Below, one piece after another: positions 1-64,000 of a DNA stretch of 64,000 nucleotides. This DNA is from Knoellia remsis (GTDB lineage: Bacteria; Actinomycetota; Actinomycetes; Actinomycetales; Dermatophilaceae). A program made the translations under genes and the position numbers. Each line of letters starts with the position of its first letter. Position 1 is the stretch's first letter. Location: the NCBI RefSeq assembly GCF_003002895.1, contig NZ_PVTI01000001.1, forward strand, positions 1-64,000, read 5' to 3'. The notes below the pieces were generated by a model. It was not told where the DNA came from, made no database searches, and saw only the letters and a list, made by a program, of their open reading frames with translations.

Positions 1-1516
1 GGTCGATGGCGTGGTGGTGGGTGCCGCAGAGGGGGACGGCGTCGTCGATGCGGGTGTGGCCGCCGTCGCGCCAGGCGGTGAGGTGGTGGGTTTCGGTCCA
101 GGCCAGGGGTCGGTCGCAGCCGTCGGCGGCGCATTCGTCGTAGAGCAGGGCGAGGGCGGCGCGTTGGGCTTCGGTGTGGAGGCGTCGCTGCCGGCCGAGG
201 TCGAGCGGGACGGAGCTGCCGCCGAGCACTGCAGGTATGACACCGGCTTCACACGCGAGCCGTCGGACGGTTCCCGCCGAGATGCTGTCGCCGACGTCGG
301 TGCCGGCGACCTGACGGGTCTGCTCGCTCAGGGCGTCGAGCCCGACGGTGACGATCACCGTCGCGGCGGTCTTGGGGTGCAGGTGGTCGGTGGGCAGGCG
401 CTGGAGGAGGTCGGCGAACGCCAGGCCGCGTTTCTGCTGCCAGGTCAGCTCTTCGGCGCGCCACTCGGCCCCGGCGCTCTCGCCTTCGCCAGTGTCACGG
501 CACAGGGCACCGTTCGCGCGGCCCGCATTGCTCGGGTCGCGGGCGCCGTCCGAGCCGGCACCGCTGGACTTGAGGTCGTTCGGGCTGCTGCTCGGCCTGT
601 CACGGCCGTGGCCATCGTGACTGACGCTGCTCTCGGGTACTGGTGAGAGTGAGGCGAGGCGGGTGGAGCGTCGGGGTGCGGTCATGGCGTCGACGATCTT
701 CTTCAGCGCGGCTCCGGAGTACCAGGGGACGGTGAAGTGGCCGGTCATGGTGCCGTCGTGGTTGTCCTTGATCCAGAACGCCGACTTCTCCCGGGCCCGG
801 TCCTCGGTGTCAGCGACCACACGGTCTTCGTGGGCGTCGACGACAGCGGTGTCCTTCTCGACGACGTCGAGGACGCGTCGGGCGGCCTTGCGCAGCTGTG
901 CCGGGGTCCGGTTCGCTGCGAGCCGCACCAGCTCACGCTCGCACTCGAGCCGGCCCGCGGCATCGACGGACGCGGGGAGCTCGGTGAGGGCGTGGACGAT
1001 GACCTTCGCGTGCTCGACCGTGATCTCCCCGGCATCGAGTGCCACCCTGGCCGGGGTCCGCGGCCGCGCAGCCCCACCGTCAGCTGACCCCGCGTCCGTG
1101 CCCGAGTCCTCGCCGCCGTCGGCATCGGCTGTCGGGTCCACGAGCGAGAGCGTCGCCTCGCCGTCACCGTCGCCGAGGGCGCCAGCGACGAGCGCGTCAC
1201 TGGCCGCCGCAGGACGGTTGGCGCCGGTGTGCTTCGACACCCACGAGCCGGTGTCGACGAACCCGGTCCGCTCCGGCGCGCCCGCCGCCGACGCCCCCGC
1301 GATGGTCCGCAACCGGGCCGCGTCCACGCGCCGCCCGACCCGCTCCACCGACGACAACAGCTCGCGCCACTCCCGCTCCGGCACCCCCGCCCCGCCGGAC
1401 CCGGCCAGCGCAGCCAAGCCCGACAACACGTCGCCGACCGCAGCATCCATCCGAGCGAGCGCAGACCGGACCGCCTCCACCGGGGAGGCGGTCTCGGACA
1501 CGGCCACGCTGCTCAT
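1..1516 (-). CDS. DUF222 / HNH endonuclease family protein, C-terminus cut by window edge
   Basis: The reading frame is open from an ATG at 1516 to the window edge, so 505 codons are visible and the C-terminus is missing. The N-terminal half is the helical, Ala- and Asp-rich DUF222 region. The last visible stretch is an HNH motif: a Cys-containing strand, an ETHHLTAW segment, then CGTHHHAID. Proteins of this build are numerous in actinobacterial genomes and are thought to be HNH nucleases that move or expand by recombination; their substrates are not known. The middle (about residues 100-150 and 260-330) is low-complexity and rich in Asp, Gly, Ser and Arg, as in the family. No clear ribosome binding site precedes the ATG. 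Family confident, function not. Confidence 0.85.
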   Translation of the reverse strand, partial: MSSVAVSETASPVEAVRSALARMDAAVGDVLSGLAALAGSGGAGVPEREWRELLSSVERVGRRVDAARLRTIAGASAAGAPERTGFVDTGSWVSKHTGANRPAAASDALVAGALGDGDGEATLSLVDPTADADGGEDSGTDAGSADGGAARPRTPARVALDAGEITVEHAKVIVHALTELPASVDAAGRLECERELVRLAANRTPAQLRKAARRVLDVVEKDTAVVDAHEDRVVADTEDRAREKSAFWIKDNHDGTMTGHFTVPWYSGAALKKIVDAMTAPRRSTRLASLSPVPESSVSHDGHGRDRPSSSPNDLKSSGAGSDGARDPSNAGRANGALCRDTGEGESAGAEWRAEELTWQQKRGLAFADLLQRLPTDHLHPKTAATVIVTVGLDALSEQTRQVAGTDVGDSISAGTVRRLACEAGVIPAVLGGSSVPLDLGRQRRLHTEAQRAALALLYDECAADGCDRPLAWTETHHLTAWRDGGHTRIDDAVPLCGTHHHAID

Positions 1517-1683
1517 ACGAACAACACAACCACCCACCACCGACAGCCACCCCGAAAAGCCCGCTGACCTGCACGGATGCGACCGAAGGCGCCCCGTGTC
1601 CCAGCGCCACGCGCGCCCGACGTTCCCGAACGCGCCCGCGGCATACGAGACTCACGCGACGCTGCGGGGCCCGAGCGCCCTCC

Positions 1684-2211
1684 TCAGGTGTCGAGCGCGT
1701 CGAGGTCGGCGATGACGACCTCGAGCAGGTCCGCCAGCGCCGACCGCTGCGACTTCGTCAGGCCGGCCAGCACGTCCGACTCCACGACGTTGGCCTCGCG
1801 CACCGCCGCGACGAAGAGCTGCCAGCCCTCGTCGGTGAGCTCGACGAGCACCCGCGTCCGGTTGTCCGGGTCGGGGGAGCGGCGCACCAGCCCACGCTCG
1901 GTCATCTTGTCGAGCCGGTGCGTCATCGACGACGCGGCGACGTTGCCCGCGTCGGCGAGCCGGCTCGGCGTCACCGGCTGCCCCTCGGCCTTGGCGAGCT
2001 CGGTGACGACCGCCCACTCGCCGGGGGAGAGGTCGAGGTCGACGAGCTGGCGGGCGTACCACTGGTCGAGCTTGCGGGTCAGCGAGTTCACCGCGGTGAT
2101 GACCCGCTGGACCGACTCGTCGCCACCGGCCGCGACATACGTCGCCACAGCCTCCTGGTAGCGCTGCTTCGCGCTGCTCGGACGTCGCTTGGCCGTGGGC
2201 ATGCCATCCAT
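1684..2211 (-). CDS. MarR-family transcriptional regulator
   Basis: A 175-residue winged-helix regulator. Residues about 60-130 hold the MarR DNA-binding domain: helix-turn-helix around LADAGNVAASSMTHRLDKM, then the basic wing RRSPDPDNRTRVLVELTDEG. Flanking helices form the dimer interface. It is transcribed divergently from an MFS exporter, with 75 bp between the start codons, the usual layout for a MarR repressor controlling an efflux pump and itself. The ATG at 2211 is preferred because a TAGCAT -10 box ends 6 nt before it, a spacing seen at many genes here. An alternative ATG lies at 2202. The ligand is unknown. Confidence 0.9.
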   Translation of the reverse strand: MDGMPTAKRRPSSAKQRYQEAVATYVAAGGDESVQRVITAVNSLTRKLDQWYARQLVDLDLSPGEWAVVTELAKAEGQPVTPSRLADAGNVAASSMTHRLDKMTERGLVRRSPDPDNRTRVLVELTDEGWQLFVAAVREANVVESDVLAGLTKSQRSALADLLEVVIADLDALDT

Positions 2212-2217
2212 CTTCGC

Positions 2218-2223
2218 ATGCTA
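2218..2223 (-). promoter_or_regulatory. -10 box of marR, leaderless type
   Basis: TAGCAT on the minus strand, 6 nt before the ATG at 2211. It abuts the inverted repeat at 2223-2259, so a bound regulator would cover it. Confidence 0.6.
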
Positions 2224-2269
2224 ATATTTCGAAATCGAAGTCTGCCGACTCGAAATATTCACCATCGAA
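2223..2269. promoter_or_regulatory. Operator region between marR and the MFS gene
   Basis: A perfect 10-bp inverted repeat, AATATTTCGA (2223-2232) and TCGAAATATT (2250-2259), sits in an unusually AT-rich 75-bp spacer. TCGAA also occurs at 2229, 2235, 2250 and 2265; the last three are exactly 15 bp apart. The left arm contains the self-complementary ATTTCGAAAT (2226-2235). This is the expected binding region of the MarR protein and would control both directions. The region is seen directly; the binding is inferred. Confidence 0.7.
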
Positions 2270-2286
2270 GGAGGGTTGATCCCGTC

Positions 2287-3558
2287 ATGCGTGCCCGTCT
2301 GCTCATCCTCGCCTCTGCCGTCGCCATGCTCGGCTGGGGCACCGTGCTGCCCTACCAGTACGCCTACGCCGCCACCACTCGTGACTGGGGTTCCCTCGTC
2401 GCGGCCGGCGCCGCGAGCCTGTTCTCCATCGGGGCCTTGTTCGCCGCACCCGTCGGCGGCCGACTCGCTGACCGGCTCGACCCGGTGCGCGTCGCCGTGT
2501 CCGCCAAGCTCGTCGCCGCGACCGCCGCGTTCGCGCTCATCGTCGCGGGCACCCCGCTGACCTTCCTCGCGGCGATGCTCGTCTTCGGCATCGGCGTCAC
2601 CGGCGCGAACCCGGCCCAGGCCGTCCTCGTCCTGCGCTGGGTCGGCGGCACCGACCGTCGCAAGGTCTTCGCGTGGCAGTTCACCGGCCAGGCGCTCGGC
2701 ATGGCCGTGGGTGCCTTCGCCGCCGGCTACATGGTCGACCTGGACCGGACCCACGGCATGTGGCCGGCCTTCGCCACGGCCGGCGCCGGGTTCGTGGTCT
2801 CCGCCGCGCTCATCGCCGTCGCCGGTATGCCGCGCTGGGCCACGACCGTGCAGGACCCGATCGTCGACGACGAGGCGATCACCGACCACGCCGCACCGCG
2901 CGTCAGCCCCCGCGACGCGATCCGCGCCATCTGGGCCGTCCCCGCCCTGCGCTGGACGGCGCTGGTCACGGTGACCCTCGCGCTCGGTTTCTATGCCCAG
3001 TTCGAGGCGGGCCTCCCGGCCTACGCCCTGACGATCCTCGACGTCGAGGAGACGACGATCGGCCTTGCCGCCGCGGTGAACTGCGTCGTCATCATCGCCC
3101 TCCAGATGGTCGTCGTCCGGGTCACCAAGGGCACCTCCGGCCCGGCGTTGCTCATGGTCGTCGGCGCGATCTGGACGCTCTCGTGGGTCGTCCTCGCCAC
3201 CGCCGCCCACGCCCCCGAGCTGGCCGCGGTCATCTTCGTCACGACCTACGGCATCTTCGCCGTCGGCGAGACGATGTACGCCCCTGTCCTCAACCCGCTC
3301 GCCGCGAGCCTCGCCCCGAGCGGACTCGTCGGGACGACCCTGGGCATGTTCACTGCCCTCCAGACCGGGTTCTCGGCCGTCGGACCGCTCGTCGCGGGCG
3401 TCATCCTCGGCGCAGGGTTCGGCGACGCGTTCATCGGCCTGCACATCGGCATCAGCCTCCTCGCCGTGTATGCCGCGTGGCGCCTGCACGTCACCCTGCG
3501 CGCGCCGAAGCCGGTCGCCGAGCCGCTGCGCGACGACGAGACCGTCCTCGTCGCCTGA
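2287..3558 (+). CDS. Major facilitator superfamily transporter
   Basis: A 423-residue MFS protein with about 12 hydrophobic helices. The loop between helices 2 and 3 carries the family motif GGRLADRLDPVRV (about residue 59). A hydrophilic loop near residues 195-215 separates the two six-helix halves. Start: ATG 2287, 12 nt after a strong ribosome binding site AAGGAGG (2268-2274); the frame is open far upstream, but that part lacks membrane character. It is divergent from marR across a shared operator, which suggests drug or metabolite efflux under MarR control. The substrate cannot be read from sequence. Confidence 0.88.
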   Translation: MRARLLILASAVAMLGWGTVLPYQYAYAATTRDWGSLVAAGAASLFSIGALFAAPVGGRLADRLDPVRVAVSAKLVAATAAFALIVAGTPLTFLAAMLVFGIGVTGANPAQAVLVLRWVGGTDRRKVFAWQFTGQALGMAVGAFAAGYMVDLDRTHGMWPAFATAGAGFVVSAALIAVAGMPRWATTVQDPIVDDEAITDHAAPRVSPRDAIRAIWAVPALRWTALVTVTLALGFYAQFEAGLPAYALTILDVEETTIGLAAAVNCVVIIALQMVVVRVTKGTSGPALLMVVGAIWTLSWVVLATAAHAPELAAVIFVTTYGIFAVGETMYAPVLNPLAASLAPSGLVGTTLGMFTALQTGFSAVGPLVAGVILGAGFGDAFIGLHIGISLLAVYAAWRLHVTLRAPKPVAEPLRDDETVLVA

Positions 3559-3585
3559 GCGACGGAAGGCGACGACAGCAGGACC

Positions 3586-3620
3586 GTATGCCGGCCGCGC
3601 ACCGCGCGCGGCCGGCATAC
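3586..3620. repeat. GTATGCC-type palindrome, copy 1
   Basis: Perfect 15-bp arms, GTATGCCGGCCGCGC and GCGCGGCCGGCATAC, around a 5-nt loop, 28 nt after the MFS stop codon. A lone right arm recurs at 3671-3685. It may end transcription before mreB, although there is no U-tract. The same arms recur at 10430-10464, with a closely related palindrome at 28061-28088. Confidence 0.8.
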
Positions 3621-3722
3621 CGGCGTGTCGTGTGCCGGAGGGGAGGAAGGGTGAGTTGTGCACGGAAGGTGCGCGGCCGGCATACCTGCGTGTTGGGCCC
3701 CGTCACCCACAGCCGCCCCGCG

Positions 3723-3728
3723 TAGCAT
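3723..3728 (+). promoter_or_regulatory. -10 box of mreB, leaderless type
   Basis: TAGCAT lies 7 nt before the GTG at 3736, so the transcript should begin at or next to the start codon. Confidence 0.55.
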
Positions 3729-3735
3729 CGCGACC

Positions 3736-4767
3736 GTGGCTGGGCTGGACCGATGGGTGCGCGCGAGAGACCTCGCGATCGACCTCGGGACGGCCAACAC
3801 GGTGATCTACGAGCGCGGCGGGGGAGTCGTGCTCGACGAGCCTTCGGTCGTGGCCGTCCGCACCGGCACCGACCAGCTGCTCGCGGCCGGTCACCGGGCC
3901 AAGGAGATGCTGGGCCGCACCCCGGACTCCGTGAGCGCGGTCCGGCCGCTGCGCGACGGCGTCATCTCCGACGCCGACGTCACCGAGCGCATGCTCCGCT
4001 GGTTCGTCGACCAGGTCGCGCCGTCGCGGCTGTTCCGCCCTCGGATGGTCGTCTGCGTGCCGAGCGACATCACGAGCGTCGAGCGCCGGGCCCTCGAGGA
4101 CTCCACCCTGCGGGCGGGCGCGCGACGGGTCCACGTCATCGAGGAGCCCATGGCGGCCGCGATCGGCGCCGGACTCCCCATCGAGGACACCCAGGCGTCG
4201 ATGGTCGTCGACCTCGGCGGCGGCACGACGAACGTCGCGGTCGTCAGCCTCGGCGGCATCGTCACGTCCCGGTCGATCCGCACCGGCGGCGACGAGATCG
4301 ACGAGGCGATCATCGCCCACGTGAAGTCCGAGTACTCCCTGCTCCTCGGTGAGCGCAGCGCCGAGCAGATCAAGGTCGCGATCGGGTCGGCCTTCCCGCT
4401 CCGGGAGGAGCTGAGCGAACGGGTGCGCGGCCGCGACCTCGTCACCGGCCTCCCCAAGACCGTGGCCATCTCCTCGACCGAGGTGCGTCGCGCCATCGAG
4501 GGTCCCGTGCTCCAGATGGTCGAGCTGGCGCGGGCCGTGCTCGACGTCTGCCCGCCGGAGCTCGCCGGCGACATCCTCGACCGCGGCGTGACCCTCACCG
4601 GCGGGGGAGCACTGCTGCGCGGGCTCGCCGAGCGGATGCGCCACGAGCTCGGCGTGCCGGTCGTCGTCGCCGACGACCCGCTGCGCGCCGTGGCCCGCGG
4701 GGCGGGGCGCTGCATCGAGGAGTTCGACACCCTGCACCGCGTCCTCGTGGACAACCGTCGGCCGTGA
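3736..4767 (+). CDS. mreB: Rod shape-determining protein MreB
   Basis: A 343-residue actin-fold ATPase that forms membrane-bound filaments guiding lateral or spore-wall peptidoglycan synthesis. The phosphate-1 motif is DLGTANTVIYERG (near residue 15), phosphate-2 is VDLGGGTTNVAVV (about residue 157), and the EEPMAAAIGAGLP and LTGGGALLRGL adenosine motifs are present. The GTG at 3736 is chosen because the actin fold begins a few residues later and a TAGCAT box sits 7 nt upstream; the frame is open further upstream but that part is repeat sequence. It heads mreB-mreC-mreD-mrdA, with the mreC start overlapping its stop by 4 nt. The N-terminal amphipathic helix is short, WVRARD. Confidence 0.93.
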   Translation: MAGLDRWVRARDLAIDLGTANTVIYERGGGVVLDEPSVVAVRTGTDQLLAAGHRAKEMLGRTPDSVSAVRPLRDGVISDADVTERMLRWFVDQVAPSRLFRPRMVVCVPSDITSVERRALEDSTLRAGARRVHVIEEPMAAAIGAGLPIEDTQASMVVDLGGGTTNVAVVSLGGIVTSRSIRTGGDEIDEAIIAHVKSEYSLLLGERSAEQIKVAIGSAFPLREELSERVRGRDLVTGLPKTVAISSTEVRRAIEGPVLQMVELARAVLDVCPPELAGDILDRGVTLTGGGALLRGLAERMRHELGVPVVVADDPLRAVARGAGRCIEEFDTLHRVLVDNRRP

Positions 4768-5603
4768 GGGACGCCCGATCGCAGCGCCGGCGGCGCCGGC
4801 TCGTCGGGGTCGCGCTGGTCGTCACGCTGGCCCTCGTCGTCCTCGACCTCGTCGCCGCGCCGGGACCCGACCTGCTGCGCCGTGGGGCAGCGACGGTGCT
4901 CGGCCCGCTCGAGCGCGTGCTCGCACCCGGGGACCGTCCCGGTGTCGAAGAGCTGCGTCGCGAGAACGAGCGCCTCGCCGAGGACCTGCGCACCGCGCGG
5001 CTGTCGGCCGAGGAGGGTCGAGCCGTCGCCGAGCTGCTCGCCTCCCCGGCGACGTCCGGCGCCACGGTCGTGCCGGCCCGGGTCGTCGGGGTGGGCGCTC
5101 CCGGCCCGCAGGGGGTCGTCCGCCTCACCATCGACGTCGGCAGCCGTGACGGCATCGAGGTCGACCGCACCGTCGTCGCGGCGGGTGGTCTCGTGGGTCG
5201 GGTCGACGCGGTCGCGCCGTGGACCTCGGACGTGCTCGTCGTGGGTGGCCCCGATGTCGTCGTCGGCGCGCGGGTGGGTGCCGCGGGGGCGCTCGCGACG
5301 GTCGGCGGCCCTGGCTCGGCAGCGACCGGGCGCGCACCCGGCGAGCTCGGCATGACCCTCGTCGAGGCCGGCCGGCTCGCCGTCGGCGACGAGGTGCGTA
5401 CACTCGGCAGCGTCGACGGCCGTCCGTTCGTGCCCGGCGTGCTCATCGGCACCGTGAGCGCGGTCGAGCCCCAGCGCGGGCGTCTCGCTCCGTCGGGCAG
5501 CGTGCGCCCGGCGGTGGACATCGGCAGACTCTCCGTCGTCGGGGTCCTGCTGACCGAGCCGCGGTCGGCGCCGCGACCGGCTGCGACCGGGGGAGGGTCG
5601 TGA
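4764..5603 (+). CDS. mreC: Rod shape-determining protein MreC
   Basis: A 279-residue bitopic protein. A basic N-terminus (RSQRRRRRL) is followed by one membrane helix (about residues 14-32). A coiled coil follows around residues 50-90 (VEELRRENERLAEDLRTARLSAEEG), then the periplasmic double beta-barrel with the GSRDGIEVDRTVVAAGGLVGRV signature. MreC links MreB filaments to the transpeptidase PBP2 encoded two genes on. The GTG start overlaps the mreB stop (GTGA), and mreD overlaps this stop in the same way, implying translational coupling. Confidence 0.93.
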   Translation: MRDARSQRRRRRLVGVALVVTLALVVLDLVAAPGPDLLRRGAATVLGPLERVLAPGDRPGVEELRRENERLAEDLRTARLSAEEGRAVAELLASPATSGATVVPARVVGVGAPGPQGVVRLTIDVGSRDGIEVDRTVVAAGGLVGRVDAVAPWTSDVLVVGGPDVVVGARVGAAGALATVGGPGSAATGRAPGELGMTLVEAGRLAVGDEVRTLGSVDGRPFVPGVLIGTVSAVEPQRGRLAPSGSVRPAVDIGRLSVVGVLLTEPRSAPRPAATGGGS

Positions 5604-6088
5604 ACGTCACCGGCCTCGTCACCCGGGCACTCCTGCTCGTCGTCGGTGGGGTGCTCGCGGTGACGCTGTCGGCCCGCGGGCTGGCTCCGTTGCCCGACCT
5701 CGTCCTCGTCGTCGTGGCGTCGGCGGCCCTGGGCGGTGGCCCGCGCTCCGGCCTCGTCACCGGTCTCGCCGGCGGCTGGCTCCTCGACCTCCTCCCTCCC
5801 GGCTCCGCGGTGCTCGGGACACAGGCGCTGTTGTATGCCGCCGCCGGGCTCGTCGTCGGCCTCGCCCGCCGTGTCGGTCCGGTCTCCCTCGCGTGGGTCA
5901 CCGCCGTCGTCGCGCTCGCGGCGGCGGGGCTCGAGGTGGCGCGGGGTGCGCTCGCCCTCGCCCAAGGGGTGCCTGTCGACGGCGCTGCCGCGCTCCTGCG
6001 GGTAGTGGTCACGGCGACGGCGGCCCTCGTGGTGGTCCCCCTGGTCCTGCGGCTCGAACAGCGCGCCGAGAGAAGGCGATTCGCGTGA
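5600..6088 (+). CDS. mreD: Rod shape-determining protein MreD
   Basis: A 162-residue integral membrane protein with about five hydrophobic helices, basic only at the C-terminus (RLEQRAERRRFA). The size and the position between mreC and the PBP2 gene identify MreD, which is poorly conserved in sequence; the segment GGGPRSGLVTGLAGGWLLDLLPPG is typical. The GTG at 5600 overlaps the mreC stop by 4 nt, and the mrdA GTG overlaps this stop by 4 nt. Confidence 0.88.
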   Translation: MNVTGLVTRALLLVVGGVLAVTLSARGLAPLPDLVLVVVASAALGGGPRSGLVTGLAGGWLLDLLPPGSAVLGTQALLYAAAGLVVGLARRVGPVSLAWVTAVVALAAAGLEVARGALALAQGVPVDGAAALLRVVVTATAALVVVPLVLRLEQRAERRRFA

Positions 6089-8214
6089 GGCGCCGTCCCG
6101 GGGGAGTCGCGCGCCGACCCTCCCTGCGCCGGCCGCGCGGGTCCTCGCGCCGGCGTGGCGGGCCGCTCGCCACCCCGTTCGCTGGGCCGCTCGCCGGGCC
6201 ACGCGCGGCAGGCGCACGGCCCCGAGACGGTTCGGCGCACCACGGGCGCTTCCTCGCGGTGGCGCTCGTCGTGGGCGTGCTGTTCACCTTGCTCATCGGG
6301 CGGCTGGGGCAGGTGCAGCTCACCGACCACGCGGACTACCGGAGTGCGGCGGCCCAGCTCAACACCCGCGAGATCGTCGTTCCCGCCGTGCGCGGTCGGA
6401 TCCTCGACCGGACGGGGAAGCCGTTGGCGGACAACACCTCCGTCACGGTCATCACCGTCGAGCGCCGGGTCATCGCCGACAGCGCGGACGGCGGCCGGGC
6501 CCTCCTCACCCGGATGGCGGAGGTCCTCGGACTGAGGGCGGCAGACCTCCTCGCCCGTACCCACCTCTGCGGTGAGAAGGACGCCCCGCCGGCGCCGGCC
6601 TGTTGGGCCGGCTCGCCGCAGGTGCCGATCCCGGTGGCGAGCGGAGTCGACCCGCAGCGTGCGCTGAGCATCGTCGAGCGGCCGGACCGGTTCCCCGGCG
6701 TCGCGGTCGAGGCGGTGCCCGTGCGGCGCTACCCGGCTCCCCTGGGGGTCAATGCGGCCCACCTGCTCGGTTATCTCGGCCGCGCCACCGAGTCCGAGGT
6801 GTCCAAGAGTGATGGCGCGATCACCGCCGACGACCTCGTCGGCCGGGCCGGGCTGGAGCAGCAGTACGACGCCGCCCTGCGCGGCACGCCTGGTCGGACA
6901 GTGGTGTCCGTCGACGCGCGCGGCCTCGTCACCGGGGTCGTGTCGCGCACCGACCCGGTGCCCGGCCGTGACCTCGTGACGAGCATCGACGCAGGGGTCC
7001 AGGCCGCGACCGAGAAGGCCCTCGCCCGTGAGATCGCCGCCGCCCGCAGCCGCGGTGAGCCTGCCGACTCCGGTGGCGCCGTCGTCCTCGACGTGACGAA
7101 CGGCCAGGTGGTCGCCCTGGCCAGTGCGCCGACCTACGACCCCAACGTGTGGACCGGCGGCATCTCCTCGAAGGAGTACGCCGCGATCTCCTCCACGGAG
7201 TCCGGCACGCCGCTGCTCTCGCGGGTCACCGCATCGGCCCTGCCGCCGGCCTCGACGATGAAGGTCGTCAGCGTCGCCGCCCTCATCGCGGCCGGCAACC
7301 CGCTGAACGGGACCTATGCCTGCCCCGCCAACTACCGCATCGGCGACCGGGTCTTCCGCAACTTCGAGTCCCGCCCCTACGGCCCGATCTCGTTGCACCG
7401 CGCGCTCGAGGTGTCCTGCGACACCGTGTTCTACGACGTCGCCTACCGGTCCTGGCAGGCCCTCGGAGGCCTCAAGGGCGACGACGCCAAGGACCCCTTC
7501 ATCACCACGGCCCGCACCTTCGGGCTCGGCCAGCGCACCGGCATCGACCTCCCCGAGGAGTCTGCCGGCCGGATCCCCGACCGCCGGTGGAAGCGGGCGG
7601 TGTGGGAGCAGACCAAGGACGACACCTGTGCCCGGGCGAAGAACGGCTACCCGGACGTCGCGCGCACCGACCCCGCGCGAGCGGCCTACCTCAAGCAGGT
7701 CGCGGTGGAGAACTGCCGCAGCGGTTGGCAGTTCCGCGCCGGCGATGCCGTCAACTTCTCCATCGGCCAGGGCGACGTCGCCGCGACACCACTGCAGATG
7801 GGCGCTGCCTACGCGGCCGTCGCCAACGGCGGCACCCTCCGCCAGCCACGGGTCGGCGTGCGCACCGTCGACCCCGTTTCCGGTGCGGCACAAGCGATCC
7901 CGGCCGGCCCGACGAGGTCACTCGGGCTGTCGAAGCAGCTCACGGCATACCTCCAGACGGCGCTGCGCGCCGTGGTCGTCTCCGGCACCGGGCAGGCAGC
8001 GTTCGCCGGGATGCCAGCCGACTGGCCGGTCTCCGGCAAGACCGGGACGGCCGAGGCGTTCGGCGAGACGGCGACGTCGTGGTTCCTGTCCTACGGGCCG
8101 TCGACGAAACCGCGGTATGCCGTGTCCGTCGCTGTGAGCGAGGGTGGCTTCGGCAGCGAGACCTCGGCCCGCGTGGCCCGCTCCGTCCACGAGGCCCTGC
8201 GCGTCATGAAGTGA
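6085..8214 (+). CDS. mrdA: Penicillin-binding protein 2 (elongasome transpeptidase)
   Basis: A 709-residue class B penicillin-binding protein that cross-links peptidoglycan outside the membrane. The N-terminal 50 residues are very Arg- and Gly-rich, longer than in most PBP2s. They are followed by one membrane helix (FLAVALVVGVLFTLLIG). The dimerisation domain starts at RGRILDRTGKPLADN. The transpeptidase motifs are present: STMK (in PPASTMKVVS), SCD (in EVSCDTVFYD) and KTG (in SGKTGTAEAF). The GTG start overlaps the mreD stop by 4 nt. It is last in the mre operon; the partner polymerase gene rodA, often next in actinobacteria, is absent, and a vapBC pair stands there instead. Confidence 0.93.
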   Translation: MRRRPGGVARRPSLRRPRGSSRRRGGPLATPFAGPLAGPRAAGARPRDGSAHHGRFLAVALVVGVLFTLLIGRLGQVQLTDHADYRSAAAQLNTREIVVPAVRGRILDRTGKPLADNTSVTVITVERRVIADSADGGRALLTRMAEVLGLRAADLLARTHLCGEKDAPPAPACWAGSPQVPIPVASGVDPQRALSIVERPDRFPGVAVEAVPVRRYPAPLGVNAAHLLGYLGRATESEVSKSDGAITADDLVGRAGLEQQYDAALRGTPGRTVVSVDARGLVTGVVSRTDPVPGRDLVTSIDAGVQAATEKALAREIAAARSRGEPADSGGAVVLDVTNGQVVALASAPTYDPNVWTGGISSKEYAAISSTESGTPLLSRVTASALPPASTMKVVSVAALIAAGNPLNGTYACPANYRIGDRVFRNFESRPYGPISLHRALEVSCDTVFYDVAYRSWQALGGLKGDDAKDPFITTARTFGLGQRTGIDLPEESAGRIPDRRWKRAVWEQTKDDTCARAKNGYPDVARTDPARAAYLKQVAVENCRSGWQFRAGDAVNFSIGQGDVAATPLQMGAAYAAVANGGTLRQPRVGVRTVDPVSGAAQAIPAGPTRSLGLSKQLTAYLQTALRAVVVSGTGQAAFAGMPADWPVSGKTGTAEAFGETATSWFLSYGPSTKPRYAVSVAVSEGGFGSETSARVARSVHEALRVMK

Positions 8215-8222
8215 GGGGAGCG

Positions 8223-8252
8223 ATACACCATGAAGGTGTACCGTTGGTGTAT
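8223..8252. promoter_or_regulatory. vapBC operator
   Basis: ATACACCA (8223-8230) and TGGTGTAT (8245-8252) form a perfect 8-bp inverted repeat, with a further GGTGTA half-site at 8235-8240. The right arm overlaps the vapB start codon and the repeat encloses the -10 box, as expected for repression by the VapB-VapC complex. Confidence 0.7.
8239..8244 (+). promoter_or_regulatory. -10 box of vapBC, leaderless type
   Basis: TACCGT, 6 nt before the ATG at 8251, inside the operator. It supports 8251 rather than the in-frame ATG at 8230 as the vapB start. Confidence 0.5.
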
Positions 8253-8499
8253 GACCCGCACGAACATCGACATCGACGACGACCTCGTCGCCGAGGTGAT
8301 CCGCAAGTACGACCTGTCCTCGAAGCGCGAGGCGGTGGACCTCGCCCTGCGCAAGGCCGCCGGGTCCGCGATCACGCCGGACTTCGTGTGGAGCCTCAAG
8401 GGCATCGGCTGGGAGGGCGACCTCGACGCGCTGCGCGGCGGCGACGCTGACACCCCGGAGGGTGAGCGAGTGGGCACGGACGGCCGGTCAGGGGTGTGA
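8251..8499 (+). CDS. vapB: VapB-family antitoxin
   Basis: An 82-residue protein. The N-terminal ribbon-helix-helix ([19 protein letters not shown], then [12 protein letters not shown]) would bind DNA, and the C-terminal tail ([19 protein letters not shown]) would occupy the toxin active site; this is the usual VapB layout. The start at 8251 is preferred over an in-frame ATG at 8230, because 8230 lies inside the operator and a -10 box precedes 8251. The toxin gene overlaps the stop by 4 nt. Confidence 0.85.
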
Positions 8500-8909
8500 G
8501 GGACCTCCTCGACACGTCGGTCTGGGTGGAGTTCCTTCGCGGCACCGACTCGCCGGCGAGCCGCTACGTCGAGTCGCGCCTCGTGGCCGAGCCGGCCACG
8601 ATTGCCACGACGGAGGTCATCGCCATGGAGCTGTTGGCGGGGGCATCCGGTGACGACGCCCTGGCCCACGTCGAGCGGCTCGTCGACAGCCTCACCCTCG
8701 TGCGGGTGGTTCCGGCTCTCGACTTCCCCGCGGCGGCGGCCCTGCACCGCCGCGCGAGACGCCAGGGCCGCACGGTGCGTCATCTGAACGACTGTCTCAT
8801 CGCGGCCATCGCCCTGCGGACCGGCAGCGTCGTGGTGCATCGGGACGCCGACTTCGAGGTGCTCGCGGCGACGTCGGGCCTGCAGACCCGGTCGTTCGTC
8901 GACCCCTGA
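8496..8909 (+). CDS. vapC: VapC-family PIN-domain ribonuclease toxin
   Basis: A 137-residue PIN domain. The acidic metal-binding residues are in place: Asp in [13 protein letters not shown], Glu in [12 protein letters not shown], Asp in [12 protein letters not shown] and Asp in [12 protein letters not shown]. VapC toxins are Mg2+-dependent RNases that usually cut tRNA or rRNA and are held inactive by VapB. The GTG start overlaps the vapB stop (GTGA), giving coupled translation. All active-site positions are intact, so the pair looks functional. Confidence 0.9.
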
Positions 8910-8977
8910 CGCGCACCCGGCCATGGTGGGTCGAGCACCGCCGCGGGGGAGCGCGTGGTGAGCGGGCGGCATACAAC

Positions 8978-8983
8978 TAGGCT
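8978..8983 (+). promoter_or_regulatory. -10 box of lpdA, leaderless type
   Basis: TAGGCT, 7 nt before the ATG at 8991. The same hexamer at the same spacing precedes dapA. Confidence 0.6.
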
Positions 8984-8990
8984 GATCGGC

Positions 8991-10388
8991 ATGGCTGACT
9001 TCGATGTCGTTGTTCTCGGCGCCGGACCCGGCGGCTACGTCGCGGCGATCCGCGCCTCCCAGCTCGGTCTCAAGGCCGCAGTCGTGGAGTCCAAGTACTG
9101 GGGCGGTGTCTGCCTCAACGTGGGCTGCATCCCCTCCAAGGCGCTCATCAAGAACGCCGACCTCGCGCACACGCTCACCCACGAGAAGGAGAAGTTCGGC
9201 ATCGAGGGCGACGCCACGATGTCGTACGGCCCGACGCACGCGCGCTCGCGCAAGGTCTCCGAGGGCATCGTCAAGGGCGTCCACTTCCTCATGCGCAAGA
9301 ACAAGATCGAGGAGATCGACGGCTGGGGCACCCTGACCAGCCCGACATCGATGGACGTCGCCCTCAACAACGGCGAGAAGCGCTCGATCACCTTCGACAA
9401 CCTCATCCTCGGCGTCGGCGCCGTGACCCGAATGCTCCCCGGCATGGAGGTCTCCAAGAACGTCGTCACCTACGAGGAGCAGATCCTCGACCCCGAACTG
9501 CCCGGCTCGATCGTCATCGCCGGCTCGGGAGCCATCGGCGTCGAGTTCGCCTACGTCATGAAGAACTTCGGTGTCGACGTGACGATCGTCGAGTTCCTCG
9601 ACCGCATGGTGCCGACCGAGGACGCCGACGTGTCCAAGGAGCTGCTCAAGCAGTACAAGAAGCTCGGCGTCAAGGTCATGCTTTCGACCAAGGTCGACGG
9701 CGTCGAGGACACCGGCTCGGGTGTGCGCGTCACGGTGTCGCCGGCCGGAGGTGGGGACTCGCAGGTCCTCGAGGCCGACAAGTTCCTCTCCGCGATCGGC
9801 TTCGCCCCGCGCACCGAGGGCTTCGGCCTCGACGCCACCGGCGTGGAGCTCACCGACAAGGGCGCCATCGCCATCGACGAGTACTGCCGCACCAACGTCC
9901 CGAACGTCTACGCCATCGGCGACTGCACCGGCAAGCTCATGCTCGCCCACGTCGCCGAGGCGCAGGGCGTCGTCGCCGCCGAGACGATCGCCGGCGCCGA
10001 GACGATGCCGGTCGAGTACGACTTCATCCCGCGGGCGACCTACTGCCAACCGCAGATCGGCTCCTTCGGCTACACCGAGGCGCAGGCCAAGGAGAAGGGC
10101 TACGACGTCAAGACCGCGACCTTCCCCTTCAGTGCCAACGGCAAGGCCATGGGGCTCGGCGACACCGTCGGCTTCGTCAAGGTCGTCGCCGACGCCAAGC
10201 ACAACGAGATCCTCGGCGCGCACATGATCGGCCCCGATGTCACCGAGCTGCTGCCGGTCCTCACGACCGCCCAGAAGTGGGACCTCACCGCCGACGAGGT
10301 GTCGCGCAACGTCTTCGCGCACCCGACGCTGTCCGAGGCGGTCAAGGAGGCCGTCGAGGGCATCGCGGGCCACATGATCAACCTCTGA
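8991..10388 (+). CDS. lpdA: Dihydrolipoyl dehydrogenase
   Basis: A 465-residue FAD- and NAD-dependent disulfide oxidoreductase, the E3 subunit that reoxidises lipoyl groups of 2-oxoacid dehydrogenase complexes and the glycine cleavage system. The FAD site is [13 protein letters not shown] (residues about 9-21). The redox disulfide is in [13 protein letters not shown] (about 36-48). The NAD site is [11 protein letters not shown] (about 178). The second FAD motif is VYAIGDCTG, and the C-terminal dimer-interface His-Glu pair is in [11 protein letters not shown]. The ATG at 8991 begins [10 protein letters not shown] and is preceded by a TAGGCT box. Other complex subunits are not nearby. Confidence 0.95.
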
Positions 10389-10429
10389 CCCGTGAGCGGC
10401 CTTGTGCCGCAACGGATTTCAAACGTCAG

Positions 10430-10464
10430 GTATGCCGGCCGCGCGCCACGCGCGGCCGGCATAC
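10430..10464. repeat. GTATGCC-type palindrome, copy 2
   Basis: The same 15-bp arms as the copy at 3586-3620, again with a 5-nt loop, 41 nt after the lpdA stop and between convergent genes. A role as transcription terminator is plausible. Confidence 0.8.
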
Positions 10465-10508
10465 TTGTGTTTTCGGGTTCCGCCTGGGAGGCGGCCGTGG
10501 CACACGAT

Positions 10509-10585
10509 GGTTCGCGAACCACGGCCCCGCACGAGAACCGGCTCGATCCGGTCCGCGAGCAACGGGGTGGTTCGCGAACCGGATC
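10509..10585. repeat. Paired 12-bp palindromes and hairpin in a convergent spacer
   Basis: GGTTCGCGAACC occurs at 10509-10520 and 10569-10580, exactly 60 bp apart. GATCCGGTCCGCGA (10545-10558) also pairs with TCGCGAACCGGATC (10572-10585), 13 of 14 positions. The spacer (10389-10600) otherwise holds only the palindrome at 10430-10464. Confidence 0.6.
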
Positions 10586-10600
10586 GGCCAGGCGTCGGCG

Positions 10601-11095
10601 TCAGGCCGGGTTGGCGGCGAGGAAGGCGTCGACCTGGTTGATCGCCGCGGTCGCGCCCTCCTCCACGCCCATGTCGAGGACCTGCTGGAGCGCCTCGGCG
10701 GAGGCGTAGGTGCTCGTGAAGACCGCCGTCGTCCGGCCGTCGGCCTCGGTGAACGCGTAGACGTTCTGCGACACGGGCAGGTCCGGGTTGGGGTTGCCCT
10801 CGCCGTCGGCGAAACCGTCGTCGAAGGTGAACTGCGACGGCGACTCGACGCCGGTGATGTCCCAGTAGCCGCCGAACTTCTCACCCTCGGGGGAGGTCAT
10901 GTAGTACGTCGAGCGGGTGCCGGGGCGCAGCTCGTGGGCGGTGAACGTGGCCGGGTACTCCGGCGGGCCCCAGACCTGCTCGAGCTGGCGCGGGTCCTCG
11001 TAGAGCTTCCAGACCCGCTCCTGCGGGGCGGCGAACTCCGCGGTGATGGTGAGCGTGCGGGTGTCGGTGTCCTTGGTGATGCCGGTGACGGGCAT
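10601..11095 (-). CDS. SRPBCC (AHSA1-type) domain protein
   Basis: A 164-residue START-like helix-grip protein of the Aha1/SRPBCC group: ITAEFAAPQERVWKLYEDPRQLEQVWGPPEYP, then a beta-rich middle and a C-terminal helix (ALQQVLDMGVEEGATAAINQVDAFL). These bind hydrophobic ligands; no substrate can be named. It lies 1 nt after the ArsR gene on the same strand. The pairing of an ArsR regulator with an AHSA1 protein is very common in actinobacteria and suggests co-regulation from the operator at 11488-11511. Confidence 0.88.
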   Translation of the reverse strand: MPVTGITKDTDTRTLTITAEFAAPQERVWKLYEDPRQLEQVWGPPEYPATFTAHELRPGTRSTYYMTSPEGEKFGGYWDITGVESPSQFTFDDGFADGEGNPNPDLPVSQNVYAFTEADGRTTAVFTSTYASAEALQQVLDMGVEEGATAAINQVDAFLAANPA

Positions 11096-11096
11096 G

Positions 11097-11480
11097 TCAC
11101 TTCTCCTTGGGTGTGGGTGTGGGTGATGGGGGTGCGGTGGGGGAGGTGGTGTCCGGGTCGGCGCCGAGGAGGGCGTCGATCCGGTCGATACGGCCGCGCC
11201 ACACGGCCTCGAGCTCGTCGAGCATCGAGGTCACGGAGCGCACCGCGTCCACGTCGCCACTGGCGAGCTGCTCACGGCCGGAACGCCGTTTCGTCAGCAG
11301 GCCGGCCTTCTCGAGGACGGCGACGTGCTTCTGGACGGCGGCGAAGCTCATGTCGTACTTCGCTGCCAGGGCCGAGACGGAGTGCTCACCGGCGAGGACG
11401 CGGCGCAGGATGTCGCGCCGGGTCCGGTCGGAGAGCGCGTGGAACAGGGCGTCGGCCCGGTCCTCGCTCGTCTGGCTCAT
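11097..11480 (-). CDS. ArsR-family winged-helix regulator
   Basis: A 127-residue HTH protein. The winged helix spans about residues 8-85 (FHALSDRTRRDILRRVLAGEHSVSALAAKYDMSFAAVQKHV is the HTH region), and the tail is Pro- and Thr-rich. No metal-binding Cys motif is present, so this is not a metal sensor of the classical kind. The ATG at 11480 is preferred over an upstream GTG at 11495, which lies in the operator. It precedes the SRPBCC gene by 1 nt and probably represses both genes. Confidence 0.88.
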   Translation of the reverse strand: MSQTSEDRADALFHALSDRTRRDILRRVLAGEHSVSALAAKYDMSFAAVQKHVAVLEKAGLLTKRRSGREQLASGDVDAVRSVTSMLDELEAVWRGRIDRIDALLGADPDTTSPTAPPSPTPTPKEK

Positions 11481-11487
11481 GACCACG

Positions 11488-11511
11488 ACATACAACCAAA
11501 CGGTTGTATGT
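11488..11511. promoter_or_regulatory. Operator of the ArsR-SRPBCC pair
   Basis: A perfect 10-bp inverted repeat, ACATACAACC and GGTTGTATGT, with a 4-nt AAAC centre, just upstream of the ArsR start. It is AT-rich against the GC-rich background and is the expected autoregulatory site. It also lies 21 bp before the -10 box of the divergent amidohydrolase gene and could affect that too. Confidence 0.75.
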
Positions 11512-11531
11512 TGTCAACCCCCTGTGCGACC

Positions 11532-11537
11532 TAGAGT
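11532..11537 (+). promoter_or_regulatory. -10 box of the amidohydrolase gene, leaderless type
   Basis: TAGAGT, 6 nt before the GTG at 11544. Confidence 0.55.
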
Positions 11538-11543
11538 TGCGCC

Positions 11544-13067
11544 GTGACCCAGACCTCCCTGCTCATTCGCGGCGCCCGGCTCGTCCCGGTCGGGGGAGTG
11601 CCCGCTCCCCGTGACGGTGGGCCGCTCGACGTGCGCGTCGTCGGCGGCCGCGTCACGGACGTCGCGACCGGGCTGCGCGCGGAGAGCGCCGACGAGGTCC
11701 TCGAGGCCGACGGCCGGTGGCTGATGCCGGGGCTGTGGGACCAGCACGTGCACTTCGGCCAGTGGGCGGCCAGCGCCTCGCGGCTCGACCTCTCCGGGAC
11801 GGAGAGCGCCGACGAGGTCGTGCGTTGCGTCGCGGCCGAGGTCGATGCCCGCGCGGGAGGAGCGCCGGGCACCGTCCTGCAGGCCTACGGTCACCGCACC
11901 GGTGCCTGGTCACGCCAGCCGACCGTCGCCGAGCTCGACGCCGTGACCGGCGACCTCCCCGTCGTGCTCATCAGCGGCGACGCCCACCACGGCTGGCTCA
12001 ACAGTGCAGCGCTGCGTCTGCTCGACCTGTCGCTGCGCGACACCGTCGTCGAGGAGAACGAGTGGTTCGCGAGCTTCGCGCGGCTCGAGGAGGTGACCCG
12101 GTCCATGCAGGACCGGCGGACGGCATACGCGAAGGCCCTCGACGCTGCGCTGCGGCGCGGCGTCGTCGGTGTCGCCGAGATGGAGTGGGCCGACAACGCG
12201 GACGAATGGGTGGAGCGGTCCGCGTCCGGGCTCGCCCCGCTGCGCGTCCGCACGGCGACGTATGCCGTCGGGCTCGCCGAGACGATCGCCGCCGGGCGGC
12301 GGACCGGTCAGGTCCTCGACGAGGCCGGGCTCGTCACCATGGGCCCGCTCAAGATCATCAGCGACGGGTCGCTCAACACCCGCACGGCCTGGTGTCACGA
12401 GCCCTACGTGGGCGGTGAGGAGCTCGATGCCCCCCGCGGTCGGCCCAACAACAGCCCGGCCGAGCTCGTCGAGCTGCTCGCCACGGCGACCGCCCACGGA
12501 CTCGATGTCGCCGTCCACGCCATCGGCGACGCCGCGGTCGACTCGGCGCTCGATGCCTTCTCGCACACCGGTGCTCGCGGGTCGATCGAGCACGCACAGC
12601 TCGTCGCCGCCGGCGCCGTGGACCGCATGGCGCGCCTCGGTGTCGTCGCCAGCGTGCAGCCGAGCCACCTCCTCGACGACCGCGACGTGACCCAGCAGTG
12701 CTGGCCCGACCGGGCCGACCGGTGCTTCCCGCTGCGCTCGATGCTCGACGCCGGCGTGCGGCTGGCGCTGGGGTCCGACGCGCCCGTCGCGCCGCTCGAC
12801 CCGTGGGAGTCGATGGCCGCTGCCGTGCACCGCAGCGCCGACGAGCGGGAACCGTGGAACGTCGCCGAGTCGCTCACCGTGGCCGAGGCCCTCGCCGCGA
12901 GCACGGACGGTGCGTCGACGGTGGCGGCAGGCAGTCGGGGAGACCTCCTCCTCGTCGACGAGGACCCCTTCGCCGCCGGCGACGCAGGCCCCGCGGCGGC
13001 GGGACACCTCCGGGCGGTCACCGTGGCGGCGACCATCGTCAACGGGGTCGTGCGCCACCGCGCCTGA
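11544..13067 (+). CDS. Amidohydrolase family protein (YtcJ-like)
   Basis: A 507-residue metal-dependent hydrolase of the amidohydrolase_3 group. The beta-sandwich N-terminus (LLIRGARLVPVGG) leads into the TIM barrel, with the metal motif HVH in MPGLWDQHVHFG (about residue 67). Later barrel residues are in AVHAIGDAAVDSALDAF, SIEHAQLV and LGSDAPVAPLDPW. YtcJ-like enzymes hydrolyse exocyclic amide or ester bonds, but the substrate is not predictable. The GTG start is supported by the TAGAGT box 6 nt upstream. It is divergent from the ArsR gene. Confidence 0.85.
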   Translation: MTQTSLLIRGARLVPVGGVPAPRDGGPLDVRVVGGRVTDVATGLRAESADEVLEADGRWLMPGLWDQHVHFGQWAASASRLDLSGTESADEVVRCVAAEVDARAGGAPGTVLQAYGHRTGAWSRQPTVAELDAVTGDLPVVLISGDAHHGWLNSAALRLLDLSLRDTVVEENEWFASFARLEEVTRSMQDRRTAYAKALDAALRRGVVGVAEMEWADNADEWVERSASGLAPLRVRTATYAVGLAETIAAGRRTGQVLDEAGLVTMGPLKIISDGSLNTRTAWCHEPYVGGEELDAPRGRPNNSPAELVELLATATAHGLDVAVHAIGDAAVDSALDAFSHTGARGSIEHAQLVAAGAVDRMARLGVVASVQPSHLLDDRDVTQQCWPDRADRCFPLRSMLDAGVRLALGSDAPVAPLDPWESMAAAVHRSADEREPWNVAESLTVAEALAASTDGASTVAAGSRGDLLLVDEDPFAAGDAGPAAAGHLRAVTVAATIVNGVVRHRA

Positions 13068-13105
13068 GGGAGGCCGTGACGGAGCCAGAGGGGCTGAGTC
13101 GGCCG

Positions 13106-13121
13106 AGGACTGACTAGTCCT
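13106..13121. other. Short hairpin downstream of the amidohydrolase gene
   Basis: AGGACT and AGTCCT form a 6-bp stem with a GACT loop, 39 nt after the stop codon. It could be a weak terminator. Nothing else is evident between it and the next gene apart from that gene's ribosome binding site. Confidence 0.35.
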
Positions 13122-13296
13122 TGGCAACGGTCCGGGCATGGCTCACCTCGGTCGGCTCATGGCCCGCCAGTCATGGGCCGTCGCGGCACCACCGCATCAA
13201 TAGCGAGCCATATCCCCGCAAAGGCGGGCTGTCGAGTTGTCCGCGGGTGTTGCGTTTGGGTCGACTGCAGTGAACGTCAAGACAGGAGAAGTCGAC

Positions 13297-13845
13297 ATGA
13301 CTGAAGTTCGATCCGCGCTGCCCAGCCGGCGCACCATCGCCATGGGGGCCGCGTGGAGTGTGCCCGTGATGGCCGTCGCCGCCGCCGCACCCGCGCTCGC
13401 AGCGTCAGCGCCGGGGCCGACCGCCGTGCTCGGCGAAGCGTGCAAGTCGCCCGGCGGCTCGTGCAAGGTCTTCGTCAAGGGCTACATCTTCGAGATCACC
13501 ATCGTCAACAACACGCCCGAGACGGTGTGGCTCTATGACGACATCGTGATCACCGACGACAGCCCCTCCATCGACCTCGCCTTCGCCCAGGCGATCGACC
13601 CGGCCACCGGCGAGACGGTCGACTTCCCGGTGCGGCTCGATCCCGGCGACTCGGTCACCTTCATCCTCAACGCGTCGAGCAGCGACTCGGCGAACCAGCA
13701 GGGCGTCACGGTCACGGCATCCATCCCGTGGGGGCACTCGTCCGTGGAGGGCGGCGACCCGGACAACCACGCGCCCATCATGGCGGTCAAGACCTACCCG
13801 GCGACCCCGCCCACCTGCGGCATCAAGCTGCCCCCGGGCTGCTGA
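13297..13845 (+). CDS. Small exported protein with an SRR...GAAWS leader
   Basis: A 182-residue protein with no family I recognise. The N-terminus (SRRTIAMGAAWSVPVMAVAAA, ending APALAAS) is an export signal with a paired-arginine start, possibly Tat-type. The mature part is beta-rich and acidic (ITIVNNTPETVWLYDDIVITDD; DPGDSVTFILNASSSD), resembling a single Ig- or CalX-like surface domain. It has four Cys, two near each end of the mature chain. Start: ATG 13297 after the ribosome binding site AGGAG; an upstream in-frame GTG would place the leader internally. The leader matches that of the Cys-rich protein at 31888 nearly residue for residue. Confidence 0.75.
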   Translation: MTEVRSALPSRRTIAMGAAWSVPVMAVAAAAPALAASAPGPTAVLGEACKSPGGSCKVFVKGYIFEITIVNNTPETVWLYDDIVITDDSPSIDLAFAQAIDPATGETVDFPVRLDPGDSVTFILNASSSDSANQQGVTVTASIPWGHSSVEGGDPDNHAPIMAVKTYPATPPTCGIKLPPGC

Positions 13846-14000
13846 GGGCTCCCGAGCGCGACTCCAACCGCACTGATTAGGGCGGTCCTCACGGCGCTGG
13901 TAGCCTTGTCCCGCCGTGAGAACCGGCCGCGGACTTCAGAGAGCCCCGGTGAACCAGCCCGGGAGCGCCGCGCAATCGAGTGAGAAGGAGTCAGTCGCCC

Positions 14001-14270
14001 ATGCCTTTGGACGCAGACGTCAAGAAGAAGATCATGTCCGAGTACGCCACGACCGAGGGCGACACGGGCTCCCCGGAGGTCCAGATCGCGCTCCTCACGC
14101 AGCGCATCAAGGACCTGACCGAGCACTCGCGTCAGCACAAGCACGACCACCACAGCCGTCGTGGTCTGCTGCTGCTCGTCGGCCGTCGCCGCCGCCTGCT
14201 GCGCTACCTCGAGAGCATCGACATCGAGCGCTACCGCTCGCTGATCAAGAAGCTCGGTCTGCGTCGCTGA
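14001..14270 (+). CDS. rpsO: 30S ribosomal protein S15
   Basis: An 89-residue S15 protein, full length for the family, with the RNA-binding signature [20 protein letters not shown] and the basic helix [14 protein letters not shown]. It binds 16S rRNA in the platform of the small subunit. Start: ATG 14001, preceded by GAAGGAG (13982-13988). A likely -10 element TAGCCT lies about 100 nt upstream, so the message has a leader, where S15 autoregulation occurs in other bacteria. pnp follows. Confidence 0.97.
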
Positions 14271-14287
14271 CCCCCGGATTTCCGTCG

Positions 14288-14320
14288 GAGCGGTCCTCCA
14301 CACCAGGAGGGCCGCTCTTT
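14288..14320 (+). terminator. rpsO terminator
   Basis: GAGCGGTCCTCC (14288-14299) pairs with GGAGGGCCGCTC (14306-14317), 12 bp with one G-U, followed by TTT. Some read-through into pnp is likely, as in other rpsO-pnp operons. The pnp leader (14321-14440) shows no other strong structure. Confidence 0.8.
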
Positions 14321-14440
14321 CGGATGTGTAGGACCACAACTTCACACCGCACAACTTCATAGCGACAGCACCACCAGAAGCACGCCCGTGCACAACGACG
14401 ATGCACGCGGTTCGTTGGAATCAAGAGAAAAGGAGGACCC

Positions 14441-16873
14441 ATGGAGGGTCCTGAGATCACCTTCGCCGAAGCCACCATCGACAACGGCTCGTTCGGCACC
14501 CGCACCGTCCGGTTCGAGACCGGACGCCTGGCCAAGCAGGCCGGAGGCGCCGTCAGCGCCTACCTGGACGAGGACACGATGCTCCTCTCCACCACCACCG
14601 CCGGGAAGTCCCCCCGTGAGGGCTTCGACTTCTTCCCGCTGACCGTCGACGTCGAAGAGCGCATGTATGCCGCGGGCAAGATCCCCGGGTCGTTCTTCCG
14701 TCGCGAGGGTCGCCCCTCGACCGAGGCGATCCTCACCTGCCGTCTCATCGACCGCCCGCTGCGCCCCACCTTCAAGAAGGGTCTGCGCAACGAGGTCCAG
14801 GTCGTCATCACCGTTCTCGCGCTCAACCCGGACACGCAGTACGACGTGCTCGCGATCAACGCCGCGTCGGCCTCCACGCAGATCTCCGGTCTGCCGTTCT
14901 CCGGCCCGATCGGTGCGACGCGCATCTCGCTCATCGACGGCCAGTGGGTCGCGTTCCCGCAGTTCTCCGACATCGAGCGCTCGACGTTCGACATGGTCGT
15001 CGCCGGCCGCATCGCCGGTGACGACGTGGCCATCATGATGGTCGAGGCCGAGGCCACCGAGAGCACCTGGGACCTGGTCAAGAACCAGGGCAAGCAGGCT
15101 CCGACCGAGGAGGTCGTCGCCGAGGGTCTCGAGGCCGCGAAGGGCTTCATCCGGGTCCTCTGCGAGGCCCAGGCCGAGCTCGCCGAGAAGGCTGCCAAGC
15201 CGGTCGAGGAGTTCCCGATCTTCCTCGACTACGAGGACGACGTCTACGCAGCGGTCGAGGCCGCCGCCTCCGAGGACGCCGCTGCCGCCCTGCAGATCGC
15301 GGGCAAGCAGGAGCGCGAGGACCGGCTCGACGAGATCAAGTCGGCGCTGCACCTCAAGCTCGTCGGCGACTACGACCCCAAGGCGGAGACGGGCACCACC
15401 GGTGACTTCGTCGGCCGCGAGAAGGAGGTCTCGGCGGCATACCGCGCGCTGCAGAAGAAGCTCGTCCGCGAGCGCATCCTGCGCGACAAGGTCCGCATCG
15501 ACGGCCGCGGCCTGGCCGACATCCGCGCCCTCTCGGCCGAGGTCGAGGTGCTTCCGCGGGTCCACGGTTCGGCGCTGTTCGAGCGTGGCGAGACGCAGAT
15601 CCTCGGCGTCACGACGCTGAACATGCTCCGCATGGAGCAGCAGCTCGACACCCTCTCGCCGGTGACGCGCAAGCGCTACATGCACAACTACAACTTCCCG
15701 CCGTTCTCCACCGGTGAGACCGGCCGCGTGGGCTCGCCCAAGCGCCGCGAGATCGGCCACGGCGCGCTCGCCGAGCGGGCGCTCATGCCGGTGCTGCCGA
15801 CGCGCGAGGAGTTCCCCTACGCGATCCGCCAGGTGTCCGAGGCCCTCGGCTCCAACGGCTCGACGTCGATGGGTTCGGTCTGCGCCTCGACCCTGTCGAT
15901 GCTCAACGCCGGTGTGCCGCTGCGCGCCCCGGTCGCCGGCATCGCGATGGGTCTGGTGTCCGCGGAGGTCGATGGTCAGACGCAGTACGCCGCGCTGACC
16001 GACATCCTCGGTGCCGAGGACGCCTTCGGTGACATGGACTTCAAGGTCGCCGGCACGCGCGAGTTCGTCACGGCCATCCAGCTCGACACCAAGCTCGACG
16101 GCATCCCCGCCGACGTCCTCGGTGGCGCGCTGACCCAGGCTCGTGAGGCCCGGTTCCACATCCTCGACGTCATGAACGAGGCCATCGACGCGCCCGACGA
16201 GATGAGCCCCTTCGCTCCTCGCGTCATCGCCGTCAAGGTCCCGGTCGACAAGATCGGTGAGGTCATCGGCCCGAAGGGCAAGATGATCAACCAGATCCAG
16301 GAGGACACCGGCGCCGACATCTCCATCGAGGACGACGGCACCGTCTACATCGGCGCGACCGACGGTCCGTCGGCGGAGGCGGCCCGCGCGGCGATCAACG
16401 CCATCGCGAACCCGCAGATGCCCGAGATCGGCGAGCGCTTCCTCGGCACCGTCGTCAAGACGACGACCTTCGGAGCGTTCGTCTCGCTGCTGCCCGGCAA
16501 GGACGGCCTGCTGCACATCTCCGAGGTGCGCAAGCTCGTCGGCGGCAAGCGGATCGACGCGGTCGAGGACGTCCTCTCGGTCGGCCAGAAGGTCCAGGTC
16601 GAGCTCAAGGAGATCGACCCGCGCGGCAAGCTCTCGCTCGCCGCGGTCCTCGCCGAGGGCGAGGGCGGTTCCGAGGCATCGTCGGCTCCTGCCGGTGACG
16701 CTCCGGCGTCCGAGGGCGACGCTGGCTCGAGCGACGACGCCGGCTCCGGTGAGGCCGGCGACGACAGCAACGGCGGCGAGGAGCGCGGCGAGCGTCGCCA
16801 GCGCAACCGTCGGCGTGGCGGTCGCGGTCGCGGCCAGCGCTCCGAGGCTTCCGAGGGCCAGCGCGACGAGTGA
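14441..16873 (+). CDS. pnp: Polyribonucleotide nucleotidyltransferase (PNPase)
   Basis: An 810-residue phosphorolytic 3'-5' exoribonuclease that also makes RNA tails; in actinobacteria it shares RNA turnover with RNase J, encoded here at 29908. Two RNase PH-like domains flank an all-helical linker (about residues 230-330). The second RNase PH domain has the active-site region [22 protein letters not shown]. Then come a KH domain ([13 protein letters not shown]) and an S1 domain ([20 protein letters not shown]). The last 60 residues are disordered: acidic, then basic ([13 protein letters not shown]), probably contacting RNA or partners. The ATG at 14441 follows AGGAGG at 14431. Confidence 0.96.
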
Positions 16874-16896
16874 CCTGACGGTCCCACGCAGGTGAC

Positions 16897-16933
16897 GGGG
16901 CGGCATACCGAGATGTCCTCGGTATGCCGCCCC
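16897..16933. terminator. pnp terminator built from the GTATGCC word
   Basis: A perfect 16-bp stem, GGGGCGGCATACCGAG (16897-16912) with CTCGGTATGCCGCCCC (16918-16933), and a 5-nt loop, 23 nt after the pnp stop. There is no U-tract, as is common for actinobacterial terminators. Both arms contain the over-represented 7-mer. Confidence 0.8.
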
Positions 16934-17054
16934 TCGCCATGTCCGGTCCCTGATCGTGGTGGGGGTCTCGCGTGGTCGGTATGCCGCTCGCGGCCGTGCC
17001 CCCTCTCGCCGTGCGCTCACGCAGGGTGGATCTGTCCCGCGGGCGCTCCCGACG

Positions 17055-17060
17055 TAGGGT
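17055..17060 (+). promoter_or_regulatory. Likely -10 box of the Ser/Thr kinase gene
   Basis: TAGGGT, 31 nt before the GTG at 17092. Here a short leader and a ribosome binding site (GGGAAGG) follow. Confidence 0.4.
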
Positions 17061-17091
17061 GACAAGGCTGCTGTCACAAGGGAAGGACATC

Positions 17092-18741
17092 GTGTCTGCG
17101 CAGGTCATCGCCGGTCGCTACGAGGTGCTGAGGGCCGTCGGCAAGGGCGGCATGGGCACCGTGTGGCTGTGTCGTGACACCGTCCTCGAGCGCGAGGTCG
17201 CGGTGAAGCGCATCGGGGCACTCCCGGGGGAGCCGGCGGCCGCAGCACGAGCGATGCGCGAGGCGCGAATCGCAGCGTCCCTGAACCACCCCAACGCCGT
17301 CGCGGTCTTCGACGTCGTCGACGAGGACGAGGCGCACTGGCTCGTCATGGAGTACGTCGACGGGCGCAGTCTTGCTGAGCTCGTCCGTGACGAGGGCGCG
17401 CTGCCGCCGGACCGCGTCGCCTCGATGGGGGCAGCGCTGGCTCGGGCGCTGGCGCGCGCGCACGAGCGCGGGATCGTGCACCGCGACCTCAAGCCCGGCA
17501 ACATCCTCGTCCACCGGTCCGGGACGCCGAAGGTGAGTGACTTCGGGATCGCGCGGATGACGGCGGATCCGGCACTGACCCTCACCGGCTACATGACCGG
17601 GACACCCGGATACCTCTCGCCCGAGTTGGCGCGCGGCGGCAACCCGACTCCCGCCTCCGACGTGTGGGCACTGGGCGCGACGCTGTTCCACGCGGTGGAG
17701 GGGCAGTCCCCGTTCCGCTCGCACGACAACCCGCTGGCCATCCTCCAGGACATCCTCAACGAGCGGGCCCGTCCCATGGAGCGGGCGGGACGGCTGGCGC
17801 CGGCGATCCGCTCGATGATGGACCCCGACCCGCAGACCCGCTGGACCATGGCCCAGGCTGCTGACGAGCTCGACGACCTCGCCGCCGCCGGACCACCGAC
17901 GGCGGTGCTCCCCGTCATGGGGGCAGCGGATGCGGACGCAGACGCGAGTGCGGACGCAGACGCGAACGCGGACGACCGCGTCGGTGGCGGCGTGCGCGCC
18001 GGCGAGCAGCACGGCACGCGGGCACCTGCCGCGGTCGGCGACGGCTGGCCGTGGGACGAGCTGGGCCGCCGCGACCGCGACGATGACGCCGGTGACGACG
18101 TGCCCACCGTCGTGCGGCCTTCGCCGAGCGCGGGAGACAGCGGCGGTCGGCGCCGCTGGTGGCCGGCCGCAGTGGTGCTCGTCGCGCTCCTCCTGGCGGG
18201 GACGGCATACCTGCTGCTGCGCGACCCGGGTCCGGAGAGCACCGCACAGACGCCGACGAGCTCGAGTCCGGCACCCACGACGTCGGCACCGCGTCCCACG
18301 TCGTCATCGCCCACGCCGACGCCGTCGTCCCCCAGCCCGACTCGGTCGACACCGACGCCGTCGACGCCCAGCCCGACGCGCACCTCCCGCACACCGACGC
18401 CCTCGTCGTCACCGTCTGCGCGAGCGGGGACGGATGCACAGCTCGCCGCCTTCGCTCGTGACTACTACGCCGGGGTGACGAGCGCCGATGGGCGGGACGC
18501 GACCTGGGCGATGTTCACTCCGGAGCTGCAGGCGCGCATCGGCAGGAGTACGTACGACGGGTTCTGGCGCACCATCGAGTCGGTGCGGGTCTCGGCCGTC
18601 GACGCGGATGCGTCGGACGGGACGGTGACGATGCAGCTGAGGTACGACCCTCGCTCCGGGGCGCCGTCGACCGAGCGTCGCCAATGGCGGGTGGTCCGCA
18701 GCGGAGACTCCTGGTTGATCGCCGGCGACTCACGGCTCTGA
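17092..18741 (+). CDS. Membrane-anchored serine/threonine protein kinase (PknB-like)
   Basis: A 549-residue Hanks-type kinase. The catalytic domain spans about residues 9-270: glycine loop GKGGMG (17-22), ATP lysine K39, catalytic loop HRDLKPGNI, DFG in SDFGIARM, and a TGTPGYLSPE activation segment. A low-complexity linker contains Asp-Ala repeats. One membrane helix (WWPAAVVLVALLLAGTAYLLL region) follows, then a Ser/Thr/Pro-rich stalk of about 60 residues. The outer domain (FARDYYAGVTSADGRDATWAMF onward) looks NTF2/SnoaL-like rather than PASTA, so the sensed ligand differs from PknB. The GTG at 17092 follows GGGAAGG; the upstream frame is not kinase-like. Confidence 0.88.
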   Translation: MSAQVIAGRYEVLRAVGKGGMGTVWLCRDTVLEREVAVKRIGALPGEPAAAARAMREARIAASLNHPNAVAVFDVVDEDEAHWLVMEYVDGRSLAELVRDEGALPPDRVASMGAALARALARAHERGIVHRDLKPGNILVHRSGTPKVSDFGIARMTADPALTLTGYMTGTPGYLSPELARGGNPTPASDVWALGATLFHAVEGQSPFRSHDNPLAILQDILNERARPMERAGRLAPAIRSMMDPDPQTRWTMAQAADELDDLAAAGPPTAVLPVMGAADADADASADADANADDRVGGGVRAGEQHGTRAPAAVGDGWPWDELGRRDRDDDAGDDVPTVVRPSPSAGDSGGRRRWWPAAVVLVALLLAGTAYLLLRDPGPESTAQTPTSSSPAPTTSAPRPTSSSPTPTPSSPSPTRSTPTPSTPSPTRTSRTPTPSSSPSARAGTDAQLAAFARDYYAGVTSADGRDATWAMFTPELQARIGRSTYDGFWRTIESVRVSAVDADASDGTVTMQLRYDPRSGAPSTERRQWRVVRSGDSWLIAGDSRL

Positions 18742-18759
18742 CCGCCGTGGAGCTCGAGA

Positions 18760-20415
18760 TCAGCGCACGGGCACCTGGTCGAAGCCGATGACGGTGGGTT
18801 TGCCCTGCTTGTCCACCGTCATGGCCACCATGACCGCCAGCCGGTAGCGCACGATCTCTTGGTTTCCCGTCTGCTGGGTGGCCTTCCGGTAGCTGCTCTC
18901 CGGGTTGTCGCGGAACACCTTCCCGGGGTTTGCGGTCTGGGTGTTCAACAGGTCGTACGAGGCGAGGACCAGCGACCCGGTGGGCGTCGCCACGGCCTGC
19001 ACCGGACCCCCGGGCTCGAGCGGTTCGGCGTCGGACGGCCAGAGCTGGGCGCGCACCAGGCTCGACGCACCCTCCGTGGTACGCATGTCTGACAGGAACG
19101 ACTCGAGCTCCTTGGGAAGGGCCGGACCGCCCTTGCCCGTGTTGATGCGGGCCATGACCGCGTTGGCGGCCGCCAGGGCCTGCTTCTGCTGCTCCGGGCC
19201 CGGGGTGCTTGCTCCCCCCGGCGCGGCAGAGGCGGGCAGCGACTTCGCGGGCACGTGCGCCGCGGCCAGCATCGTCCACGGCGCGATCACGCTCGTGCGC
19301 TGCACGACGTTGAGGACCTCGATGGGCTTGCCCTTGTCGTAGGCCTCGGTGCCGGCCACCAAGGCATACATGGGATATCCCGAGAACGCCGGGATGTAGC
19401 TCTTCGTCCCCACGAGCGACACGACGGACTTCTCGGACGTCTTCGTCATCTGCCGGTACTGGCTTTGCAGGACCTCCGTCGTGTACAGCGGCCCGGAGGA
19501 CACGTCCCTCCATGGGCGCGCGTCGTTCGACGTGGCGGTCGCTTTGGCGATGGCGTTGCGGCGGGTGGCGAGGTCCTTGAGAACGAGGTCAGCCTGGTCC
19601 GGCGTCATGGATGGCTTGGTGACCTCGGAGTTCTTCCACGGCTCGACCTTCTGCGGGACGACGCCGCACCCGGCCAGCGCGGGCACGGTCAGGGCGAGCA
19701 CGGACACGGTCACGGCACGGCTCAGCGTCCGTGCACCCGCGGGCTCGTCGGCCCCGGTCGGTGCACGCCCGGCTGGCGCGTCCGCAGCCGGTCGGTTCAC
19801 GGCCGCGTCGTCAGGCCCGGACGGAGTCCTGCGCCGCCGGGCCAGCACGATGCCACCGATGAGGAGAAGCACCCCGAGGATGAGAGCGCCGATGGCGAGG
19901 CCGAACCCACCGGGGATGACCACCCCACTCGACATCGTGATGTCGCCGGGCTTGCCGAGCGGCATCACGACGTAGGTCGTCGGCTTGCCATCCAGCGCCA
20001 GCTGAAGCGTTTGGGAGCCCGCACCGGACGTGCTCTCGGTCCAGAAGGTCTGCTTCGTCGGGTCCGGGGGAGCGGCCTTGGCGTCCCCCTCGACCGCCTC
20101 CCCACTGACGCCCGACGTCCCAACGCTCGTCACGGCATACGTCGGCGCGCCATCGAGGTAGCTCGTGACGTCGACCGGGTGCGCCTGCCCGACGAAAACT
20201 GAGCCGCCCGACGACTCCGCAGTGATCCGCATCGTCGTATCGGTGTAGGCGAGCAGGCCCGGCGTCGAGACCACCGCCTTCGCGTCACCGATCTTCAGTG
20301 TCGAGCTCGGTGACTCGATGGTGTTGTCGCTGCCGATGAGCACGATCCCCGCGACGCCGGCGGCGCTGAGCAGCAGCCCGAGCACGGCGAGCAAGATCCC
20401 TACGGTCTTCTTCAT
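18760..20415 (-). CDS. Two-part membrane/lipoprotein-like protein, unknown function
   Basis: A 551-residue protein without a family I can name. Part one: an N-terminal membrane anchor (residues 1-25), an external beta-rich domain (about 30-165), and a second membrane helix (GGFGLAIGALILGVLLLIGGIVLA) ending in RRRR. Part two, after an Ala/Pro linker, opens with another hydrophobic stretch and a lipobox (LTVPALAGCG), then a 290-residue soluble domain. The lipobox sits in the middle of the chain, as if a membrane protein and a lipoprotein had fused. Start: ATG 20415 (MKKTVGILLAVLG); the upstream in-frame GTG is not signal-like. It converges with the kinase gene, 18 nt apart. Confidence 0.7.
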   Translation of the reverse strand: MKKTVGILLAVLGLLLSAAGVAGIVLIGSDNTIESPSSTLKIGDAKAVVSTPGLLAYTDTTMRITAESSGGSVFVGQAHPVDVTSYLDGAPTYAVTSVGTSGVSGEAVEGDAKAAPPDPTKQTFWTESTSGAGSQTLQLALDGKPTTYVVMPLGKPGDITMSSGVVIPGGFGLAIGALILGVLLLIGGIVLARRRRTPSGPDDAAVNRPAADAPAGRAPTGADEPAGARTLSRAVTVSVLALTVPALAGCGVVPQKVEPWKNSEVTKPSMTPDQADLVLKDLATRRNAIAKATATSNDARPWRDVSSGPLYTTEVLQSQYRQMTKTSEKSVVSLVGTKSYIPAFSGYPMYALVAGTEAYDKGKPIEVLNVVQRTSVIAPWTMLAAAHVPAKSLPASAAPGGASTPGPEQQKQALAAANAVMARINTGKGGPALPKELESFLSDMRTTEGASSLVRAQLWPSDAEPLEPGGPVQAVATPTGSLVLASYDLLNTQTANPGKVFRDNPESSYRKATQQTGNQEIVRYRLAVMVAMTVDKQGKPTVIGFDQVPVR

Positions 20416-20539
20416 CGATCTGTTTCCCCTCCGCACACATGGGATCCCACGGCGGACCCCCCGGGGACAGTCTGGCAGGAGTGGCGTCGTGGCGCCCGTC
20501 GACATCCACAGGCGCGGGTATGCCGGCCGCGGACACAGC

Positions 20540-20577
20540 GCTGCCCCCGCCGCACATGCGGCGGGGGCAGCGCTGGC
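20540..20577. terminator. Strong hairpin downstream of the 46-residue gene
   Basis: CAGCGCTGCCCCCGCCGCA pairs with TGCGGCGGGGGCAGCGCTG around a tiny loop, about 10 nt beyond the stop codon of the minus-strand gene at 20587. The GTATGCC word lies just beyond it at 20519. Confidence 0.75.
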
Positions 20578-20586
20578 AGGGGTGGT

Positions 20587-20727
20587 TCAGGCGACCTTGG
20601 TGGCGCGGCGAACCGGGGTGGGGGCGCTCCAGCGCATCTCCATACGGGTGCGACCGTCCCTGGTCACCGGCACCCAACGCATCGTCAGGCAGGCCGGACC
20701 CGTGACGGTCGTGGCGACCTTCTTCAT
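20587..20727 (-). CDS. Small basic protein, 46 residues
   Basis: ATG at 20727, preceded by a good ribosome binding site (GAGAGGAG, about 8 nt), runs 46 codons to TGA, with a strong terminator directly after. The protein starts MKKVATTVTGPACLTMRWVP, continues VTRDGRTRMEMRW, and ends with a basic tail RRATKVA. It has 10 Arg/Lys and one Cys. The match of start signal, codon use and terminator makes it a real gene although short. I recognise no family; it may be a nucleic-acid-binding or membrane-surface peptide. The AT-rich stretch at 20795-20830 is its likely promoter region. Confidence 0.65.
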   Translation of the reverse strand: MKKVATTVTGPACLTMRWVPVTRDGRTRMEMRWSAPTPVRRATKVA

Positions 20728-20964
20728 CGGTGTCTCCTCTCGTGGACCTGCGGTGGGTGAACGGCGCTCCCGAGCCGTTCACCTGTTGTTCACCCAAGCA
20801 TAGACGCAAGATGAACAGAAAGTAAACGACATGCTCGCCCGCGCCGCCGTGGACCTGTACGCCAGGGAGGGGAGACCTCCCCATTGCCGCACGGGCGTGA
20901 ATCACGTCAGACTCAGAGCGCAGGGCCGGACGTGGCGAGTACTGTCGATGAGGGAAGAGGAGCC

Positions 20965-21699
20965 GTGGCTGACGACATCCGCGAGGAGCTCTACGAGATC
21001 CGTGAAAGGAATGATCGCGAGATTCAGCGACTCCAGGTCAGTGTGCCGGACCCGGTGGAGCGGGAGCAGAGGGACGCCGCGAGTGTGGTGACGGTCCGCG
21101 TCGCCGCGGACGGGGGAGTGCGCGACATACGCATCTCCCACGACTGGCGCAACACCGTTCAGGACAGTGAGCTTGGTGGCGTCATCCTGGAGACCATCGC
21201 TCAGGCACAGGCCGCGGTCGCGGCCGAGTACGCGGCTGCCCTGGAGGAGCAGGAGTCCTCACCCCTTCCCCCGGCGCGACCGGCGCCGATTCCTCCAGAT
21301 GACGGGGATGCGGGCCGGGGCGCACTGGCCTCGCCGGAGGAGGCCGAGCGAGTCATGGCAGAGGTGTATGCCGAGGCGGAGGCGGCCCTTGCCGATGTGG
21401 AACGCGCACTGGATTCCTTTGGGCGTCATACGGCGTCAGCTCGCAGTAGTCACGGCGAGGTCATCGTTGACATCAACGCCGATGGAGACATATCACGCTT
21501 CGATCTGGATCCGCGGTGGCTCGCACGTGCCCACCCCGCGAACATTGGCCGCCTGGCCACCGAAACGCTCCATCGGGCCCAGACCCAAATCGACGTCGGC
21601 CTTTCGGAGCTTGACGCGGTCGTTGCCGACATGCAGGCCACTTTGTCGCGAGTGGGAAATCCGTACACCTTGAGTCGCCGGCTGGGAATACAGCCGTGA
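20965..21699 (+). CDS. YbaB/EbfC-like protein with two repeats of the domain
   Basis: A 244-residue protein. After an N-terminal helix (DDIREELYEIRERNDREIQRLQ) come two similar alpha/beta units: VVTVRVAADGGVRDIRISHDW...GGVILETIAQAQAAV (about 35-95) and GEVIVDINADGDISRFDLDPRWL...GRLATETLHRAQTQI (about 165-225). They are joined by an acidic Pro-rich linker and helix. This is the strand-strand-helix pattern of the YbaB/EbfC DNA-binding fold, often encoded beside type VII secretion substrates in actinobacteria. Start: GTG 20965 after GGGAAGAGGAG. It is first in an operon with the next three genes. A DNA-binding role is inferred only. Confidence 0.65.
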   Translation: MADDIREELYEIRERNDREIQRLQVSVPDPVEREQRDAASVVTVRVAADGGVRDIRISHDWRNTVQDSELGGVILETIAQAQAAVAAEYAAALEEQESSPLPPARPAPIPPDDGDAGRGALASPEEAERVMAEVYAEAEAALADVERALDSFGRHTASARSSHGEVIVDINADGDISRFDLDPRWLARAHPANIGRLATETLHRAQTQIDVGLSELDAVVADMQATLSRVGNPYTLSRRLGIQP

Positions 21700-21753
21700 G
21701 GTCGACGAGCCGGGCAACACCACGAAGCAGGACCCACAAGAAAGAGGTATGAC

Positions 21754-22074
21754 GTGTCCTACGAAGCGGAACGGCAAGCGCTTCTCGATGCCGCAGAGAC
21801 CTGGGCTGACGCCGAGAACGACATGACGAAGGCGAAGAACAACGCGGTCTCCATCGACGTGACCACAACCGACTCTTCGGTCGTGGCTGACCTGGCCGGG
21901 TTCAACAGCACCTACTCCGACATCCGGACCCGGGTCGCCGACCTCCTTGGCGAGGCTGCGTCGTCGATGAAACTCATCGACGACACCCTCAAGGGCATCG
22001 AAGAGCAGTACCGGCGCGACGATGAGGATGCGTTGGCCCGAATCGGGGGGCAGTGGTCCCCCACTAACCCGTGA
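21754..22074 (+). CDS. EspC-like small helical protein, probable type VII secretion substrate
   Basis: A 106-residue, mostly helical, acidic protein without a signal peptide. A helix, a short turn (VSIDVTTTDSS) and a second helix are followed by the C-terminal EEQYRRDDEDALARI, which contains a Y-x-x-x-D motif (YRRDD), the known export signal of ESX/type VII substrates. Length and helix-turn-helix build fit the EspC/WXG100 class. Start: GTG 21754, about 7 nt after AAAGAGG. It ends 7 nt before the next gene. No EccC-type ATPase is in the window, so any secretion machinery is elsewhere. Confidence 0.6.
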   Translation: MSYEAERQALLDAAETWADAENDMTKAKNNAVSIDVTTTDSSVVADLAGFNSTYSDIRTRVADLLGEAASSMKLIDDTLKGIEEQYRRDDEDALARIGGQWSPTNP

Positions 22075-22081
22075 GGACGTC

Positions 22082-22798
22082 ATGACAGCACAAGAACTCA
22101 TCGAGAAGCTGCGTGAGAAGTACAGGGAGCTTCAGGAGAAGATGGACGAGTGTCTGCGCAAGTTCAACGAGGCCGTGCGCAAAATTGCTCGGTGGTTCGG
22201 CTGGGCCGCTGAGAAGGCGGTTGAACTCTGGAACACGTACGTCGTTCCGCTCTGGCAAAAGTTCACGGACTGGTTCAGCAAGCATTGGAACGTGTTTGGT
22301 GCACCTTGGCTCATGTACTCCAATGCGACAAGCTGGAGGCAGGACGTGGGCGGTGTTGTGACGCCATGGGCAGGGACAGTGAGTCAGGAGACGTCTGATA
22401 TCGACGCCTTCTGGAAGGGTGTCGCCTCGGATCGGTACGTGAGCCGGGCCAAGGATCAGGTCAACGCCCTTCGTGCGGTCGGTCCGATCGCCGAGAAGAT
22501 CGCGGGTGCACTTGATGCCGTCGCGCTCGCGATCATCGTCTGGTGGGGCTCCATCGTGACGGCGGTCATCGCCTGCATCGGCGGGGCCTTGGTGGCGGCT
22601 GCGTCCACGGCAACTGGTCCCGGCGCCGTTGTGGGCATACCGCTGGGGGTGAAGGTCGCCATCGCGGGCATGATCGGTGCCCTTCTCGTTGGGACCGGAA
22701 TCCTGCTCGGCACGTGCGCCGTCCAGAAGGGCAACCTCAACGGCGCACTCACGGACCTGTCCGCCTTTCCCGGTGGAAAGTGGCCGACTTTCGCATGA
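22082..22798 (+). CDS. WXG-like helical protein with C-terminal membrane helices
   Basis: A 238-residue protein. The N-terminal amphipathic helices are rich in Lys, Glu and Trp (ELIEKLREKYRELQEKMDE; WFGWAAEKAVELWNTYVVPLW). A middle helical pair contains a W-x-G turn (DAFWKGVASDRYVSRAKDQV), resembling the WXG100 fold. Two hydrophobic helices follow (AIIVWWGSIVTAVIACIGGAL and KVAIAGMIGALLVGTGILLG). It could be a partner or membrane-acting effector of the neighbouring EspC-like protein; no enzymatic domain is visible. Start: ATG 22082. The next gene overlaps its stop by 4 nt. Codon use is less GC-rich than in flanking core genes. Confidence 0.6.
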   Translation: MTAQELIEKLREKYRELQEKMDECLRKFNEAVRKIARWFGWAAEKAVELWNTYVVPLWQKFTDWFSKHWNVFGAPWLMYSNATSWRQDVGGVVTPWAGTVSQETSDIDAFWKGVASDRYVSRAKDQVNALRAVGPIAEKIAGALDAVALAIIVWWGSIVTAVIACIGGALVAAASTATGPGAVVGIPLGVKVAIAGMIGALLVGTGILLGTCAVQKGNLNGALTDLSAFPGGKWPTFA

Positions 22799-23220
22799 CA
22801 GACGATCAGGGTCGAGGCACGCAACCGGGAATGGCGCGGCGTGCGCCGCTCATCGTCATCTGCGGTGCGGTTCTCCAAGGAGTCATCGCCGTGTTTCTGG
22901 GGGCGATGGTGGCCCAGACGAACGGCCCTCAGCGACTGGCCCTGCTCGTCGGCTTGAGTGCTGCCGTCCTCGCTGCCGTAGGCCTGCTTGTGTTACGGGG
23001 CAAACTTCGGGCTGGTGGGCGGGCCGTCAGTGGTGCCGTGGCTGCAGTGCTCACTCTCCCGCTCCTGGCGGCAGGTGCCGCCGCCGTTCTGGTGGCAGCA
23101 GGCGAAACCCCACTCTTGGCAGTACCGCTGGCGTTGTTCGCGGGCGCGCCGGCCGCAATTGTCGCGATGGTGGTCCCGCAGCTCCTGCGCGACCCGTCCT
23201 CCACGCCGCGGGCTCGCTAG
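22795..23220 (+). CDS. Small integral membrane protein, unknown
   Basis: A 141-residue protein with four hydrophobic helices (LIVICGAVLQGVIAVFLGAMV; LALLVGLSAAVLAAVGLLVL; and two more rich in Ala, Leu and Val), a polar N-terminus and the basic tail DPSSTPRAR. The ATG at 22795 overlaps the preceding stop (ATGA), so it is translated together with the WXG-like protein. A role as immunity or anchor protein for the upstream membrane-active protein is possible but unsupported beyond context. Confidence 0.6.
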   Translation: MTDDQGRGTQPGMARRAPLIVICGAVLQGVIAVFLGAMVAQTNGPQRLALLVGLSAAVLAAVGLLVLRGKLRAGGRAVSGAVAAVLTLPLLAAGAAAVLVAAGETPLLAVPLALFAGAPAAIVAMVVPQLLRDPSSTPRAR

Positions 23221-23303
23221 TAATCGCTCACTCTGGGCGAGTGTGGGGGCGGCGCGGGCTGCGGTGATTGTCGGCGGGACGAGTGGCCCGCACCTGACGT
23301 GAC

Positions 23304-23309
23304 TAGTGT
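23304..23309 (+). promoter_or_regulatory. -10 box of dapB, leaderless type
   Basis: TAGTGT, 7 nt before the ATG at 23317. It marks the return from the accessory block to core genes. Confidence 0.55.
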
Positions 23310-23316
23310 TGCGGCC

Positions 23317-24060
23317 ATGGGAACGAGGCGGGTTGCGGTGATCGGTGCGGCCGGACGCATGGGGTCGGAGGTGTGCCGGGCCGTCGAGGAGGCGGACGGG
23401 CTCGACCTCGTCGGGCGCTACGACGCCGGTGACGAGCTCGGCGACCTCGGTGGAGCAGACGTCGTCGTCGAGTTCTCCGTTCCCGACGCCTCGCCCGCCA
23501 ACGTCGCGCACTGCGTCGACCGCGGCATCAACGTCGTCGTCGGCACGACCGGCTGGGACGAGGCCAGGCTCGCCGACCTGCGCACCCGCCTCGCCGACCA
23601 CCCGGACGTCGGCGTCCTCATCGCCCCGAACTTCGCCATCGGCGCGGTCCTCATGATGGCCTTCGCCGCGAAGGCCGCCGAGTTCTACGAGTCCGTCGAG
23701 GTCATCGAGCTGCACCACCCCGACAAGGTCGACGCCCCCTCCGGCACGGCCGCCCGCACCGCCGCCCTCATCGCGCAGGCGCGCGAGCAGGCCGGCCTCG
23801 GAGACGTTCCCGACGCGACCACGTCGGACCCGGGCGGCGCGCGCGGAGGGCGCGCGGACGGCATACCCGTGCACTCGGTGCGCCTGCGCGGGCTCGTCGC
23901 CCACCAGGAGGTGCTCTTCGGGCAGACCGGCGAGATGCTGACGCTCCGGCACGACTCCTTCGACCGCGTCTCGTTCATGCCAGGCGTCATCACCGCAGTC
24001 CGTCAGGTCGCCGACCACCCCGGGCTCACCGTCGGACTCGAGAACTACCTCGGGATCTGA
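23317..24060 (+). CDS. dapB: 4-hydroxy-tetrahydrodipicolinate reductase
   Basis: A 247-residue enzyme of the lysine/diaminopimelate pathway, reducing the DapA product with NAD(P)H. The nucleotide-binding motif is VIGAAGRMGSEV (residues about 6-17), and the catalytic region is ELHHPDKVDAPSGTA (His-His...Lys). The C-terminal substrate loop is shorter than in E. coli, as in other actinobacteria. The ATG at 23317 is supported by the leaderless -10 box. It stands alone here; dapA is 5 kb downstream. Confidence 0.95.
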   Translation: MGTRRVAVIGAAGRMGSEVCRAVEEADGLDLVGRYDAGDELGDLGGADVVVEFSVPDASPANVAHCVDRGINVVVGTTGWDEARLADLRTRLADHPDVGVLIAPNFAIGAVLMMAFAAKAAEFYESVEVIELHHPDKVDAPSGTAARTAALIAQAREQAGLGDVPDATTSDPGGARGGRADGIPVHSVRLRGLVAHQEVLFGQTGEMLTLRHDSFDRVSFMPGVITAVRQVADHPGLTVGLENYLGI

Positions 24061-24067
24061 GCCCGGG

Positions 24068-24382
24068 TCAGCCCCAGCCGATCGCGCGCAGCCCGGCGGC
24101 CACGGCCGCCGCGGCGATGACGACGACGAGGAAGTTCGCGCGCACCAGGAGCAGCACGACCGCGACCGCCACCGCGGCGAGCCGCGCGTCCACGTGCAGC
24201 GACCCGCCGTCACCGCCGAACGTCTGGATCGCGACGAGTCCCGCGAGCAGCGCGACGGGCAGCAGCGCCAGCACCCGCCGACGCCGCGGACCTTCGACCC
24301 ACGACTCGGGCACGACGTAGCCCGCGAGCTTCGTCGCGAAGGCCAGCGCCGACGACAGCAGCACGATCGTCCAGTCGCTCAT
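24068..24382 (-). CDS. azlD: AzlD-family branched-chain amino acid transport subunit
   Basis: A 104-residue membrane protein with three or four hydrophobic helices (LLSSALAFATKLAGYVVP; VLALLPVALLAGLVAIQTF; and a long C-terminal one). AzlD is the small partner of AzlC in exporters of branched-chain amino acids and analogues. The ATG overlaps the azlC stop by 4 nt. It is the last gene of a four-gene operon (echA-GNAT-azlC-azlD). Confidence 0.88.
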   Translation of the reverse strand: MSDWTIVLLSSALAFATKLAGYVVPESWVEGPRRRRVLALLPVALLAGLVAIQTFGGDGGSLHVDARLAAVAVAVVLLLVRANFLVVVIAAAAVAAGLRAIGWG

Positions 24383-25179
24383 CGCGCCACCTCCGCGCCG
24401 GGGTCGAGGTCGGGCTCGGGGTCGTCCTCGTCGGCGCGCTCGTGTCGTCCGCCGCCGGTGAGGCCGACGACGAGTGCGGCGAGCACCGTGAGGATGACGG
24501 GGACGCCGACCGGCAGCAGGGGAGAGGTGAGCAGCGCGATCGCGATGGCGAGCACCATGGTCGCGGCGGCGTCCCGGCTGCGCAGGCGCGGCCACAGCAG
24601 CGCTGTGAACGCGGCGGCTGCGGCGGCGTCGAGCCCCCAGCGAGTGGGGTCGCCGAGGGCGTTGCCGACGAACGCGCCGAGCAGCGTCATGAGGTTCCAG
24701 AACACGAAGACCGCGAGTCCCGTCGCCCAGAAGCCGAGCCGCCCGGCGCGGCGCAGGTCCTGACCGACGGCGACGGCGGTCGACTCGTCGATCGTCAGGT
24801 GCGCGGCAGCGAGCCGACGCCAACCGCGCACGTCGAGCAGGCGCGAGGTCTGCAGGGCGTAGAGGCCGTTGCGCACACCGAGCAGCGTCGAGGTCGCCAC
24901 GGCCGCCGACCCGGTGCCGCCGGCGCCGAGGATGCCGACCACCGCGAACTGCGAGCCGCCGCTGAAGAGCAGCACCGACAGCAGCGACGTCTGCAGGATG
25001 CTCAGCCCCGACGACACCCCGAGCGCGCCGAAGCTGATGCCATAGGCACCGGTCGCGAGGCCCACTGAGAGCGACTGCCGCAGGACGGATCGCCTTGTCT
25101 CCGTGGGGAGTTCGTCGTATGCCGTCCCGTCGCCGGCCGTGCTCGGCTCGCCCGGGGCGGCCTCCCCGGCGTTGCTCAT
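24379..25179 (-). CDS. azlC: AzlC-family branched-chain amino acid permease
   Basis: A 266-residue integral membrane protein. An N-terminal cytosolic stretch of about 35 residues precedes the AzlC core (SLSVGLATGAYGISFGALGVSSGLS; SVLLFSGGSQFAVVGIL; AAHLTIDESTAVAVGQD), and the tail is acidic (DEDDPEPDLDPGAE). It forms the main subunit of the AzlCD exporter. Translation is coupled on both sides by 4-nt overlaps with the GNAT gene and azlD. Confidence 0.9.
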   Translation of the reverse strand: MSNAGEAAPGEPSTAGDGTAYDELPTETRRSVLRQSLSVGLATGAYGISFGALGVSSGLSILQTSLLSVLLFSGGSQFAVVGILGAGGTGSAAVATSTLLGVRNGLYALQTSRLLDVRGWRRLAAAHLTIDESTAVAVGQDLRRAGRLGFWATGLAVFVFWNLMTLLGAFVGNALGDPTRWGLDAAAAAAFTALLWPRLRSRDAAATMVLAIAIALLTSPLLPVGVPVILTVLAALVVGLTGGGRHERADEDDPEPDLDPGAEVAR

Positions 25180-25793
25180 GGCGCCGTGTCGTCGCCGTCC
25201 GGCGGCGTCAGCGAGGCGACGAGCCGGACCTCCCGCAGGGTCTCGCCGTCGGGCGAGACGACCCGGTCGCGGAAGGCGCCGTCGGGGCCGAGCCCCGCCC
25301 CGACGAGGAACGCGCGCGTCGCCTCGTCGTCGGCGAGCACCCAGATCGCGACGTCCTCGGCCCCGGCGCCGCGCAAGTGGTCGATGCCGGCGTTGAGCAG
25401 CCGCGACCCGTGGCCGACGCGTCGGGCGCCCGGGTGCACGCCCATGGCCGTGACCTCGCCGCGTGCCGGCCCGGCGTCCGGGTCCTGGCTCGGTCCGATG
25501 GCGAGGAAACCGACGACCTGCTCTCCGGCACGGGCGACGAGGAGCCGGTGCACTCCGGCCGGCGGGTTCTCGAGGGACTGGCGCCACGCCTTGGCGAAGG
25601 CGGGCGCCTCGAAAGCCGACACGACCTCGTCCGGCACGCGGCCGGCATACGCCTGCGTCCACACGGCGGACTGGACGACCCCGACCGCCGGCGCGTCCGT
25701 CGGAACGGCGGTGCGGACGCTGGCGTCGGCGACCGGTCCGCGGTCGTCGCCGTGGTCGTGGCTGGGGGAGTGCGGGTGGGTGTGCTCGCTCAT
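25176..25793 (-). CDS. GNAT-family N-acetyltransferase with His-rich N-terminus
   Basis: A 205-residue acetyltransferase. The acetyl-CoA site is GVHPGARRVGHGSRLLNAG (about residues 118-136), a variant of the usual R/Q-x-x-G-x-G/A. The N-terminus MSEHTHPHSPSHDHGDDRG is rich in His and Asp and could bind metal. The substrate is unknown; lying between echA and azlCD with 4-nt overlaps on both sides, it may act on an acyl or amino-acid compound handled by that operon. Confidence 0.82.
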   Translation of the reverse strand: MSEHTHPHSPSHDHGDDRGPVADASVRTAVPTDAPAVGVVQSAVWTQAYAGRVPDEVVSAFEAPAFAKAWRQSLENPPAGVHRLLVARAGEQVVGFLAIGPSQDPDAGPARGEVTAMGVHPGARRVGHGSRLLNAGIDHLRGAGAEDVAIWVLADDEATRAFLVGAGLGPDGAFRDRVVSPDGETLREVRLVASLTPPDGDDTAP

Positions 25794-26518
25794 CGGCCCT
25801 CGAAGACCGGCGTCCGGCGCTCGCGGAACGCCGCGCGTCCCTCGGTGAGGTCGTCACTGGACCACGCGCGAGCGAACGCCGCCTCGTAGCGGGCGACCTC
25901 GGCGTGGTTGCCGCCGTGGGTGTCGAAGCCGAGCTTGGAGCCGGACTGGCTCAGCGGGGCGAGGTCGACGGCCGATGCCGCGAGGTCGAGCGCGTCGTCG
26001 AGGCCGCCGCGCACCTGGGCGAAGCCGAGCCGCCACGCGTCGTCGGCGGTGAGAACGGCACCGGTGAGGACCATGTGGCGGGCCGCGCCCTCACCCCAGA
26101 AACGGGCGACCCGTTCGAGGGTCCAGTGGTTGACCATGAGGCCCAGCTTGGCGACGGGGACGGCGAACTTCGCGGAGTCGGCGACGACACGCAGGTCACA
26201 TCCGACGGCGAGTTGCATGCCGAGGCCCATGCACGAGCCCTCGATGGCGGCGACGGTCGTGATCGGTGCGCTCGACAGGCGCAGCAGCACCTCGGCCAGG
26301 CGGTCGGTGAAGGAGACGTCCTCGAGCTCGGTGAGGTCGGCGCCGGAGCAGAAGTGGCCGCCGGCGCCGGTGAGGACGAGGGCGCGGGACTGCTGGATGG
26401 CCTCGCTGACGGCGGCGTCGAGGTCCTCGAGTGCATCGTGGTTGAGCGCGTTGCGCCGCTCGGGGCGGTCGATGGTGATGACGCTGACGCGCTCGTGCTG
26501 CCGGGTGTGTATCGCCAC
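25790..26518 (-). CDS. Enoyl-CoA hydratase/isomerase family protein
   Basis: A 242-residue crotonase-fold enzyme. The oxyanion-hole motifs are GAGGHFCSGADL (about residues 52-63) and IEGSCMGLGMQLAVGCDLR (about 93-111). The usual catalytic Glu positions read as a Met/Gly-rich loop (SCMGLGMQ) and a Leu/Met stretch (KLGLMVNHW), so the reaction may not be simple hydration. Start: GTG 26518, with TAGGCT 6 nt upstream. It leads the operon echA-GNAT-azlC-azlD. Confidence 0.85.
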   Translation of the reverse strand: MAIHTRQHERVSVITIDRPERRNALNHDALEDLDAAVSEAIQQSRALVLTGAGGHFCSGADLTELEDVSFTDRLAEVLLRLSSAPITTVAAIEGSCMGLGMQLAVGCDLRVVADSAKFAVPVAKLGLMVNHWTLERVARFWGEGAARHMVLTGAVLTADDAWRLGFAQVRGGLDDALDLAASAVDLAPLSQSGSKLGFDTHGGNHAEVARYEAAFARAWSSDDLTEGRAAFRERRTPVFEGR

Positions 26519-26524
26519 CCACCG

Positions 26525-26530
26525 AGCCTA
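26525..26530 (-). promoter_or_regulatory. -10 box of the echA operon, leaderless type
   Basis: TAGGCT on the minus strand, 6 nt before the GTG at 26518; drives the four overlapping genes down to azlD. Confidence 0.55.
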
Positions 26531-26607
26531 GGTCACCGGCATGCACGGCCGTGGTGCCGGGCGGGCGTGGTGTGGGGCACAGGACGTCGGAGTGTGAGAC
26601 TGTGGGG

Positions 26608-27444
26608 GTGTCCCTGCTCCGTCGTCCTGCCAAGCCGCGCCCGACCTTCCGGCCGCTCGCGGTCGCCGAGGTGGATCCGGTGGCCGAGCACGCCGTCTCG
26701 ATCGGCTTCGACGTGAGCGGTATGCCGGAGTTCCTCGACTACCGCGCGGGGCAGTACGTCACCCTGCGCGCACTCGTGGGTGGCGAGGACGTGCGCCAGT
26801 CGTACTCGATTTGGGTTCCGCCGAGCCGGGCCCGCCGTGAGGGAATCATCCGGGTGGCCGCCGCCGCGGTGCAGGGCGGGCGGATGTCGCCGTGGCTCGC
26901 CAACGAGGTCGAGGTCGGCGAGACGATGGGGGTGCTGCCGCCGATGGGGACGTTCACCCTCGACGAGGACGACCGGCCCCGCCACCACGTCGGGGTCGTC
27001 GGCGGGTCCGGCATCACGCCCGTGCTCGCGATCACGGCCGCGGCACTCGAGCAGAACCCCGAGTCGACGGTGACCCTCGTCGTCGCCAACCGGACGCGGG
27101 CGTCGACGGTGCTCGGGGCCGAGGTGGCGGCTCTCGCGGAGGCGTCCGGGGGGCGGCTGCACGTCGAGCACGTCCTGTCCCGCGAGTCCGTCGACGGAGT
27201 GCGGCACGGACGCATCGACCCGGCTGTGCTGACCGAGGTGGTCGAGGAGGTCCGGAACGAGCCCGGCGGCGTCGCGGGAGTCGACGACTGGTGGTTGTGC
27301 GGACCCGAGGGACTCATCGTCGACGTCGAGGACTGGCTCGGCACCCAAGGCGTCGCGCCCGAGCACATCCACCGGGAGCGGTTCACCTCCACCGGCCCCG
27401 TCGACCCCGTGGAACCCGCCCGCTCTCCCGCTTCCTCCGACTGA
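26608..27444 (+). CDS. FAD/NAD(P)-binding oxidoreductase lacking its ferredoxin domain
   Basis: A 278-residue protein of the ferredoxin-NADP reductase superfamily, close in layout to the reductase part of PaaE/HmpX. The FAD-binding motif is RQSYSIW (about residue 70), after the barrel segment DYRAGQYVTL. The nucleotide-binding motif is GVVGGSGITPVLAI (about 130), and the C-terminal strand is WWLCGPEGLIVDVEDWL. PaaE-type proteins continue with a [2Fe-2S] domain; here the chain ends at HRERFTSTG plus a short tail, so the electron acceptor must be a separate protein. Start: GTG 26608; upstream residues do not look coding. It is divergent from echA. Confidence 0.82.
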   Translation: MSLLRRPAKPRPTFRPLAVAEVDPVAEHAVSIGFDVSGMPEFLDYRAGQYVTLRALVGGEDVRQSYSIWVPPSRARREGIIRVAAAAVQGGRMSPWLANEVEVGETMGVLPPMGTFTLDEDDRPRHHVGVVGGSGITPVLAITAAALEQNPESTVTLVVANRTRASTVLGAEVAALAEASGGRLHVEHVLSRESVDGVRHGRIDPAVLTEVVEEVRNEPGGVAGVDDWWLCGPEGLIVDVEDWLGTQGVAPEHIHRERFTSTGPVDPVEPARSPASSD

Positions 27445-27488
27445 TTGCGCACAGTTCGCACGGCTGCGTGCGAACTGTGCGCAATCAG
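27441..27488. terminator. Perfect 22-bp hairpin between convergent genes
   Basis: The arms at 27441-27462 and 27467-27488 are exact complements around a GCTG loop; the left arm begins CTGATTGCGCACAG and includes the TGA stop of the reductase. It serves, at least in position, as a two-way terminator for the reductase and dfrA. It is unusually long and AT-richer than other hairpins here. Confidence 0.8.
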
Positions 27489-27516
27489 TGGGGGGTGGGA
27501 GTGCCCGAACGGGCAA

Positions 27517-28005
27517 TCAGTCGGGATTCGGGGTGGCGGCGGTGCGCTCGTAGGTGACCCAGGCAAAACCGTCCTGCTCCTCGCGGGCCGTCTCGTGCCA
27601 CTGCGCCGGGTCGATGTCGGGGAAGGTCGCGTCGCCTTCGGGTGCCTGGTCGACCTCGGTGATGAGCAGCCGGTGCGCGAACGGCATCGCCTGCCGGTAG
27701 ATCTCGCCCCCGCCGACGACGAAGACCTCCTCGCCCGGGCCGGCGAGGTCGAGCCCCTCCGCGAAGGAGTGCGCCGTCTCGACGTCGGCGTGGCGCCAGT
27801 CGGCCTGCCGCGTCACGACGATCGTGCGACGCCCCGGCAGGACCCGCCCGATCGACTCGAACGTCTTGCGTCCCATGACCATGGGGTGACCCATCGTCGT
27901 GCGCTTGAAGAACCGGAAGTCCTCCGGCAGGTGCCACGGCATGCCCCCCTCGGCACCGATGACGCCATTGCGGCCGACAGCTGCGATGAGGCTCACCCGG
28001 GTCAT
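27517..28005 (-). CDS. folA: Dihydrofolate reductase
   Basis: A 162-residue enzyme reducing dihydrofolate to tetrahydrofolate with NADPH, restoring the cofactor oxidised by thymidylate synthase, encoded just upstream on the same strand. Motifs: LIAAVGRNGVIGAEGGMPWHLPEDF (Met20-loop region, catalytic acid as Glu in LPED), GRKTFESIG, and VVGGGEIYRQAM. The ATG at 28005 has a TAGGGT box 6 nt upstream, so it has its own promoter. Confidence 0.95.
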   Translation of the reverse strand: MTRVSLIAAVGRNGVIGAEGGMPWHLPEDFRFFKRTTMGHPMVMGRKTFESIGRVLPGRRTIVVTRQADWRHADVETAHSFAEGLDLAGPGEEVFVVGGGEIYRQAMPFAHRLLITEVDQAPEGDATFPDIDPAQWHETAREEQDGFAWVTYERTAATPNPD

Positions 28006-28011
28006 CCCCTC

Positions 28012-28017
28012 ACCCTA
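28012..28017 (-). promoter_or_regulatory. -10 box of folA, leaderless type
   Basis: TAGGGT on the minus strand, 6 nt before the ATG at 28005. Confidence 0.55.
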
Positions 28018-28060
28018 GGAGGTCCCGCCCAGCTTGGTGACCGACCTCCACGGTGACCTC

Positions 28061-28088
28061 GTATGCCGGCCGCGCGCGGCCGGCATAC
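28061..28088. repeat. GTATGCC-type palindrome, copy 3
   Basis: A perfect 28-nt palindrome made of GTATGCCGGCCGCG and its complement with no loop spacer, 5 nt beyond the thyA stop. It is the same arm sequence as at 3586 and 10430, with the centre lost. Probably the thyA terminator. Confidence 0.8.
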
Positions 28089-28093
28089 GTCGC

Positions 28094-28903
28094 TCAGACC
28101 GCGATCGGGGCCTTGATCGCGGGGTGCGGGTCGTAGCCGACGAGCTCGAAGTCGCCGAGGTCGAACTCGTCGATGGCGCCCTTCGGGGCGATGCGCATCG
28201 TCGGCAGCGGACGCGGCTCGCGGGTGAGCTGGAGGCGCGCCTGCTCGAGGTGGTTGGAGTACAGGTGGGCGTCGCCGAGGGTGTGCACGAACTCGCCCGG
28301 CTCGAGGTCGGTGAGCTGGGCGACCATCATCGTGAGCAGCGCGTAGGAGGCGATGTTGAACGGCACGCCGAGGAAGACGTCGGCCGAGCGCTGGTAGAGC
28401 TGGCAGTGCAGTCGGGCCGGCCGGTCGCCCTCGGCCGGGCTGACATAGAACTGGAAGAGCGCGTGGCACGGGGGGAGTGCCATGTCGTCGACGTCGGCGA
28501 CGTTCCACGCGCTGACGATGTGCCGGCGGCTGTCGGGGTTGGTGCGGATCGACTCGATGACCTTGGTGATCTGGTCGACGTTGCGGCCGTCGGGCGTGGG
28601 CCAGGAGCGCCACTGGTGCCCGTAGACCGGGCCGAGGTCGCCCGCCTCGTCGGCCCACTCGTCCCAGATGGTGATGCCGCGCTCCTGGAGCCAGCGCACG
28701 TTGGTGTCGCCGCGCAGGAACCACAGCAGCTCGCCGATGATCGACTTGAGGTGCAGCTTCTTGGTGGTGACGACGGGGAAGCCCTCGGCGAGGTCGAAGC
28801 GCATCTGGTGGCCGAAGACCGAGCGCGTGCCGGTGCCGGTGCGGTCGGACTTGTCGACACCCTCGTCGAGGATCCGGTCGAGGAGGTCGAGGTACTGGCG
28901 CAT
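28094..28903 (-). CDS. thyA: Thymidylate synthase (ThyA)
   Basis: A 269-residue folate-dependent enzyme converting dUMP to dTMP. Motifs: the dUMP phosphate-binding Arg region in [15 protein letters not shown], the catalytic Cys in [12 protein letters not shown] (about residue 151), and the substrate-binding [22 protein letters not shown]. Start: ATG 28903, with TACTCT 7 nt upstream. Paired with folA downstream, as in many actinobacteria. It is the ThyA type, not the flavin-dependent ThyX. Confidence 0.96.
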
Positions 28904-28910
28904 GGCCGCA

Positions 28911-28916
28911 AGAGTA
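28911..28916 (-). promoter_or_regulatory. -10 box of thyA, leaderless type
   Basis: TACTCT on the minus strand, 7 nt before the ATG at 28903. Confidence 0.5.
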
Positions 28917-28955
28917 GTTCCGGCCACCGACAGCGCCGGGACCGGCGCGCGGCCC

Positions 28956-29005
28956 CGCGCGGCCGGGACCGGCATACGCACGCGCGGCCGGGACCGGCAT
29001 ACGCA
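28956..29005. repeat. Tandem 25-bp duplication before dapA
   Basis: Two exact copies of a 25-nt unit (28956-28980 and 28981-29005), each ending GGCATACGCA, sit between the divergent thyA and dapA promoters; the second copy ends 5 nt before the dapA -10 box. Further imperfect pieces of the unit precede it. Confidence 0.75.
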
Positions 29006-29010
29006 CGCAC

Positions 29011-29016
29011 TAGGCT
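29011..29016 (+). promoter_or_regulatory. -10 box of dapA, leaderless type
   Basis: TAGGCT, 7 nt before the ATG at 29024; the same as at lpdA. Confidence 0.6.
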
Positions 29017-29023
29017 GAAACCC

Positions 29024-29911
29024 ATGACGACGAACCCCTTCGGCCGCCTCATCACGGCCATGGTTACCCCGATGCGCCCCGACGGATCGATCGACGAGGA
29101 CGGGATTCGGGCGGTCGTCGAGCACCTCCTCGCGAGCGGTCACGACGGGATCGTCGTCAACGGCACGACCGGTGAGTCGGCCACCCTCAGCGACGACGAG
29201 AGCATCACGGCCGTGCGGATCGCCAAGGAGGTCGCCGGGGACCGGGCCGCGATCACCGCCGGGGTCGGCTCGAACGACACGGCCCACTCGGTGCACATGG
29301 CCGCCCGTGCCGCGGAGGCCGGCGCCGACGCGCTGCTCCTCGTCTCGCCGTACTACAACAAGCCGACGCAGGCCGGGCTGCTCGCGCACTGCCGGGCCGT
29401 CGCCGACTCCACCGAGCTGCCGATCATGCTCTACGACATCCCGGGCCGGACCGCCGTCGCGTTCGACACCGCGACCCTCATCGAGCTCGCCCAGCACCCG
29501 CGGATCCTGGCCGTCAAGGACGCCAAGGCCGACCTGTGGGCGTCGACGCACGTCATGGCCGCGACCGACCTGCTGTGGTTCAGCGGCGACGACGTGCTGT
29601 CGCTGGCTCACCTCGCGCAGGGTGCCGTCGGCGTCGTCTCCGTCGTCGGTCACGTCGCGGGCAGGGAGTATGCCGCGATGCTGGCTGCCGTGGACGCGGG
29701 TGACCTCGCGCAGGCGCGCGAGATCCACCAGCGGCTCATTCCCGCCGTCGACGCGATCATGACGACCTCGCAGGGGGCGATCATGTCCAAGGCGGCACTC
29801 GCGGAGCTGGGCGTCATCGAGTCGGCCTTCGTCCGGCTGCCGCTCGTGGAGTCACCGCCGGAGCACCTCGAGCTGCTCCGCAAGGGCCTTGCCGAGGCAG
29901 GTCTCGCGTGA
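29024..29911 (+). CDS. dapA: 4-hydroxy-tetrahydrodipicolinate synthase
   Basis: A 295-residue class I aldolase-fold enzyme condensing pyruvate and aspartate semialdehyde. Motifs: [15 protein letters not shown] (Thr-Thr pair), [12 protein letters not shown] with the catalytic Tyr, YDIPGRTAV, and the Schiff-base Lys in [12 protein letters not shown] (about residue 166). The ATG at 29024 is supported by the leaderless box; the frame is open upstream through repeat sequence. The rnj gene overlaps its stop by 4 nt, the conserved dapA-rnj pairing of actinobacteria. Confidence 0.96.
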
Positions 29912-31593
29912 GCCACCCGCACCCCGAGCTGTCCCTGCCCGGCCCGCTCAAGGAGGGCGGCGTTCGCGTCGTCGCCCTCGGTGGCCTCGGCGAGGTCGGC
30001 CGCAACATGGCCGTCGTCGAGCACCGCGGCCAGCTGCTCGTCATCGACTGCGGTGTGCTGTTCCCCGACGACCACCACCCGGGGATCGACCTCATCCTCC
30101 CGGACTTCTCCTACATCGAGGACCGGCTCGACGAGGTGCAGGCGATCATCCTCACCCACGGCCACGAGGACCACATCGGCGCCGTGCCCTACCTCCTGCG
30201 GCTCAAGCCGGACATCCCGCTCGTCGGCTCCCAGCTCACCTTGGCCCTCGTCGAGGCCAAGCTCAAGGAGCACCGGATCAAGCCCTACACCCTCGCGGTC
30301 AAGGAGGGCATGCGCGAGACGTTCGGGGTCTTCGACTGCGAGTTCGTCGCCGTGAACCACTCCATCCCGGACGCGCTCGCGGTCTTCGTGCGGACGTCGG
30401 GTGGGACGCTGCTGCACACCGGCGACTTCAAGATGGACCAGTTGCCGCTCGACGGGCGGCTCACCGACCTGCGCGCCTTCGCCCGGCTCGGGGAGGAGGG
30501 GGTCGATCTCTTCCTCACCGACTCGACCAACGCCGAGGTGCCGGGCTTCACGACACCCGAGAAGGACATCGCGCCGGCCATCGACAAGGTCTTCCGCGAC
30601 GCCAAACGGCGGATCATCGTGGCCTGCTTCTCGTCGCACGTGCACCGCGTGCAACAGGTGCTCGACGCCGCGGAGAAGTCGGGCCGCAAGGTGGCGATGG
30701 TGGGTCGGTCGATGGTGCGCAACATGGGCATCGCCGCCGACCTGGGATATCTGCACGTGCCCGACGGGATCCTCGTCGACTTCAAGAAGCTCGGTGACCT
30801 GCCCGACGACAAGGTCGTCCTCATCTGCACCGGGTCGCAGGGCGAGCCCATGGCTGCGCTGTCGCGGATGGCCAACCGGGACCACCCCATCGAGGTGGGG
30901 GAGGGCGACACCGTCCTCATGGCGTCCTCGCTCATCCCCGGCAACGAGAACGCCGTCTACCGTGTCATCAACGGGCTCATGCGGCTCGGCGCCAACGTCG
31001 TGCACAAGGGCAACGCGCGCGTGCACGTGTCCGGTCACGCGAGCGCCGGCGAGCTGCTCTACTGCTACAACATCGTCAAGCCGCGCAACGTCATGCCGGT
31101 GCACGGCGAGTGGCGCCACCTGCGCGCGAACGCCGACCTCGCCCTGGAGACCGGCGTCCACCCCAAGGGCGTCGTCGTCGTCGAGGACGGCGTGGCCGTG
31201 GACCTCGTCGACGGCAAGGTCCGGGTGGCCGGAGCGGTGCCGTGCGGCTATGTCTACGTCGATGGCTCGTCCGTCGGCGCCGCCGACGAGGCGCTGCTCA
31301 AGGACCGCCAGATCCTGCGGGACGAGGGCTTCATCTCGGTGATCGTCGTCATGGACTCCTCGACGGGCAAGATCGTCGCGGGGCCGGAGATCACCGCGCG
31401 CGGGTTCGTCGAGGATGACGTCGTCTTCGATGACGTCATGCCGAAGCTGACCCAGGCCCTCGACGAGGCGACCGCGCAGGGCGTCACGGACACCTACCAG
31501 CTGGAGCAGGTCATGCGCCGTGCCGTGGGTGGCTGGGTCGGGCGCAAGATCCGCCGCCGGCCGATGATCATTCCGGTGGTCATCGAGGCCTGA
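29908..31593 (+). CDS. rnj: Ribonuclease J
   Basis: A 561-residue metallo-beta-lactamase/beta-CASP nuclease with 5'-3' exo- and endoribonuclease activity, working with PNPase in RNA maturation and decay. The zinc motif is LTHGHEDHIGA (about residue 80). Further metal ligands are in VNHSIPDAL and LLHTGDFKMDQ. The beta-CASP motifs include DSTNAEVPG, ACFSSHVHRVQ and VSGHASAGELL. Start: GTG 29908 overlapping the dapA stop (GTGA). Confidence 0.95.
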   Translation: MSHPHPELSLPGPLKEGGVRVVALGGLGEVGRNMAVVEHRGQLLVIDCGVLFPDDHHPGIDLILPDFSYIEDRLDEVQAIILTHGHEDHIGAVPYLLRLKPDIPLVGSQLTLALVEAKLKEHRIKPYTLAVKEGMRETFGVFDCEFVAVNHSIPDALAVFVRTSGGTLLHTGDFKMDQLPLDGRLTDLRAFARLGEEGVDLFLTDSTNAEVPGFTTPEKDIAPAIDKVFRDAKRRIIVACFSSHVHRVQQVLDAAEKSGRKVAMVGRSMVRNMGIAADLGYLHVPDGILVDFKKLGDLPDDKVVLICTGSQGEPMAALSRMANRDHPIEVGEGDTVLMASSLIPGNENAVYRVINGLMRLGANVVHKGNARVHVSGHASAGELLYCYNIVKPRNVMPVHGEWRHLRANADLALETGVHPKGVVVVEDGVAVDLVDGKVRVAGAVPCGYVYVDGSSVGAADEALLKDRQILRDEGFISVIVVMDSSTGKIVAGPEITARGFVEDDVVFDDVMPKLTQALDEATAQGVTDTYQLEQVMRRAVGGWVGRKIRRRPMIIPVVIEA

Positions 31594-31640
31594 GCGCCCG
31601 CGGTCGGTGCGGTGGGTGATCGGACGTGTCTGATCGGTAA

Positions 31641-31658
31641 CCGGCTCGATCGAGCCGG
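31641..31658. other. 18-nt palindrome downstream of rnj
   Basis: CCGGCTCGATCGAGCCGG is self-complementary, flanked by GGTAA and GGTTACC, which can extend the stem imperfectly. It is 48 nt beyond the rnj stop and may act as a terminator. The rest of the spacer to 31800 shows nothing clear. Confidence 0.5.
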
Positions 31659-31810
31659 GGGATCTGGTTACCCCGTAACAGGCAGCGGGAGATTGGTCCG
31701 ACGATGCCCCTCCCTCGGGTGACGTGCCGAGAACCCTTGCAGCGCAACGTGATTGGGCCACGCCAAGAAGAACACTGTTCAACCCTTGTGAGCTCACTGT
31801 GCCGGGGAGT

Positions 31811-31847
31811 ATCTATATGAACTAGTTCACTCCGATGCCCGGAGTGA
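31811..31847 (+). promoter_or_regulatory. Dyads upstream of the Cys-rich protein gene
   Basis: GAACTAGTTC (31819-31828) is a 10-bp palindrome beside AT-rich sequence (ATCTATAT at 31811). TCACTCCG (31827-31834) pairs with CGGAGTGA (31840-31847). Together they look like a promoter-operator with a hairpin in the leader, 41-69 nt before the ATG at 31888. Confidence 0.45.
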
Positions 31848-31887
31848 CCAGTTGCCAGCGTGCGAACCGTTCGCGAGGGGTCGGCTC

Positions 31888-32731
31888 ATGAGCATCGACA
31901 TCGACATCGACGACCTGGCCGACGCGATCGCGCCGGCGCAGGCGCCATCACGACGGGCGGTCGCCAAGGGGGGCGGCGTGGAGTCTGCCGGTGCTGGCCA
32001 CCGCCATCGCGGCACCGGCCATGGCTGCGTCACCGATCTGTGCTGCATGCACAGGTGCCAGCGGGCCACCGCAGTGCATCTTGGCAGGCGTGCCCGGAGG
32101 GACGTGTCAGTGCCCGTCTGGCCTCGTCTGTGTCGGCACCGGCCCACTCGGCCTGTTCAATGTCTGTGTCGGTTCGAATGTGTTCACTTCAACGTGTGCG
32201 GGGAGCACCTGCTTCGGGGTGTGCCTGGATACCGGTGGCGCACTCGTGACGGCGATCAACGCTTTCACGACAGCGCTGTCAGCATTCGCGCGGTCCGTCC
32301 GCCTGTTGAGCATCGCTGGGATCGAGATCTGCGAGAACTCCGCCGGACTCCCCACCAACGTGTGCGTGTCGCCGTTCAACGACGGGCGGCTCGGCACCCT
32401 TTGTTCCTACTCGTCCTCATGTGGGAACACCTCTCTCATTGGCGTTCCACTGGGCGTGGTGACCACTGCCTACAACACCCTGATCTCCAGCCTGGCGGCT
32501 TTGGACGTGTTGGTCTCGCCTCGATGTGCGACGGGGTACGTCTGCAAGGACATCGCCAGTGTGGCGATCGGATATGCATCCGTGACCGGCGTGACCAGCT
32601 TCGGGTTCTCGATCGGGATCGGGTACTGCCAGTGCGACGACAACACCAAGACGTGTGGTCCCCGCGATACGACCCCGTTCGGGGCGGCGAGCAACATTCC
32701 CTACCCGGCATGCACCCCGGCAGCACCGTGA
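31888..32731 (+). pseudogene. Cysteine-rich exported protein, reading frame broken in a G6 tract
   Basis: From the ATG at 31888 the frame encodes MSIDIDIDDLADAIAPAQAP, then SRRAVAKG, an export leader. At the G6 run (31968-31973) the frame shifts: deleting one G gives AAWSLPVLATAIAAPAMAAS, then about 245 residues to the TGA at 32729-32731. The restored mature chain has 20 Cys, many in C-x-C or C-x2-C spacing (PICAAC; GTCQCPSGLVC; GYCQCDD), and two hydrophobic helices. The leader matches that of the protein at 13297. No family is recognised. The MauE-thioredoxin gene begins 14 nt later, suggesting help with its disulfides. The break could be a real mutation, slippage-based switching, or a base-calling error in the G run. 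Confidence 0.75.
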
Positions 32732-32744
32732 GCGCGCGCTGACA

Positions 32745-34418
32745 ATGATCACGGCGCTGCACCTGGTCGCGACGCTCGTCGTGGCCGGACTGTTCCTCAC
32801 CAGCGGTGTCCTCAAGCTGCGCGACCGTGCGGGTGCCCTGGCCGGGGTGCGAGGCTTCTCGTTCCTGCCCGAGCCGCTCGTCCCGGTCATCGCCCGGGTG
32901 CTGCCGTATGTCGAGATCGCGCTCGGTGTCCTGCTGCTCGTGACGTGGGGGAGCGCCTTCACCGGGGTGGCCGCTCTCGCACTCGCCCTCGCCATCGGCT
33001 TCGTCATCGTCGTGGGCCTGAGCCTGGCCCGTGGAGAACGACCGACATGCCACTGCTTCGGGGAGGTCTCGGCGGAGCCGATCAGCGAGCGCACTCTCCT
33101 GCGGAACGTTGCCATCGCGCTCTCCGCTGCGGCGGCACTGCTGCTCGACCGACCGTTCCCCGGAGTCGTGCCGTCGCTGGTGCGCTTGGGGGCCGCCGAG
33201 GTCGCGTTCGCCCTCACCGCAACGGTTCTCGTCGCGACGGCTGCCATCCTCTGGTCCCGCCTCGACGCGGCTCGACGATCCATCGTCACCCTCACGTCGG
33301 AGCGTGACGCGGCGCTGGCGCGACCCGCGGCTCGTCCGACACTCGACATCCCCGAAGCCGCCGTACTGGGACGTGACGGCGCCTACGTGCCCCTCGCCGA
33401 CTTGGCCCGGGAGAAGGCACAACTCGTCATCGGTGTCTCCCCGACGTGCTCGGTGTGCAAAGAGCTCTCGCCGGCGTTCGCCGGCTGGCGGGCGGCCCTC
33501 GACAAGGAGGTGGGCGTCACGATCGTGTCGTGGGCTGACCTCGGGTCGAGCGTTGCGGCATACCCCGATGACGCCGACTTCCTCTATGCCGACCCCGACG
33601 GACGTGCCCTCGGCGCGCTCGGCATCGGCGGGACTCCGGGCGCAGTCGTGCTCGGCACCAATGGCAAGGTCGCTGCCGGCCCGGCCCTCGGTGGCGAGAG
33701 CATCATGGAGCTCATCACCGCAGTCATCCAGGCGATCGGCGTCAACATGATGACGGGCATGGCCCATCAGGCGAGGGAACCCAGGCCCATCGGGGGGAGC
33801 GACAGCGGGCAGGAGCACCTTCCGGACACCGGGAGCGACCTGCAGGACTTCCTCGTGCGGACAGAGACGGGGGAGCAGGTCCCGTTCATGGACGCGCTGG
33901 CCTCTGTCAGCACGGGTCCGGTTCCGGTCGTGGCGTGGCGTGACTCATGCCCCTACTGCTCCGAGATCGCCGCAGAGATGGTGCAGTTCTCCGAGCGCGG
34001 TGAGGTGGTCCTCCTCGTCAACGAGCCGATCAGCTCGGTCCGATCGCAGGGTCTCACCGGCCCGGCGTTCCAGACCGTCGACATCGACGCGTCTGGCATC
34101 CTCGGCCTGCCCGGCACCCCTGCGGGCTTCCCCGTCGAGGAGGCGCGGGTCGGGGCCGGTGGCGGCGTCGGCGGCGGCTCGGTGCTGCGCATGCTCGTCG
34201 AGCGTGCCCGGGCGAAGGGCACGCTCGTCGAGACCCCTGCCACGCGTCAGGTGGAGCAGCTCCAGCTCCAGGGCGGCGTCCCCGACCCCGAGGACCGTGA
34301 ACTGCTCCCCGTCCGCTCGGCCAGTGCCCCCTCGGCGGCCCAGTCGACGGCACCCGTCCACGCCCACGCGGACCATGCGCACGGCCACGCCCACGCGGGC
34401 CACGCGCACGACCACTGA
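32745..34418 (+). CDS. MauE-like membrane domain fused to two thioredoxin-like domains, His-rich tail
   Basis: A 557-residue fusion. Residues 1-170 form a MauE/DoxX-like membrane domain of about five helices with the C-H-C-F-G motif (C102, C104). Residues about 200-335 are a thioredoxin/TlpA-like domain with CSVC (C235, C238). Residues about 365-500 are a second thioredoxin-like domain with CPYC (C402, C405). The C-terminus is HAHADHAHGHAHAGHAHDH, a likely metal-binding tail. MauE proteins support disulfide formation in the cysteine-rich methylamine dehydrogenase subunit, so this is probably a dedicated thiol oxidase or isomerase for the Cys-rich protein encoded just upstream. Start: ATG 32745; upstream in-frame residues are not membrane-like. 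Confidence 0.82.
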   Translation: MITALHLVATLVVAGLFLTSGVLKLRDRAGALAGVRGFSFLPEPLVPVIARVLPYVEIALGVLLLVTWGSAFTGVAALALALAIGFVIVVGLSLARGERPTCHCFGEVSAEPISERTLLRNVAIALSAAAALLLDRPFPGVVPSLVRLGAAEVAFALTATVLVATAAILWSRLDAARRSIVTLTSERDAALARPAARPTLDIPEAAVLGRDGAYVPLADLAREKAQLVIGVSPTCSVCKELSPAFAGWRAALDKEVGVTIVSWADLGSSVAAYPDDADFLYADPDGRALGALGIGGTPGAVVLGTNGKVAAGPALGGESIMELITAVIQAIGVNMMTGMAHQAREPRPIGGSDSGQEHLPDTGSDLQDFLVRTETGEQVPFMDALASVSTGPVPVVAWRDSCPYCSEIAAEMVQFSERGEVVLLVNEPISSVRSQGLTGPAFQTVDIDASGILGLPGTPAGFPVEEARVGAGGGVGGGSVLRMLVERARAKGTLVETPATRQVEQLQLQGGVPDPEDRELLPVRSASAPSAAQSTAPVHAHADHAHGHAHAGHAHDH

Positions 34419-34470
34419 GCCGCGCCCACGGCATACGGCCCTCAGGGACCGCGGCCACCCCGGGACCTCA

Positions 34471-34539
34471 CGCTCCACCCGAGAAGGCTTGTCCGGTGAA
34501 GCAGGGCGGTATCGGGTGACCCGATAACACTGAGGCGGG
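34471..34539 (+). repeat. 69-nt dispersed repeat with TATCGGGTGACCCGATA core, copy A
   Basis: This stretch, starting CGCTCCACCCGAGAAG and ending CTGAGGCGG, recurs in inverted orientation at 60769-60837 with about 80 percent identity and no gaps. Its core is a 17-nt near-palindrome (34511-34527). It lies in the 190-nt spacer before ftsK, which otherwise holds only the ftsK promoter. Confidence 0.75.
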
Positions 34540-34595
34540 CGAGGTTGGTCAGGCGTGGTGCGCGTGTGCTCCGTGTGATGGGTGTGACTGTCGCG

Positions 34596-34601
34596 TAGCC
34601 T
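34596..34601 (+). promoter_or_regulatory. -10 box of ftsK, leaderless type
   Basis: TAGCCT, 7 nt before the ATG at 34609. Confidence 0.55.
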
Positions 34602-34608
34602 GCGGAGC

Positions 34609-37410
34609 ATGGCGTCACGTTCGACCACACCTGCGCGCGCTCGCACGGCCTCCTCGCGGCCGGCGAACCGCCGCGCACCCGCTCGCACGACGAGCCGCAC
34701 GAAGGCACCGGCCCGCAAGAAGAAGGCCGGCGCCCCCATGCCCGTCGCCGCCGTGCGCGGCGCGTGGATGGGCCTCGCGCACGTCACGGGCGGCACCGTC
34801 CGCAAGGTGAGCAACGCCGGCCAGGACCTCGAGCCCGAGCACCGTCGTGACGGCCTCGGCCTCGCGCTCATCGCCCTCGCCGTCGTCGTCGCCGCCCGCG
34901 AGTGGTGGGGCCTGCAGGGCTACGTCGGCGACGTCGTCCACGCCGTCGCCGCCGGCACCTTCGGCAGGGTCGCCTACGCACTCCCGATCGTCCTGCTCCT
35001 CTTCGGCCTGCACCTGTGGCGCACCCCGCGCGAGAACCCCGCGACGAACCGCATGCTCATCGGCACGGTCCTGCTCGCCTTCTCGGCGTGCGGCATCGTG
35101 CACGTCTCCGCGGGCATCCCCGAGCCTCCGGCCGGTGCCGACGGCATGCGCGCCGCCGGCGGCATCATCGGCTTCCTCGCCTCCAGCCCGCTCGAGGCCG
35201 CGGTGTCGATCTACGGCACGATCCCGCTGCTGATCCTGCTGGGCATGTTCGGCATCCTCGTCCTCACCGCCACCCCGGTCCACGAGATCCCCGACCGTCT
35301 CGACCAGCTGCGCGCGACGCTGCTGGGCCACCCGGCATACGACGAGGACGACGCGACCGACGACACCCAGGAGGTGCCGGTCCGCAAGCCGCGCCGCAAG
35401 CGCGCGCAGTCCAGCGACGAGCCGATGGACGGCGACGAGGCCTACGAGCAGGCCGCGGTCGTGGACTACGAGGACGCCGGCAAGCCCGGCAAGGGCAAGG
35501 CCGCCAAGGGCGGTCCGCGCCCGGGAGAAAAGCGCCCGACCGCGCCCGGCGTGCTCGCCCCCGGCGCGACCACCGGTGTCGCCGACGCCGCACCCAAGGC
35601 GACCGCACCCATCCCGCACGAGCCGGCCAAGCTCGAGGCGCCGCCGACGACACCGCTCCCGCAGCGGGTCGAGCAGCTCAGCCTCGCCGGCGACGTCACC
35701 TACACGCTCCCGGACAACTCCGCACTCAAGCAGGGCGCGCCGCACAAGGACCGCAGCGAGGCCAACGACCGCGTCGTCGAGTCGCTGACAACGGTCCTCG
35801 ACGAGTTCGGCATCGATGCGCAGGTCACCGGCTTCACCCGCGGCCCGACGGTCACGCGCTACGTCGTCGAGCTCGGTCCCGGCGTCAAGGTCGAGCGCGT
35901 CACCGCGCTCTCCAAGAACATCGCGTATGCCGTTGCGTCGGCGGACGTGCGCATCCTCAGTCCCATCCCGGGCAAGTCCGCGATCGGTATCGAGATCCCG
36001 AACCCGGACAAGGAGATGGTCTGCCTCGGTGACGTCCTGCGCAGCCGGGCGGCCCGCGACAACCACCACCCGATGGTCATGGGCGTCGGCAAGGACGTCG
36101 AGGGCGGCTACGTCATCGCCAACCTCGCGAAGATGCCGCACCTGCTCGTCGCCGGTGCCACCGGCTCGGGCAAGTCGAGCTTCGTCAACTCGATGATCAC
36201 CTCGATCCTCATGCGGGCCACGCCCGACGAGGTCCGCATGGTGCTCGTCGACCCCAAGCGCGTCGAGCTCACGGCGTACGAGGGCATCCCGCACCTCATC
36301 ACGCCGATCATCACCAACCCCAAGAAGGCCGCCGAGGCCCTCCAGTGGGTGGTGCGCGAGATGGACGCCCGCTACGACGACCTCGCCGCGTTCGGCTACA
36401 AGCACGTCGACGACTTCAACAAGGCGGTCCGCGCCGGCAAGGTCCAGCCGCTGCCCGGGTCGGAGCGGGTCATCCAGCCCTACCCCTACCTCCTCGTCGT
36501 CGTCGACGAGCTCGCCGACCTCATGATGGTCGCCCCGCGCGACGTCGAGGAGTCGATCGTCCGCATCACCCAGCTCGCGCGTGCGGCCGGCATCCACCTC
36601 ATCCTCGCGACGCAGCGGCCGTCGGTCGACGTCGTCACCGGACTCATCAAGGCCAACGTGCCCTCACGCATGGCGTTCGCGACCTCCTCGCTCGCCGACA
36701 GCCGCGTCGTGCTCGACCAGCCCGGTGCCGAGAAGCTGCTCGGCCAGGGTGACGGGCTCTTCCTGCCGATGGGTGCGAGCAAGCCGATGCGCGTCCAGGG
36801 CGCGTGGGTCACCGAGACCGAGATCCAGGAGATCGTCGGCCACGTCACCGGCCAGCTCAAGCCGACCTACCGCGAGGACGTCACCGTCGCCGCGGCGAAG
36901 AAGCAGATCGACGACGACATCGGCGACGACCTCGACCTGCTGCTGCAGGCGACCGAGCTCGTCGTCACGACGCAGTTCGGCTCGACGTCGATGCTCCAGC
37001 GCAAGCTGCGCGTCGGCTTCGCCAAGGCCGGGCGCCTCATGGACCTCCTCGAGTCGCGCGGTGTCGTCGGCCCGTCCGAGGGCTCGAAGGCGCGCGACGT
37101 GCTCGTCCGCCCCGATGACCTGCCGACGACCCTCGCACTGCTGCGCGGTGAGGACGTGCCCGACGCCGAGCCGGTCTACGACGACCAGGCCGAGACGGAG
37201 TCCACCCACGCCGAGGTGGGCGAACAGCCCTCTGCGGCAACGGCATACGACGCGGTTCCGGAGCCTGCCCAGCCCGCTGCGCCGCCTGCGACGGACCGCT
37301 ACGGCAGCGACGCGGTTGCGGCCGACCTCGACTCCCGCCCCCAGGCCGACGCCTGGGACGAGGACGAGGACGACAGCGAGGACGCCTGGGAGCTCACCGG
37401 GCGTCGGTGA
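34609..37410 (+). CDS. ftsK: DNA translocase FtsK
   Basis: A 933-residue DNA pump that clears and aligns chromosome termini at the division septum. A basic N-terminal tail (RSTTPARARTASSRPANRR) precedes four membrane helices (about residues 80-225). A Lys/Asp/Pro-rich linker runs to about 370, then the motor. Walker A is AGATGSGKSSFVNS (about residue 520); Walker B is YLLVVVDELADLM. The C-terminal gamma domain (LVVTTQFGSTSMLQRKLRVGFAKAGRLMDLLE) reads orientation sequences on DNA. An acidic tail of about 90 residues follows. The gene ends by overlapping the convergent MauE-thioredoxin gene by 17 nt. Confidence 0.95.
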   Translation: MASRSTTPARARTASSRPANRRAPARTTSRTKAPARKKKAGAPMPVAAVRGAWMGLAHVTGGTVRKVSNAGQDLEPEHRRDGLGLALIALAVVVAAREWWGLQGYVGDVVHAVAAGTFGRVAYALPIVLLLFGLHLWRTPRENPATNRMLIGTVLLAFSACGIVHVSAGIPEPPAGADGMRAAGGIIGFLASSPLEAAVSIYGTIPLLILLGMFGILVLTATPVHEIPDRLDQLRATLLGHPAYDEDDATDDTQEVPVRKPRRKRAQSSDEPMDGDEAYEQAAVVDYEDAGKPGKGKAAKGGPRPGEKRPTAPGVLAPGATTGVADAAPKATAPIPHEPAKLEAPPTTPLPQRVEQLSLAGDVTYTLPDNSALKQGAPHKDRSEANDRVVESLTTVLDEFGIDAQVTGFTRGPTVTRYVVELGPGVKVERVTALSKNIAYAVASADVRILSPIPGKSAIGIEIPNPDKEMVCLGDVLRSRAARDNHHPMVMGVGKDVEGGYVIANLAKMPHLLVAGATGSGKSSFVNSMITSILMRATPDEVRMVLVDPKRVELTAYEGIPHLITPIITNPKKAAEALQWVVREMDARYDDLAAFGYKHVDDFNKAVRAGKVQPLPGSERVIQPYPYLLVVVDELADLMMVAPRDVEESIVRITQLARAAGIHLILATQRPSVDVVTGLIKANVPSRMAFATSSLADSRVVLDQPGAEKLLGQGDGLFLPMGASKPMRVQGAWVTETEIQEIVGHVTGQLKPTYREDVTVAAAKKQIDDDIGDDLDLLLQATELVVTTQFGSTSMLQRKLRVGFAKAGRLMDLLESRGVVGPSEGSKARDVLVRPDDLPTTLALLRGEDVPDAEPVYDDQAETESTHAEVGEQPSAATAYDAVPEPAQPAAPPATDRYGSDAVAADLDSRPQADAWDEDEDDSEDAWELTGRR

Positions 37411-38494
37411 CGCCCGCCTGCTCGCTCTCCACGACGGTGCCGGTTCCTTCGGGGCCGGCGCCGTCGTCGTTGTCCGGTATGCCGCCGCGCAGCTGCTCCT
37501 CGATCTCACCGATGAAGCTCCTCACCTCGTCCTCACCGGCCACGGGGCCGCCAGCGAGGAGCTGGTCGGCGCCGAGGAGGACGGCGCTCGGTGAGGCGGT
37601 GAGGTCGAACGCCTGCCACGCGAGGGCAGCGTGGTCGAGGAGGGTTCCCGACGGCGGGTCGCCCACGAACTCCTCCTTGATCGGGACCGAGAAGACCAGC
37701 CGGACGTCGAGCGCTTCCAGCCGCTGCTGCCACCCGGGCTGGGCGGCCATGGCGTCCCTGGTCGAGGCGCAATAGCAGTTGACGAAGACGAGCAGCTGGG
37801 CGCGCTCCCGGGCCAGCTCGGCAAGGGTCGCCGGGCCGGACGCGGGGTCGAAGAGCACCGCGGAGGGGAACGGCGTTCGGACGTAGTCGAGCTCCGCACC
37901 GTCCACGTCGCTGCCGTCCGGGGCGTCCATGGGCTCCTGCTGCTGCCGCGCGGTGCGGCGCGGGAGCGCGATGCCCTGCCCACCGGCCACGATCCACGTC
38001 ACGAGTGCGGTGAGGGTGGCCAGGGCGAGCCACAGCACGTCACCGGGTGCGGCACCGGCGAGCACGGACCAGACGGTCCGTCCCGACTGGGCCAGGGCGA
38101 CGGTGGCGACGGCCGCCGCGACGAGGAGCGTGTTGCGCAACAGCGTGCGCGGGCGGATCCGGTGGTCACCGGCCTGACCGAAGCAGCCGCACGACGGCCG
38201 CGGCGTGATCGTCAACCCGCGGGCGATGAGCAGCCAGTAGACGACCATGAGCCCGAGTGTGGCCACGGCGGCGACGAGCACCAAGGGCCACCAAGGGAGG
38301 AGCAGGCCGAGCGCGAGCGCGAGCTCGATCGCCGGGATGGCCCGAGCCAGCCGAGCGGGAAGGATCCGGGCCGGGAGACGGAGGTTCGCGATGACCGACT
38401 GCAGCGAGGCGCCCTTGCCGACCTTGGCCGCGGCGCTGAGGAGGAGCACGGCGACGAGGACGAGGGGGGCGAGAACCCACGCGGCCTGCTGCAT
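37394..38494 (-). CDS. MauE-like membrane domain fused to one thioredoxin-like domain
   Basis: A 366-residue paralogue of the protein at 32745. The membrane domain (residues 1-175) has five or six helices and the C-G-C-F-G motif at C102 and C104, the same positions as in the paralogue. The C-terminal thioredoxin-like domain (about 210-345) has C-Y-C (C240, C242) in place of C-x-x-C. That unusual C-x-C could favour disulfide isomerisation, though function is inferred. The ATG at 38494 is chosen because TAGCAT lies 6 nt upstream; a GTG two codons earlier is the alternative. It overlaps the ftsK end convergently. Confidence 0.82.
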   Translation of the reverse strand: MQQAAWVLAPLVLVAVLLLSAAAKVGKGASLQSVIANLRLPARILPARLARAIPAIELALALGLLLPWWPLVLVAAVATLGLMVVYWLLIARGLTITPRPSCGCFGQAGDHRIRPRTLLRNTLLVAAAVATVALAQSGRTVWSVLAGAAPGDVLWLALATLTALVTWIVAGGQGIALPRRTARQQQEPMDAPDGSDVDGAELDYVRTPFPSAVLFDPASGPATLAELARERAQLLVFVNCYCASTRDAMAAQPGWQQRLEALDVRLVFSVPIKEEFVGDPPSGTLLDHAALAWQAFDLTASPSAVLLGADQLLAGGPVAGEDEVRSFIGEIEEQLRGGIPDNDDGAGPEGTGTVVESEQAGVTDAR

Positions 38495-38500
38495 GGGCAC

Positions 38501-38506
38501 ATGCTA
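38501..38506 (-). promoter_or_regulatory. -10 box of the second MauE-thioredoxin gene, leaderless type
   Basis: TAGCAT on the minus strand, 6 nt before the ATG at 38494. Confidence 0.5.
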
Positions 38507-38580
38507 GGCCGCGGTCGACGTCGTCAGGACGCGGTCGACGTCACCCCGGCCCGACGGGCTCACCCATGCGTGAACGCGCC

Positions 38581-38586
38581 TAGAGT
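38581..38586 (+). promoter_or_regulatory. -10 box of the channel-like gene
   Basis: TAGAGT, 8 nt before the GTG at 38595 and 11 nt before the ATG at 38598. Confidence 0.5.
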
Positions 38587-38594
38587 TGTCCGCT

Positions 38595-39308
38595 GTGATG
38601 GACACAACCCCTTGGGACGACCTGCGCGAGCGGCCCACGCGCGCTCAGCGTTGGCGAGCGGTGCTCCGCAAGCAGCCATCGGCCTTCCTGCTCGCCGTCC
38701 AGCTGCTCGTCGTCCTGCTGTTGCCGTGGCTCCAGGGACTCACCTACGGCAGGGTCGCACTCACGGTGCTCAGCCTGTGTGCCCTCACCGTTGCCGTCTT
38801 CACCGTCCGCAGCACGCCGGCGCTGACGTGGTTGTCCATCCTGCTCGGCCTCCCCGCGGGGATCCTCGAGATCTGGGCGGCCATCGACCCGGGCAACTCG
38901 CTCGTCGTCCCGCTCGCGCACACGGCGCTCGCGATCTTCTACTTCTACACGGCATACGGCCTCGTGTCCTACATGTTCGAGGACGCCTGGGTGACCAAGG
39001 ACGAGCTCTTCGCCGTGGGGGCCGCGTTCACGGTGCTGCTCTTCGCGTACGCGTACGTCTTCCTCGCGATCCAGGAGGTGTGGCCGGGGTCGTTCATCGG
39101 CTACAACGAGGCGCCGAAGAAGCAGTTCCTCGAGCTGCTCTACTTCTCCGGCGCGAACCTCACGAGTGTCGGCCTGTCCGACGTCGTGCCGGTGCTGCCG
39201 CAGGCCCGCTCGGTGTCGATCATCGAGCAGCTCAGCGGAGTCATGTACGTCGCCATGGTGATCTCGCGCCTCGTCGCGCTCACCGTCATGCGCAACACCC
39301 AGCGCTGA
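38595..39308 (+). CDS. Ion-channel-like membrane protein with altered selectivity filter
   Basis: A 237-residue membrane protein with four helices in its first 145 residues. These are followed by a pore-like module: helix [20 protein letters not shown], pore helix [25 protein letters not shown], and final helix [23 protein letters not shown]. This matches the Ion_trans_2 potassium-channel layout, including the RSVSIIEQL turn, but the filter reads T-S-V-G-L-S-D where channels have T-V-G-Y-G-D. Potassium selectivity is therefore doubtful. Start: GTG 38595 or ATG 38598; the -10 box does not decide. It converges with the dipeptidase gene, 16 nt apart. Confidence 0.78.
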
Positions 39309-39324
39309 CGCTGCGCGCGCGGGC

Positions 39325-40545
39325 TCAGGCGCTGCCGGTGTCGCCGGTGTCGGCGGTGCCGGCGACCGCCCCGTCGAGCTCCTCGATGGTGGCCAGGCTC
39401 GGCCCGCGCCACGCGGAGAGGTCACGGGCGACGTCCTCGATGCCGCCGAGGACGCGCAGTGCATTGGACCAGGTGAGCCTGCCGAGGTCGTCGTCGGACC
39501 AGCCGCGCTCCGCGAGCGTCTCGAGCAACCGCGGATAGCCGGCCACGTCCTCGAGCCCGTCCGGCAGCAGCGTCACGCCGTCGTAGTCGCCGCCGAGCCC
39601 GATGTGGTCGATGCCGGCGACCTCACGGACGTGCTCGACGTGCGCCACGACGTCGTCGATGGTCGCGGCCGGTTCGGGGTGGTCCTCCCGGTAGGTGGCG
39701 AGGAAGTCGCGGTTCGCCGTGTAGTCGGCGGAGTCGATACCTTCGGCAGCGGCGGCGTCGGCCGCCTCGAGGTCCCACTCGCGCACCGTGGGGGAGATGA
39801 ACTTCGGGACGAAGGTGACCATGCACAGGCCACCGTTCGCGGGGAGCTGCGCCAGCACGTCGTCGGGAACGTTGCGTGGGTGGTCGCACACGGCGCGCGC
39901 GGAGCTGTGCGAGAACATCACCGGCGCGCTGGTCGCGTCGAGGGCGTCGCGCATGGTGTCGGCCGAGACGTGGGACAGGTCGGCGGCCATGCCGATCCGG
40001 TTCATCTCGCGCACGACCTCGCGGCCGAAGGGGGACAGGCCGCCGAGGGCCGGCTCGTCCGTGGCGGAGTCGGCCCAGGGGACGTTGTCGTTGTGGGTCA
40101 GCGTGAGGTAGCGCACGCCCAGCGCGTACAGCATGCGCAGGGTGCCGAGCGAGCTGTCGATGCTGTGCCCACCTTCGGCGCCCATGAGCGAGGCGATGCG
40201 GCCGGTCTCCCGGGCCGCGAGGACCTCGGCGACGGACGTCGCAAGGGCGAGCTGGCCGGCATACCGGTGCGTCATGACGTGCACGAAGTCGACCTGCTCG
40301 AGGGTCGCGGTGACGGCGGCCTCGCCGGCGAGCTTGGCGTCGACATAGACCGACCAGAACTGGGCGCCCACGCCACCGGCGCGCAGGCGGGGGATGTCGG
40401 TGTGGGTGCTCGCGACGGCGGCGGCGATGTCGAGCCGGTCGAGGTCGTAGCGGACCTGCTCACGAGCCGCCCACGGCAGGTCGTTGTGGCCGTCCCAGAC
40501 GGGGTGGGTGGCAAGGAGGTCGGTGATGCGGCTCGGTGTCGTCAT
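39325..40545 (-). CDS. Membrane dipeptidase (peptidase family M19)
   Basis: A 406-residue zinc dipeptidase of the renal-dipeptidase/amidohydrolase fold. Metal ligands: HND in [11 protein letters not shown] (about residue 20), Glu in [11 protein letters not shown] (about 124), His in [11 protein letters not shown] and in [10 protein letters not shown]; the later [12 protein letters not shown] signature is present. Such enzymes cleave dipeptides, often with a C-terminal D-residue; the physiological substrate is not known. The ATG at 40545 has TACGTT 6 nt upstream. It is divergent from rimO. Confidence 0.9.
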
Positions 40546-40551
40546 GGCCCC

Positions 40552-40557
40552 AACGTA
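40552..40557 (-). promoter_or_regulatory. -10 box of the dipeptidase gene, leaderless type
   Basis: TACGTT on the minus strand, 6 nt before the ATG at 40545, close to the divergent rimO box. Confidence 0.5.
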
Positions 40558-40586
40558 TGCGGCACGGCGCCACCTTCGAGGCCAAC

Positions 40587-40592
40587 TAGAGT
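40587..40592 (+). promoter_or_regulatory. -10 box of rimO, leaderless type
   Basis: TAGAGT, 7 nt before the ATG at 40600. Confidence 0.55.
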
Positions 40593-40599
40593 GGACGGC

Positions 40600-42060
40600 A
40601 TGGCTGAACCCGCGACGACCTCCCGCTCGGTCGCGGTCGTGACCCTCGGCTGCACCCGCAACGACGTCGACTCCGAGGAACTCGCCGGGCGGCTCGCGGC
40701 CGGTGGCTGGACCCTCGTCGAGGACGCCGCCGAGGCCGATGTCGCCGTCGTCAACACGTGCGGCTTCGTGGAGCAGGCCAAGAAGGACTCCATCGACAGC
40801 CTGCTCGAGGCCAGCTCGCTCAAGGAGACGGGACGCACGCAGAAGGTCGTCGCCGTCGGCTGCCTCGCCGAGCGCTACGGTCAGACGCTGGCCGACGAGC
40901 TGCCGGAGGCGGACGCGGTGCTCGGGTTCGACTCGTACGCCGACATGTCGACCCACCTGCGCACCATCCTCGACGGCGGTACCGTCGCGAGCCACACGCC
41001 CGGGGACCGGCGCAAGCTGCTCCCGTTGTCCCCCGTGACCCGCCAGGACGCCGCGGCCTCCGTCGCGCTGCCCGGCCACGGCGCGTCCACCGAGTCCGGG
41101 GGCGCGCCTCGCCGGCGACTCGACTCGGGCCCGTGGGCGCCGCTGAAAATCGCGAGCGGCTGCGACCGGCGTTGTGCGTTCTGTGCCATCCCGATGTTCC
41201 GCGGGTCCTTCGTGTCGCGCCGTCCCACGGATGTGATCGACGAGGCTCGCTGGCTGGCCTCGCAGGGGGTGCGCGAGCTCTTCCTCGTCAGTGAGAACTC
41301 GACGTCCTACGGCAAGGACCTCGGCGATCTGGCGCTGCTCGACGCCATGCTGCCCGAGCTCGGGGGGATCGACGGAATCGAGCGAGTCCGGGTGTCCTAC
41401 CTCCAGCCGGCGGAGGTCCGCCCCGGGCTGCTCGACGCCATGGTCGCGGTGCCCGAGGTCATGCCGTGGTTCGACTTCTCCTTCCAGCATGCGTCGGCAC
41501 CGCTGCTTCGGCGGATGCGCCGCTTCGGAGGCACCGAGTCCTTCCTCGGGCTCATCGATGACGCGCGCACGCGCGCGCCCCTGGCCGGCATACGCAGCAA
41601 CGTCATCGTGGGTTTCCCGGGGGAGACCGAGGCCGACGTCGACGAGCTCGCCGAGTTCCTGACCGCGGCGCGGCTCGACGTCGTGGGCGTCTTCGGCTAC
41701 TCCGACGAGGACGGCACCGAGGGCGAGCAGCTCAACGACAAGGTCCCCGACGACGCCATCGCGGAGCGGGTGGCCCGGATCACCGACCTCGTCGAGGAGC
41801 TGACGGCCCAGCGCGCCGAGGACCGTCTCGGCGAGACCGTCCGCGTCCTCGTCGAGGAGGTCGGCGGGTACCCGGACGGCGACCGCAACGACCCCGCCGA
41901 CGGTGCGCGGACGGCATACGTCGTCGGTCGTGCCGAGCACCAGGGCCCCGATGTCGACGGCACCACCCGCGTCGTGGGGGTGCGGGCAGCCGTCGGCGAC
42001 ACGGTGCTGGCGGTCGTGTCGGGCGGCGAAGGCGTCGACCTCGTCGCGGACCCGGTGTGA
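40600..42060 (+). CDS. rimO: Ribosomal protein S12 methylthiotransferase RimO
   Basis: A 486-residue radical-SAM enzyme that methylthiolates an Asp of ribosomal protein S12. The N-terminal UPF0004 domain has its three cluster Cys ([34 protein letters not shown]). The radical-SAM cluster motif is CDRRCAFC (about residue 187), and a C-terminal TRAM domain starts near residue 410. The insert at about 140-175 ([17 protein letters not shown]) is typical of actinobacterial RimO. RimO rather than MiaB fits the position before pgsA. pgsA starts 7 nt after the stop. Confidence 0.93.
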
Positions 42061-42067
42061 GGGCTCC

Positions 42068-43207
42068 GTGACTCCTGCGACGCTCGGTGACGCGGCTCGT
42101 CCGGTCAGCTCGTGGAACCTCGCGAACGCCCTGACGGTCCTGCGCATCCTGCTCGTCCCGGTCTATGGCGCGCTGCTCCTCTCCGCCGGGTCGACGGATG
42201 CGCGACTGCGCTGGTGGGCGGCGGGCATCTTCGCCGCCGCGACCTTCACCGACCGCGTCGACGGCGACCTGGCGCGCAAACGCGGTCTGGTCACCGACTT
42301 CGGCAAGATCGCCGACCCCATCGCCGACAAGCTGCTCATGAGCATGGCCTTCATCGGGCTCTCGGTCATCGGTGACGTGTGGTGGTGGGTCACGCTCGTC
42401 GTGCTGCTGCGCGAGTGGGGGATCACCGTGCTGCGCCTCTTCGTCATCCGGCACGGCGTCATGCCGGCCGGTCGCGGCGGCAAGGTCAAGACCGCCGTGC
42501 AGAGCCTCGGGCTCTTCCTCTTCAGCATGCCGCTGTGGTCGCTGCCGGAACCCGACGTGTGGCGCTGGTGCGCCGCAGTCGTGCTCGCGGTCGCCGTCGT
42601 CATCACGGTCGTGACCGGCCTGGACATCGCGGCCAAGGCGCTGCGTCTGCGGCAGACGAGCGAGCGCGCCATGATGAAGCGGGCGAGCCGGCTGGCGCAG
42701 GAGCGCGTCGGCACGAAGGCGGCGTCCCCACGCGCGCTCGTGGACACCCTCGTGTCCCGCGGGCTCACCGTCGCCACGGCCGAGTCGCTCACCGGTGGTC
42801 TCGTCGCGGCCGCACTCACGGAGATCCCCGGCTCGTCGGCGACGATGCGTGGCTCGATCGTGGCCTACGGGACGGACGTCAAGGCCGACCAGCTCGGAGT
42901 CGACCCCACCCTGCTCGAGACCGGTGGTCCCGTCCAGGCCGACGTCGCCGAGCAGATGGCGCTCGGGGTGTGCCGGGAGCTCGGGTCCGACGTCGGCATC
43001 TCGACGACCGGCGTCGCCGGCCCGGGGCCGCAGGACGGTGTGCCCGCCGGAACCGTCTTCGTCGCCGTGGCGTATGCCGGGAGCGCTCGCTCCCAGCGCC
43101 TTGAGCTCTCGGGGAGTCGCGAGACCGTGCGGGCGGCTTCGGTCGTCGCCGCGCTCGACCTCGCCAAGGCGCGACTCATGGAAGAGGACGGGCCCGTCCA
43201 GGGTTGA
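42068..43207 (+). CDS. PgsA-CinA fusion: CDP-alcohol phosphatidyltransferase with C-terminal NMN amidohydrolase domain
   Basis: One open frame of 379 residues joins two enzymes that are normally separate. Residues about 15-200 are a membrane CDP-alcohol phosphatidyltransferase (phosphatidylglycerophosphate synthase-like) with the metal motif [23 protein letters not shown]. After a basic linker ([17 protein letters not shown]), residues about 220-375 are the CinA C-terminal/PncC domain ([41 protein letters not shown]). In relatives pgsA and cinA are adjacent genes; here no stop lies between them. An internal ATG pair at the start of the linker could still give separate CinA. Start: GTG 42068. 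Confidence 0.85.
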
Positions 43208-43280
43208 CCAGAGCGATGCCCTCGACACGCCGCCGCACTGTCCGCGCCGGGCTGTCGGGCGTGTCGCGTGGTCCGCGATG

Positions 43281-43321
43281 TAGCGTGGACTCCACGACCA
43301 GAGACCTTCGCTGCGAAGGTC
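43281..43321 (+). promoter_or_regulatory. Promoter and dyad upstream of the clgR-like gene
   Basis: TAGCGT (43281-43286) is a likely -10 box. GACCTTCG (43303-43310) and CGAAGGTC (43314-43321) form a perfect 8-bp dyad around CTG, in the leader 29-47 nt before the start codon. This could be an autoregulatory site or a leader hairpin. Confidence 0.5.
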
Positions 43322-43349
43322 GCCGGACCGACGCCGATGGGAGGCGCGC

Positions 43350-43655
43350 ATGATTCTCTTCCGACAGGAGCTCGGTGAGGTGCTGCGCGAGCGGCGCCGG
43401 GCCCAGGACCGCACCCTGCGGGACGTCGCCGCCGCGGCATCGGTGTCGCTCGGCTATCTCAGTGAGATGGAGCGCGGGGTCAAGGAGGCGTCCTCCGAGC
43501 TGCTGGCCGCCGTCTGCGAGGCGCTCGACGTGCCCATGTCCGTCGTCCTCGACGACGTCAGCCGCCGGATCGCCGTCGTCGAGTCGCTCAGCGCCCCGGT
43601 CACCCTGCCCGTCGGCGCCGGCCGCGAGCCGGTCGTCTCTGCCTCGGCTGCCTGA
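43350..43655 (+). CDS. clgR: XRE-family regulator, ClgR-like
   Basis: A 101-residue protein. The helix-turn-helix spans about residues 8-65 ([45 protein letters not shown]). The sequence and position downstream of pgsA-cinA match ClgR, the activator of clp protease genes in actinobacteria. The C-terminus here ends at VVSASAA, close to the Ala-Ala ending that makes ClgR itself a Clp substrate in relatives. Start: ATG 43350 after GGGAGG. Confidence 0.85.
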
Positions 43656-43668
43656 CCGTCGCTGTCGC

Positions 43669-43690
43669 GCTGTCGGGAGCTGCCGACAGC
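43669..43690. terminator. Hairpin after clgR
   Basis: GCTGTCGG (43669-43676) pairs with CCGACAGC (43683-43690), 13 nt after the clgR stop and between convergent genes. Confidence 0.5.
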
Positions 43691-43772
43691 GGGAATCCCC
43701 CGGTCGTGGCTCACGTCGGCTGAGTCTCAAGGTTGCCCGGGAGCGGCTGCCGAGCCCGAGGGGTCACGCTCG

Positions 43773-44648
43773 TCAGGCGCGACGGTAGGGGCTGCTCCGG
43801 CCGCGGCTCGAGCCGAGTGGTCGCTGGGGTCGTCCGTCGTCGGTGGGGGCGATCCCGCCCTGACAGGTGGGGCAGGAGAACATCGTGCGCTCACGCCCGG
43901 GCGGTCCGATCATCGCCACCCGCACGGTGTCCCCGCAGCGGCGGCACGGTCGACCGGATCGGGCATGGACGAAGGTCTCCTCGCCCTTGCGCCGGCTCCC
44001 GGTGCTCGTCTGGATGGGGTGTGCCCGCGCCGCGACGAGCAGGGCGTGGGCGCGCGCGACGAGCGCGTCGACCGCGGCCGGGTCGAGGTCGGCTGCCGGC
44101 GCCCAGGGATGGAGCCGCTCGAGGAACAGCGACTCCGAAGCCCAGAGCGTCCCGACACCGGCGAGGTTGCGCTGGTCGAGCAGGGCCGCGCCGATCGTCG
44201 TGTCGCTCGCGCACAGGTTGGCGACAGCGGTCGTGGCGTCCCAGTCGGGGCCGAGCACGTCGGGGCCGAGGTGCCCGACGAGGTCGGCCTCTCCCGCGGT
44301 CGGGACCACGTCGAGGGTGCCGAGCCGAAGCCCGAGCGCGGTCCACGTGGTGGTGCCGAGGGCGGCGCGCAGGTCCGCTCGCCGCAGCCAGCCCCGGGCG
44401 TCAGCGGTGGCCTCGACGCGCCACTGGCCCTCCATCTTGAGGTGGGAGTGGACGGTGACGGCGCGGCCCTCGTGGTCGATGCGGTGCAAAAGGTGCTTGC
44501 CTCGGCTGATGACCTCGAGGGTCGTGCCACCGCGCAGGTCGATGGTCGCGACCGAAGGGAACCGCAGGTCGCTCGTCACGAGCGGTTCACCGGCGAGGGC
44601 CCTGTGCAGGCGCTGAGCGGTGCGCCAGACGGTGTCACCCTCGGGCAT
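43773..44648 (-). CDS. nei: Fpg/Nei-family DNA glycosylase (endonuclease VIII-like)
   Basis: A 291-residue base-excision repair enzyme. The N-terminus MPEGDTVWRTAQ gives the catalytic Pro2 and Glu3; PEGDT marks the Nei rather than the Fpg branch. The helix-two-turn-helix is in ALLDQRNLAGVGTLWASESLFLERLHPW. The zinc finger is CRRCGDTVRVAMIGPPGRER, then TMFSCPTCQ. A basic tail (RPQRPLGSSRGRSSPYRRA) extends past the finger. ATG 44648 is fixed by the need for Pro at position 2. It lies 105 nt beyond the lhr stop on the same strand. Confidence 0.92.
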   Translation of the reverse strand: MPEGDTVWRTAQRLHRALAGEPLVTSDLRFPSVATIDLRGGTTLEVISRGKHLLHRIDHEGRAVTVHSHLKMEGQWRVEATADARGWLRRADLRAALGTTTWTALGLRLGTLDVVPTAGEADLVGHLGPDVLGPDWDATTAVANLCASDTTIGAALLDQRNLAGVGTLWASESLFLERLHPWAPAADLDPAAVDALVARAHALLVAARAHPIQTSTGSRRKGEETFVHARSGRPCRRCGDTVRVAMIGPPGRERTMFSCPTCQGGIAPTDDGRPQRPLGSSRGRSSPYRRA

Positions 44649-44752
44649 CGGACGTCCTTCCGTCGAGGACAGGGCAACGTGTCCCCGGGGCGAGGCGTGT
44701 GTGATGCGTCGTCGCAACGAGAACTGGACAGTCGGCTCTCACGTCGGGTACC

Positions 44753-47700
44753 TCATCGCCGCAGCCGGAGCCCGCGAGGGGTGGCGTGGAAGCCGGCGTT
44801 GGCGAGCGACTGAACCAGAGGATGCTCGGAGCCGAGGATCGCGTCGCCGTCGGCCTTCTCGACGGTGAGCCGGCCGAGGGCCCCTTCGCGCACGGCGAGG
44901 GCGAGGGCGTCGGCCGCCGCCTGCAGCCGGTCCGGGTCCTGGGTCCAGGAGAGCAGCGTCTTGCCGCCCCGCTCGACATAGAGGACGAGCTCGCCGTCGA
45001 CGAGGACGACGAGGGCGCCGGCCTTGCGACCGGGCTGGTGGCCGCGCCGAGCGCCGGGAACTCCTTCGTCGTCCTCGACGTCCGAGCCCCGCTCGGGCCA
45101 CGGCAGGGCGGCACCATAGGCGTTCGCTGGGTCCGTCGCGGCGAGCACCACCGCGGCGGGTGCGGCCGGCCCGCCGCGCTCGGTTTCACCGGGCTGGCGC
45201 GCACCGGCGCGCAGCCGGTCGACGGCGCCGGTGGTCGTGAACTGGGACGCGCCGAGGGTTTCAACGAAGTAGCCCCGCCGCACACGACCGGACTCCTCGG
45301 CGGCGGCGAGAACGCGGTAGACCCCGGCGAAACCGCCGGGCACGTCCTCGGCGACGACCGACCCCCGGGTCACCACGCCGTAGCGGTCGAGCAGCACCTC
45401 GGCCGTGGTGTAGGCCCGCACGGTCGCGTCGGTCTCGACCTCCGGCAGCAGGGACCAGCGCCCCGCCCCCGCGGGCGGGCCCGAGCGGCTCGGAAGCTGC
45501 GGCCTCCCGGCTCCACGACCGCCCGAGAGGGCTCCGAGGGCACCGCGCCGGCCGGCATACCTGGTGGAGCGCGGGCTGGTCGAGGAGCGACGGTGGGTCG
45601 TGCGGCCACCGGCGAGCAGGGCGCGCACGGGGGCGAGCGTGTCACCGGAGACGCGTCCCGACCACACGAGGGACCAGAGGTCGGTGAGCAGCTGATCGTC
45701 GTCGGTGGAGCCGACGGTGTCCGAGAGGGTCCGGAAGAAGAACGCGCCACCCCCGGCCAGCGCGTCGAGGATCGCGGCCTCGCCGTCGGTGAGCTCGCGG
45801 TCCTCGGGTGGGGCGAGAGTGAGGTGGGCGGTGTCGGCGAGGTGCAGCGAGACCCACCCGTCATCGCCGGGCAGGGACCCGTGCCCGCGCCACAGCACCT
45901 CGCCGGAGGAGGTCAGCTCGTCGAGGAGGGCGGGGGAGTAGCCCGACACGCGCGCAGGCAGGACGAGCGACTCGAGGGCGCTCGCGGGCAGGACGGCCCC
46001 GGCGAGCTGCTCGATGGCACGCACGAGACCCTCGCGCCCACGGAGCCCGCCGCCGACGCCCTGCCACGACGGGAGGAAGCGAGCGAGCTCGACCGAGGCG
46101 ACCGGCTCGACCTCGGCCCGCAGCGCGGCGAGGGAGCGGCGACGCAGCATGCGCAGCACCTCGGCGTCGCAGAAGTCCATGCCGTGCCGGCCGCCGCCGT
46201 TCTCGACCGGGAGCAGCTCGCCCTCGACGACCCGACCGGCGCCGACGAGGCGGCGCAGGGCGTCCTGCGCCACGGCCGGTCCGACACCCCACCACGACGC
46301 GACGGTCGCGACGGTGAAGGGTCCGTGCGTGCGGCCGAACCGGGCGACGAGGTCACCCATCGGGTCAGGGACGGACTCGAGGAAGACCTGCGGGACGCCG
46401 ACGGGCAGGGACGTGCCGAGCGCGTCGCGCAGGCGCCCGGCGTCCTCGATGGCGGCCCAGCGCTCGTCACCGGCGACGCGGACCCGAATGACCCTCCGAG
46501 CACCTTCGAGGTCGACGAGCCACGCGCCGATCTCCTTGTGGGAGAGGCCTTCTCGCGACCGGGCCCGGATGTCGGCGAGGGTCAGTGGGCCGAGGGTGCG
46601 CAGCAGGTCGGCGACGTCCTCGGCGTCGCGGCAGGCCCGCTCCGGCACGAGCCGCTGCAGCTCGGCCTCGGTGCGGGCGACCTGCTCGGGGTCGAGGAGG
46701 TCGCGCAGGGACAGCCCTTCGCCGCGTCCGAGCAGCTCGGCGAGCAGCGACGGGTCGAGAGCCAACGCCGCGGCCCGCTTCTCCGCGAGTGGGGAGTCGC
46801 CCTCGTAGAGGAACTGCGCGACGTACCCGAACATCAGCGACCGCGCGAAGGGCGACGGCTGGCGCGACTCGACGTCGACCATCGTCACCTCGCGCGAGGC
46901 GACCGAGCGCATGAGTGCCTCGAGCCCGGGCACGTCGAACACGTCCTGCACGCACTCGCGCACCGTCTCCAGGACGATGGGGAAGGACGCGTACTGCGAC
47001 GCGACCTCGAGCAGCTGCGCCGCGCGCTGACGCTGCTGCCACAGCGGCTGCCGCCGGTCCGGGCGGCGGCGCGGCAGGAGCAGGGCACGCGAGGCGCACT
47101 CGCGGAACCGCGCGGCGAAGAGTGCCGACCCGCCGATCTCGGCGGTGACGAGGTCGTGGACGTCGTCGGCGTCCAGAGTCACGAGATCGAGCAGCTCGCG
47201 CCCGATGCCGCCGGAGGCACCGGCGCTGTCACCCGACCCGGAGCCGCCATCGTCGAACTCGAGGTCCGGCAGCCGGAAGACGATGCCGTCGTCGCCGTGC
47301 ATCGCCTGCACATCGACACCGAACCGCTCCCGCATCCGCGCCGACACGGCGAGCGCCCACGGCGCGTGGACCTGACCGCCGAAGGGGCTGTGCACGGCCA
47401 CGCGCCAGTCGCCGATCTCGTCGCGGAACCGCTCGACGACGATGGTGCGGTCGTCGGGGACGTGCCGGGTCGCCTCCTTCTGCTCGGCGAGGTAGGCGAG
47501 CAGGTTGTCCGTCGCCCACTCGTCGAGCCCGGCAGCCGAAACCCGTTCTCGCGCAGCCGAGTCCGAGAGACCCACGACCTCGCGCACGAACGCCCCGACG
47601 GCCCGCCCCAGCTCCGCCGGGCGCCCCTGCTGGTCGCCCTTCCAGAAGGGCAGGCGACCGGGCAGCCCCGGCGCCGGTGTCACGAGCACTCGGTCGTGGG

Positions 47701-49507
47701 TGATGTCCTCGATCCGCCAGGTCGACGTCCCCAGCGTGAACACGTCGCCGACGCGCGACTCGTAGACCATCTCCTCGTCGAGCTCCCCGACCCGCCGACC
47801 AGCCCCCTCCGACGACGCGAGGAACACGGCATACAGGCCGCGGTCGGGGATGGTGCCGCCGGAGGTGACGGCGAGGCGCTGCGCGCCGGGGCGGCCGGTG
47901 AGCACGCCGGTGACGCGGTCCCACACGATGCGCGGCCGCAGCTCGGCGAACTCGTCGCTGGGGTAGCGGCCCGACAGCATGTCGAGCACGGACTCGAGGA
48001 TCGGCCGCGGCAGGCTCGCGAACGGGGTCGCCTTGCGCACCAGGGCTTCGAGGTCGTCGACGGTCCAGTCGTCCATCGCACACATCGCGACGACCTGCTG
48101 GGCGAGGACGTCGACGGGGTTGGCGGGCACGCGCAGCGACTCGATGGCACCGGCGCGCATCCGCTCGACGACGACGGCGGTCTGGACGAGGTCGCCGCGG
48201 AACTTCGGAAAGAGCACGCCGCGCGACACGGCCCCCACCTGGTGGCCGGCGCGGCCGACGCGCTGCAGCCCGGACGCGACCGACGGCGGTGACTCGACCT
48301 GCACGACGAGGTCGACGGCGCCCATGTCGATGCCGAGCTCGAGGCTGCTCGTCGCCACGACCGCGGGCAGCCGCCCCGCCTTGAGGTCCTCTTCGATGAG
48401 CTGGCGGTGCTCCTTGCTCACCGAACCGTGGTGTGCGCGGGCGAGGATGGCCGGCGCCCCCGCGGATGCGCCGGACTGCGCCATGAGCTGGGCGGGTGTG
48501 CGTGCCGGCGATCCGGTATGCCGTCCGCGCGCCTGCGCGTCCGCCTCGCCGTCCGGCTCCGCCGCGGCGTCGAGCCGGTCCTCCCAGATCTCGTTCAGCC
48601 GGGAGGTGAGCCGCTCGGCGAGGCGACGGGAGTTGGCGAAGACGAGGGTGGAGCGGTGGGCGGCGACGAGGTCGACGATGCGCTCCTCGACGTGCGGCCA
48701 GATCGACGCGCGCCGCTCGGCACCGGCAGCCGGACCGGACAGGTCGTCCTCGACGACCTCGCCGAGCGCGGACATGTCGGCGATGGGCACGACGACGTCG
48801 AGGTCCCACTCCTTGGTCGACTCCGGCCGGACGACCTCGACCGGGCGGCCACCCGCGAGGTAGCGGGCCACCTCCTCCACGGGCTCGACCGTGGCGGACA
48901 GGCCGATCCGCTGGGCCGGCCGGTCGAGCAGGGCATCCAGCCGCTCCAGCGACAGCGCCAGGTGCGCGCCGCGCTTCGTGCCGGCGACGGCGTGCACCTC
49001 GTCGAGGATCACCGTCTCGACTCCGGCGAGGGCCTCGCGCGCCTGGCTCGTCAGCATGAGGAAGAGCGACTCCGGCGTCGTGATGAGCACGTCGGTGGGA
49101 GTGCGGGCGAACGCGCGACGCTCGTTCGCCGGGGTGTCACCGGAGCGCACCGACACGGTGATGTCCGGGGGAGTGAGGCCGAGGCGGGTCGCGGCGTGAC
49201 CGATGCCGACGAGCGGCGAGCGCAGGTTGCGCTCGACGTCGACGGCGAGCGCCTTCATCGGCGACACGTAGAGCACCCGGCAGCGCTGGAGCCGCTCCTC
49301 CGGCGGTGGCGTCGACGCGAGCCGGTCGAGCGCCCACAGGAACGCGGACAACGTCTTGCCCGACCCGGTCGGAGCGACGACGAGGGCGTGCCGCCCCGAG
49401 CTGATCGCCTCCCAGGCGCCCGCCTGCGCGGCGGTGGGCGCGCTGAAGGACCCCTCGAACCACGCGCGGGTGGCCGGGGAGAACCGGTCGAGGACGTCGC
49501 CTGTCAT
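44753..49507 (-). CDS. lhr: Lhr-family ATP-dependent helicase, long form
   Basis: A 1584-residue superfamily-2 helicase, the full-length actinobacterial Lhr. Walker A is VAPTGSGKTLSAF (about residue 45), the DExH box is ILDEVHAVAGTKRGAH (about 165), and motif VI is QRVGRAGHQVGAVSRG (about 430). The DEAD/H-associated and winged-helix domains follow to about 870; the C-terminal extension makes up the rest. Lhr translocates 3'-5' on DNA and acts in repair; in mycobacteria it is induced by DNA damage. An Arg/Gly-rich insert near residue 1310 contains a GGCATAC word. It is divergent from the DksA-like gene. Confidence 0.93.
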   Translation of the reverse strand: MTGDVLDRFSPATRAWFEGSFSAPTAAQAGAWEAISSGRHALVVAPTGSGKTLSAFLWALDRLASTPPPEERLQRCRVLYVSPMKALAVDVERNLRSPLVGIGHAATRLGLTPPDITVSVRSGDTPANERRAFARTPTDVLITTPESLFLMLTSQAREALAGVETVILDEVHAVAGTKRGAHLALSLERLDALLDRPAQRIGLSATVEPVEEVARYLAGGRPVEVVRPESTKEWDLDVVVPIADMSALGEVVEDDLSGPAAGAERRASIWPHVEERIVDLVAAHRSTLVFANSRRLAERLTSRLNEIWEDRLDAAAEPDGEADAQARGRHTGSPARTPAQLMAQSGASAGAPAILARAHHGSVSKEHRQLIEEDLKAGRLPAVVATSSLELGIDMGAVDLVVQVESPPSVASGLQRVGRAGHQVGAVSRGVLFPKFRGDLVQTAVVVERMRAGAIESLRVPANPVDVLAQQVVAMCAMDDWTVDDLEALVRKATPFASLPRPILESVLDMLSGRYPSDEFAELRPRIVWDRVTGVLTGRPGAQRLAVTSGGTIPDRGLYAVFLASSEGAGRRVGELDEEMVYESRVGDVFTLGTSTWRIEDITHDRVLVTPAPGLPGRLPFWKGDQQGRPAELGRAVGAFVREVVGLSDSAARERVSAAGLDEWATDNLLAYLAEQKEATRHVPDDRTIVVERFRDEIGDWRVAVHSPFGGQVHAPWALAVSARMRERFGVDVQAMHGDDGIVFRLPDLEFDDGGSGSGDSAGASGGIGRELLDLVTLDADDVHDLVTAEIGGSALFAARFRECASRALLLPRRRPDRRQPLWQQRQRAAQLLEVASQYASFPIVLETVRECVQDVFDVPGLEALMRSVASREVTMVDVESRQPSPFARSLMFGYVAQFLYEGDSPLAEKRAAALALDPSLLAELLGRGEGLSLRDLLDPEQVARTEAELQRLVPERACRDAEDVADLLRTLGPLTLADIRARSREGLSHKEIGAWLVDLEGARRVIRVRVAGDERWAAIEDAGRLRDALGTSLPVGVPQVFLESVPDPMGDLVARFGRTHGPFTVATVASWWGVGPAVAQDALRRLVGAGRVVEGELLPVENGGGRHGMDFCDAEVLRMLRRRSLAALRAEVEPVASVELARFLPSWQGVGGGLRGREGLVRAIEQLAGAVLPASALESLVLPARVSGYSPALLDELTSSGEVLWRGHGSLPGDDGWVSLHLADTAHLTLAPPEDRELTDGEAAILDALAGGGAFFFRTLSDTVGSTDDDQLLTDLWSLVWSGRVSGDTLAPVRALLAGGRTTHRRSSTSPRSTRYAGRRGALGALSGGRGAGRPQLPSRSGPPAGAGRWSLLPEVETDATVRAYTTAEVLLDRYGVVTRGSVVAEDVPGGFAGVYRVLAAAEESGRVRRGYFVETLGASQFTTTGAVDRLRAGARQPGETERGGPAAPAAVVLAATDPANAYGAALPWPERGSDVEDDEGVPGARRGHQPGRKAGALVVLVDGELVLYVERGGKTLLSWTQDPDRLQAAADALALAVREGALGRLTVEKADGDAILGSEHPLVQSLANAGFHATPRGLRLRR

Positions 49508-49561
49508 GAGACGCCCAGCCTCTCACCCGGCACTGACAGTGGTGGCTGCGATGCTCGACCG

Positions 49562-49921
49562 ATGACGTCCCGTCCGCCCGAGAACGCCCGCGCAGCCCTG
49601 GAGGCCGAGCGCGAGGAAGCACTGCGCCGCCTCGCGGGTCTACGCGGTGACTTCGCCGACGTCGTCGAGGCCTCGAAGGACTCCAACGCCGACGACGAGC
49701 ACGACCCCGAGGGTGCGACGATCGCCTTCGAGCGCGCCCAGGTGTCGGCGCTCGCACAACAGGTCGAGGGGCACCTCGCCGAGGTCGACGCCGCCCTGCA
49801 GCGGATCGACGACGGCAGCTACGGCACCTGCGAGGTCTGCGGGGAGCCCATCGCGCCCGCCCGACTCGAGGCCCGCCCGGTCGCGCGCACCTGCATCGAC
49901 TGCGCGACGAGCGCACCCTGA
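49562..49921 (+). CDS. TraR/DksA-type zinc-finger protein
   Basis: A 119-residue protein. An N-terminal coiled coil (ARAALEAEREEALRRLAGLRGDF; ALAQQVEGHLAEVDAALQRI) is followed by a four-Cys zinc finger (CEVCGEPIAPARLEARPVA, then RTCIDC). DksA relatives enter the RNA polymerase secondary channel; this short actinobacterial form may act on polymerase or otherwise. Start: ATG 49562, 54 bp from the divergent lhr start. Confidence 0.85.
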   Translation: MTSRPPENARAALEAEREEALRRLAGLRGDFADVVEASKDSNADDEHDPEGATIAFERAQVSALAQQVEGHLAEVDAALQRIDDGSYGTCEVCGEPIAPARLEARPVARTCIDCATSAP

Positions 49922-49944
49922 CCCCCCGCCACCGACACAGGCGA

Positions 49945-49988
49945 ACGACACGGCATACGAAAGACACGGCATACGAAAGACACGGCAC
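49945..49988. repeat. Tandem 16-bp repeat carrying GGCATAC
   Basis: The unit GACACGGCATACGAAA occurs twice in full and a third time in part, in the spacer between the DksA-like gene and dedA. Two further GGCATAC words arise from it. Confidence 0.7.
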
Positions 49989-50052
49989 AGGACATTCCTG
50001 CTCCCCACTCGCGGCTCAGACAACGTTCAGGTCGCTGAGGCACGCTGGGAGC

Positions 50053-50757
50053 ATGACTGCGCTCGCAGCCGCCGACCCCCAGCTCACCGGCCTCACCGGC
50101 CTCTTCGCCGACGTCATCGAGGCAGTCGGGGAGGTCGGCGTGGGCGCGCTCACCCTGCTCGAGACCCTCATCCCGCCGATCCCGAGCGAGATCGTCCTGC
50201 CGCTGGCGGGGTTCCTCGCGCAGCAGGGCCGGCTCTCCCTCGTCCTCGTGATCGTGCTCGCGACGCTCGGGTCACTCGTCGGTGCGTGGGTCTTCTACTG
50301 GCTCGGCCACCGGCTCGGGCTCGAGCGGGCCCTCACCCTCGTCGCGAAGATCCCGCTCGTCGACCGTGAGGACCTCGACAAGGCGTCCGACTGGTTCCAC
50401 CGTCACGGCCGGTCGTCGGTCTTCTTCGGCCGGTTCGTCCCGGGCGTCCGCAGCCTCGTCTCCCTCCCGGCCGGTGCCCAGCACATGCCGCTGGTGCCGT
50501 TCAGCATCGCGACCGCGGCCGGCAGCGCCCTCTGGAACACGGCACTCGTCGGCGCCGGCTACGCCCTGGGCACCCAGTGGGGTCTCGTGGGTCAGTGGGT
50601 CGGTGTCGCGAGTGACGTCATCCTCGGCGGCCTCGCGGTGCTGGCCCTCGTCGTCGTGGTCCGCCGCGCGCACGGCCGCTACGCCGCCAGCCGCACCGAC
50701 GAGACACGCGAGGAGGTTGCGGCCGGTCCGCGCCAGCCCGAGGGTCCGAGGGCGTAG
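50053..50757 (+). CDS. DedA-family membrane protein
   Basis: A 234-residue membrane protein of the DedA/VTT group, now linked to flipping of phospholipids or undecaprenyl phosphate. Motifs: the amphipathic re-entrant segment LETLIPPIPSEIVLPLAGFLA, GAWVFYWLGHRLG, and the conserved FFGRFVPGVRSLVSLPAGAQHMP loop. About five hydrophobic segments are present, and the C-terminus is charged. Start: ATG 50053; a GGGAG precedes it closely. It is followed at once by the SNF2 helicase transcription unit. Confidence 0.92.
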   Translation: MTALAAADPQLTGLTGLFADVIEAVGEVGVGALTLLETLIPPIPSEIVLPLAGFLAQQGRLSLVLVIVLATLGSLVGAWVFYWLGHRLGLERALTLVAKIPLVDREDLDKASDWFHRHGRSSVFFGRFVPGVRSLVSLPAGAQHMPLVPFSIATAAGSALWNTALVGAGYALGTQWGLVGQWVGVASDVILGGLAVLALVVVVRRAHGRYAASRTDETREEVAAGPRQPEGPRA

Positions 50758-50760
50758 ACT
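50755..50760 (+). promoter_or_regulatory. Possible -10 box of the SNF2 helicase gene
   Basis: TAGACT overlaps the dedA stop codon and lies 6 nt before an in-frame GTG at 50767. Transcription probably starts here; whether translation starts at 50767 or at the TTG at 50950 is open. Confidence 0.45.
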
Positions 50761-50949
50761 TGCCGAGTGCCCGGCCGCATCGGCGCGGGCACGTCAGTGA
50801 CACGGGGGCCGAAGGATCACCTTCGGCACGCGCACCGCGAGACCGGTATGCCGCCCGCGCGGCTCGGTCGTCCGCCCCGCCTCTTCGTCGGGGCACCCCG
50901 GTCGGCGCCGACACACGTCGGCGAGGCACACGTCAGGAGAAGGCTCCGC

Positions 50950-53127
50950 TTGGCTCAGCAGACTTCGCGTCACACCGGCGCGCCGCGCACCGCGTCGCGC
51001 GACCGACGCCGCACCCAGCCCCGCGACAACGAGGGCATCATCCCCGTCCTCGCCAAGGCCGTCCGTCAGGTCGAGGCCGCAGCGCAACGCGGCAGGATCC
51101 GCCCAAGCCAGCGGACGGCATACCAGGTCATCGCGCTGCTCGTGCGCGAGGAGCGCGCGCGCATCAAGGCGGACACCGGCGTCTCCGAGGCCGAGCGCAC
51201 CAACGTCCTCACGAGGCTCGACGGGGTGGCGACGATCCTCGCGAAGACCGCCGCCCGCGACACCTCGCTGCTCGCGCTGCTCGCCGAGGACGCCGAGGTC
51301 TCGTATGCCGCGATGAACCTCAAGAACGACATGCTGCGGTCCGCGGGTCGCGAGCCGGAGCCCGAGCCCGAGCCGGCGCCCGTGGCCGCTGACGCCGCCG
51401 CGGTGACGCCGTCGAAGCGGGTCGCTCCCGCGACGGCGATCGCGCGCCAGCTCGCCAACCCGTTCCTCGCGCCGGACTTCTCGGCGGTGCAGGCCACCCG
51501 CCGCCCGACGACGAACCGGCTCGGCAGCTGGGAGCTGCTGACGCCGCTCTTCCGGGCGTTCGAGTCCGGCGGCGACGCCACCTCGATGGAGCTGCCGGAG
51601 CCGACCGACCTGCCGTTCTCGATGCGCGGGCTCGACCTCATGCACCACCAGGCGCAGCTCGTGCAGGCGGCCGCGAACGGGCACCGCACCTTCCTCCTCG
51701 CCGACGAGCCCGGCCTCGGCAAGACCGCGCAGGCACTGCTCGCCGCCGAGGCGGCCGGGGCGTTCCCGCTGCTCGTCGCGGTGCCCAACGTCGTCAAGGC
51801 GAACTGGGCCCGCGAGGCGCAGCTGTGGACGCCCAACCGGACCGCGACGGTCATCCACGGTGACGGCGAGGGCATCGACGGCTTCGCCGACATCGTCATC
51901 GTCAACTACGAGATCCTCGACCGGCACGTCGGCTGGCTGGGCAACCACGGCTTCGGCGGCATGGTCGTCGACGAGGCGCACTTCATCAAGAACAAGCGCT
52001 CGCAGCGGTCCCAGCACGTGCTCGAGCTGTCCGAGCGCATCCGCGCCCGCCGCGCCAACCCGCTCCTCATGGCGCTCACCGGCACGCCGCTCATCAACGA
52101 CATCGAGGACTTCCGGGCGATCTGGCAGTTCCTCGGCTGGATCGACGACACGGCGCCGCGCCCGGCGCTCAAGGCGGCCCTCGAGGAGACCGGCCTGACG
52201 CCGGCGCAGCCGGGCTTCTATGCCGCGGCCCGCCGCAGTGTCATCGACCTCGGCATCGTGCGCCGTCGCAAGGTGGACGTCGCCTCCGACATCCCCGCGC
52301 GTCGGGTCGCCGACGTCCCGGTCGAGCTGGACGAGAGCGCCGAGCGCTCCATCCGGGCCGCCGAGCGGGAGCTGGCCGAGCGGCTCGTGGCGCGCTACGA
52401 GGCCGCGGTGGCGGCGCGTGACGAGGCTGCCCGCGCCGGCATCGGTGTCGGTGCCGGTGGTGTCGGCTCGGCGATCGACGAGGCGCTCGTGCGCCGGGTC
52501 GCCAAGGCCGAGCGCGACGGCGCCGGCTCGGACAAGACCGGTGACAACGTCTTCACGATGATGCGCCGGATCGGCCAGGCCAAGGCCGGGCTCGCGGCGG
52601 ACTATGCCGCGCAGCTGGCCCGCAACGTCGGCAAGGTCGTCTTCTTCGCCAAGCACGTCGACGTCATGGACAAGGCGGAGGAGCTCTTCGCCGACCGCGG
52701 CATCGGCTACTCGTCCATCCGCGGCGAGCAGAGTGCCAAGGCCCGCAAGGAGGCGATCGACGCCTTCCTCACCGATCCGGACACGCACATCGTCGTGTGC
52801 TCGCTGACGGCTGCCGGCGTCGGGCTCAACCTGCAGGTCGCGTCGAACGTCGTCCTCGCAGAGCTGTCCTGGACCTCGGCCGAGCAGACCCAGGCGATCG
52901 ACCGCGTCCACCGGATCGGCCAGACCGAGCCGGTGACGGCGTGGCGGATCATCGCGGCGCAGACCCTCGACCCCAAGATCGCCGTCCTCATCGACGACAA
53001 GGCCGGGCTCGCGGCACGCGCCCTCGACGGGTCCGACGAGGAGGTCGGTTCGTCCGCCGACGTCCAGCTCGAGGCCCTGGTGGCACTGCTGACCGAGGCA
53101 CTGGAGGCCAAGGCCGCCGCAGCCTGA
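50950..53127 (+). CDS. SNF2-family DEAD/DEAH helicase (SMARCAL1-like core)
   Basis: A 725-residue ATPase. After a basic N-terminal part come the SNF2 motifs: Walker A LLADEPGLGKTAQ (about residue 255), DEAH in MVVDEAHFIKNKRSQ (about 340), MALTGTPLIND, and in the second lobe SLTAAGVGLNLQVASNVVLAE and QAIDRVHRIGQTEPV. These proteins remodel DNA or branched DNA; no nuclease domain is attached. Start: TTG 50950 with ribosome binding site AGGAGAAGG 6 nt upstream; the 61 codons back to GTG 50767 are Arg/Pro/His-rich with poor codon use, although a leaderless start there is possible. Confidence 0.88.
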   Translation: MAQQTSRHTGAPRTASRDRRRTQPRDNEGIIPVLAKAVRQVEAAAQRGRIRPSQRTAYQVIALLVREERARIKADTGVSEAERTNVLTRLDGVATILAKTAARDTSLLALLAEDAEVSYAAMNLKNDMLRSAGREPEPEPEPAPVAADAAAVTPSKRVAPATAIARQLANPFLAPDFSAVQATRRPTTNRLGSWELLTPLFRAFESGGDATSMELPEPTDLPFSMRGLDLMHHQAQLVQAAANGHRTFLLADEPGLGKTAQALLAAEAAGAFPLLVAVPNVVKANWAREAQLWTPNRTATVIHGDGEGIDGFADIVIVNYEILDRHVGWLGNHGFGGMVVDEAHFIKNKRSQRSQHVLELSERIRARRANPLLMALTGTPLINDIEDFRAIWQFLGWIDDTAPRPALKAALEETGLTPAQPGFYAAARRSVIDLGIVRRRKVDVASDIPARRVADVPVELDESAERSIRAAERELAERLVARYEAAVAARDEAARAGIGVGAGGVGSAIDEALVRRVAKAERDGAGSDKTGDNVFTMMRRIGQAKAGLAADYAAQLARNVGKVVFFAKHVDVMDKAEELFADRGIGYSSIRGEQSAKARKEAIDAFLTDPDTHIVVCSLTAAGVGLNLQVASNVVLAELSWTSAEQTQAIDRVHRIGQTEPVTAWRIIAAQTLDPKIAVLIDDKAGLAARALDGSDEEVGSSADVQLEALVALLTEALEAKAAAA

Positions 53128-53249
53128 GGGGTGCTCGCCGAGTGGGTGCGCCGCGGCTGGACGGTCGGCAGCCGCACTTTGCGCTCTCGGACGCAGGTTT
53201 TTCTGGGCGTTCACGCGCAAACTGCGCCACAGCTCCGGGGCGGGCGGTG

Positions 53250-54317
53250 TCAGGTTGGCAGTGACACCGTCACCACGAGGCCACCGCCACGCCGGGGCTC
53301 GAGGGTGAGCGTCCCGTCGTGGGCGCGAGTGATGCTCGCGACGATGGCCAGGCCGAGGCCGACCCCCGCGTGGTCGCTGCGGGCGCGCTCACTGCCACGC
53401 TGGAACGGCTCGGCGAGGGTGCCCACGACCGCCGGGGTGAGCCCGGCACCGGTGTTCTCGACCCTCAGTACGGCGGCGCCGGGCTCGGCGTCCGTGCGGA
53501 CCCATACCGACCCATCGTCACCGCCCGGCAGGTTGTGCACGATCGCGTTGTGCACGAGGTTCGTCACGAGCTGCTGGAGCAGGGCCGGTGAGCCGCTCGC
53601 GGGGGCGGCCTCGCCCGACACCTCGACCGTCACGCCGCGCTCCTCGGCGAGTGGGAGCAGGGTCTCCGCGGCCTCCTCTGCGAGCAGGGACAGGTCGATC
53701 GGCTCGCGCACGAAGGACTGCTGGTCGGCCCGGCTCAGCAGGAGCAGTGCCTCGGTGAGCGCGATGGCGCGGTCGTTGACGAGCGCCAGCCGGTCGATGA
53801 GCTCGCGCGGGTCCGTGCCGGGGTCCCGACCCGCCACGTCCAGCATCGCTCGGGTGATCGCGAGGGGGGTGCGCAGCTCGTGCGAGGCGTTGGCCGCGAA
53901 CCGCTGCTGCTCGGCCACCTGTGCTTCAAGCCGCGCGAGCATGTCGTCGAAGCTGTCGGCGAGCTCGCGGAACTCGTCCTGCCGCCCGTCCATGTCGATC
54001 CGGTGCGAGAGCGACCCGCCCGCGGCCTTCCGGGTGGCCGCGGTGATCCGGGTGAGTGGCGCGAGCATCCGGCCCGCGAGGTACCAGCCTCCGACGAGCC
54101 CGAGGACGAGCAGGCACACCATCGCCTGACCGGCCCGTGGCAGGAAGGCGTCGACGAGCTCGGTCCGCGACGGACTGTGGGGTCCGGGGCCGGGTCCGTA
54201 GCGCGTCCGGTCGGGCACGTAGCGCAGCAGGAAGACCCACACCGTCGCGAGCAGCAGCCCGCCCGCGACGAGGAGGAACCCGGCATAGCTGAGGGTCAGT
54301 CGCAGCCGCACGCTCAT
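53250..54317 (-). CDS. Two-component sensor histidine kinase
   Basis: A 355-residue membrane kinase. Two membrane helices (about residues 8-28 and 65-83) flank a short external loop of about 35 residues. A HAMP domain follows, then HisKA with the phospho-His in ANASHELRTPLAI (about residue 146), and the ATPase domain with N-box LVHNAIVHNLPG, G1 ENTGAGL and G2 GVGLGLAIV. The small outer loop suggests that it senses something within or near the membrane. Its start overlaps the response regulator stop by 4 nt. The M15 peptidase lies divergently, recalling VanS. Confidence 0.92.
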   Translation of the reverse strand: MSVRLRLTLSYAGFLLVAGGLLLATVWVFLLRYVPDRTRYGPGPGPHSPSRTELVDAFLPRAGQAMVCLLVLGLVGGWYLAGRMLAPLTRITAATRKAAGGSLSHRIDMDGRQDEFRELADSFDDMLARLEAQVAEQQRFAANASHELRTPLAITRAMLDVAGRDPGTDPRELIDRLALVNDRAIALTEALLLLSRADQQSFVREPIDLSLLAEEAAETLLPLAEERGVTVEVSGEAAPASGSPALLQQLVTNLVHNAIVHNLPGGDDGSVWVRTDAEPGAAVLRVENTGAGLTPAVVGTLAEPFQRGSERARSDHAGVGLGLAIVASITRAHDGTLTLEPRRGGGLVVTVSLPT

Positions 54318-55060
54318 CCCCGGTCGCCTAGCCACGCGCTGTCCGTCGTCGCCCCGCTGTGGGTGTCGCCTGCGGCGCCGGCGTCGGATGCCGTGTCGTA
54401 TGCCGTGTCGATGCGGTAGCCGACCCCCGGCACCGCGGCGATCACCCACGGCTCGCCGAGCCGCTTGCGCAGCGCGGACACGGTGATCCGCACGGCGTTC
54501 GTGAACGGGTCGGCGTTGGCGTCCCAGGCCCGCTCGAGCAGGTCCTCGGCGCTGACGACGCCACCCTCGGCGACGACGAGGACCTCGAGGACGGCGAACT
54601 GCTTGCGGGTCAGCGCGACGTAACGCCCGTCGCGGAAGACCTCACGGCGGAACGGATCGAGACGCAGCCCGGCGATCTCTCGCACCGGCGGCCGCGGCTG
54701 CGCCCGCCGGCGGTCCAGGGCACGCAGCCGCAGGACGAGCTCGCGCAGCTCGAAGGGCTTGGTGAGGTAGTCGTCGGCGCCCAGCTCGAACCCGGACTCC
54801 TTGTCGTCGAGACGGTCCGCGGCGGTGAGCATGAGGATCGGCGTGCCGCTCCCGGATGCGACGATCCGCGCCGCGACCTCGTCCCCCGACGGGCCGGGGA
54901 TGTCGCGGTCCAAGACGGCGATGTCGTAGGAGTTGACGGCGAGCAGCTCGAGCGCGGTGTCTCCGTCACCGGCGAGGTCGGCGGCGATCGCCTCCAGACG
55001 CAGCCCGTCACGAATCGCCTCGGCCAGGAGCGGCTCGTCCTCCACCACCAGAACCCTCAT
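54314..55060 (-). CDS. OmpR/PhoB-type response regulator
   Basis: A 248-residue regulator. The receiver domain has the acidic pocket VEDEP, the phospho-Asp in DIAVLDRDIPGPSGDEV (about residue 52), the Thr in MLTAADR and the Lys in LTKPFELREL. The winged-helix DNA-binding domain (about 125-220) ends YRIDTAYDT, followed by a Gly/Ala/Thr tail. The ATG at 55060 is supported by TAGGCT 7 nt upstream; further upstream the frame is not receiver-like. Co-transcribed with the kinase gene. Confidence 0.93.
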   Translation of the reverse strand: MRVLVVEDEPLLAEAIRDGLRLEAIAADLAGDGDTALELLAVNSYDIAVLDRDIPGPSGDEVAARIVASGSGTPILMLTAADRLDDKESGFELGADDYLTKPFELRELVLRLRALDRRRAQPRPPVREIAGLRLDPFRREVFRDGRYVALTRKQFAVLEVLVVAEGGVVSAEDLLERAWDANADPFTNAVRITVSALRKRLGEPWVIAAVPGVGYRIDTAYDTASDAGAAGDTHSGATTDSAWLGDRG

Positions 55061-55067
55061 GGCCCCG

Positions 55068-55073
55068 AGCCTA
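55068..55073 (-). promoter_or_regulatory. -10 box of the two-component operon, leaderless type
   Basis: TAGGCT on the minus strand, 7 nt before the ATG at 55060, in the 87-bp spacer shared with the divergent M15 peptidase gene. Confidence 0.55.
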
Positions 55074-55147
55074 GGAGCCCGCGTGTATCGCGAACGTATC
55101 GGAAACGGCATACGTCCTCGCAACGCGCCTCCTCGTGCACTGGACGC

Positions 55148-55822
55148 ATGAGACCGACACCTGCCCAGACCACCCGACAGAGCCCGGCGCGAGCCGTCGT
55201 CCGGCTGACCGTCGCCCTCGTCACCGCCCTCTTCATCGGCGTCGCCGCCATGACCGTCACGGCCCGCGACGGCGTCGGCGACACCTCGAGCGTCCCGACG
55301 GCCAGCGGTGCCGGCGGGGTCGTTCGCGAGGTCGGCGTCACCTCACGGGACACCGCGCCCCCAGCGCACGCGCCGGGGGTGCACAGCGAGAAGTCCAGCG
55401 TCACAACGGTTTTCGACTCCGATGACGACGAGGTCGTCGGTCTCGACGCGGACCTTCGAGGAGCGCTGCGCCGGGCGGCCGCCGACGCCGCAACCGAGGG
55501 GGTGCGCGTCGAGCTCAACAGCGGCTGGCGCACCCCCGAACAACAGCGGGAGCTGCTCGACGACGCGATCGACACGTACGGCTCGAAGGCCGAGGCCGCA
55601 CGCTGGGTGGCAACACCGGAAGCCTCCGCCCACGTCTCCGGTGACGCTGTCGACATCGGACCGACGCGGGGGGCGACGTGGTTTGCCCGTCACGGTGCGG
55701 CATACGGGCTGTGCCAGACCTACCGGAACGAGCCGTGGCACTTCGAGCTGCTGCCCGACGCGGTCACGAGTGGCTGCCCGCGCATGTACGACGACCCGAC
55801 GCAGGACCCGCGGATGCAATGA
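55148..55822 (+). CDS. M15-family D-alanyl-D-alanine carboxypeptidase (VanY-like)
   Basis: A 224-residue exported zinc peptidase. A basic N-terminus and one hydrophobic helix (VVRLTVALVTALFIGVAAMTV) act as signal or anchor. A flexible linker follows, then the M15 domain with LNSGWRTPEQQ, the zinc motif SAHVSGDAVDIG (about residue 165), and the second ligand motif EPWHFEL (about 200). It trims the terminal D-Ala from peptidoglycan stems. Divergent from a VanR/VanS-like pair, so likely regulated by it. No vanH, vanA or vanX genes are present. Confidence 0.88.
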   Translation: MRPTPAQTTRQSPARAVVRLTVALVTALFIGVAAMTVTARDGVGDTSSVPTASGAGGVVREVGVTSRDTAPPAHAPGVHSEKSSVTTVFDSDDDEVVGLDADLRGALRRAAADAATEGVRVELNSGWRTPEQQRELLDDAIDTYGSKAEAARWVATPEASAHVSGDAVDIGPTRGATWFARHGAAYGLCQTYRNEPWHFELLPDAVTSGCPRMYDDPTQDPRMQ

Positions 55823-55904
55823 CGATCGGCCGCGTCGATCTCTCGACGGGTCCCGTGGGCTCCGCTACCGTCGAAGGGCAACGTCACGAACATGAGAGGG
55901 GATC

Positions 55905-56201
55905 ATGATGTCGGACTACGGACCTGACGGGGGTTGGGACCCTGACGGCGGCACCGATGGCGGTTGGGACCCTGACGGCGGCACCGATGGCGGTTGGGAC
56001 CCCGACGGCGGCACCGACGGTGGTTGGGACCCCGACGGCGGCACCGACGGTGGGTGGGACCCCGACGGCGGCACCGACGGTGGGTGGGACCCCGACGGCG
56101 GCACGGACGGTGGTTGGGACCCCGACGGTGGCACGGATGGCGGGTGAGACCCCGACGGCGGCACCGATGGCGGTTGGGACCCCGACGGCGGCACTGTGTG
56201 A
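55905..56201 (+). pseudogene. GWDPDGGTDG-repeat protein interrupted by TGA
   Basis: From the ATG at 55905 (second ATG at 55908), with ribosome binding site GAGAGGGG, the frame encodes MMSDYGPDG followed by seven perfect GWDPDGGTDG units (30-nt period). In unit eight the Trp codon is TGA (56145-56147). In the same frame the repeats resume (DPDGGTDG, GWDPDGGTV) and end at 56199-56201. So the gene either stops after 80 residues or was 98 residues long before a TGG-to-TGA change. The protein is acidic, Gly-rich and has one Trp per unit; function unknown, perhaps calcium- or wall-associated. The repeats make it prone to copy-number change. Confidence 0.65.
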
Positions 56202-56239
56202 CCACGACGCGGCGGCGGCTCCGACGAGCCGCCGCCGCG

Positions 56240-57439
56240 TCACTGCTGCGGGCGGGCGTCCATCGCGCGGGTGTCCATCGCGCGCCGGATGACCTCACGG
56301 TCGTCATGGGGGACGGGCCCCGACGACCGCAGCTGTGTCGTCTCGTCACCCTTGCCCGCGACGAGGACGACGTCGCCCGGTCGAGCCATCTCGAGCGCGG
56401 CGACGATCGCGTCGGTCCGGTCCGGGATCTCGATGCAGCCGGGGCACCCTGAACGGACCTGCCGGCGGATCCGCCCCGGTGGCTCCCGACGAGGATTGTC
56501 GTCGGTGAGCACGACGAGGTCGGCGAGCTCCGCCGCCACGCGGCCCATGAGGGGCCGCTTGCCCTGGTCGCGTTCGCCTCCGGCCCCGAAGACCAGCACC
56601 ACCCGTCCGGAGGTTCGTCGGCGCACGTGTGTCAGGGCAGTGCGCAGTGCACCCGGGTTGTGCGCGGTGTCGACCATCACGGTCACGCCGTCACTCTCGG
56701 CCACCGTCTCGAGCCGTCCCGGGGGTGGGGCGATGCCCGCCAGCGCAGCCGTCACGGCAGACGGGTCGCCAGCCGCACCGATGACGGCGAGTGCCGCGAG
56801 CAGTGCGTTCGTCACGGCGATGTCATGGGTGAAGGGCAGGGTGACGTCGAACGCGTCACCGCCAAGGACGAGGCTGCCCCGCAGCGTGCCGTCGACGGCT
56901 TCCGCCCCGACGAGGCGGGCATCGCCACCCTCGCCGAGGGTGACCAGCCGCGCGCCCCGCTCGGCGACCGTCGCGGCAACCCGGTCCCCGAGGGCGCAGT
57001 CGGCCGACATCACGGCGATGCCGTCGGGGCGCAGGTGCTTCCCGAAGAGCGACAGCTTGGCCCGTCAGTACGCCTCGGGTGATCCGTGCACGTCGAGGTG
57101 GTCGAGCTCGAGCCCGGTGCACACCGCTGTGTCGACGACCACCCGCTCGAACATGCCCTCGGCGAGGATTCCGACGAACGCCTCCATGGCCATGGCCCGG
57201 GCGCCGGCGCGAGCCTGGTGCGCGATCATGTCCGGTAGGTAGTCGGGCGAACGTCGGACCCGGGGAGTGTGCAGCTCTCCGGAGACGTCGGTGATCCCGG
57301 TCGAGTCGTAGCCGGCGGCGGGCCACCCGATGGCGCGCAGCAGCTGCAGGGTCGCCGTGCTCACCGAGGTCTTGCCATTGGTCCCCGTGACGGCGAGCAC
57401 GAGCGGTCGGCCGTCCGGCATCGACACCGGCTGGATCAC
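56240..57439 (-). pseudogene. MurE-like Mur ligase with an internal TGA, N-terminal domain absent
   Basis: From the GTG at 57439 (ribosome binding site GAGAGGGGG) the frame encodes the ATP-binding central domain: VTGTNGKTSVSTATLQ (P-loop), the Glu motif MAMEAFVGILAEG, and LDHLDVHGSPEAY, where it meets TGA (57065-57067). The same frame then continues RAKLSLFGKHLRPDG through the C-terminal domain (DTAHNPGALRTALTHV; LTDDNPRREPP; LVAGKGDETTQ) to 56240. Mur ligases have Trp or Phe at the interrupted position, so TGG-to-TGA is the simple explanation. The N-terminal UDP-binding domain of true MurE is absent, giving about 399 codons, so it is a MurE paralogue and not the essential cell-wall enzyme. 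Confidence 0.78.
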
Positions 57440-57497
57440 GCTGCCCCCTCTCGTCGCTCCCGTGGCCGAGCCTACGGGAGCGACGAGCTCGCGGCGC

Positions 57498-58769
57498 TCA
57501 CGTGCCGGCGCTGTGGACCTTGTCGACGGGCGTTCGTGCACGGTCCATCTCGCGCCATTCCGGCCGTGCGCCGGGGAGTGCCGTCGAGATGAGGTATGCC
57601 GCCCCCGCCAGTCCCAGCGCGGGCGCAAGTCCCAGCACGGTCACCGCGGCGCCTCCGACGATGCCGCCGAGGGGCAGCCCGGCCCAGGCGAGGGCGTTGC
57701 CGAGCGAGCCCACGCGTCCGACGATCTCGCGCGGGACTCGTTCGAAGAACAGCGAGTTGATCGTCGGGTTGATGAACCCGGTGCCGAACCCGGCGACGAC
57801 GTTGCTGACGATGATGAGCCACAGGGGCGCGTCGAACGCCAGGGTGAGGTACCGGGGGGCGCCGGCGAGGCAGAACCCGAGGAGGTATGCCGTCCGGCGG
57901 CTGAACCTGCCGGCCATCGTCGTCGCGACGAGGCTGGTGAGCACGGCGGCGCCGCCGTAGAGCATGCCGAGGATGCCGATGAGGGCAGGGCTGTAGCCGT
58001 GGTCGTGGACCCAGTTGGGGAGCATCACCGCGATGTAGGCCGCCTCGAGGAGGTTGGTCACGGTGATCATCGCGATGATCGCGCGCAGGAGCCGGTCCCG
58101 GCGGAGGAAGGCGAACCCGGTGCGGAGCTGGGCGAAGTAGGACCCCTCCTCGTCGGGGTCCCCGAGGACCACCCGCGGGATGAAGATGGCGACGAGCACG
58201 GCGCTGGCGAAGGCCATGGCGGCGGTGACCGAGACGGTCTGCGGGCCGCCGAACCCGGCGACGAGGAACCCGCCGGCTCCGATGCCGAGCAGCGCGGCCG
58301 CCCGGTCGACGGTCGAGTCGAGCCCGGTGACGCGCTCGACGTCCATCCCGGTGGCGTCCGCGACGGCGGGAATCATCGCGTTGCGTGCCCCGTCACCCGG
58401 GCCGCGCACCGCTCCTGCGAGAGCGACGATGGCGAGCAGCAACGGCATCCGGTCGGGCAGCGAAAGCTGCCCCACGGCATACAGGATCGGGATGAGCGCG
58501 AGGAGCGCTCCGCTGAGCACGTCGCCGGCGACGCTGATGATGCGTGGACCGCGGCGGTCGACGAGAGGACCACCGAGCGCCTTGACGACGACGTACGGAG
58601 CCATCTCGGCGGTGAGGACGAGACCCGTGAGCGCCGCGGAGTCCGTCTCCTGGAGGACGAACCACGGCAGCGCCACGGTCGTGATGCGGGTGCCGAGGAC
58701 GGACACACCCGACGCGGCGAGCATGCCGTAGAGGCTGCGCCGGCTGCGGCGCACCTTGCCCGTCGTCAC
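57498..58769 (-). CDS. Major facilitator superfamily transporter, EntS-like
   Basis: A 423-residue MFS protein with 12 predicted helices, of the MFS_3/EntS-like branch (LYGMLAASGVSVLGTRITTVALPWFVLQET; VDRRGPRIISVAGD as the loop 2-3 motif; VPREIVGRVGSLGNALAWAG). Such proteins export siderophores, macrolides or other small molecules. Start: GTG 58769, overlapping the stop of the upstream ArsR-type gene by 4 nt, so the two form one operon and the regulator probably controls the pump. Confidence 0.88.
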   Translation of the reverse strand: MTTGKVRRSRRSLYGMLAASGVSVLGTRITTVALPWFVLQETDSAALTGLVLTAEMAPYVVVKALGGPLVDRRGPRIISVAGDVLSGALLALIPILYAVGQLSLPDRMPLLLAIVALAGAVRGPGDGARNAMIPAVADATGMDVERVTGLDSTVDRAAALLGIGAGGFLVAGFGGPQTVSVTAAMAFASAVLVAIFIPRVVLGDPDEEGSYFAQLRTGFAFLRRDRLLRAIIAMITVTNLLEAAYIAVMLPNWVHDHGYSPALIGILGMLYGGAAVLTSLVATTMAGRFSRRTAYLLGFCLAGAPRYLTLAFDAPLWLIIVSNVVAGFGTGFINPTINSLFFERVPREIVGRVGSLGNALAWAGLPLGGIVGGAAVTVLGLAPALGLAGAAYLISTALPGARPEWREMDRARTPVDKVHSAGT

Positions 58770-59362
58770 GGGGAGCTCTCGTCACCCATGCCGGGAGCGA
58801 GGAACACCTCGAGGTTGACCGACACGGGGCGGGCGCCCTCCGGTGCGTCGTCCGTGCCCTGGTGGGGTCGGTAGCGCCGCACGGTCTCGGTCAGCTCGTG
58901 GATGAGCTCGGAGGTCTCCTCGGGGGTGAGGCGCCGCGTCCAGTTGCTGAACGTCCCGGCGTCCTCCCACTCGGCCGGCAGGGTGGCGATCTCGGCGATG
59001 GCGCGCTGGGCGTTGTCGGCGTACCCCGCGGCGAGTGCGGACAGGTAGGCGGCGGACATCTCCTGGTCCGCGTCATGGGTGTCGAAGAACGTGCGTGCGT
59101 GAGCGGCCCGCCACCACCGGTCGCGGGCGTTGCCGAGCTCGGGGTCCTCGACGACGAAGCCGGCCTCGGCGAGCTGGCGCACGTGGTAGCTCGTGGCACC
59201 GGTGTTGACGCCGAGGTGCTCGGCGAGCCGGGAGGCCGTCGACGGTCCGTGGAGGCGCAGTGCGCTGAGGATCCTCGGCCGGAGGGGATGCGTCAGCGCC
59301 TTGAGCGTCGTGGCGTCGAGGACGACGTCCCGGCGCGGGTCTGGCTCCAGGGGGCGCGACAT
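58766..59362 (-). CDS. ArsR/HTH_20-type winged-helix regulator
   Basis: A 198-residue regulator. The N-terminal winged helix (LDATTLKALTHPLRPRILSALRLHGPSTASRLAEHLGV is the HTH region) is followed by a C-terminal helical domain (SAAYLSALAAGYADNAQRAIAEI; ETSELIHELTETVRRY). This matches the HTH_20 proteins that often sit before MFS pumps. The ATG at 59362 is supported by TAGGGT 7 nt upstream; an earlier in-frame start would lie upstream of the promoter. Confidence 0.88.
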   Translation of the reverse strand: MSRPLEPDPRRDVVLDATTLKALTHPLRPRILSALRLHGPSTASRLAEHLGVNTGATSYHVRQLAEAGFVVEDPELGNARDRWWRAAHARTFFDTHDADQEMSAAYLSALAAGYADNAQRAIAEIATLPAEWEDAGTFSNWTRRLTPEETSELIHELTETVRRYRPHQGTDDAPEGARPVSVNLEVFLAPGMGDESSP

Positions 59363-59369
59363 GTCGATG

Positions 59370-59375
59370 ACCCTA
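59370..59375 (-). promoter_or_regulatory. -10 box of the ArsR-MFS operon, leaderless type
   Basis: TAGGGT on the minus strand, 7 nt before the ATG at 59362, inside an AT-richer stretch. Confidence 0.55.
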
Positions 59376-59492
59376 CAAAGGAATCTGTGTGAACGCAGGA
59401 TGAAGGAGCCCGCGATCTCCCCGTTTGAGGAACCCTCCGGGCCGGCCCCCGCCCGGGCGGTGTCGAGAGGGGCGTGTGACACACTCGCGGCC

Positions 59493-59735
59493 ATGCGGAT
59501 CAGCCACTTCTGGGAGCTGATGGACGACGAGTTCGGGGAGTCCTACGCGCGCACCCTCGCCCGAGGTCACGTGCTCGGTGTCCTCGGCGGTCGCACCGTC
59601 CAGCAGGCACTCGACGAGGGCGTGCACCCGCGCATCGTCTGGCTCGCGCTCTGCGACGACATGGACGTGCCGCAGGAGCGCCGCCTCGGCGTCGACCGCC
59701 CTCCGCGACCCGGCGCCGGCCCGGACGCCCCGTGA
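59493..59735 (+). CDS. DUF3046 family protein
   Basis: An 80-residue protein beginning MRISHFWELMDDEFGESYAR, with VLGVLGGRTVQQALDEG and PRIVWLALCDDMDVP. This small family is found in actinobacteria next to recA, as here; function unknown. The Pro/Arg/Gly-rich end (RPPRPGAGPDAP) overlaps the next gene start by 4 nt. Confidence 0.9.
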   Translation: MRISHFWELMDDEFGESYARTLARGHVLGVLGGRTVQQALDEGVHPRIVWLALCDDMDVPQERRLGVDRPPRPGAGPDAP

Positions 59736-60739
59736 CCGTCATCGGCAGTCCGCTCGTCCTCGCGCCGATGGCCGGCGGGCCGAGCACCGTCGAGCTCGCC
59801 GCGGCCGTGACGGGGGCCGGCGGGTTCGCCTTCCTCGCCGGTGCGTATCTGTCGCCCGCGCGGCTGCGCGACGACATCGTGCTCTTGGGCCAGGCGGTCG
59901 GGGACGCGCCGTTCGGGGTCAACGTGTTCGCCCCGTCGCCGTTCGACTCGCGCAGCACGTCTCGGGTCCTCGACTACGCGTCCCGGTTGCAGCCGCTCGC
60001 CGACAAGGCCGGGGTCGCGCTCGGGGAGCCGGTCCATGACGACGACTCCTTCGACGCCAAGATCGAGGTGCTGCTCACGGAGCGGCCGGCCGTGGTCTCG
60101 TTCGCCGTCGCCTGGCCGCCGGCCGACGTCGTCGACCGGCTGCGGGAGGCCAGGATCGAGGTGTGGGTGACCGTCAACGACGCGAGCGAGACAGCGTGGG
60201 CGGAGGAGCTCGGTGTCGACGGCATCGTCGCGCAGGGGTGGGAGGCCGGCGGGCATCGTGGCGGCCCGGTCGACAGCGGCGGTCCGCAGCCCGCGACGCG
60301 GGCCCTGCTCGCGGCGGTGCGCCGCCTCACCACGCTGCCGGTCATCGCTGCTGGGGGAGTGGCCGACTCGGTGCACCTCGCCGCGCTCGTCGATGCGGGA
60401 GCGCAGGCGGTGGCGTGTGGCACCGCCTTCCTGCGCGCCGACGAGGCGGGGACGGCCGAGGTCCACCGGCACGAGCTGACCCGCCGCACCGACACCGTCG
60501 TCACGCGCGCGTTCACCGGTCGTAGCGCCCGCGCCCTGACCACGTCGTGGACCGAGGTCTTCACCGAGGTCGCGCCCGCGGCATACCCGCAGGTCCACCA
60601 CCTCACCGCGCCGCTGCGCGCCCACGGCAAGGCGACCGGTCAGCCCGACCTCGTGCACCTCTGGGCGGGCACCGGCCACCGGAGCGCGCGCTCGGCACCG
60701 GCGGCCGAGATCGCCGAGGAGCTGCTCTCGCGCGTCTGA
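59732..60739 (+). CDS. Nitronate monooxygenase-like FMN enzyme (2-nitropropane dioxygenase family)
   Basis: A 335-residue TIM-barrel flavoprotein. FMN-binding segments: LVLAPMAGGPSTVELAAAVTGAGGF at the N-terminus, IVAQGWEAGGHRG (about residue 170, containing the conserved His), VIAAGGVADSVHLAALVDAGAQAV and ACGTAFLRADE. Enzymes of this family oxidise nitronates such as propionate-3-nitronate, detoxifying them. Start: GTG 59732, coupled to DUF3046 by a 4-nt overlap. Confidence 0.9.
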   Translation: MTVIGSPLVLAPMAGGPSTVELAAAVTGAGGFAFLAGAYLSPARLRDDIVLLGQAVGDAPFGVNVFAPSPFDSRSTSRVLDYASRLQPLADKAGVALGEPVHDDDSFDAKIEVLLTERPAVVSFAVAWPPADVVDRLREARIEVWVTVNDASETAWAEELGVDGIVAQGWEAGGHRGGPVDSGGPQPATRALLAAVRRLTTLPVIAAGGVADSVHLAALVDAGAQAVACGTAFLRADEAGTAEVHRHELTRRTDTVVTRAFTGRSARALTTSWTEVFTEVAPAAYPQVHHLTAPLRAHGKATGQPDLVHLWAGTGHRSARSAPAAEIAEELLSRV

Positions 60740-60768
60740 CGCTCAACTCGCCCCGCCCCCGCGTCACA

Positions 60769-60837
60769 CCCGCCTCAGCATTATCGGGTCACCCGATAAT
60801 GGCCCGCTGCACCCGACAAGGCTTCTCGGGTGGAGCG
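60769..60837 (-). repeat. 69-nt dispersed repeat with TATCGGGTGACCCGATA core, copy B
   Basis: This is the inverse of the copy at 34471-34539: the same length, about 80 percent identity, and the same central near-palindrome. It lies between convergent genes (the nitronate monooxygenase-like gene and the RNase HI fusion) and could serve as a terminator, but the conserved outer segments go beyond a simple hairpin. Confidence 0.75.
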
Positions 60838-60862
60838 GGACGTTCTTGCGGCGCCTCCGCGC

Positions 60863-61735
60863 TCAGGCCTCGGGCGTGCCCTGGTGGAACAGTTGCTGCC
60901 AGCCGCCACCGGCTCGCACCCAGAGCGAGGACCGCAGCGTCGAACCCTCGTCGGTGACGGCGCGCCAGGTGAGCAGCATCGCGTCGGGACCGGCCGGCAT
61001 ACAGGCGACGACGTCGAGGGTGACCGGCGAGGCGAGGGGAGCGATCTCGTCGAGCATCTCCTCGCGGGTCCACAGCCGTCCGGACTGACCGATCTCGGAC
61101 CACTGCGGGTGGAGCAGGGCGGCGACGGCCGCGGGGTCGGAGCGGGTCTCGTCGGCGAGCAGCGAGCGTTCGAGGGCGATGACCTGCTCCTCGTCGGTGG
61201 GCTCGGCGACGAGCTCGCTGAAGAGGTCGGGTTCCGTTGTCGCAGAAGGGATTTCGCGGGTGGTTGGCGTGGCGCCCGACCAGCCGGGTCCGCTGTCGGG
61301 TGCCGCACCGCGCTGGTATGCCGCGGCCGCGCCGTTCGCGAGCCGGTCCGCCTTCTCGTTGAGCTCATGACCGGAGTGGCCCTTGACCCACTCGAAGCGA
61401 ACCTTCCGGCCCTGCATCGCAGCGTCGAGGGCCTGCATGATCTCGACGTTCATGACGGGCTTGCCGTCACCCTTGCGCCAAGCCTTGCGCTTCCAGCCCG
61501 GCATCCACTTCGTGATCGAGTTGATGACGTACATGCTGTCGCAGTGGATGACGAGGTCTTGGTCAGTGTCGGCGGTCTGCTCGAGCAGGTCGAGGACGGC
61601 GGTGAGCTCGCCCTGGTTGTTCGTGCCGTGCGGCCAGCCGCCGGCGGCCCAGTGCTCGTCGTCGACGTACCACGCCCATCCGGCGGGCCCGGGGTTGCCG
61701 AGGGCGGATCCGTCTGCAGCCGCGATGATCGTCAC
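60863..61735 (-). CDS. RNase HI fused to a DUF4440/SnoaL-like domain
   Basis: A 290-residue fusion. Residues 1-150 are RNase HI with the catalytic acids in AAADGSALGNPG (Asp), NNQGELTAVLDLL (Glu) and IHCDSMYVINS (Asp), plus the VKGHSGHELNEKADRLAN segment; it cleaves RNA in RNA-DNA hybrids. A linker (about 155-185) leads to a C-terminal NTF2-fold DUF4440-like domain (VIALERSLLADETRSDPAAVAALLHPQWSEIG; LWVRAGGGWQQLFHQGTP). The second domain usually binds a small ligand or mediates dimerisation. Start: GTG 61735; upstream residues are unlike RNase H. Divergent from the ElaA gene. Confidence 0.88.
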   Translation of the reverse strand: MTIIAAADGSALGNPGPAGWAWYVDDEHWAAGGWPHGTNNQGELTAVLDLLEQTADTDQDLVIHCDSMYVINSITKWMPGWKRKAWRKGDGKPVMNVEIMQALDAAMQGRKVRFEWVKGHSGHELNEKADRLANGAAAAYQRGAAPDSGPGWSGATPTTREIPSATTEPDLFSELVAEPTDEEQVIALERSLLADETRSDPAAVAALLHPQWSEIGQSGRLWTREEMLDEIAPLASPVTLDVVACMPAGPDAMLLTWRAVTDEGSTLRSSLWVRAGGGWQQLFHQGTPEA

Positions 61736-61768
61736 GGTGGGGGAGTCTGCCAGTTGGGGGTGCCGATC

Positions 61769-61774
61769 TACGGT
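61769..61774 (+). promoter_or_regulatory. -10 box of the elaA-like gene, leaderless type
   Basis: TACGGT, 6 nt before the GTG at 61781. Confidence 0.5.
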
Positions 61775-61780
61775 GGGGTC

Positions 61781-62254
61781 GTGGACGAGTCGAGGGATTC
61801 CGTCGTGGACGTGCGGGTGCAGCGGTTCACCGAGCTGGCGCCGGAGGTGGCGTATCGGCTGTGGGCGCTGCGGCAGGCGGTGTTCGTCGTCGAGCAGGAC
61901 TGCCCCTATCTCGACCTCGACGGCCGCGACCTCGAACCGGGCACCTGGCACGTCTGGTGCGCCGATGCCGCGGGGGAGCCGGTCGCGACACTGCGGGTCC
62001 TCGACGACGGTGACGTATGCCGTGTGGGCCGGGTTGCGACCGCGCGCGAGTCCCGCGGTCGCGGGCTTGCGGCGGCGATGGTGCGCGAGGTCGTCGAGCG
62101 CTGGGGGGAGCGCGACATCGTCCTCGACGCGCAGGCGCACCTCGTCGACTGGTATGCCGCGCTCGGCTTCGTCGTGGACGGCCGTGGCTTCCTCGAGGAC
62201 GGGATCCCGCACGTCCCGATGCGCCGCGTCGCCGCGCCGGCCGCGACGACGTGA
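61781..62254 (+). CDS. ElaA-type GNAT acetyltransferase
   Basis: A 157-residue GNAT protein. ElaA signatures: RLWALRQAVFVVEQDCPYLDLDGRD at the N-terminus, the acetyl-CoA motif VGRVATARESRGRGLAAAM (about residue 90), and LDAQAHLVDWYAALGFVVDGRGFLEDGIPHVPM at the end. The substrate is unknown. The GTG at 61781 is chosen because of the -10 box 6 nt before it and because it gives the usual ElaA length. Confidence 0.88.
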   Translation: MDESRDSVVDVRVQRFTELAPEVAYRLWALRQAVFVVEQDCPYLDLDGRDLEPGTWHVWCADAAGEPVATLRVLDDGDVCRVGRVATARESRGRGLAAAMVREVVERWGERDIVLDAQAHLVDWYAALGFVVDGRGFLEDGIPHVPMRRVAAPAATT

Positions 62255-62283
62255 GGTGAGGGTCGCGCGCGAGGCGCGCGGAC

Positions 62284-62307
62284 GGCATACGAGGGCGGAC
62301 GGCATAC
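62284..62307. repeat. Doubled GGCATAC in the recA upstream region
   Basis: GCGGACGGCATAC occurs twice, 17 nt apart, just upstream of the recA control region. The region before it (62255-62283) is a GCGCGC-rich dyad. Confidence 0.6.
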
Positions 62308-62349
62308 CGGCACGACACGGTGCGGCGTGTCGCGAGGCACCTCCCGAGG

Positions 62350-62365
62350 TCGAACACGTGTTCGT
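62350..62365 (+). promoter_or_regulatory. SOS box (LexA site) of recA
   Basis: TCGAACACGTGTTCGT matches the actinobacterial LexA consensus TCGAAC-N4-GTTCGA in all but the last base. A TATGTT hexamer directly downstream (62367-62372) could be the -10 box of the damage-regulated promoter. Confidence 0.85.
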
Positions 62366-62370
62366 CTATG

Positions 62371-62409
62371 TTGTCCACAGGTGACCCGACCGGCAGCGGT
62401 TGTCCACAG
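62371..62409 (+). promoter_or_regulatory. Two DnaA-box-like sites upstream of recA
   Basis: TTGTCCACAG occurs at 62371-62380 and 62400-62409. TTGTCCACA is the DnaA box consensus of high-GC actinobacteria. Two identical copies 29 bp apart in a promoter region suggest DnaA input into recA expression; this is inferred. Confidence 0.55.
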
Positions 62410-62448
62410 CCTCCACGGCAGCTGCGGACGGCTGTCGGTACGAGCACC

Positions 62449-62454
62449 TAGCGT
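62449..62454 (+). promoter_or_regulatory. Possible second -10 box of recA
   Basis: TAGCGT, 91 nt before the recA start, of the same form as other promoters in the window. It would give a LexA-independent transcript. Confidence 0.4.
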
Positions 62455-62545
62455 CTGACCCGAAGATCGCGACGAGACCGACCGCGAACGACAGGTCGCC
62501 GGTGGGCGCGCCCGACACGAGTACGGAAAGAGTAGGTGCGGACAG

Positions 62546-64000
62546 ATGGCTGCAGCAGTCACGAACGACCGTGAGAAGTCCCTTGGCGTGGTCCTGGGGC
62601 AGATCGAGAAGCAGCACGGCAAGGGCGCGGTCATGCGCCTCGGCGACGACGTGCGACCCCCGATCGAGGTCATCCCGACGGGGTCGATCTCGCTCGATGT
62701 CGCCCTCGGCATCGGCGGCCTGCCCCGGGGTCGTGTCGTCGAGATCTACGGCCCGGAGTCCTCGGGCAAGACGACGGTCGCGCTGCACGCGGTCGCCAAC
62801 GCGCAGCGGGCCGGCGGCATCGCGGCGTTCATCGACGCCGAGCACGCCCTCGACCCGGAGTACGCCGCGAAGCTCGGCGTCGACACCGACAACCTGCTCG
62901 TGTCCCAGCCGGACACCGGTGAGCAGGCCCTCGAGATCGCCGACATGCTCATCCGCTCCGGCGCCCTCGACATCATCGTCATCGACTCCGTCGCCGCGCT
63001 CGTGCCGCGGGCCGAGATCGAGGGCGAGATGGGTGACAGCCACGTCGGTCTGCAGGCCCGGCTCATGAGCCAGGCGCTGCGCAAGATCACCGGTGCCCTC
63101 AACAGCACCGGCACGACGGCGATCTTCATCAACCAGCTCCGCGAGAAGATCGGCGTCATGTTCGGGTGCTTCTCCTACAACACCCGCGTCACCCTCGCCG
63201 ACGGCTCCACCGAGAAGATCGGCAAGATCGTCAACCAGAAGCTGCCGGTCGAGGTCCGCACCTACGACCCCGAGACCAACACGATCGCCAACCGGCCGGT
63301 GACGAACTGGTTCGACAACGGCGTCACCGACCGCTTCCTGCAGTTCACCGTCGCCAAGAGCGGCGGCAACGGACGCTCGCAGTTCGCCGCGACCGAGAAC
63401 CACCTCGTGCGCACGCCCGGCGGCTGGCGCGAGGCCGGTGAGCTGCTCGCCGGCGACCGGGTCATGGTCAACGAGACCGCGCGACTGAGCGACGAGCAGT
63501 TCCAGATCGTCCTCGGCGGGCTCATGGGTGACGGCCACCTCGCGCCCAACACGCGCGGCCGCTCGGGTGTCCGGTTCCGGATGGGGCACGGCGCCAAGCA
63601 GACCGAGTACGCCGACTGGAAGGCCTCGCTCTTCGGCAACATCGGCCAGTCCCGCTCGGTCCGACCGAACGGCTCGGTGCACATCGACCTCACCCCGCTG
63701 CCCGAACTCGGCGAGCTGCGTTCGGTCATGTACTGGGGCGACGGCAAGAAGCACCTCACCGAGGACGTCATCAAGTCCCTCACGCCGCTCGCGCTCGCGA
63801 TCTGGTACATGGACGACGGGACGTTCGCGCTGCGGTCGAAGGGACTGCAGCAGCGTACGGCCGGCGGCAGCGGCCGGATCGCGATCTGCGTCGAGGCGAT
63901 GAGCGAGGCCAGCCGTGGCCGACTCGTCGACTACCTGCGCGACGAGCACGGGGTCGAGTCCCGGGTGTCGCTGCGCGGAGCCCGGCAGAAGGCCGTCCTG
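62546..64000 (+). CDS. recA: Recombinase RecA precursor interrupted by an intein, cut by window edge
   Basis: ATG 62546 opens a frame that runs off the window with 485 codons visible. Residues 1-207 are RecA: Walker [10 protein letters not shown] (69-77), [30 protein letters not shown], and loop 2 approach [13 protein letters not shown]. After Gly207 the expected RecA sequence (typically NPETTTGG or SPETTTGG) is replaced by a Cys and intein sequence. RecA drives strand exchange in repair and triggers LexA self-cleavage; splicing must remove the intein first. It is preceded by an SOS box and DnaA-like boxes, and by DUF3046 three genes upstream. The C-extein and probably recX lie beyond the edge. 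Confidence 0.95.
63167..64000 (+). mobile_element. RecA intein with LAGLIDADG homing endonuclease, 3' end outside window
   Basis: Intein residues 1-278 are visible. Block A is [14 protein letters not shown] with nucleophile Cys1. Block B is [15 protein letters not shown] with the conserved T-x-x-H (His79). LAGLIDADG motifs are VLGGLMGDG (about 115-123) and AIWYMDDG (about 211-218); both have their acidic residue, so the endonuclease may be active. The insertion point after IGVMFG, and the sequence, match the Mycobacterium leprae RecA intein type rather than that of M. tuberculosis. The C-terminal His-Asn and the +1 residue are beyond the window, so splicing competence cannot be checked fully. 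Confidence 0.93.

Follow-up and report, generated by a model that had tools for sequence, protein, structure and literature searches.

A candidate dedicated disulfide-forming gene pair for a cysteine-rich exported protein in Knoellia remsis

Two adjacent genes of Knoellia remsis encode a Cys-rich exported protein and, probably, a dedicated machine by which its disulfides are formed and sorted. The first gene encodes this Cys-rich protein and the second encodes a membrane protein in which a MauE domain is fused to two thioredoxin-like domains (Table 1). The pair was studied in what we call the window, meaning the whole 64,000 nt stretch of DNA that was analysed (positions 1–64,000 of contig NZ_PVTI01000001.1), and window coordinates are used throughout. 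From a reading of their sequences alone, we take the flanking genes to be rnj and ftsK (RNase J and FtsK). The gene for the membrane protein starts at 32745, leaving 13 bases after the end of the Cys-rich frame; the preliminary description of this DNA had placed the second gene 14 nt on, and both genes are confirmed. A scan for promoters and terminators found none.

Table 1. Position of the gene pair, its parts and its neighbours in the window.
Feature	Position	Strand	Remarks
rnj, left neighbour of the pair	29908–31593		
Two-gene insertion between rnj and ftsK	31594–34509	+	from congener alignment around the junction
Leader start, ATG and twin-arginine part (MSIDID..SRRAVAK)	31888–31967	+	frame 1, read from sequence
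Run of six G, leader frame break	31968–31973	+	
Cys-rich exported protein	31991–32731	+	read in frame 2; mature protein begins near 32027; 20 Cys, no Trp
MauE-thioredoxin-thioredoxin membrane protein	32745–34418	+	557 aa
MauE domain	32754–33143	+	PF07291, E 3.5e-23
C-H-C-F-G motif of MauE	33048–33062	+	both Cys, F and G invariant in 5/5
First thioredoxin-like domain, TlpA/ResA type	33345–33743	+	CSVC at 33447–33458
Second thioredoxin-like domain, G-T-P loop	33840–34214	+	CPYC at 33948–33959
His-rich tail of the membrane protein	34359–34415	+	not conserved
ftsK, right neighbour of the pair	34609–37410		
Separate MauE gene with one thioredoxin region, adjoining ftsK	37394–38500	-	outside the cassette; widespread

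The cysteine-rich protein and its leader

The frame at 31991–32731 has the highest Cys content among the 54 frames picked by a simple caller in the window, with 20 Cys in 234 residues against a window background of 0.88% (binomial P ~6e-14). The 20 Cys of the exported protein first described here are confirmed, but the ATG of its leader, at 31888, lies in another frame. Sequence searches of Pfam, NCBIfam and the PDB gave no match of useful score for the Cys-rich protein; a colipase match (E 0.016) was set aside as a resemblance of Cys pattern that we do not trust. The predicted fold is poor (mean pLDDT 58) and a structure search with this model gave no usable match, so that at such low confidence no fold is claimed. 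Across the five family members found (see below), the mature part is 177 to ~290 residues long and, as aligned (the G004 protein without its tail), contains at most one His, at most three Met and no Trp in any of the five. Pairwise dN/dS is low, at ~0.27 for the Cys-rich gene (window against Metallococcus copy, NG86, with dS near saturation at 1.4) and ~0.35 for the gene of the membrane protein.

An alignment of the five members shows 16 invariant Cys, so that the Cys pattern persists in all homologues found, a point raised as a check by the preliminary description. Two extra Cys pairs, a central and a C-terminal one, are present in the window protein and in those of G093 and G047 and absent from those of G004 and G119, and the totals are accordingly even throughout (20, 20, 20, 16 and 16). 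This gain and loss of Cys in pairs, together with the even totals and with export, suggests that the mature protein is probably held by eight to ten disulfides, presumably at the cell surface. Together the five proteins make up a new exported family, each member with probably eight to ten disulfides.

In the present assembly no one frame leads from 31888 to 32731, and the change from frame 1 to frame 2 falls within the run of six G. All four relatives (G004, G047, G093 and G119) have the same type of leader in an open frame. Fourteen of the 18 runs of six G or C in the window lie within frames kept open by the caller, which argues against assembly error at such runs as a general phenomenon. 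An assembly error, a genuine mutation (i.e. a pseudogene) or a slippage switch could account for the break; since the downstream frame is open and its pairwise dN/dS is ~0.27, it is likely to be a recent event, a slippage site or an assembly error. A Tat-type motif, SRRxxxK, can be read by eye in the leader, none of the NCBIfam leader models matched the leaders of the four open-frame relatives, and export would be by way of a twin-arginine-type leader. Another exported protein in the window, encoded at 13237–13845 (+), has the same leader type (SRRTIAMGAAWSVPVMAVAAAAPALAAS) and contains 4 Cys.

Domains of the membrane protein

The Pfam model PF07291 matches the 557-residue membrane protein at 79.1 bits (cut-off 27) and matches all five members of the family. 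Cysteine motifs are located at C102-x-C104-F-G in the MauE domain and at C235-x-x-C238 and C402-x-x-C405 in the two regions that follow, and the MauE motif and the two CxxC motifs originally read from this gene are thereby borne out. The CxCFG motif, both CxxC motifs and the GTP of the second domain are invariant in all five members. The His-rich tail, also part of that first reading, is full in the window protein but leaves only traces in two relatives and is absent from the other two.

A whole-protein model calculated from four sequences (mean pLDDT 67, pTM 0.35) shows the MauE part as long helices, together with two thioredoxin-like regions in which most block scores exceed 70. The first of these regions matches PF00578 just under the cut-off in the window protein (E 1e-4), and a PDB profile search matched it to ResA; the MauD model (TIGR02661) did not reach its cut-off (E 0.14, 11.6 bits vs 188.6). 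The first-domain model superposes on ResA, Mycobacterium tuberculosis DsbF and SdbA with Z scores of 14.5–14.8 over 130–133 residues (rmsd 2.5–3.0), a result tied with peroxiredoxins and iodothyronine deiodinase of the same fold (Z up to 15.6). The first domain, which lies in a confident part of the model, is thus a CxxC motif in a thioredoxin fold. For the second domain there is a weak Thioredoxin_2 match in the window protein (residues 393–415, E 0.032); Thioredoxin_2 is matched by three of the five members with a best E of 5.5e-8, in matches that may fall anywhere in the protein, and one thioredoxin (E 0.044) was returned when a profile of three members was searched against the PDB. In the whole-protein model this domain has the strand–helix order of a thioredoxin. 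Its CPYC motif and the Thr that precedes the Pro resemble those of DsbG and DsbC.

The best-known client of MauE is the small subunit of methylamine dehydrogenase, in which two Trp form the TTQ cofactor. Lacking Trp, the Cys-rich protein cannot be a TTQ subunit, and identity with the methylamine dehydrogenase small subunit was rejected on the absence of Trp from all five members and of any Pfam match above chance. The light chain model PF02975 has no match in the K. remsis genome and none in 14 control genomes either. In the mau cluster, MauE and MauD serve the maturation of methylamine dehydrogenase, and the role of MauE in forming the disulfides of the beta subunit is described as speculative (PMC7794033). 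The present pair resembles the mau cluster in combining a CxCFG MauE domain and a TlpA-like thioredoxin region with an exported multi-disulfide client, but differs in that a single fused protein carries these domains together with a second thioredoxin domain, and in that the MauD model stays below its cut-off. TlpA, ResA, SdbA and M. tuberculosis DsbF share the fold of the first thioredoxin domain but are not fused to MauE, and they differ among themselves in redox direction (for the thioredoxin background, PMC10783030). The one-thioredoxin MauE proteins of Micrococcales, such as that encoded next to ftsK in the window, share both the MauE domain and the first thioredoxin region; they are widespread and often located beside ftsK, and the matches listed for them end before the second thioredoxin domain.

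The likeness of the first domain to TlpA and ResA, with a structural match to TlpA bound to the copper chaperone ScoI, would also suit a different function, in which the Cys-rich protein binds metal and the membrane protein keeps its thiols reduced for loading, as TlpA does at copper sites. The CxC and CxxC motifs and the His-rich tail of the window protein are in keeping with this. We consider it unlikely because the Cys vary in pairs, the mature parts are poor in ligands (0–1 His and 0–3 Met as aligned), the His tail is not conserved, and MauE has previously been connected with disulfide formation (PMC7794033).

Occurrence and proposed mobility of the pair

With the mature Cys-rich protein as the query, a search of 186 genomes of the family located relatives in five genomes of five genera (K. 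remsis itself, G004, G047, G093 and G119); none of the eight other genomes of the genus was matched. Among GTDB genomes, scanning with the single sequence yielded no relative, and a subsequent profile scan of the collection identified three carriers, Metallococcus carri (G093), a Phycicoccus assembly (G047) and Ornithinimicrobium laminariae (G119). In the order sample the mature part matched one of 396 genomes, that of K. remsis, and in the phylum sample (also 396 genomes) the K. remsis gene was the sole match extending past the leader; both samples evidently do not include the four other carriers. No relative was detected in a plasmid collection (single-sequence query) or a viral collection (profile). 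A profile that contained the leader matched 79 of 396 order genomes and three of 396 phylum genomes, but these were not counted as family, most of the listed matches other than the K. remsis gene extending barely, if at all, past the leader. Among them, G276 and G506 extend further, and the proteins concerned have two Cys.

In all five genomes the Cys-rich gene and the gene for the MauE-thioredoxin-thioredoxin protein are adjacent on the same strand, separated by spacers of 12 to ~71 bases and in reversed order in one pair, that of O. laminariae. Whether homologues might lack a MauE-type neighbour had been put forward at the outset as a check on the pairing, and none of the five does. The MauE query itself matched 153 of the 186 genomes (matches to ~E 1e-9, with the best seven or fewer candidates per genome scored), and among the matches listed the same five proteins alone extend to residue 484 or beyond, the others stopping by residue 391. 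At E 1e-20 the MauE query matched 63 of the 396 genomes in the order sample, and among the best three or fewer candidates per genome the K. remsis protein alone passes profile position 354. Among the matches listed, then, the second thioredoxin domain is found nowhere but beside the Cys-rich gene. When the five genomes are compared two by two, the identities of one protein correlate with those of the other at 0.77 (ten pairs, not independent). The MauE frame was found by the caller at 33 of 40 loci, which show the ftsK-type MauE gene in many members of the family, and no Cys-rich exported neighbour was seen in the ftsK arrangement at those 33 loci. A chance neighbourhood, with a general oxidation system folding the Cys-rich protein, would draw on the VKOR and other MauE proteins of this genome, but is very improbable given adjacency in five of five genomes at different sites and a second thioredoxin domain that, among the matches listed, occurs with the Cys-rich gene alone.

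Clusters in Streptomyces offer a further comparison. Kloosterman and colleagues report mauE homologues in three candidate peptide families, each cluster having a predicted precursor with at least eight Cys (decRiPPter clusters; PMC7794033), so that MauE beside Cys-rich products is already in print. By analogy, the Cys-rich protein could be the precursor of a ribosomally made modified peptide and the MauE-thioredoxin protein its tailoring enzyme. This is quite improbable: the mature part is long (177 to ~290 aa), the pair alone recurs at five loci with no third gene (as read from unannotated frames), and the phylum sample shows the K. remsis gene alone beyond leader matches. Those are proposed peptide clusters, which sets them apart from the present family with its twin-arginine-type leader. 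Neither the fused three-domain machine nor the Cys-rich family was found in the open-licence literature searched.

Alignment with congeners suggests how the pair reached its present position. The alignment with four congeners (L107, L108, L111 and L113) ends at 31589–31593 and resumes at 34510 or 34555, a short spacer separating the two parts, such that rnj and ftsK are adjacent and the pair is missing; in a fifth (L093) the ftsK side alone was matched and is preceded by another gene. At the G004 site, the congeners G002 and G003 have other DNA where the pair sits. The five carriers thus present five different neighbourhoods, and the pair is absent from congeners at both sites tested. Third-position G+C lies below the mean of the neighbouring genes for the Cys-rich gene at all five loci and for the MauE gene at four, which fits arrival from elsewhere. 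The pair would accordingly be a two-gene mobile cassette that moves as a unit. A near-palindrome, TATCGGGTGACCCGATA, is located at the right edge of the insertion (34510–34526) and recurs in the L107 spacer.

Proposed mechanism and a wider leader–MauE pattern

The preliminary description had suggested a private disulfide-loading system, an idea now supported by the five-of-five adjacency, the 16 shared Cys and a three-domain foldase that, among the matches listed, occurs in the same five of 186 genomes. In the mechanism that we propose, the product of the first gene would be exported via its twin-arginine-type leader and, once outside the membrane, be held together by its eight to ten disulfides, and the product of the second would be a folding machine dedicated to it. 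MauE would keep the first thioredoxin domain (TlpA/ResA type) oxidised, and that domain would insert disulfides into the new protein, with the MauE domain (CxCFG) handing the electrons to the membrane electron chain, while the second thioredoxin domain (CPYC, Gly-Thr-Pro) would reshuffle wrong disulfides. The redox direction, the division of labour between the two domains, the electron acceptor and the oxidation of the Cys-rich protein by the MauE machine are all elements that we infer.

Several observations weigh against a dedicated foldase. The best-known roles of ResA and TlpA, which belong to the closest solved relatives of the first thioredoxin domain, are those of reductases. Proteins that take the twin-arginine route are usually folded beforehand, so that folding after export fits badly. 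General oxidation may suffice, because the K. remsis genome encodes VKOR and other MauE proteins, and with five family members found the statistics rest on few lineages. The broken leader in the window, the poor fold predicted for the client, the pTM of 0.35 for the machine and a Cys-free leader protein beside a MauE gene (G547, see below) count on the same side. A VKOR match is present in K. remsis, where the private machine would therefore add to general oxidation, and in four of the eight congeners; the search found no VKOR match in the other four. All eight congeners have a MauE-type match, including the four without a VKOR match, and in those four MauE might be the main source of oxidant. 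One machine with one client would provide a clean system in which to test the role of MauE, oxidation and the second thioredoxin domain.

The leader of the Cys-rich protein (RRxxxKGxAWSxPV..AAPAxAAS) is shared by numerous unrelated exported proteins in the order, the leader profile matching 79 of 396 genomes. In samples searched with the same settings, and apparently made up of the same genomes, there is a leader match in 49 of the 63 MauE-thioredoxin genomes and in 30 of the 333 others (Fisher P 4e-29, a value far too small since kinship is ignored). It is possible, if doubtful, that Micrococcales generally use MauE-thioredoxin fusions to form disulfides in leader-marked exported proteins with an even number of Cys, and that thioredoxin domains increase in number with the disulfides to be made, one domain serving clients with up to about five disulfides and two the family with 16–20 Cys. 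If true, this would be a so far unrecognised disulfide-forming system.

We examined 107 MauE loci, at times several per genome, and ten were chosen for a nearby leader match on the contig. A leader-like frame lies within 2 kb in 19 of the 107, of which seven are out-of-frame false matches by reading, leaving 12 in 11 genomes. Three of these (G283, G491 and G507, with 0, 2 and 0 Cys) were left out of the adjacent set as lying more than 1 kb away, and G276 and G436 were added from separate inspection, giving ten genomes with a leader gene beside a MauE gene. The Cys counts of the ten adjacent leader proteins range from 0 to 10 and are all even: 10 in G041, 8 in G171, 6 in G088, 4 in G174, two each in G214, G276, G419, G436 and G488, and none in G547. 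Six of the leader genes precede the MauE gene on its own strand; the arrangement is convergent in three genomes (G041, G088 and G171) and divergent in one (G174). By our own rough estimate, assuming six leaders per genome and 200 genomes, about 1.4 adjacent genomes would be expected (Poisson P 2e-6). With no Cys at all, the leader protein of G547 runs counter to a simple account by disulfides, and in the ftsK arrangement the one-thioredoxin gene lacks a neighbour of this kind. Under a strict leader pattern, which misses the Cys-rich family, 26 of 30 leader proteins have an even number of Cys and two of the four odd cases are out of frame; a looser pattern with more false matches gives 63 of 76. 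Within the order sample, the MauE-thioredoxin proteins that come next in closeness are those of G436 and G214, encoded beside exported proteins with similar leaders and two Cys.

Leader proteins beside MauE-thioredoxin genes include those at L118 3775–4398 (10 Cys), L145 2585–3202 (8), L119 3368–4099 (6) and L071 1123–1785 (4), whose genes are convergent to the MauE-thioredoxin gene in three cases and divergent in one. The two-Cys leader proteins (L153 4645–5157, L155 3164–3739, L156 3750–4658, L157 5176–6333 and L154 5740–6339) have one Cys near each end of the mature part, and their genes are on the same strand as, and upstream of, the MauE-thioredoxin genes.
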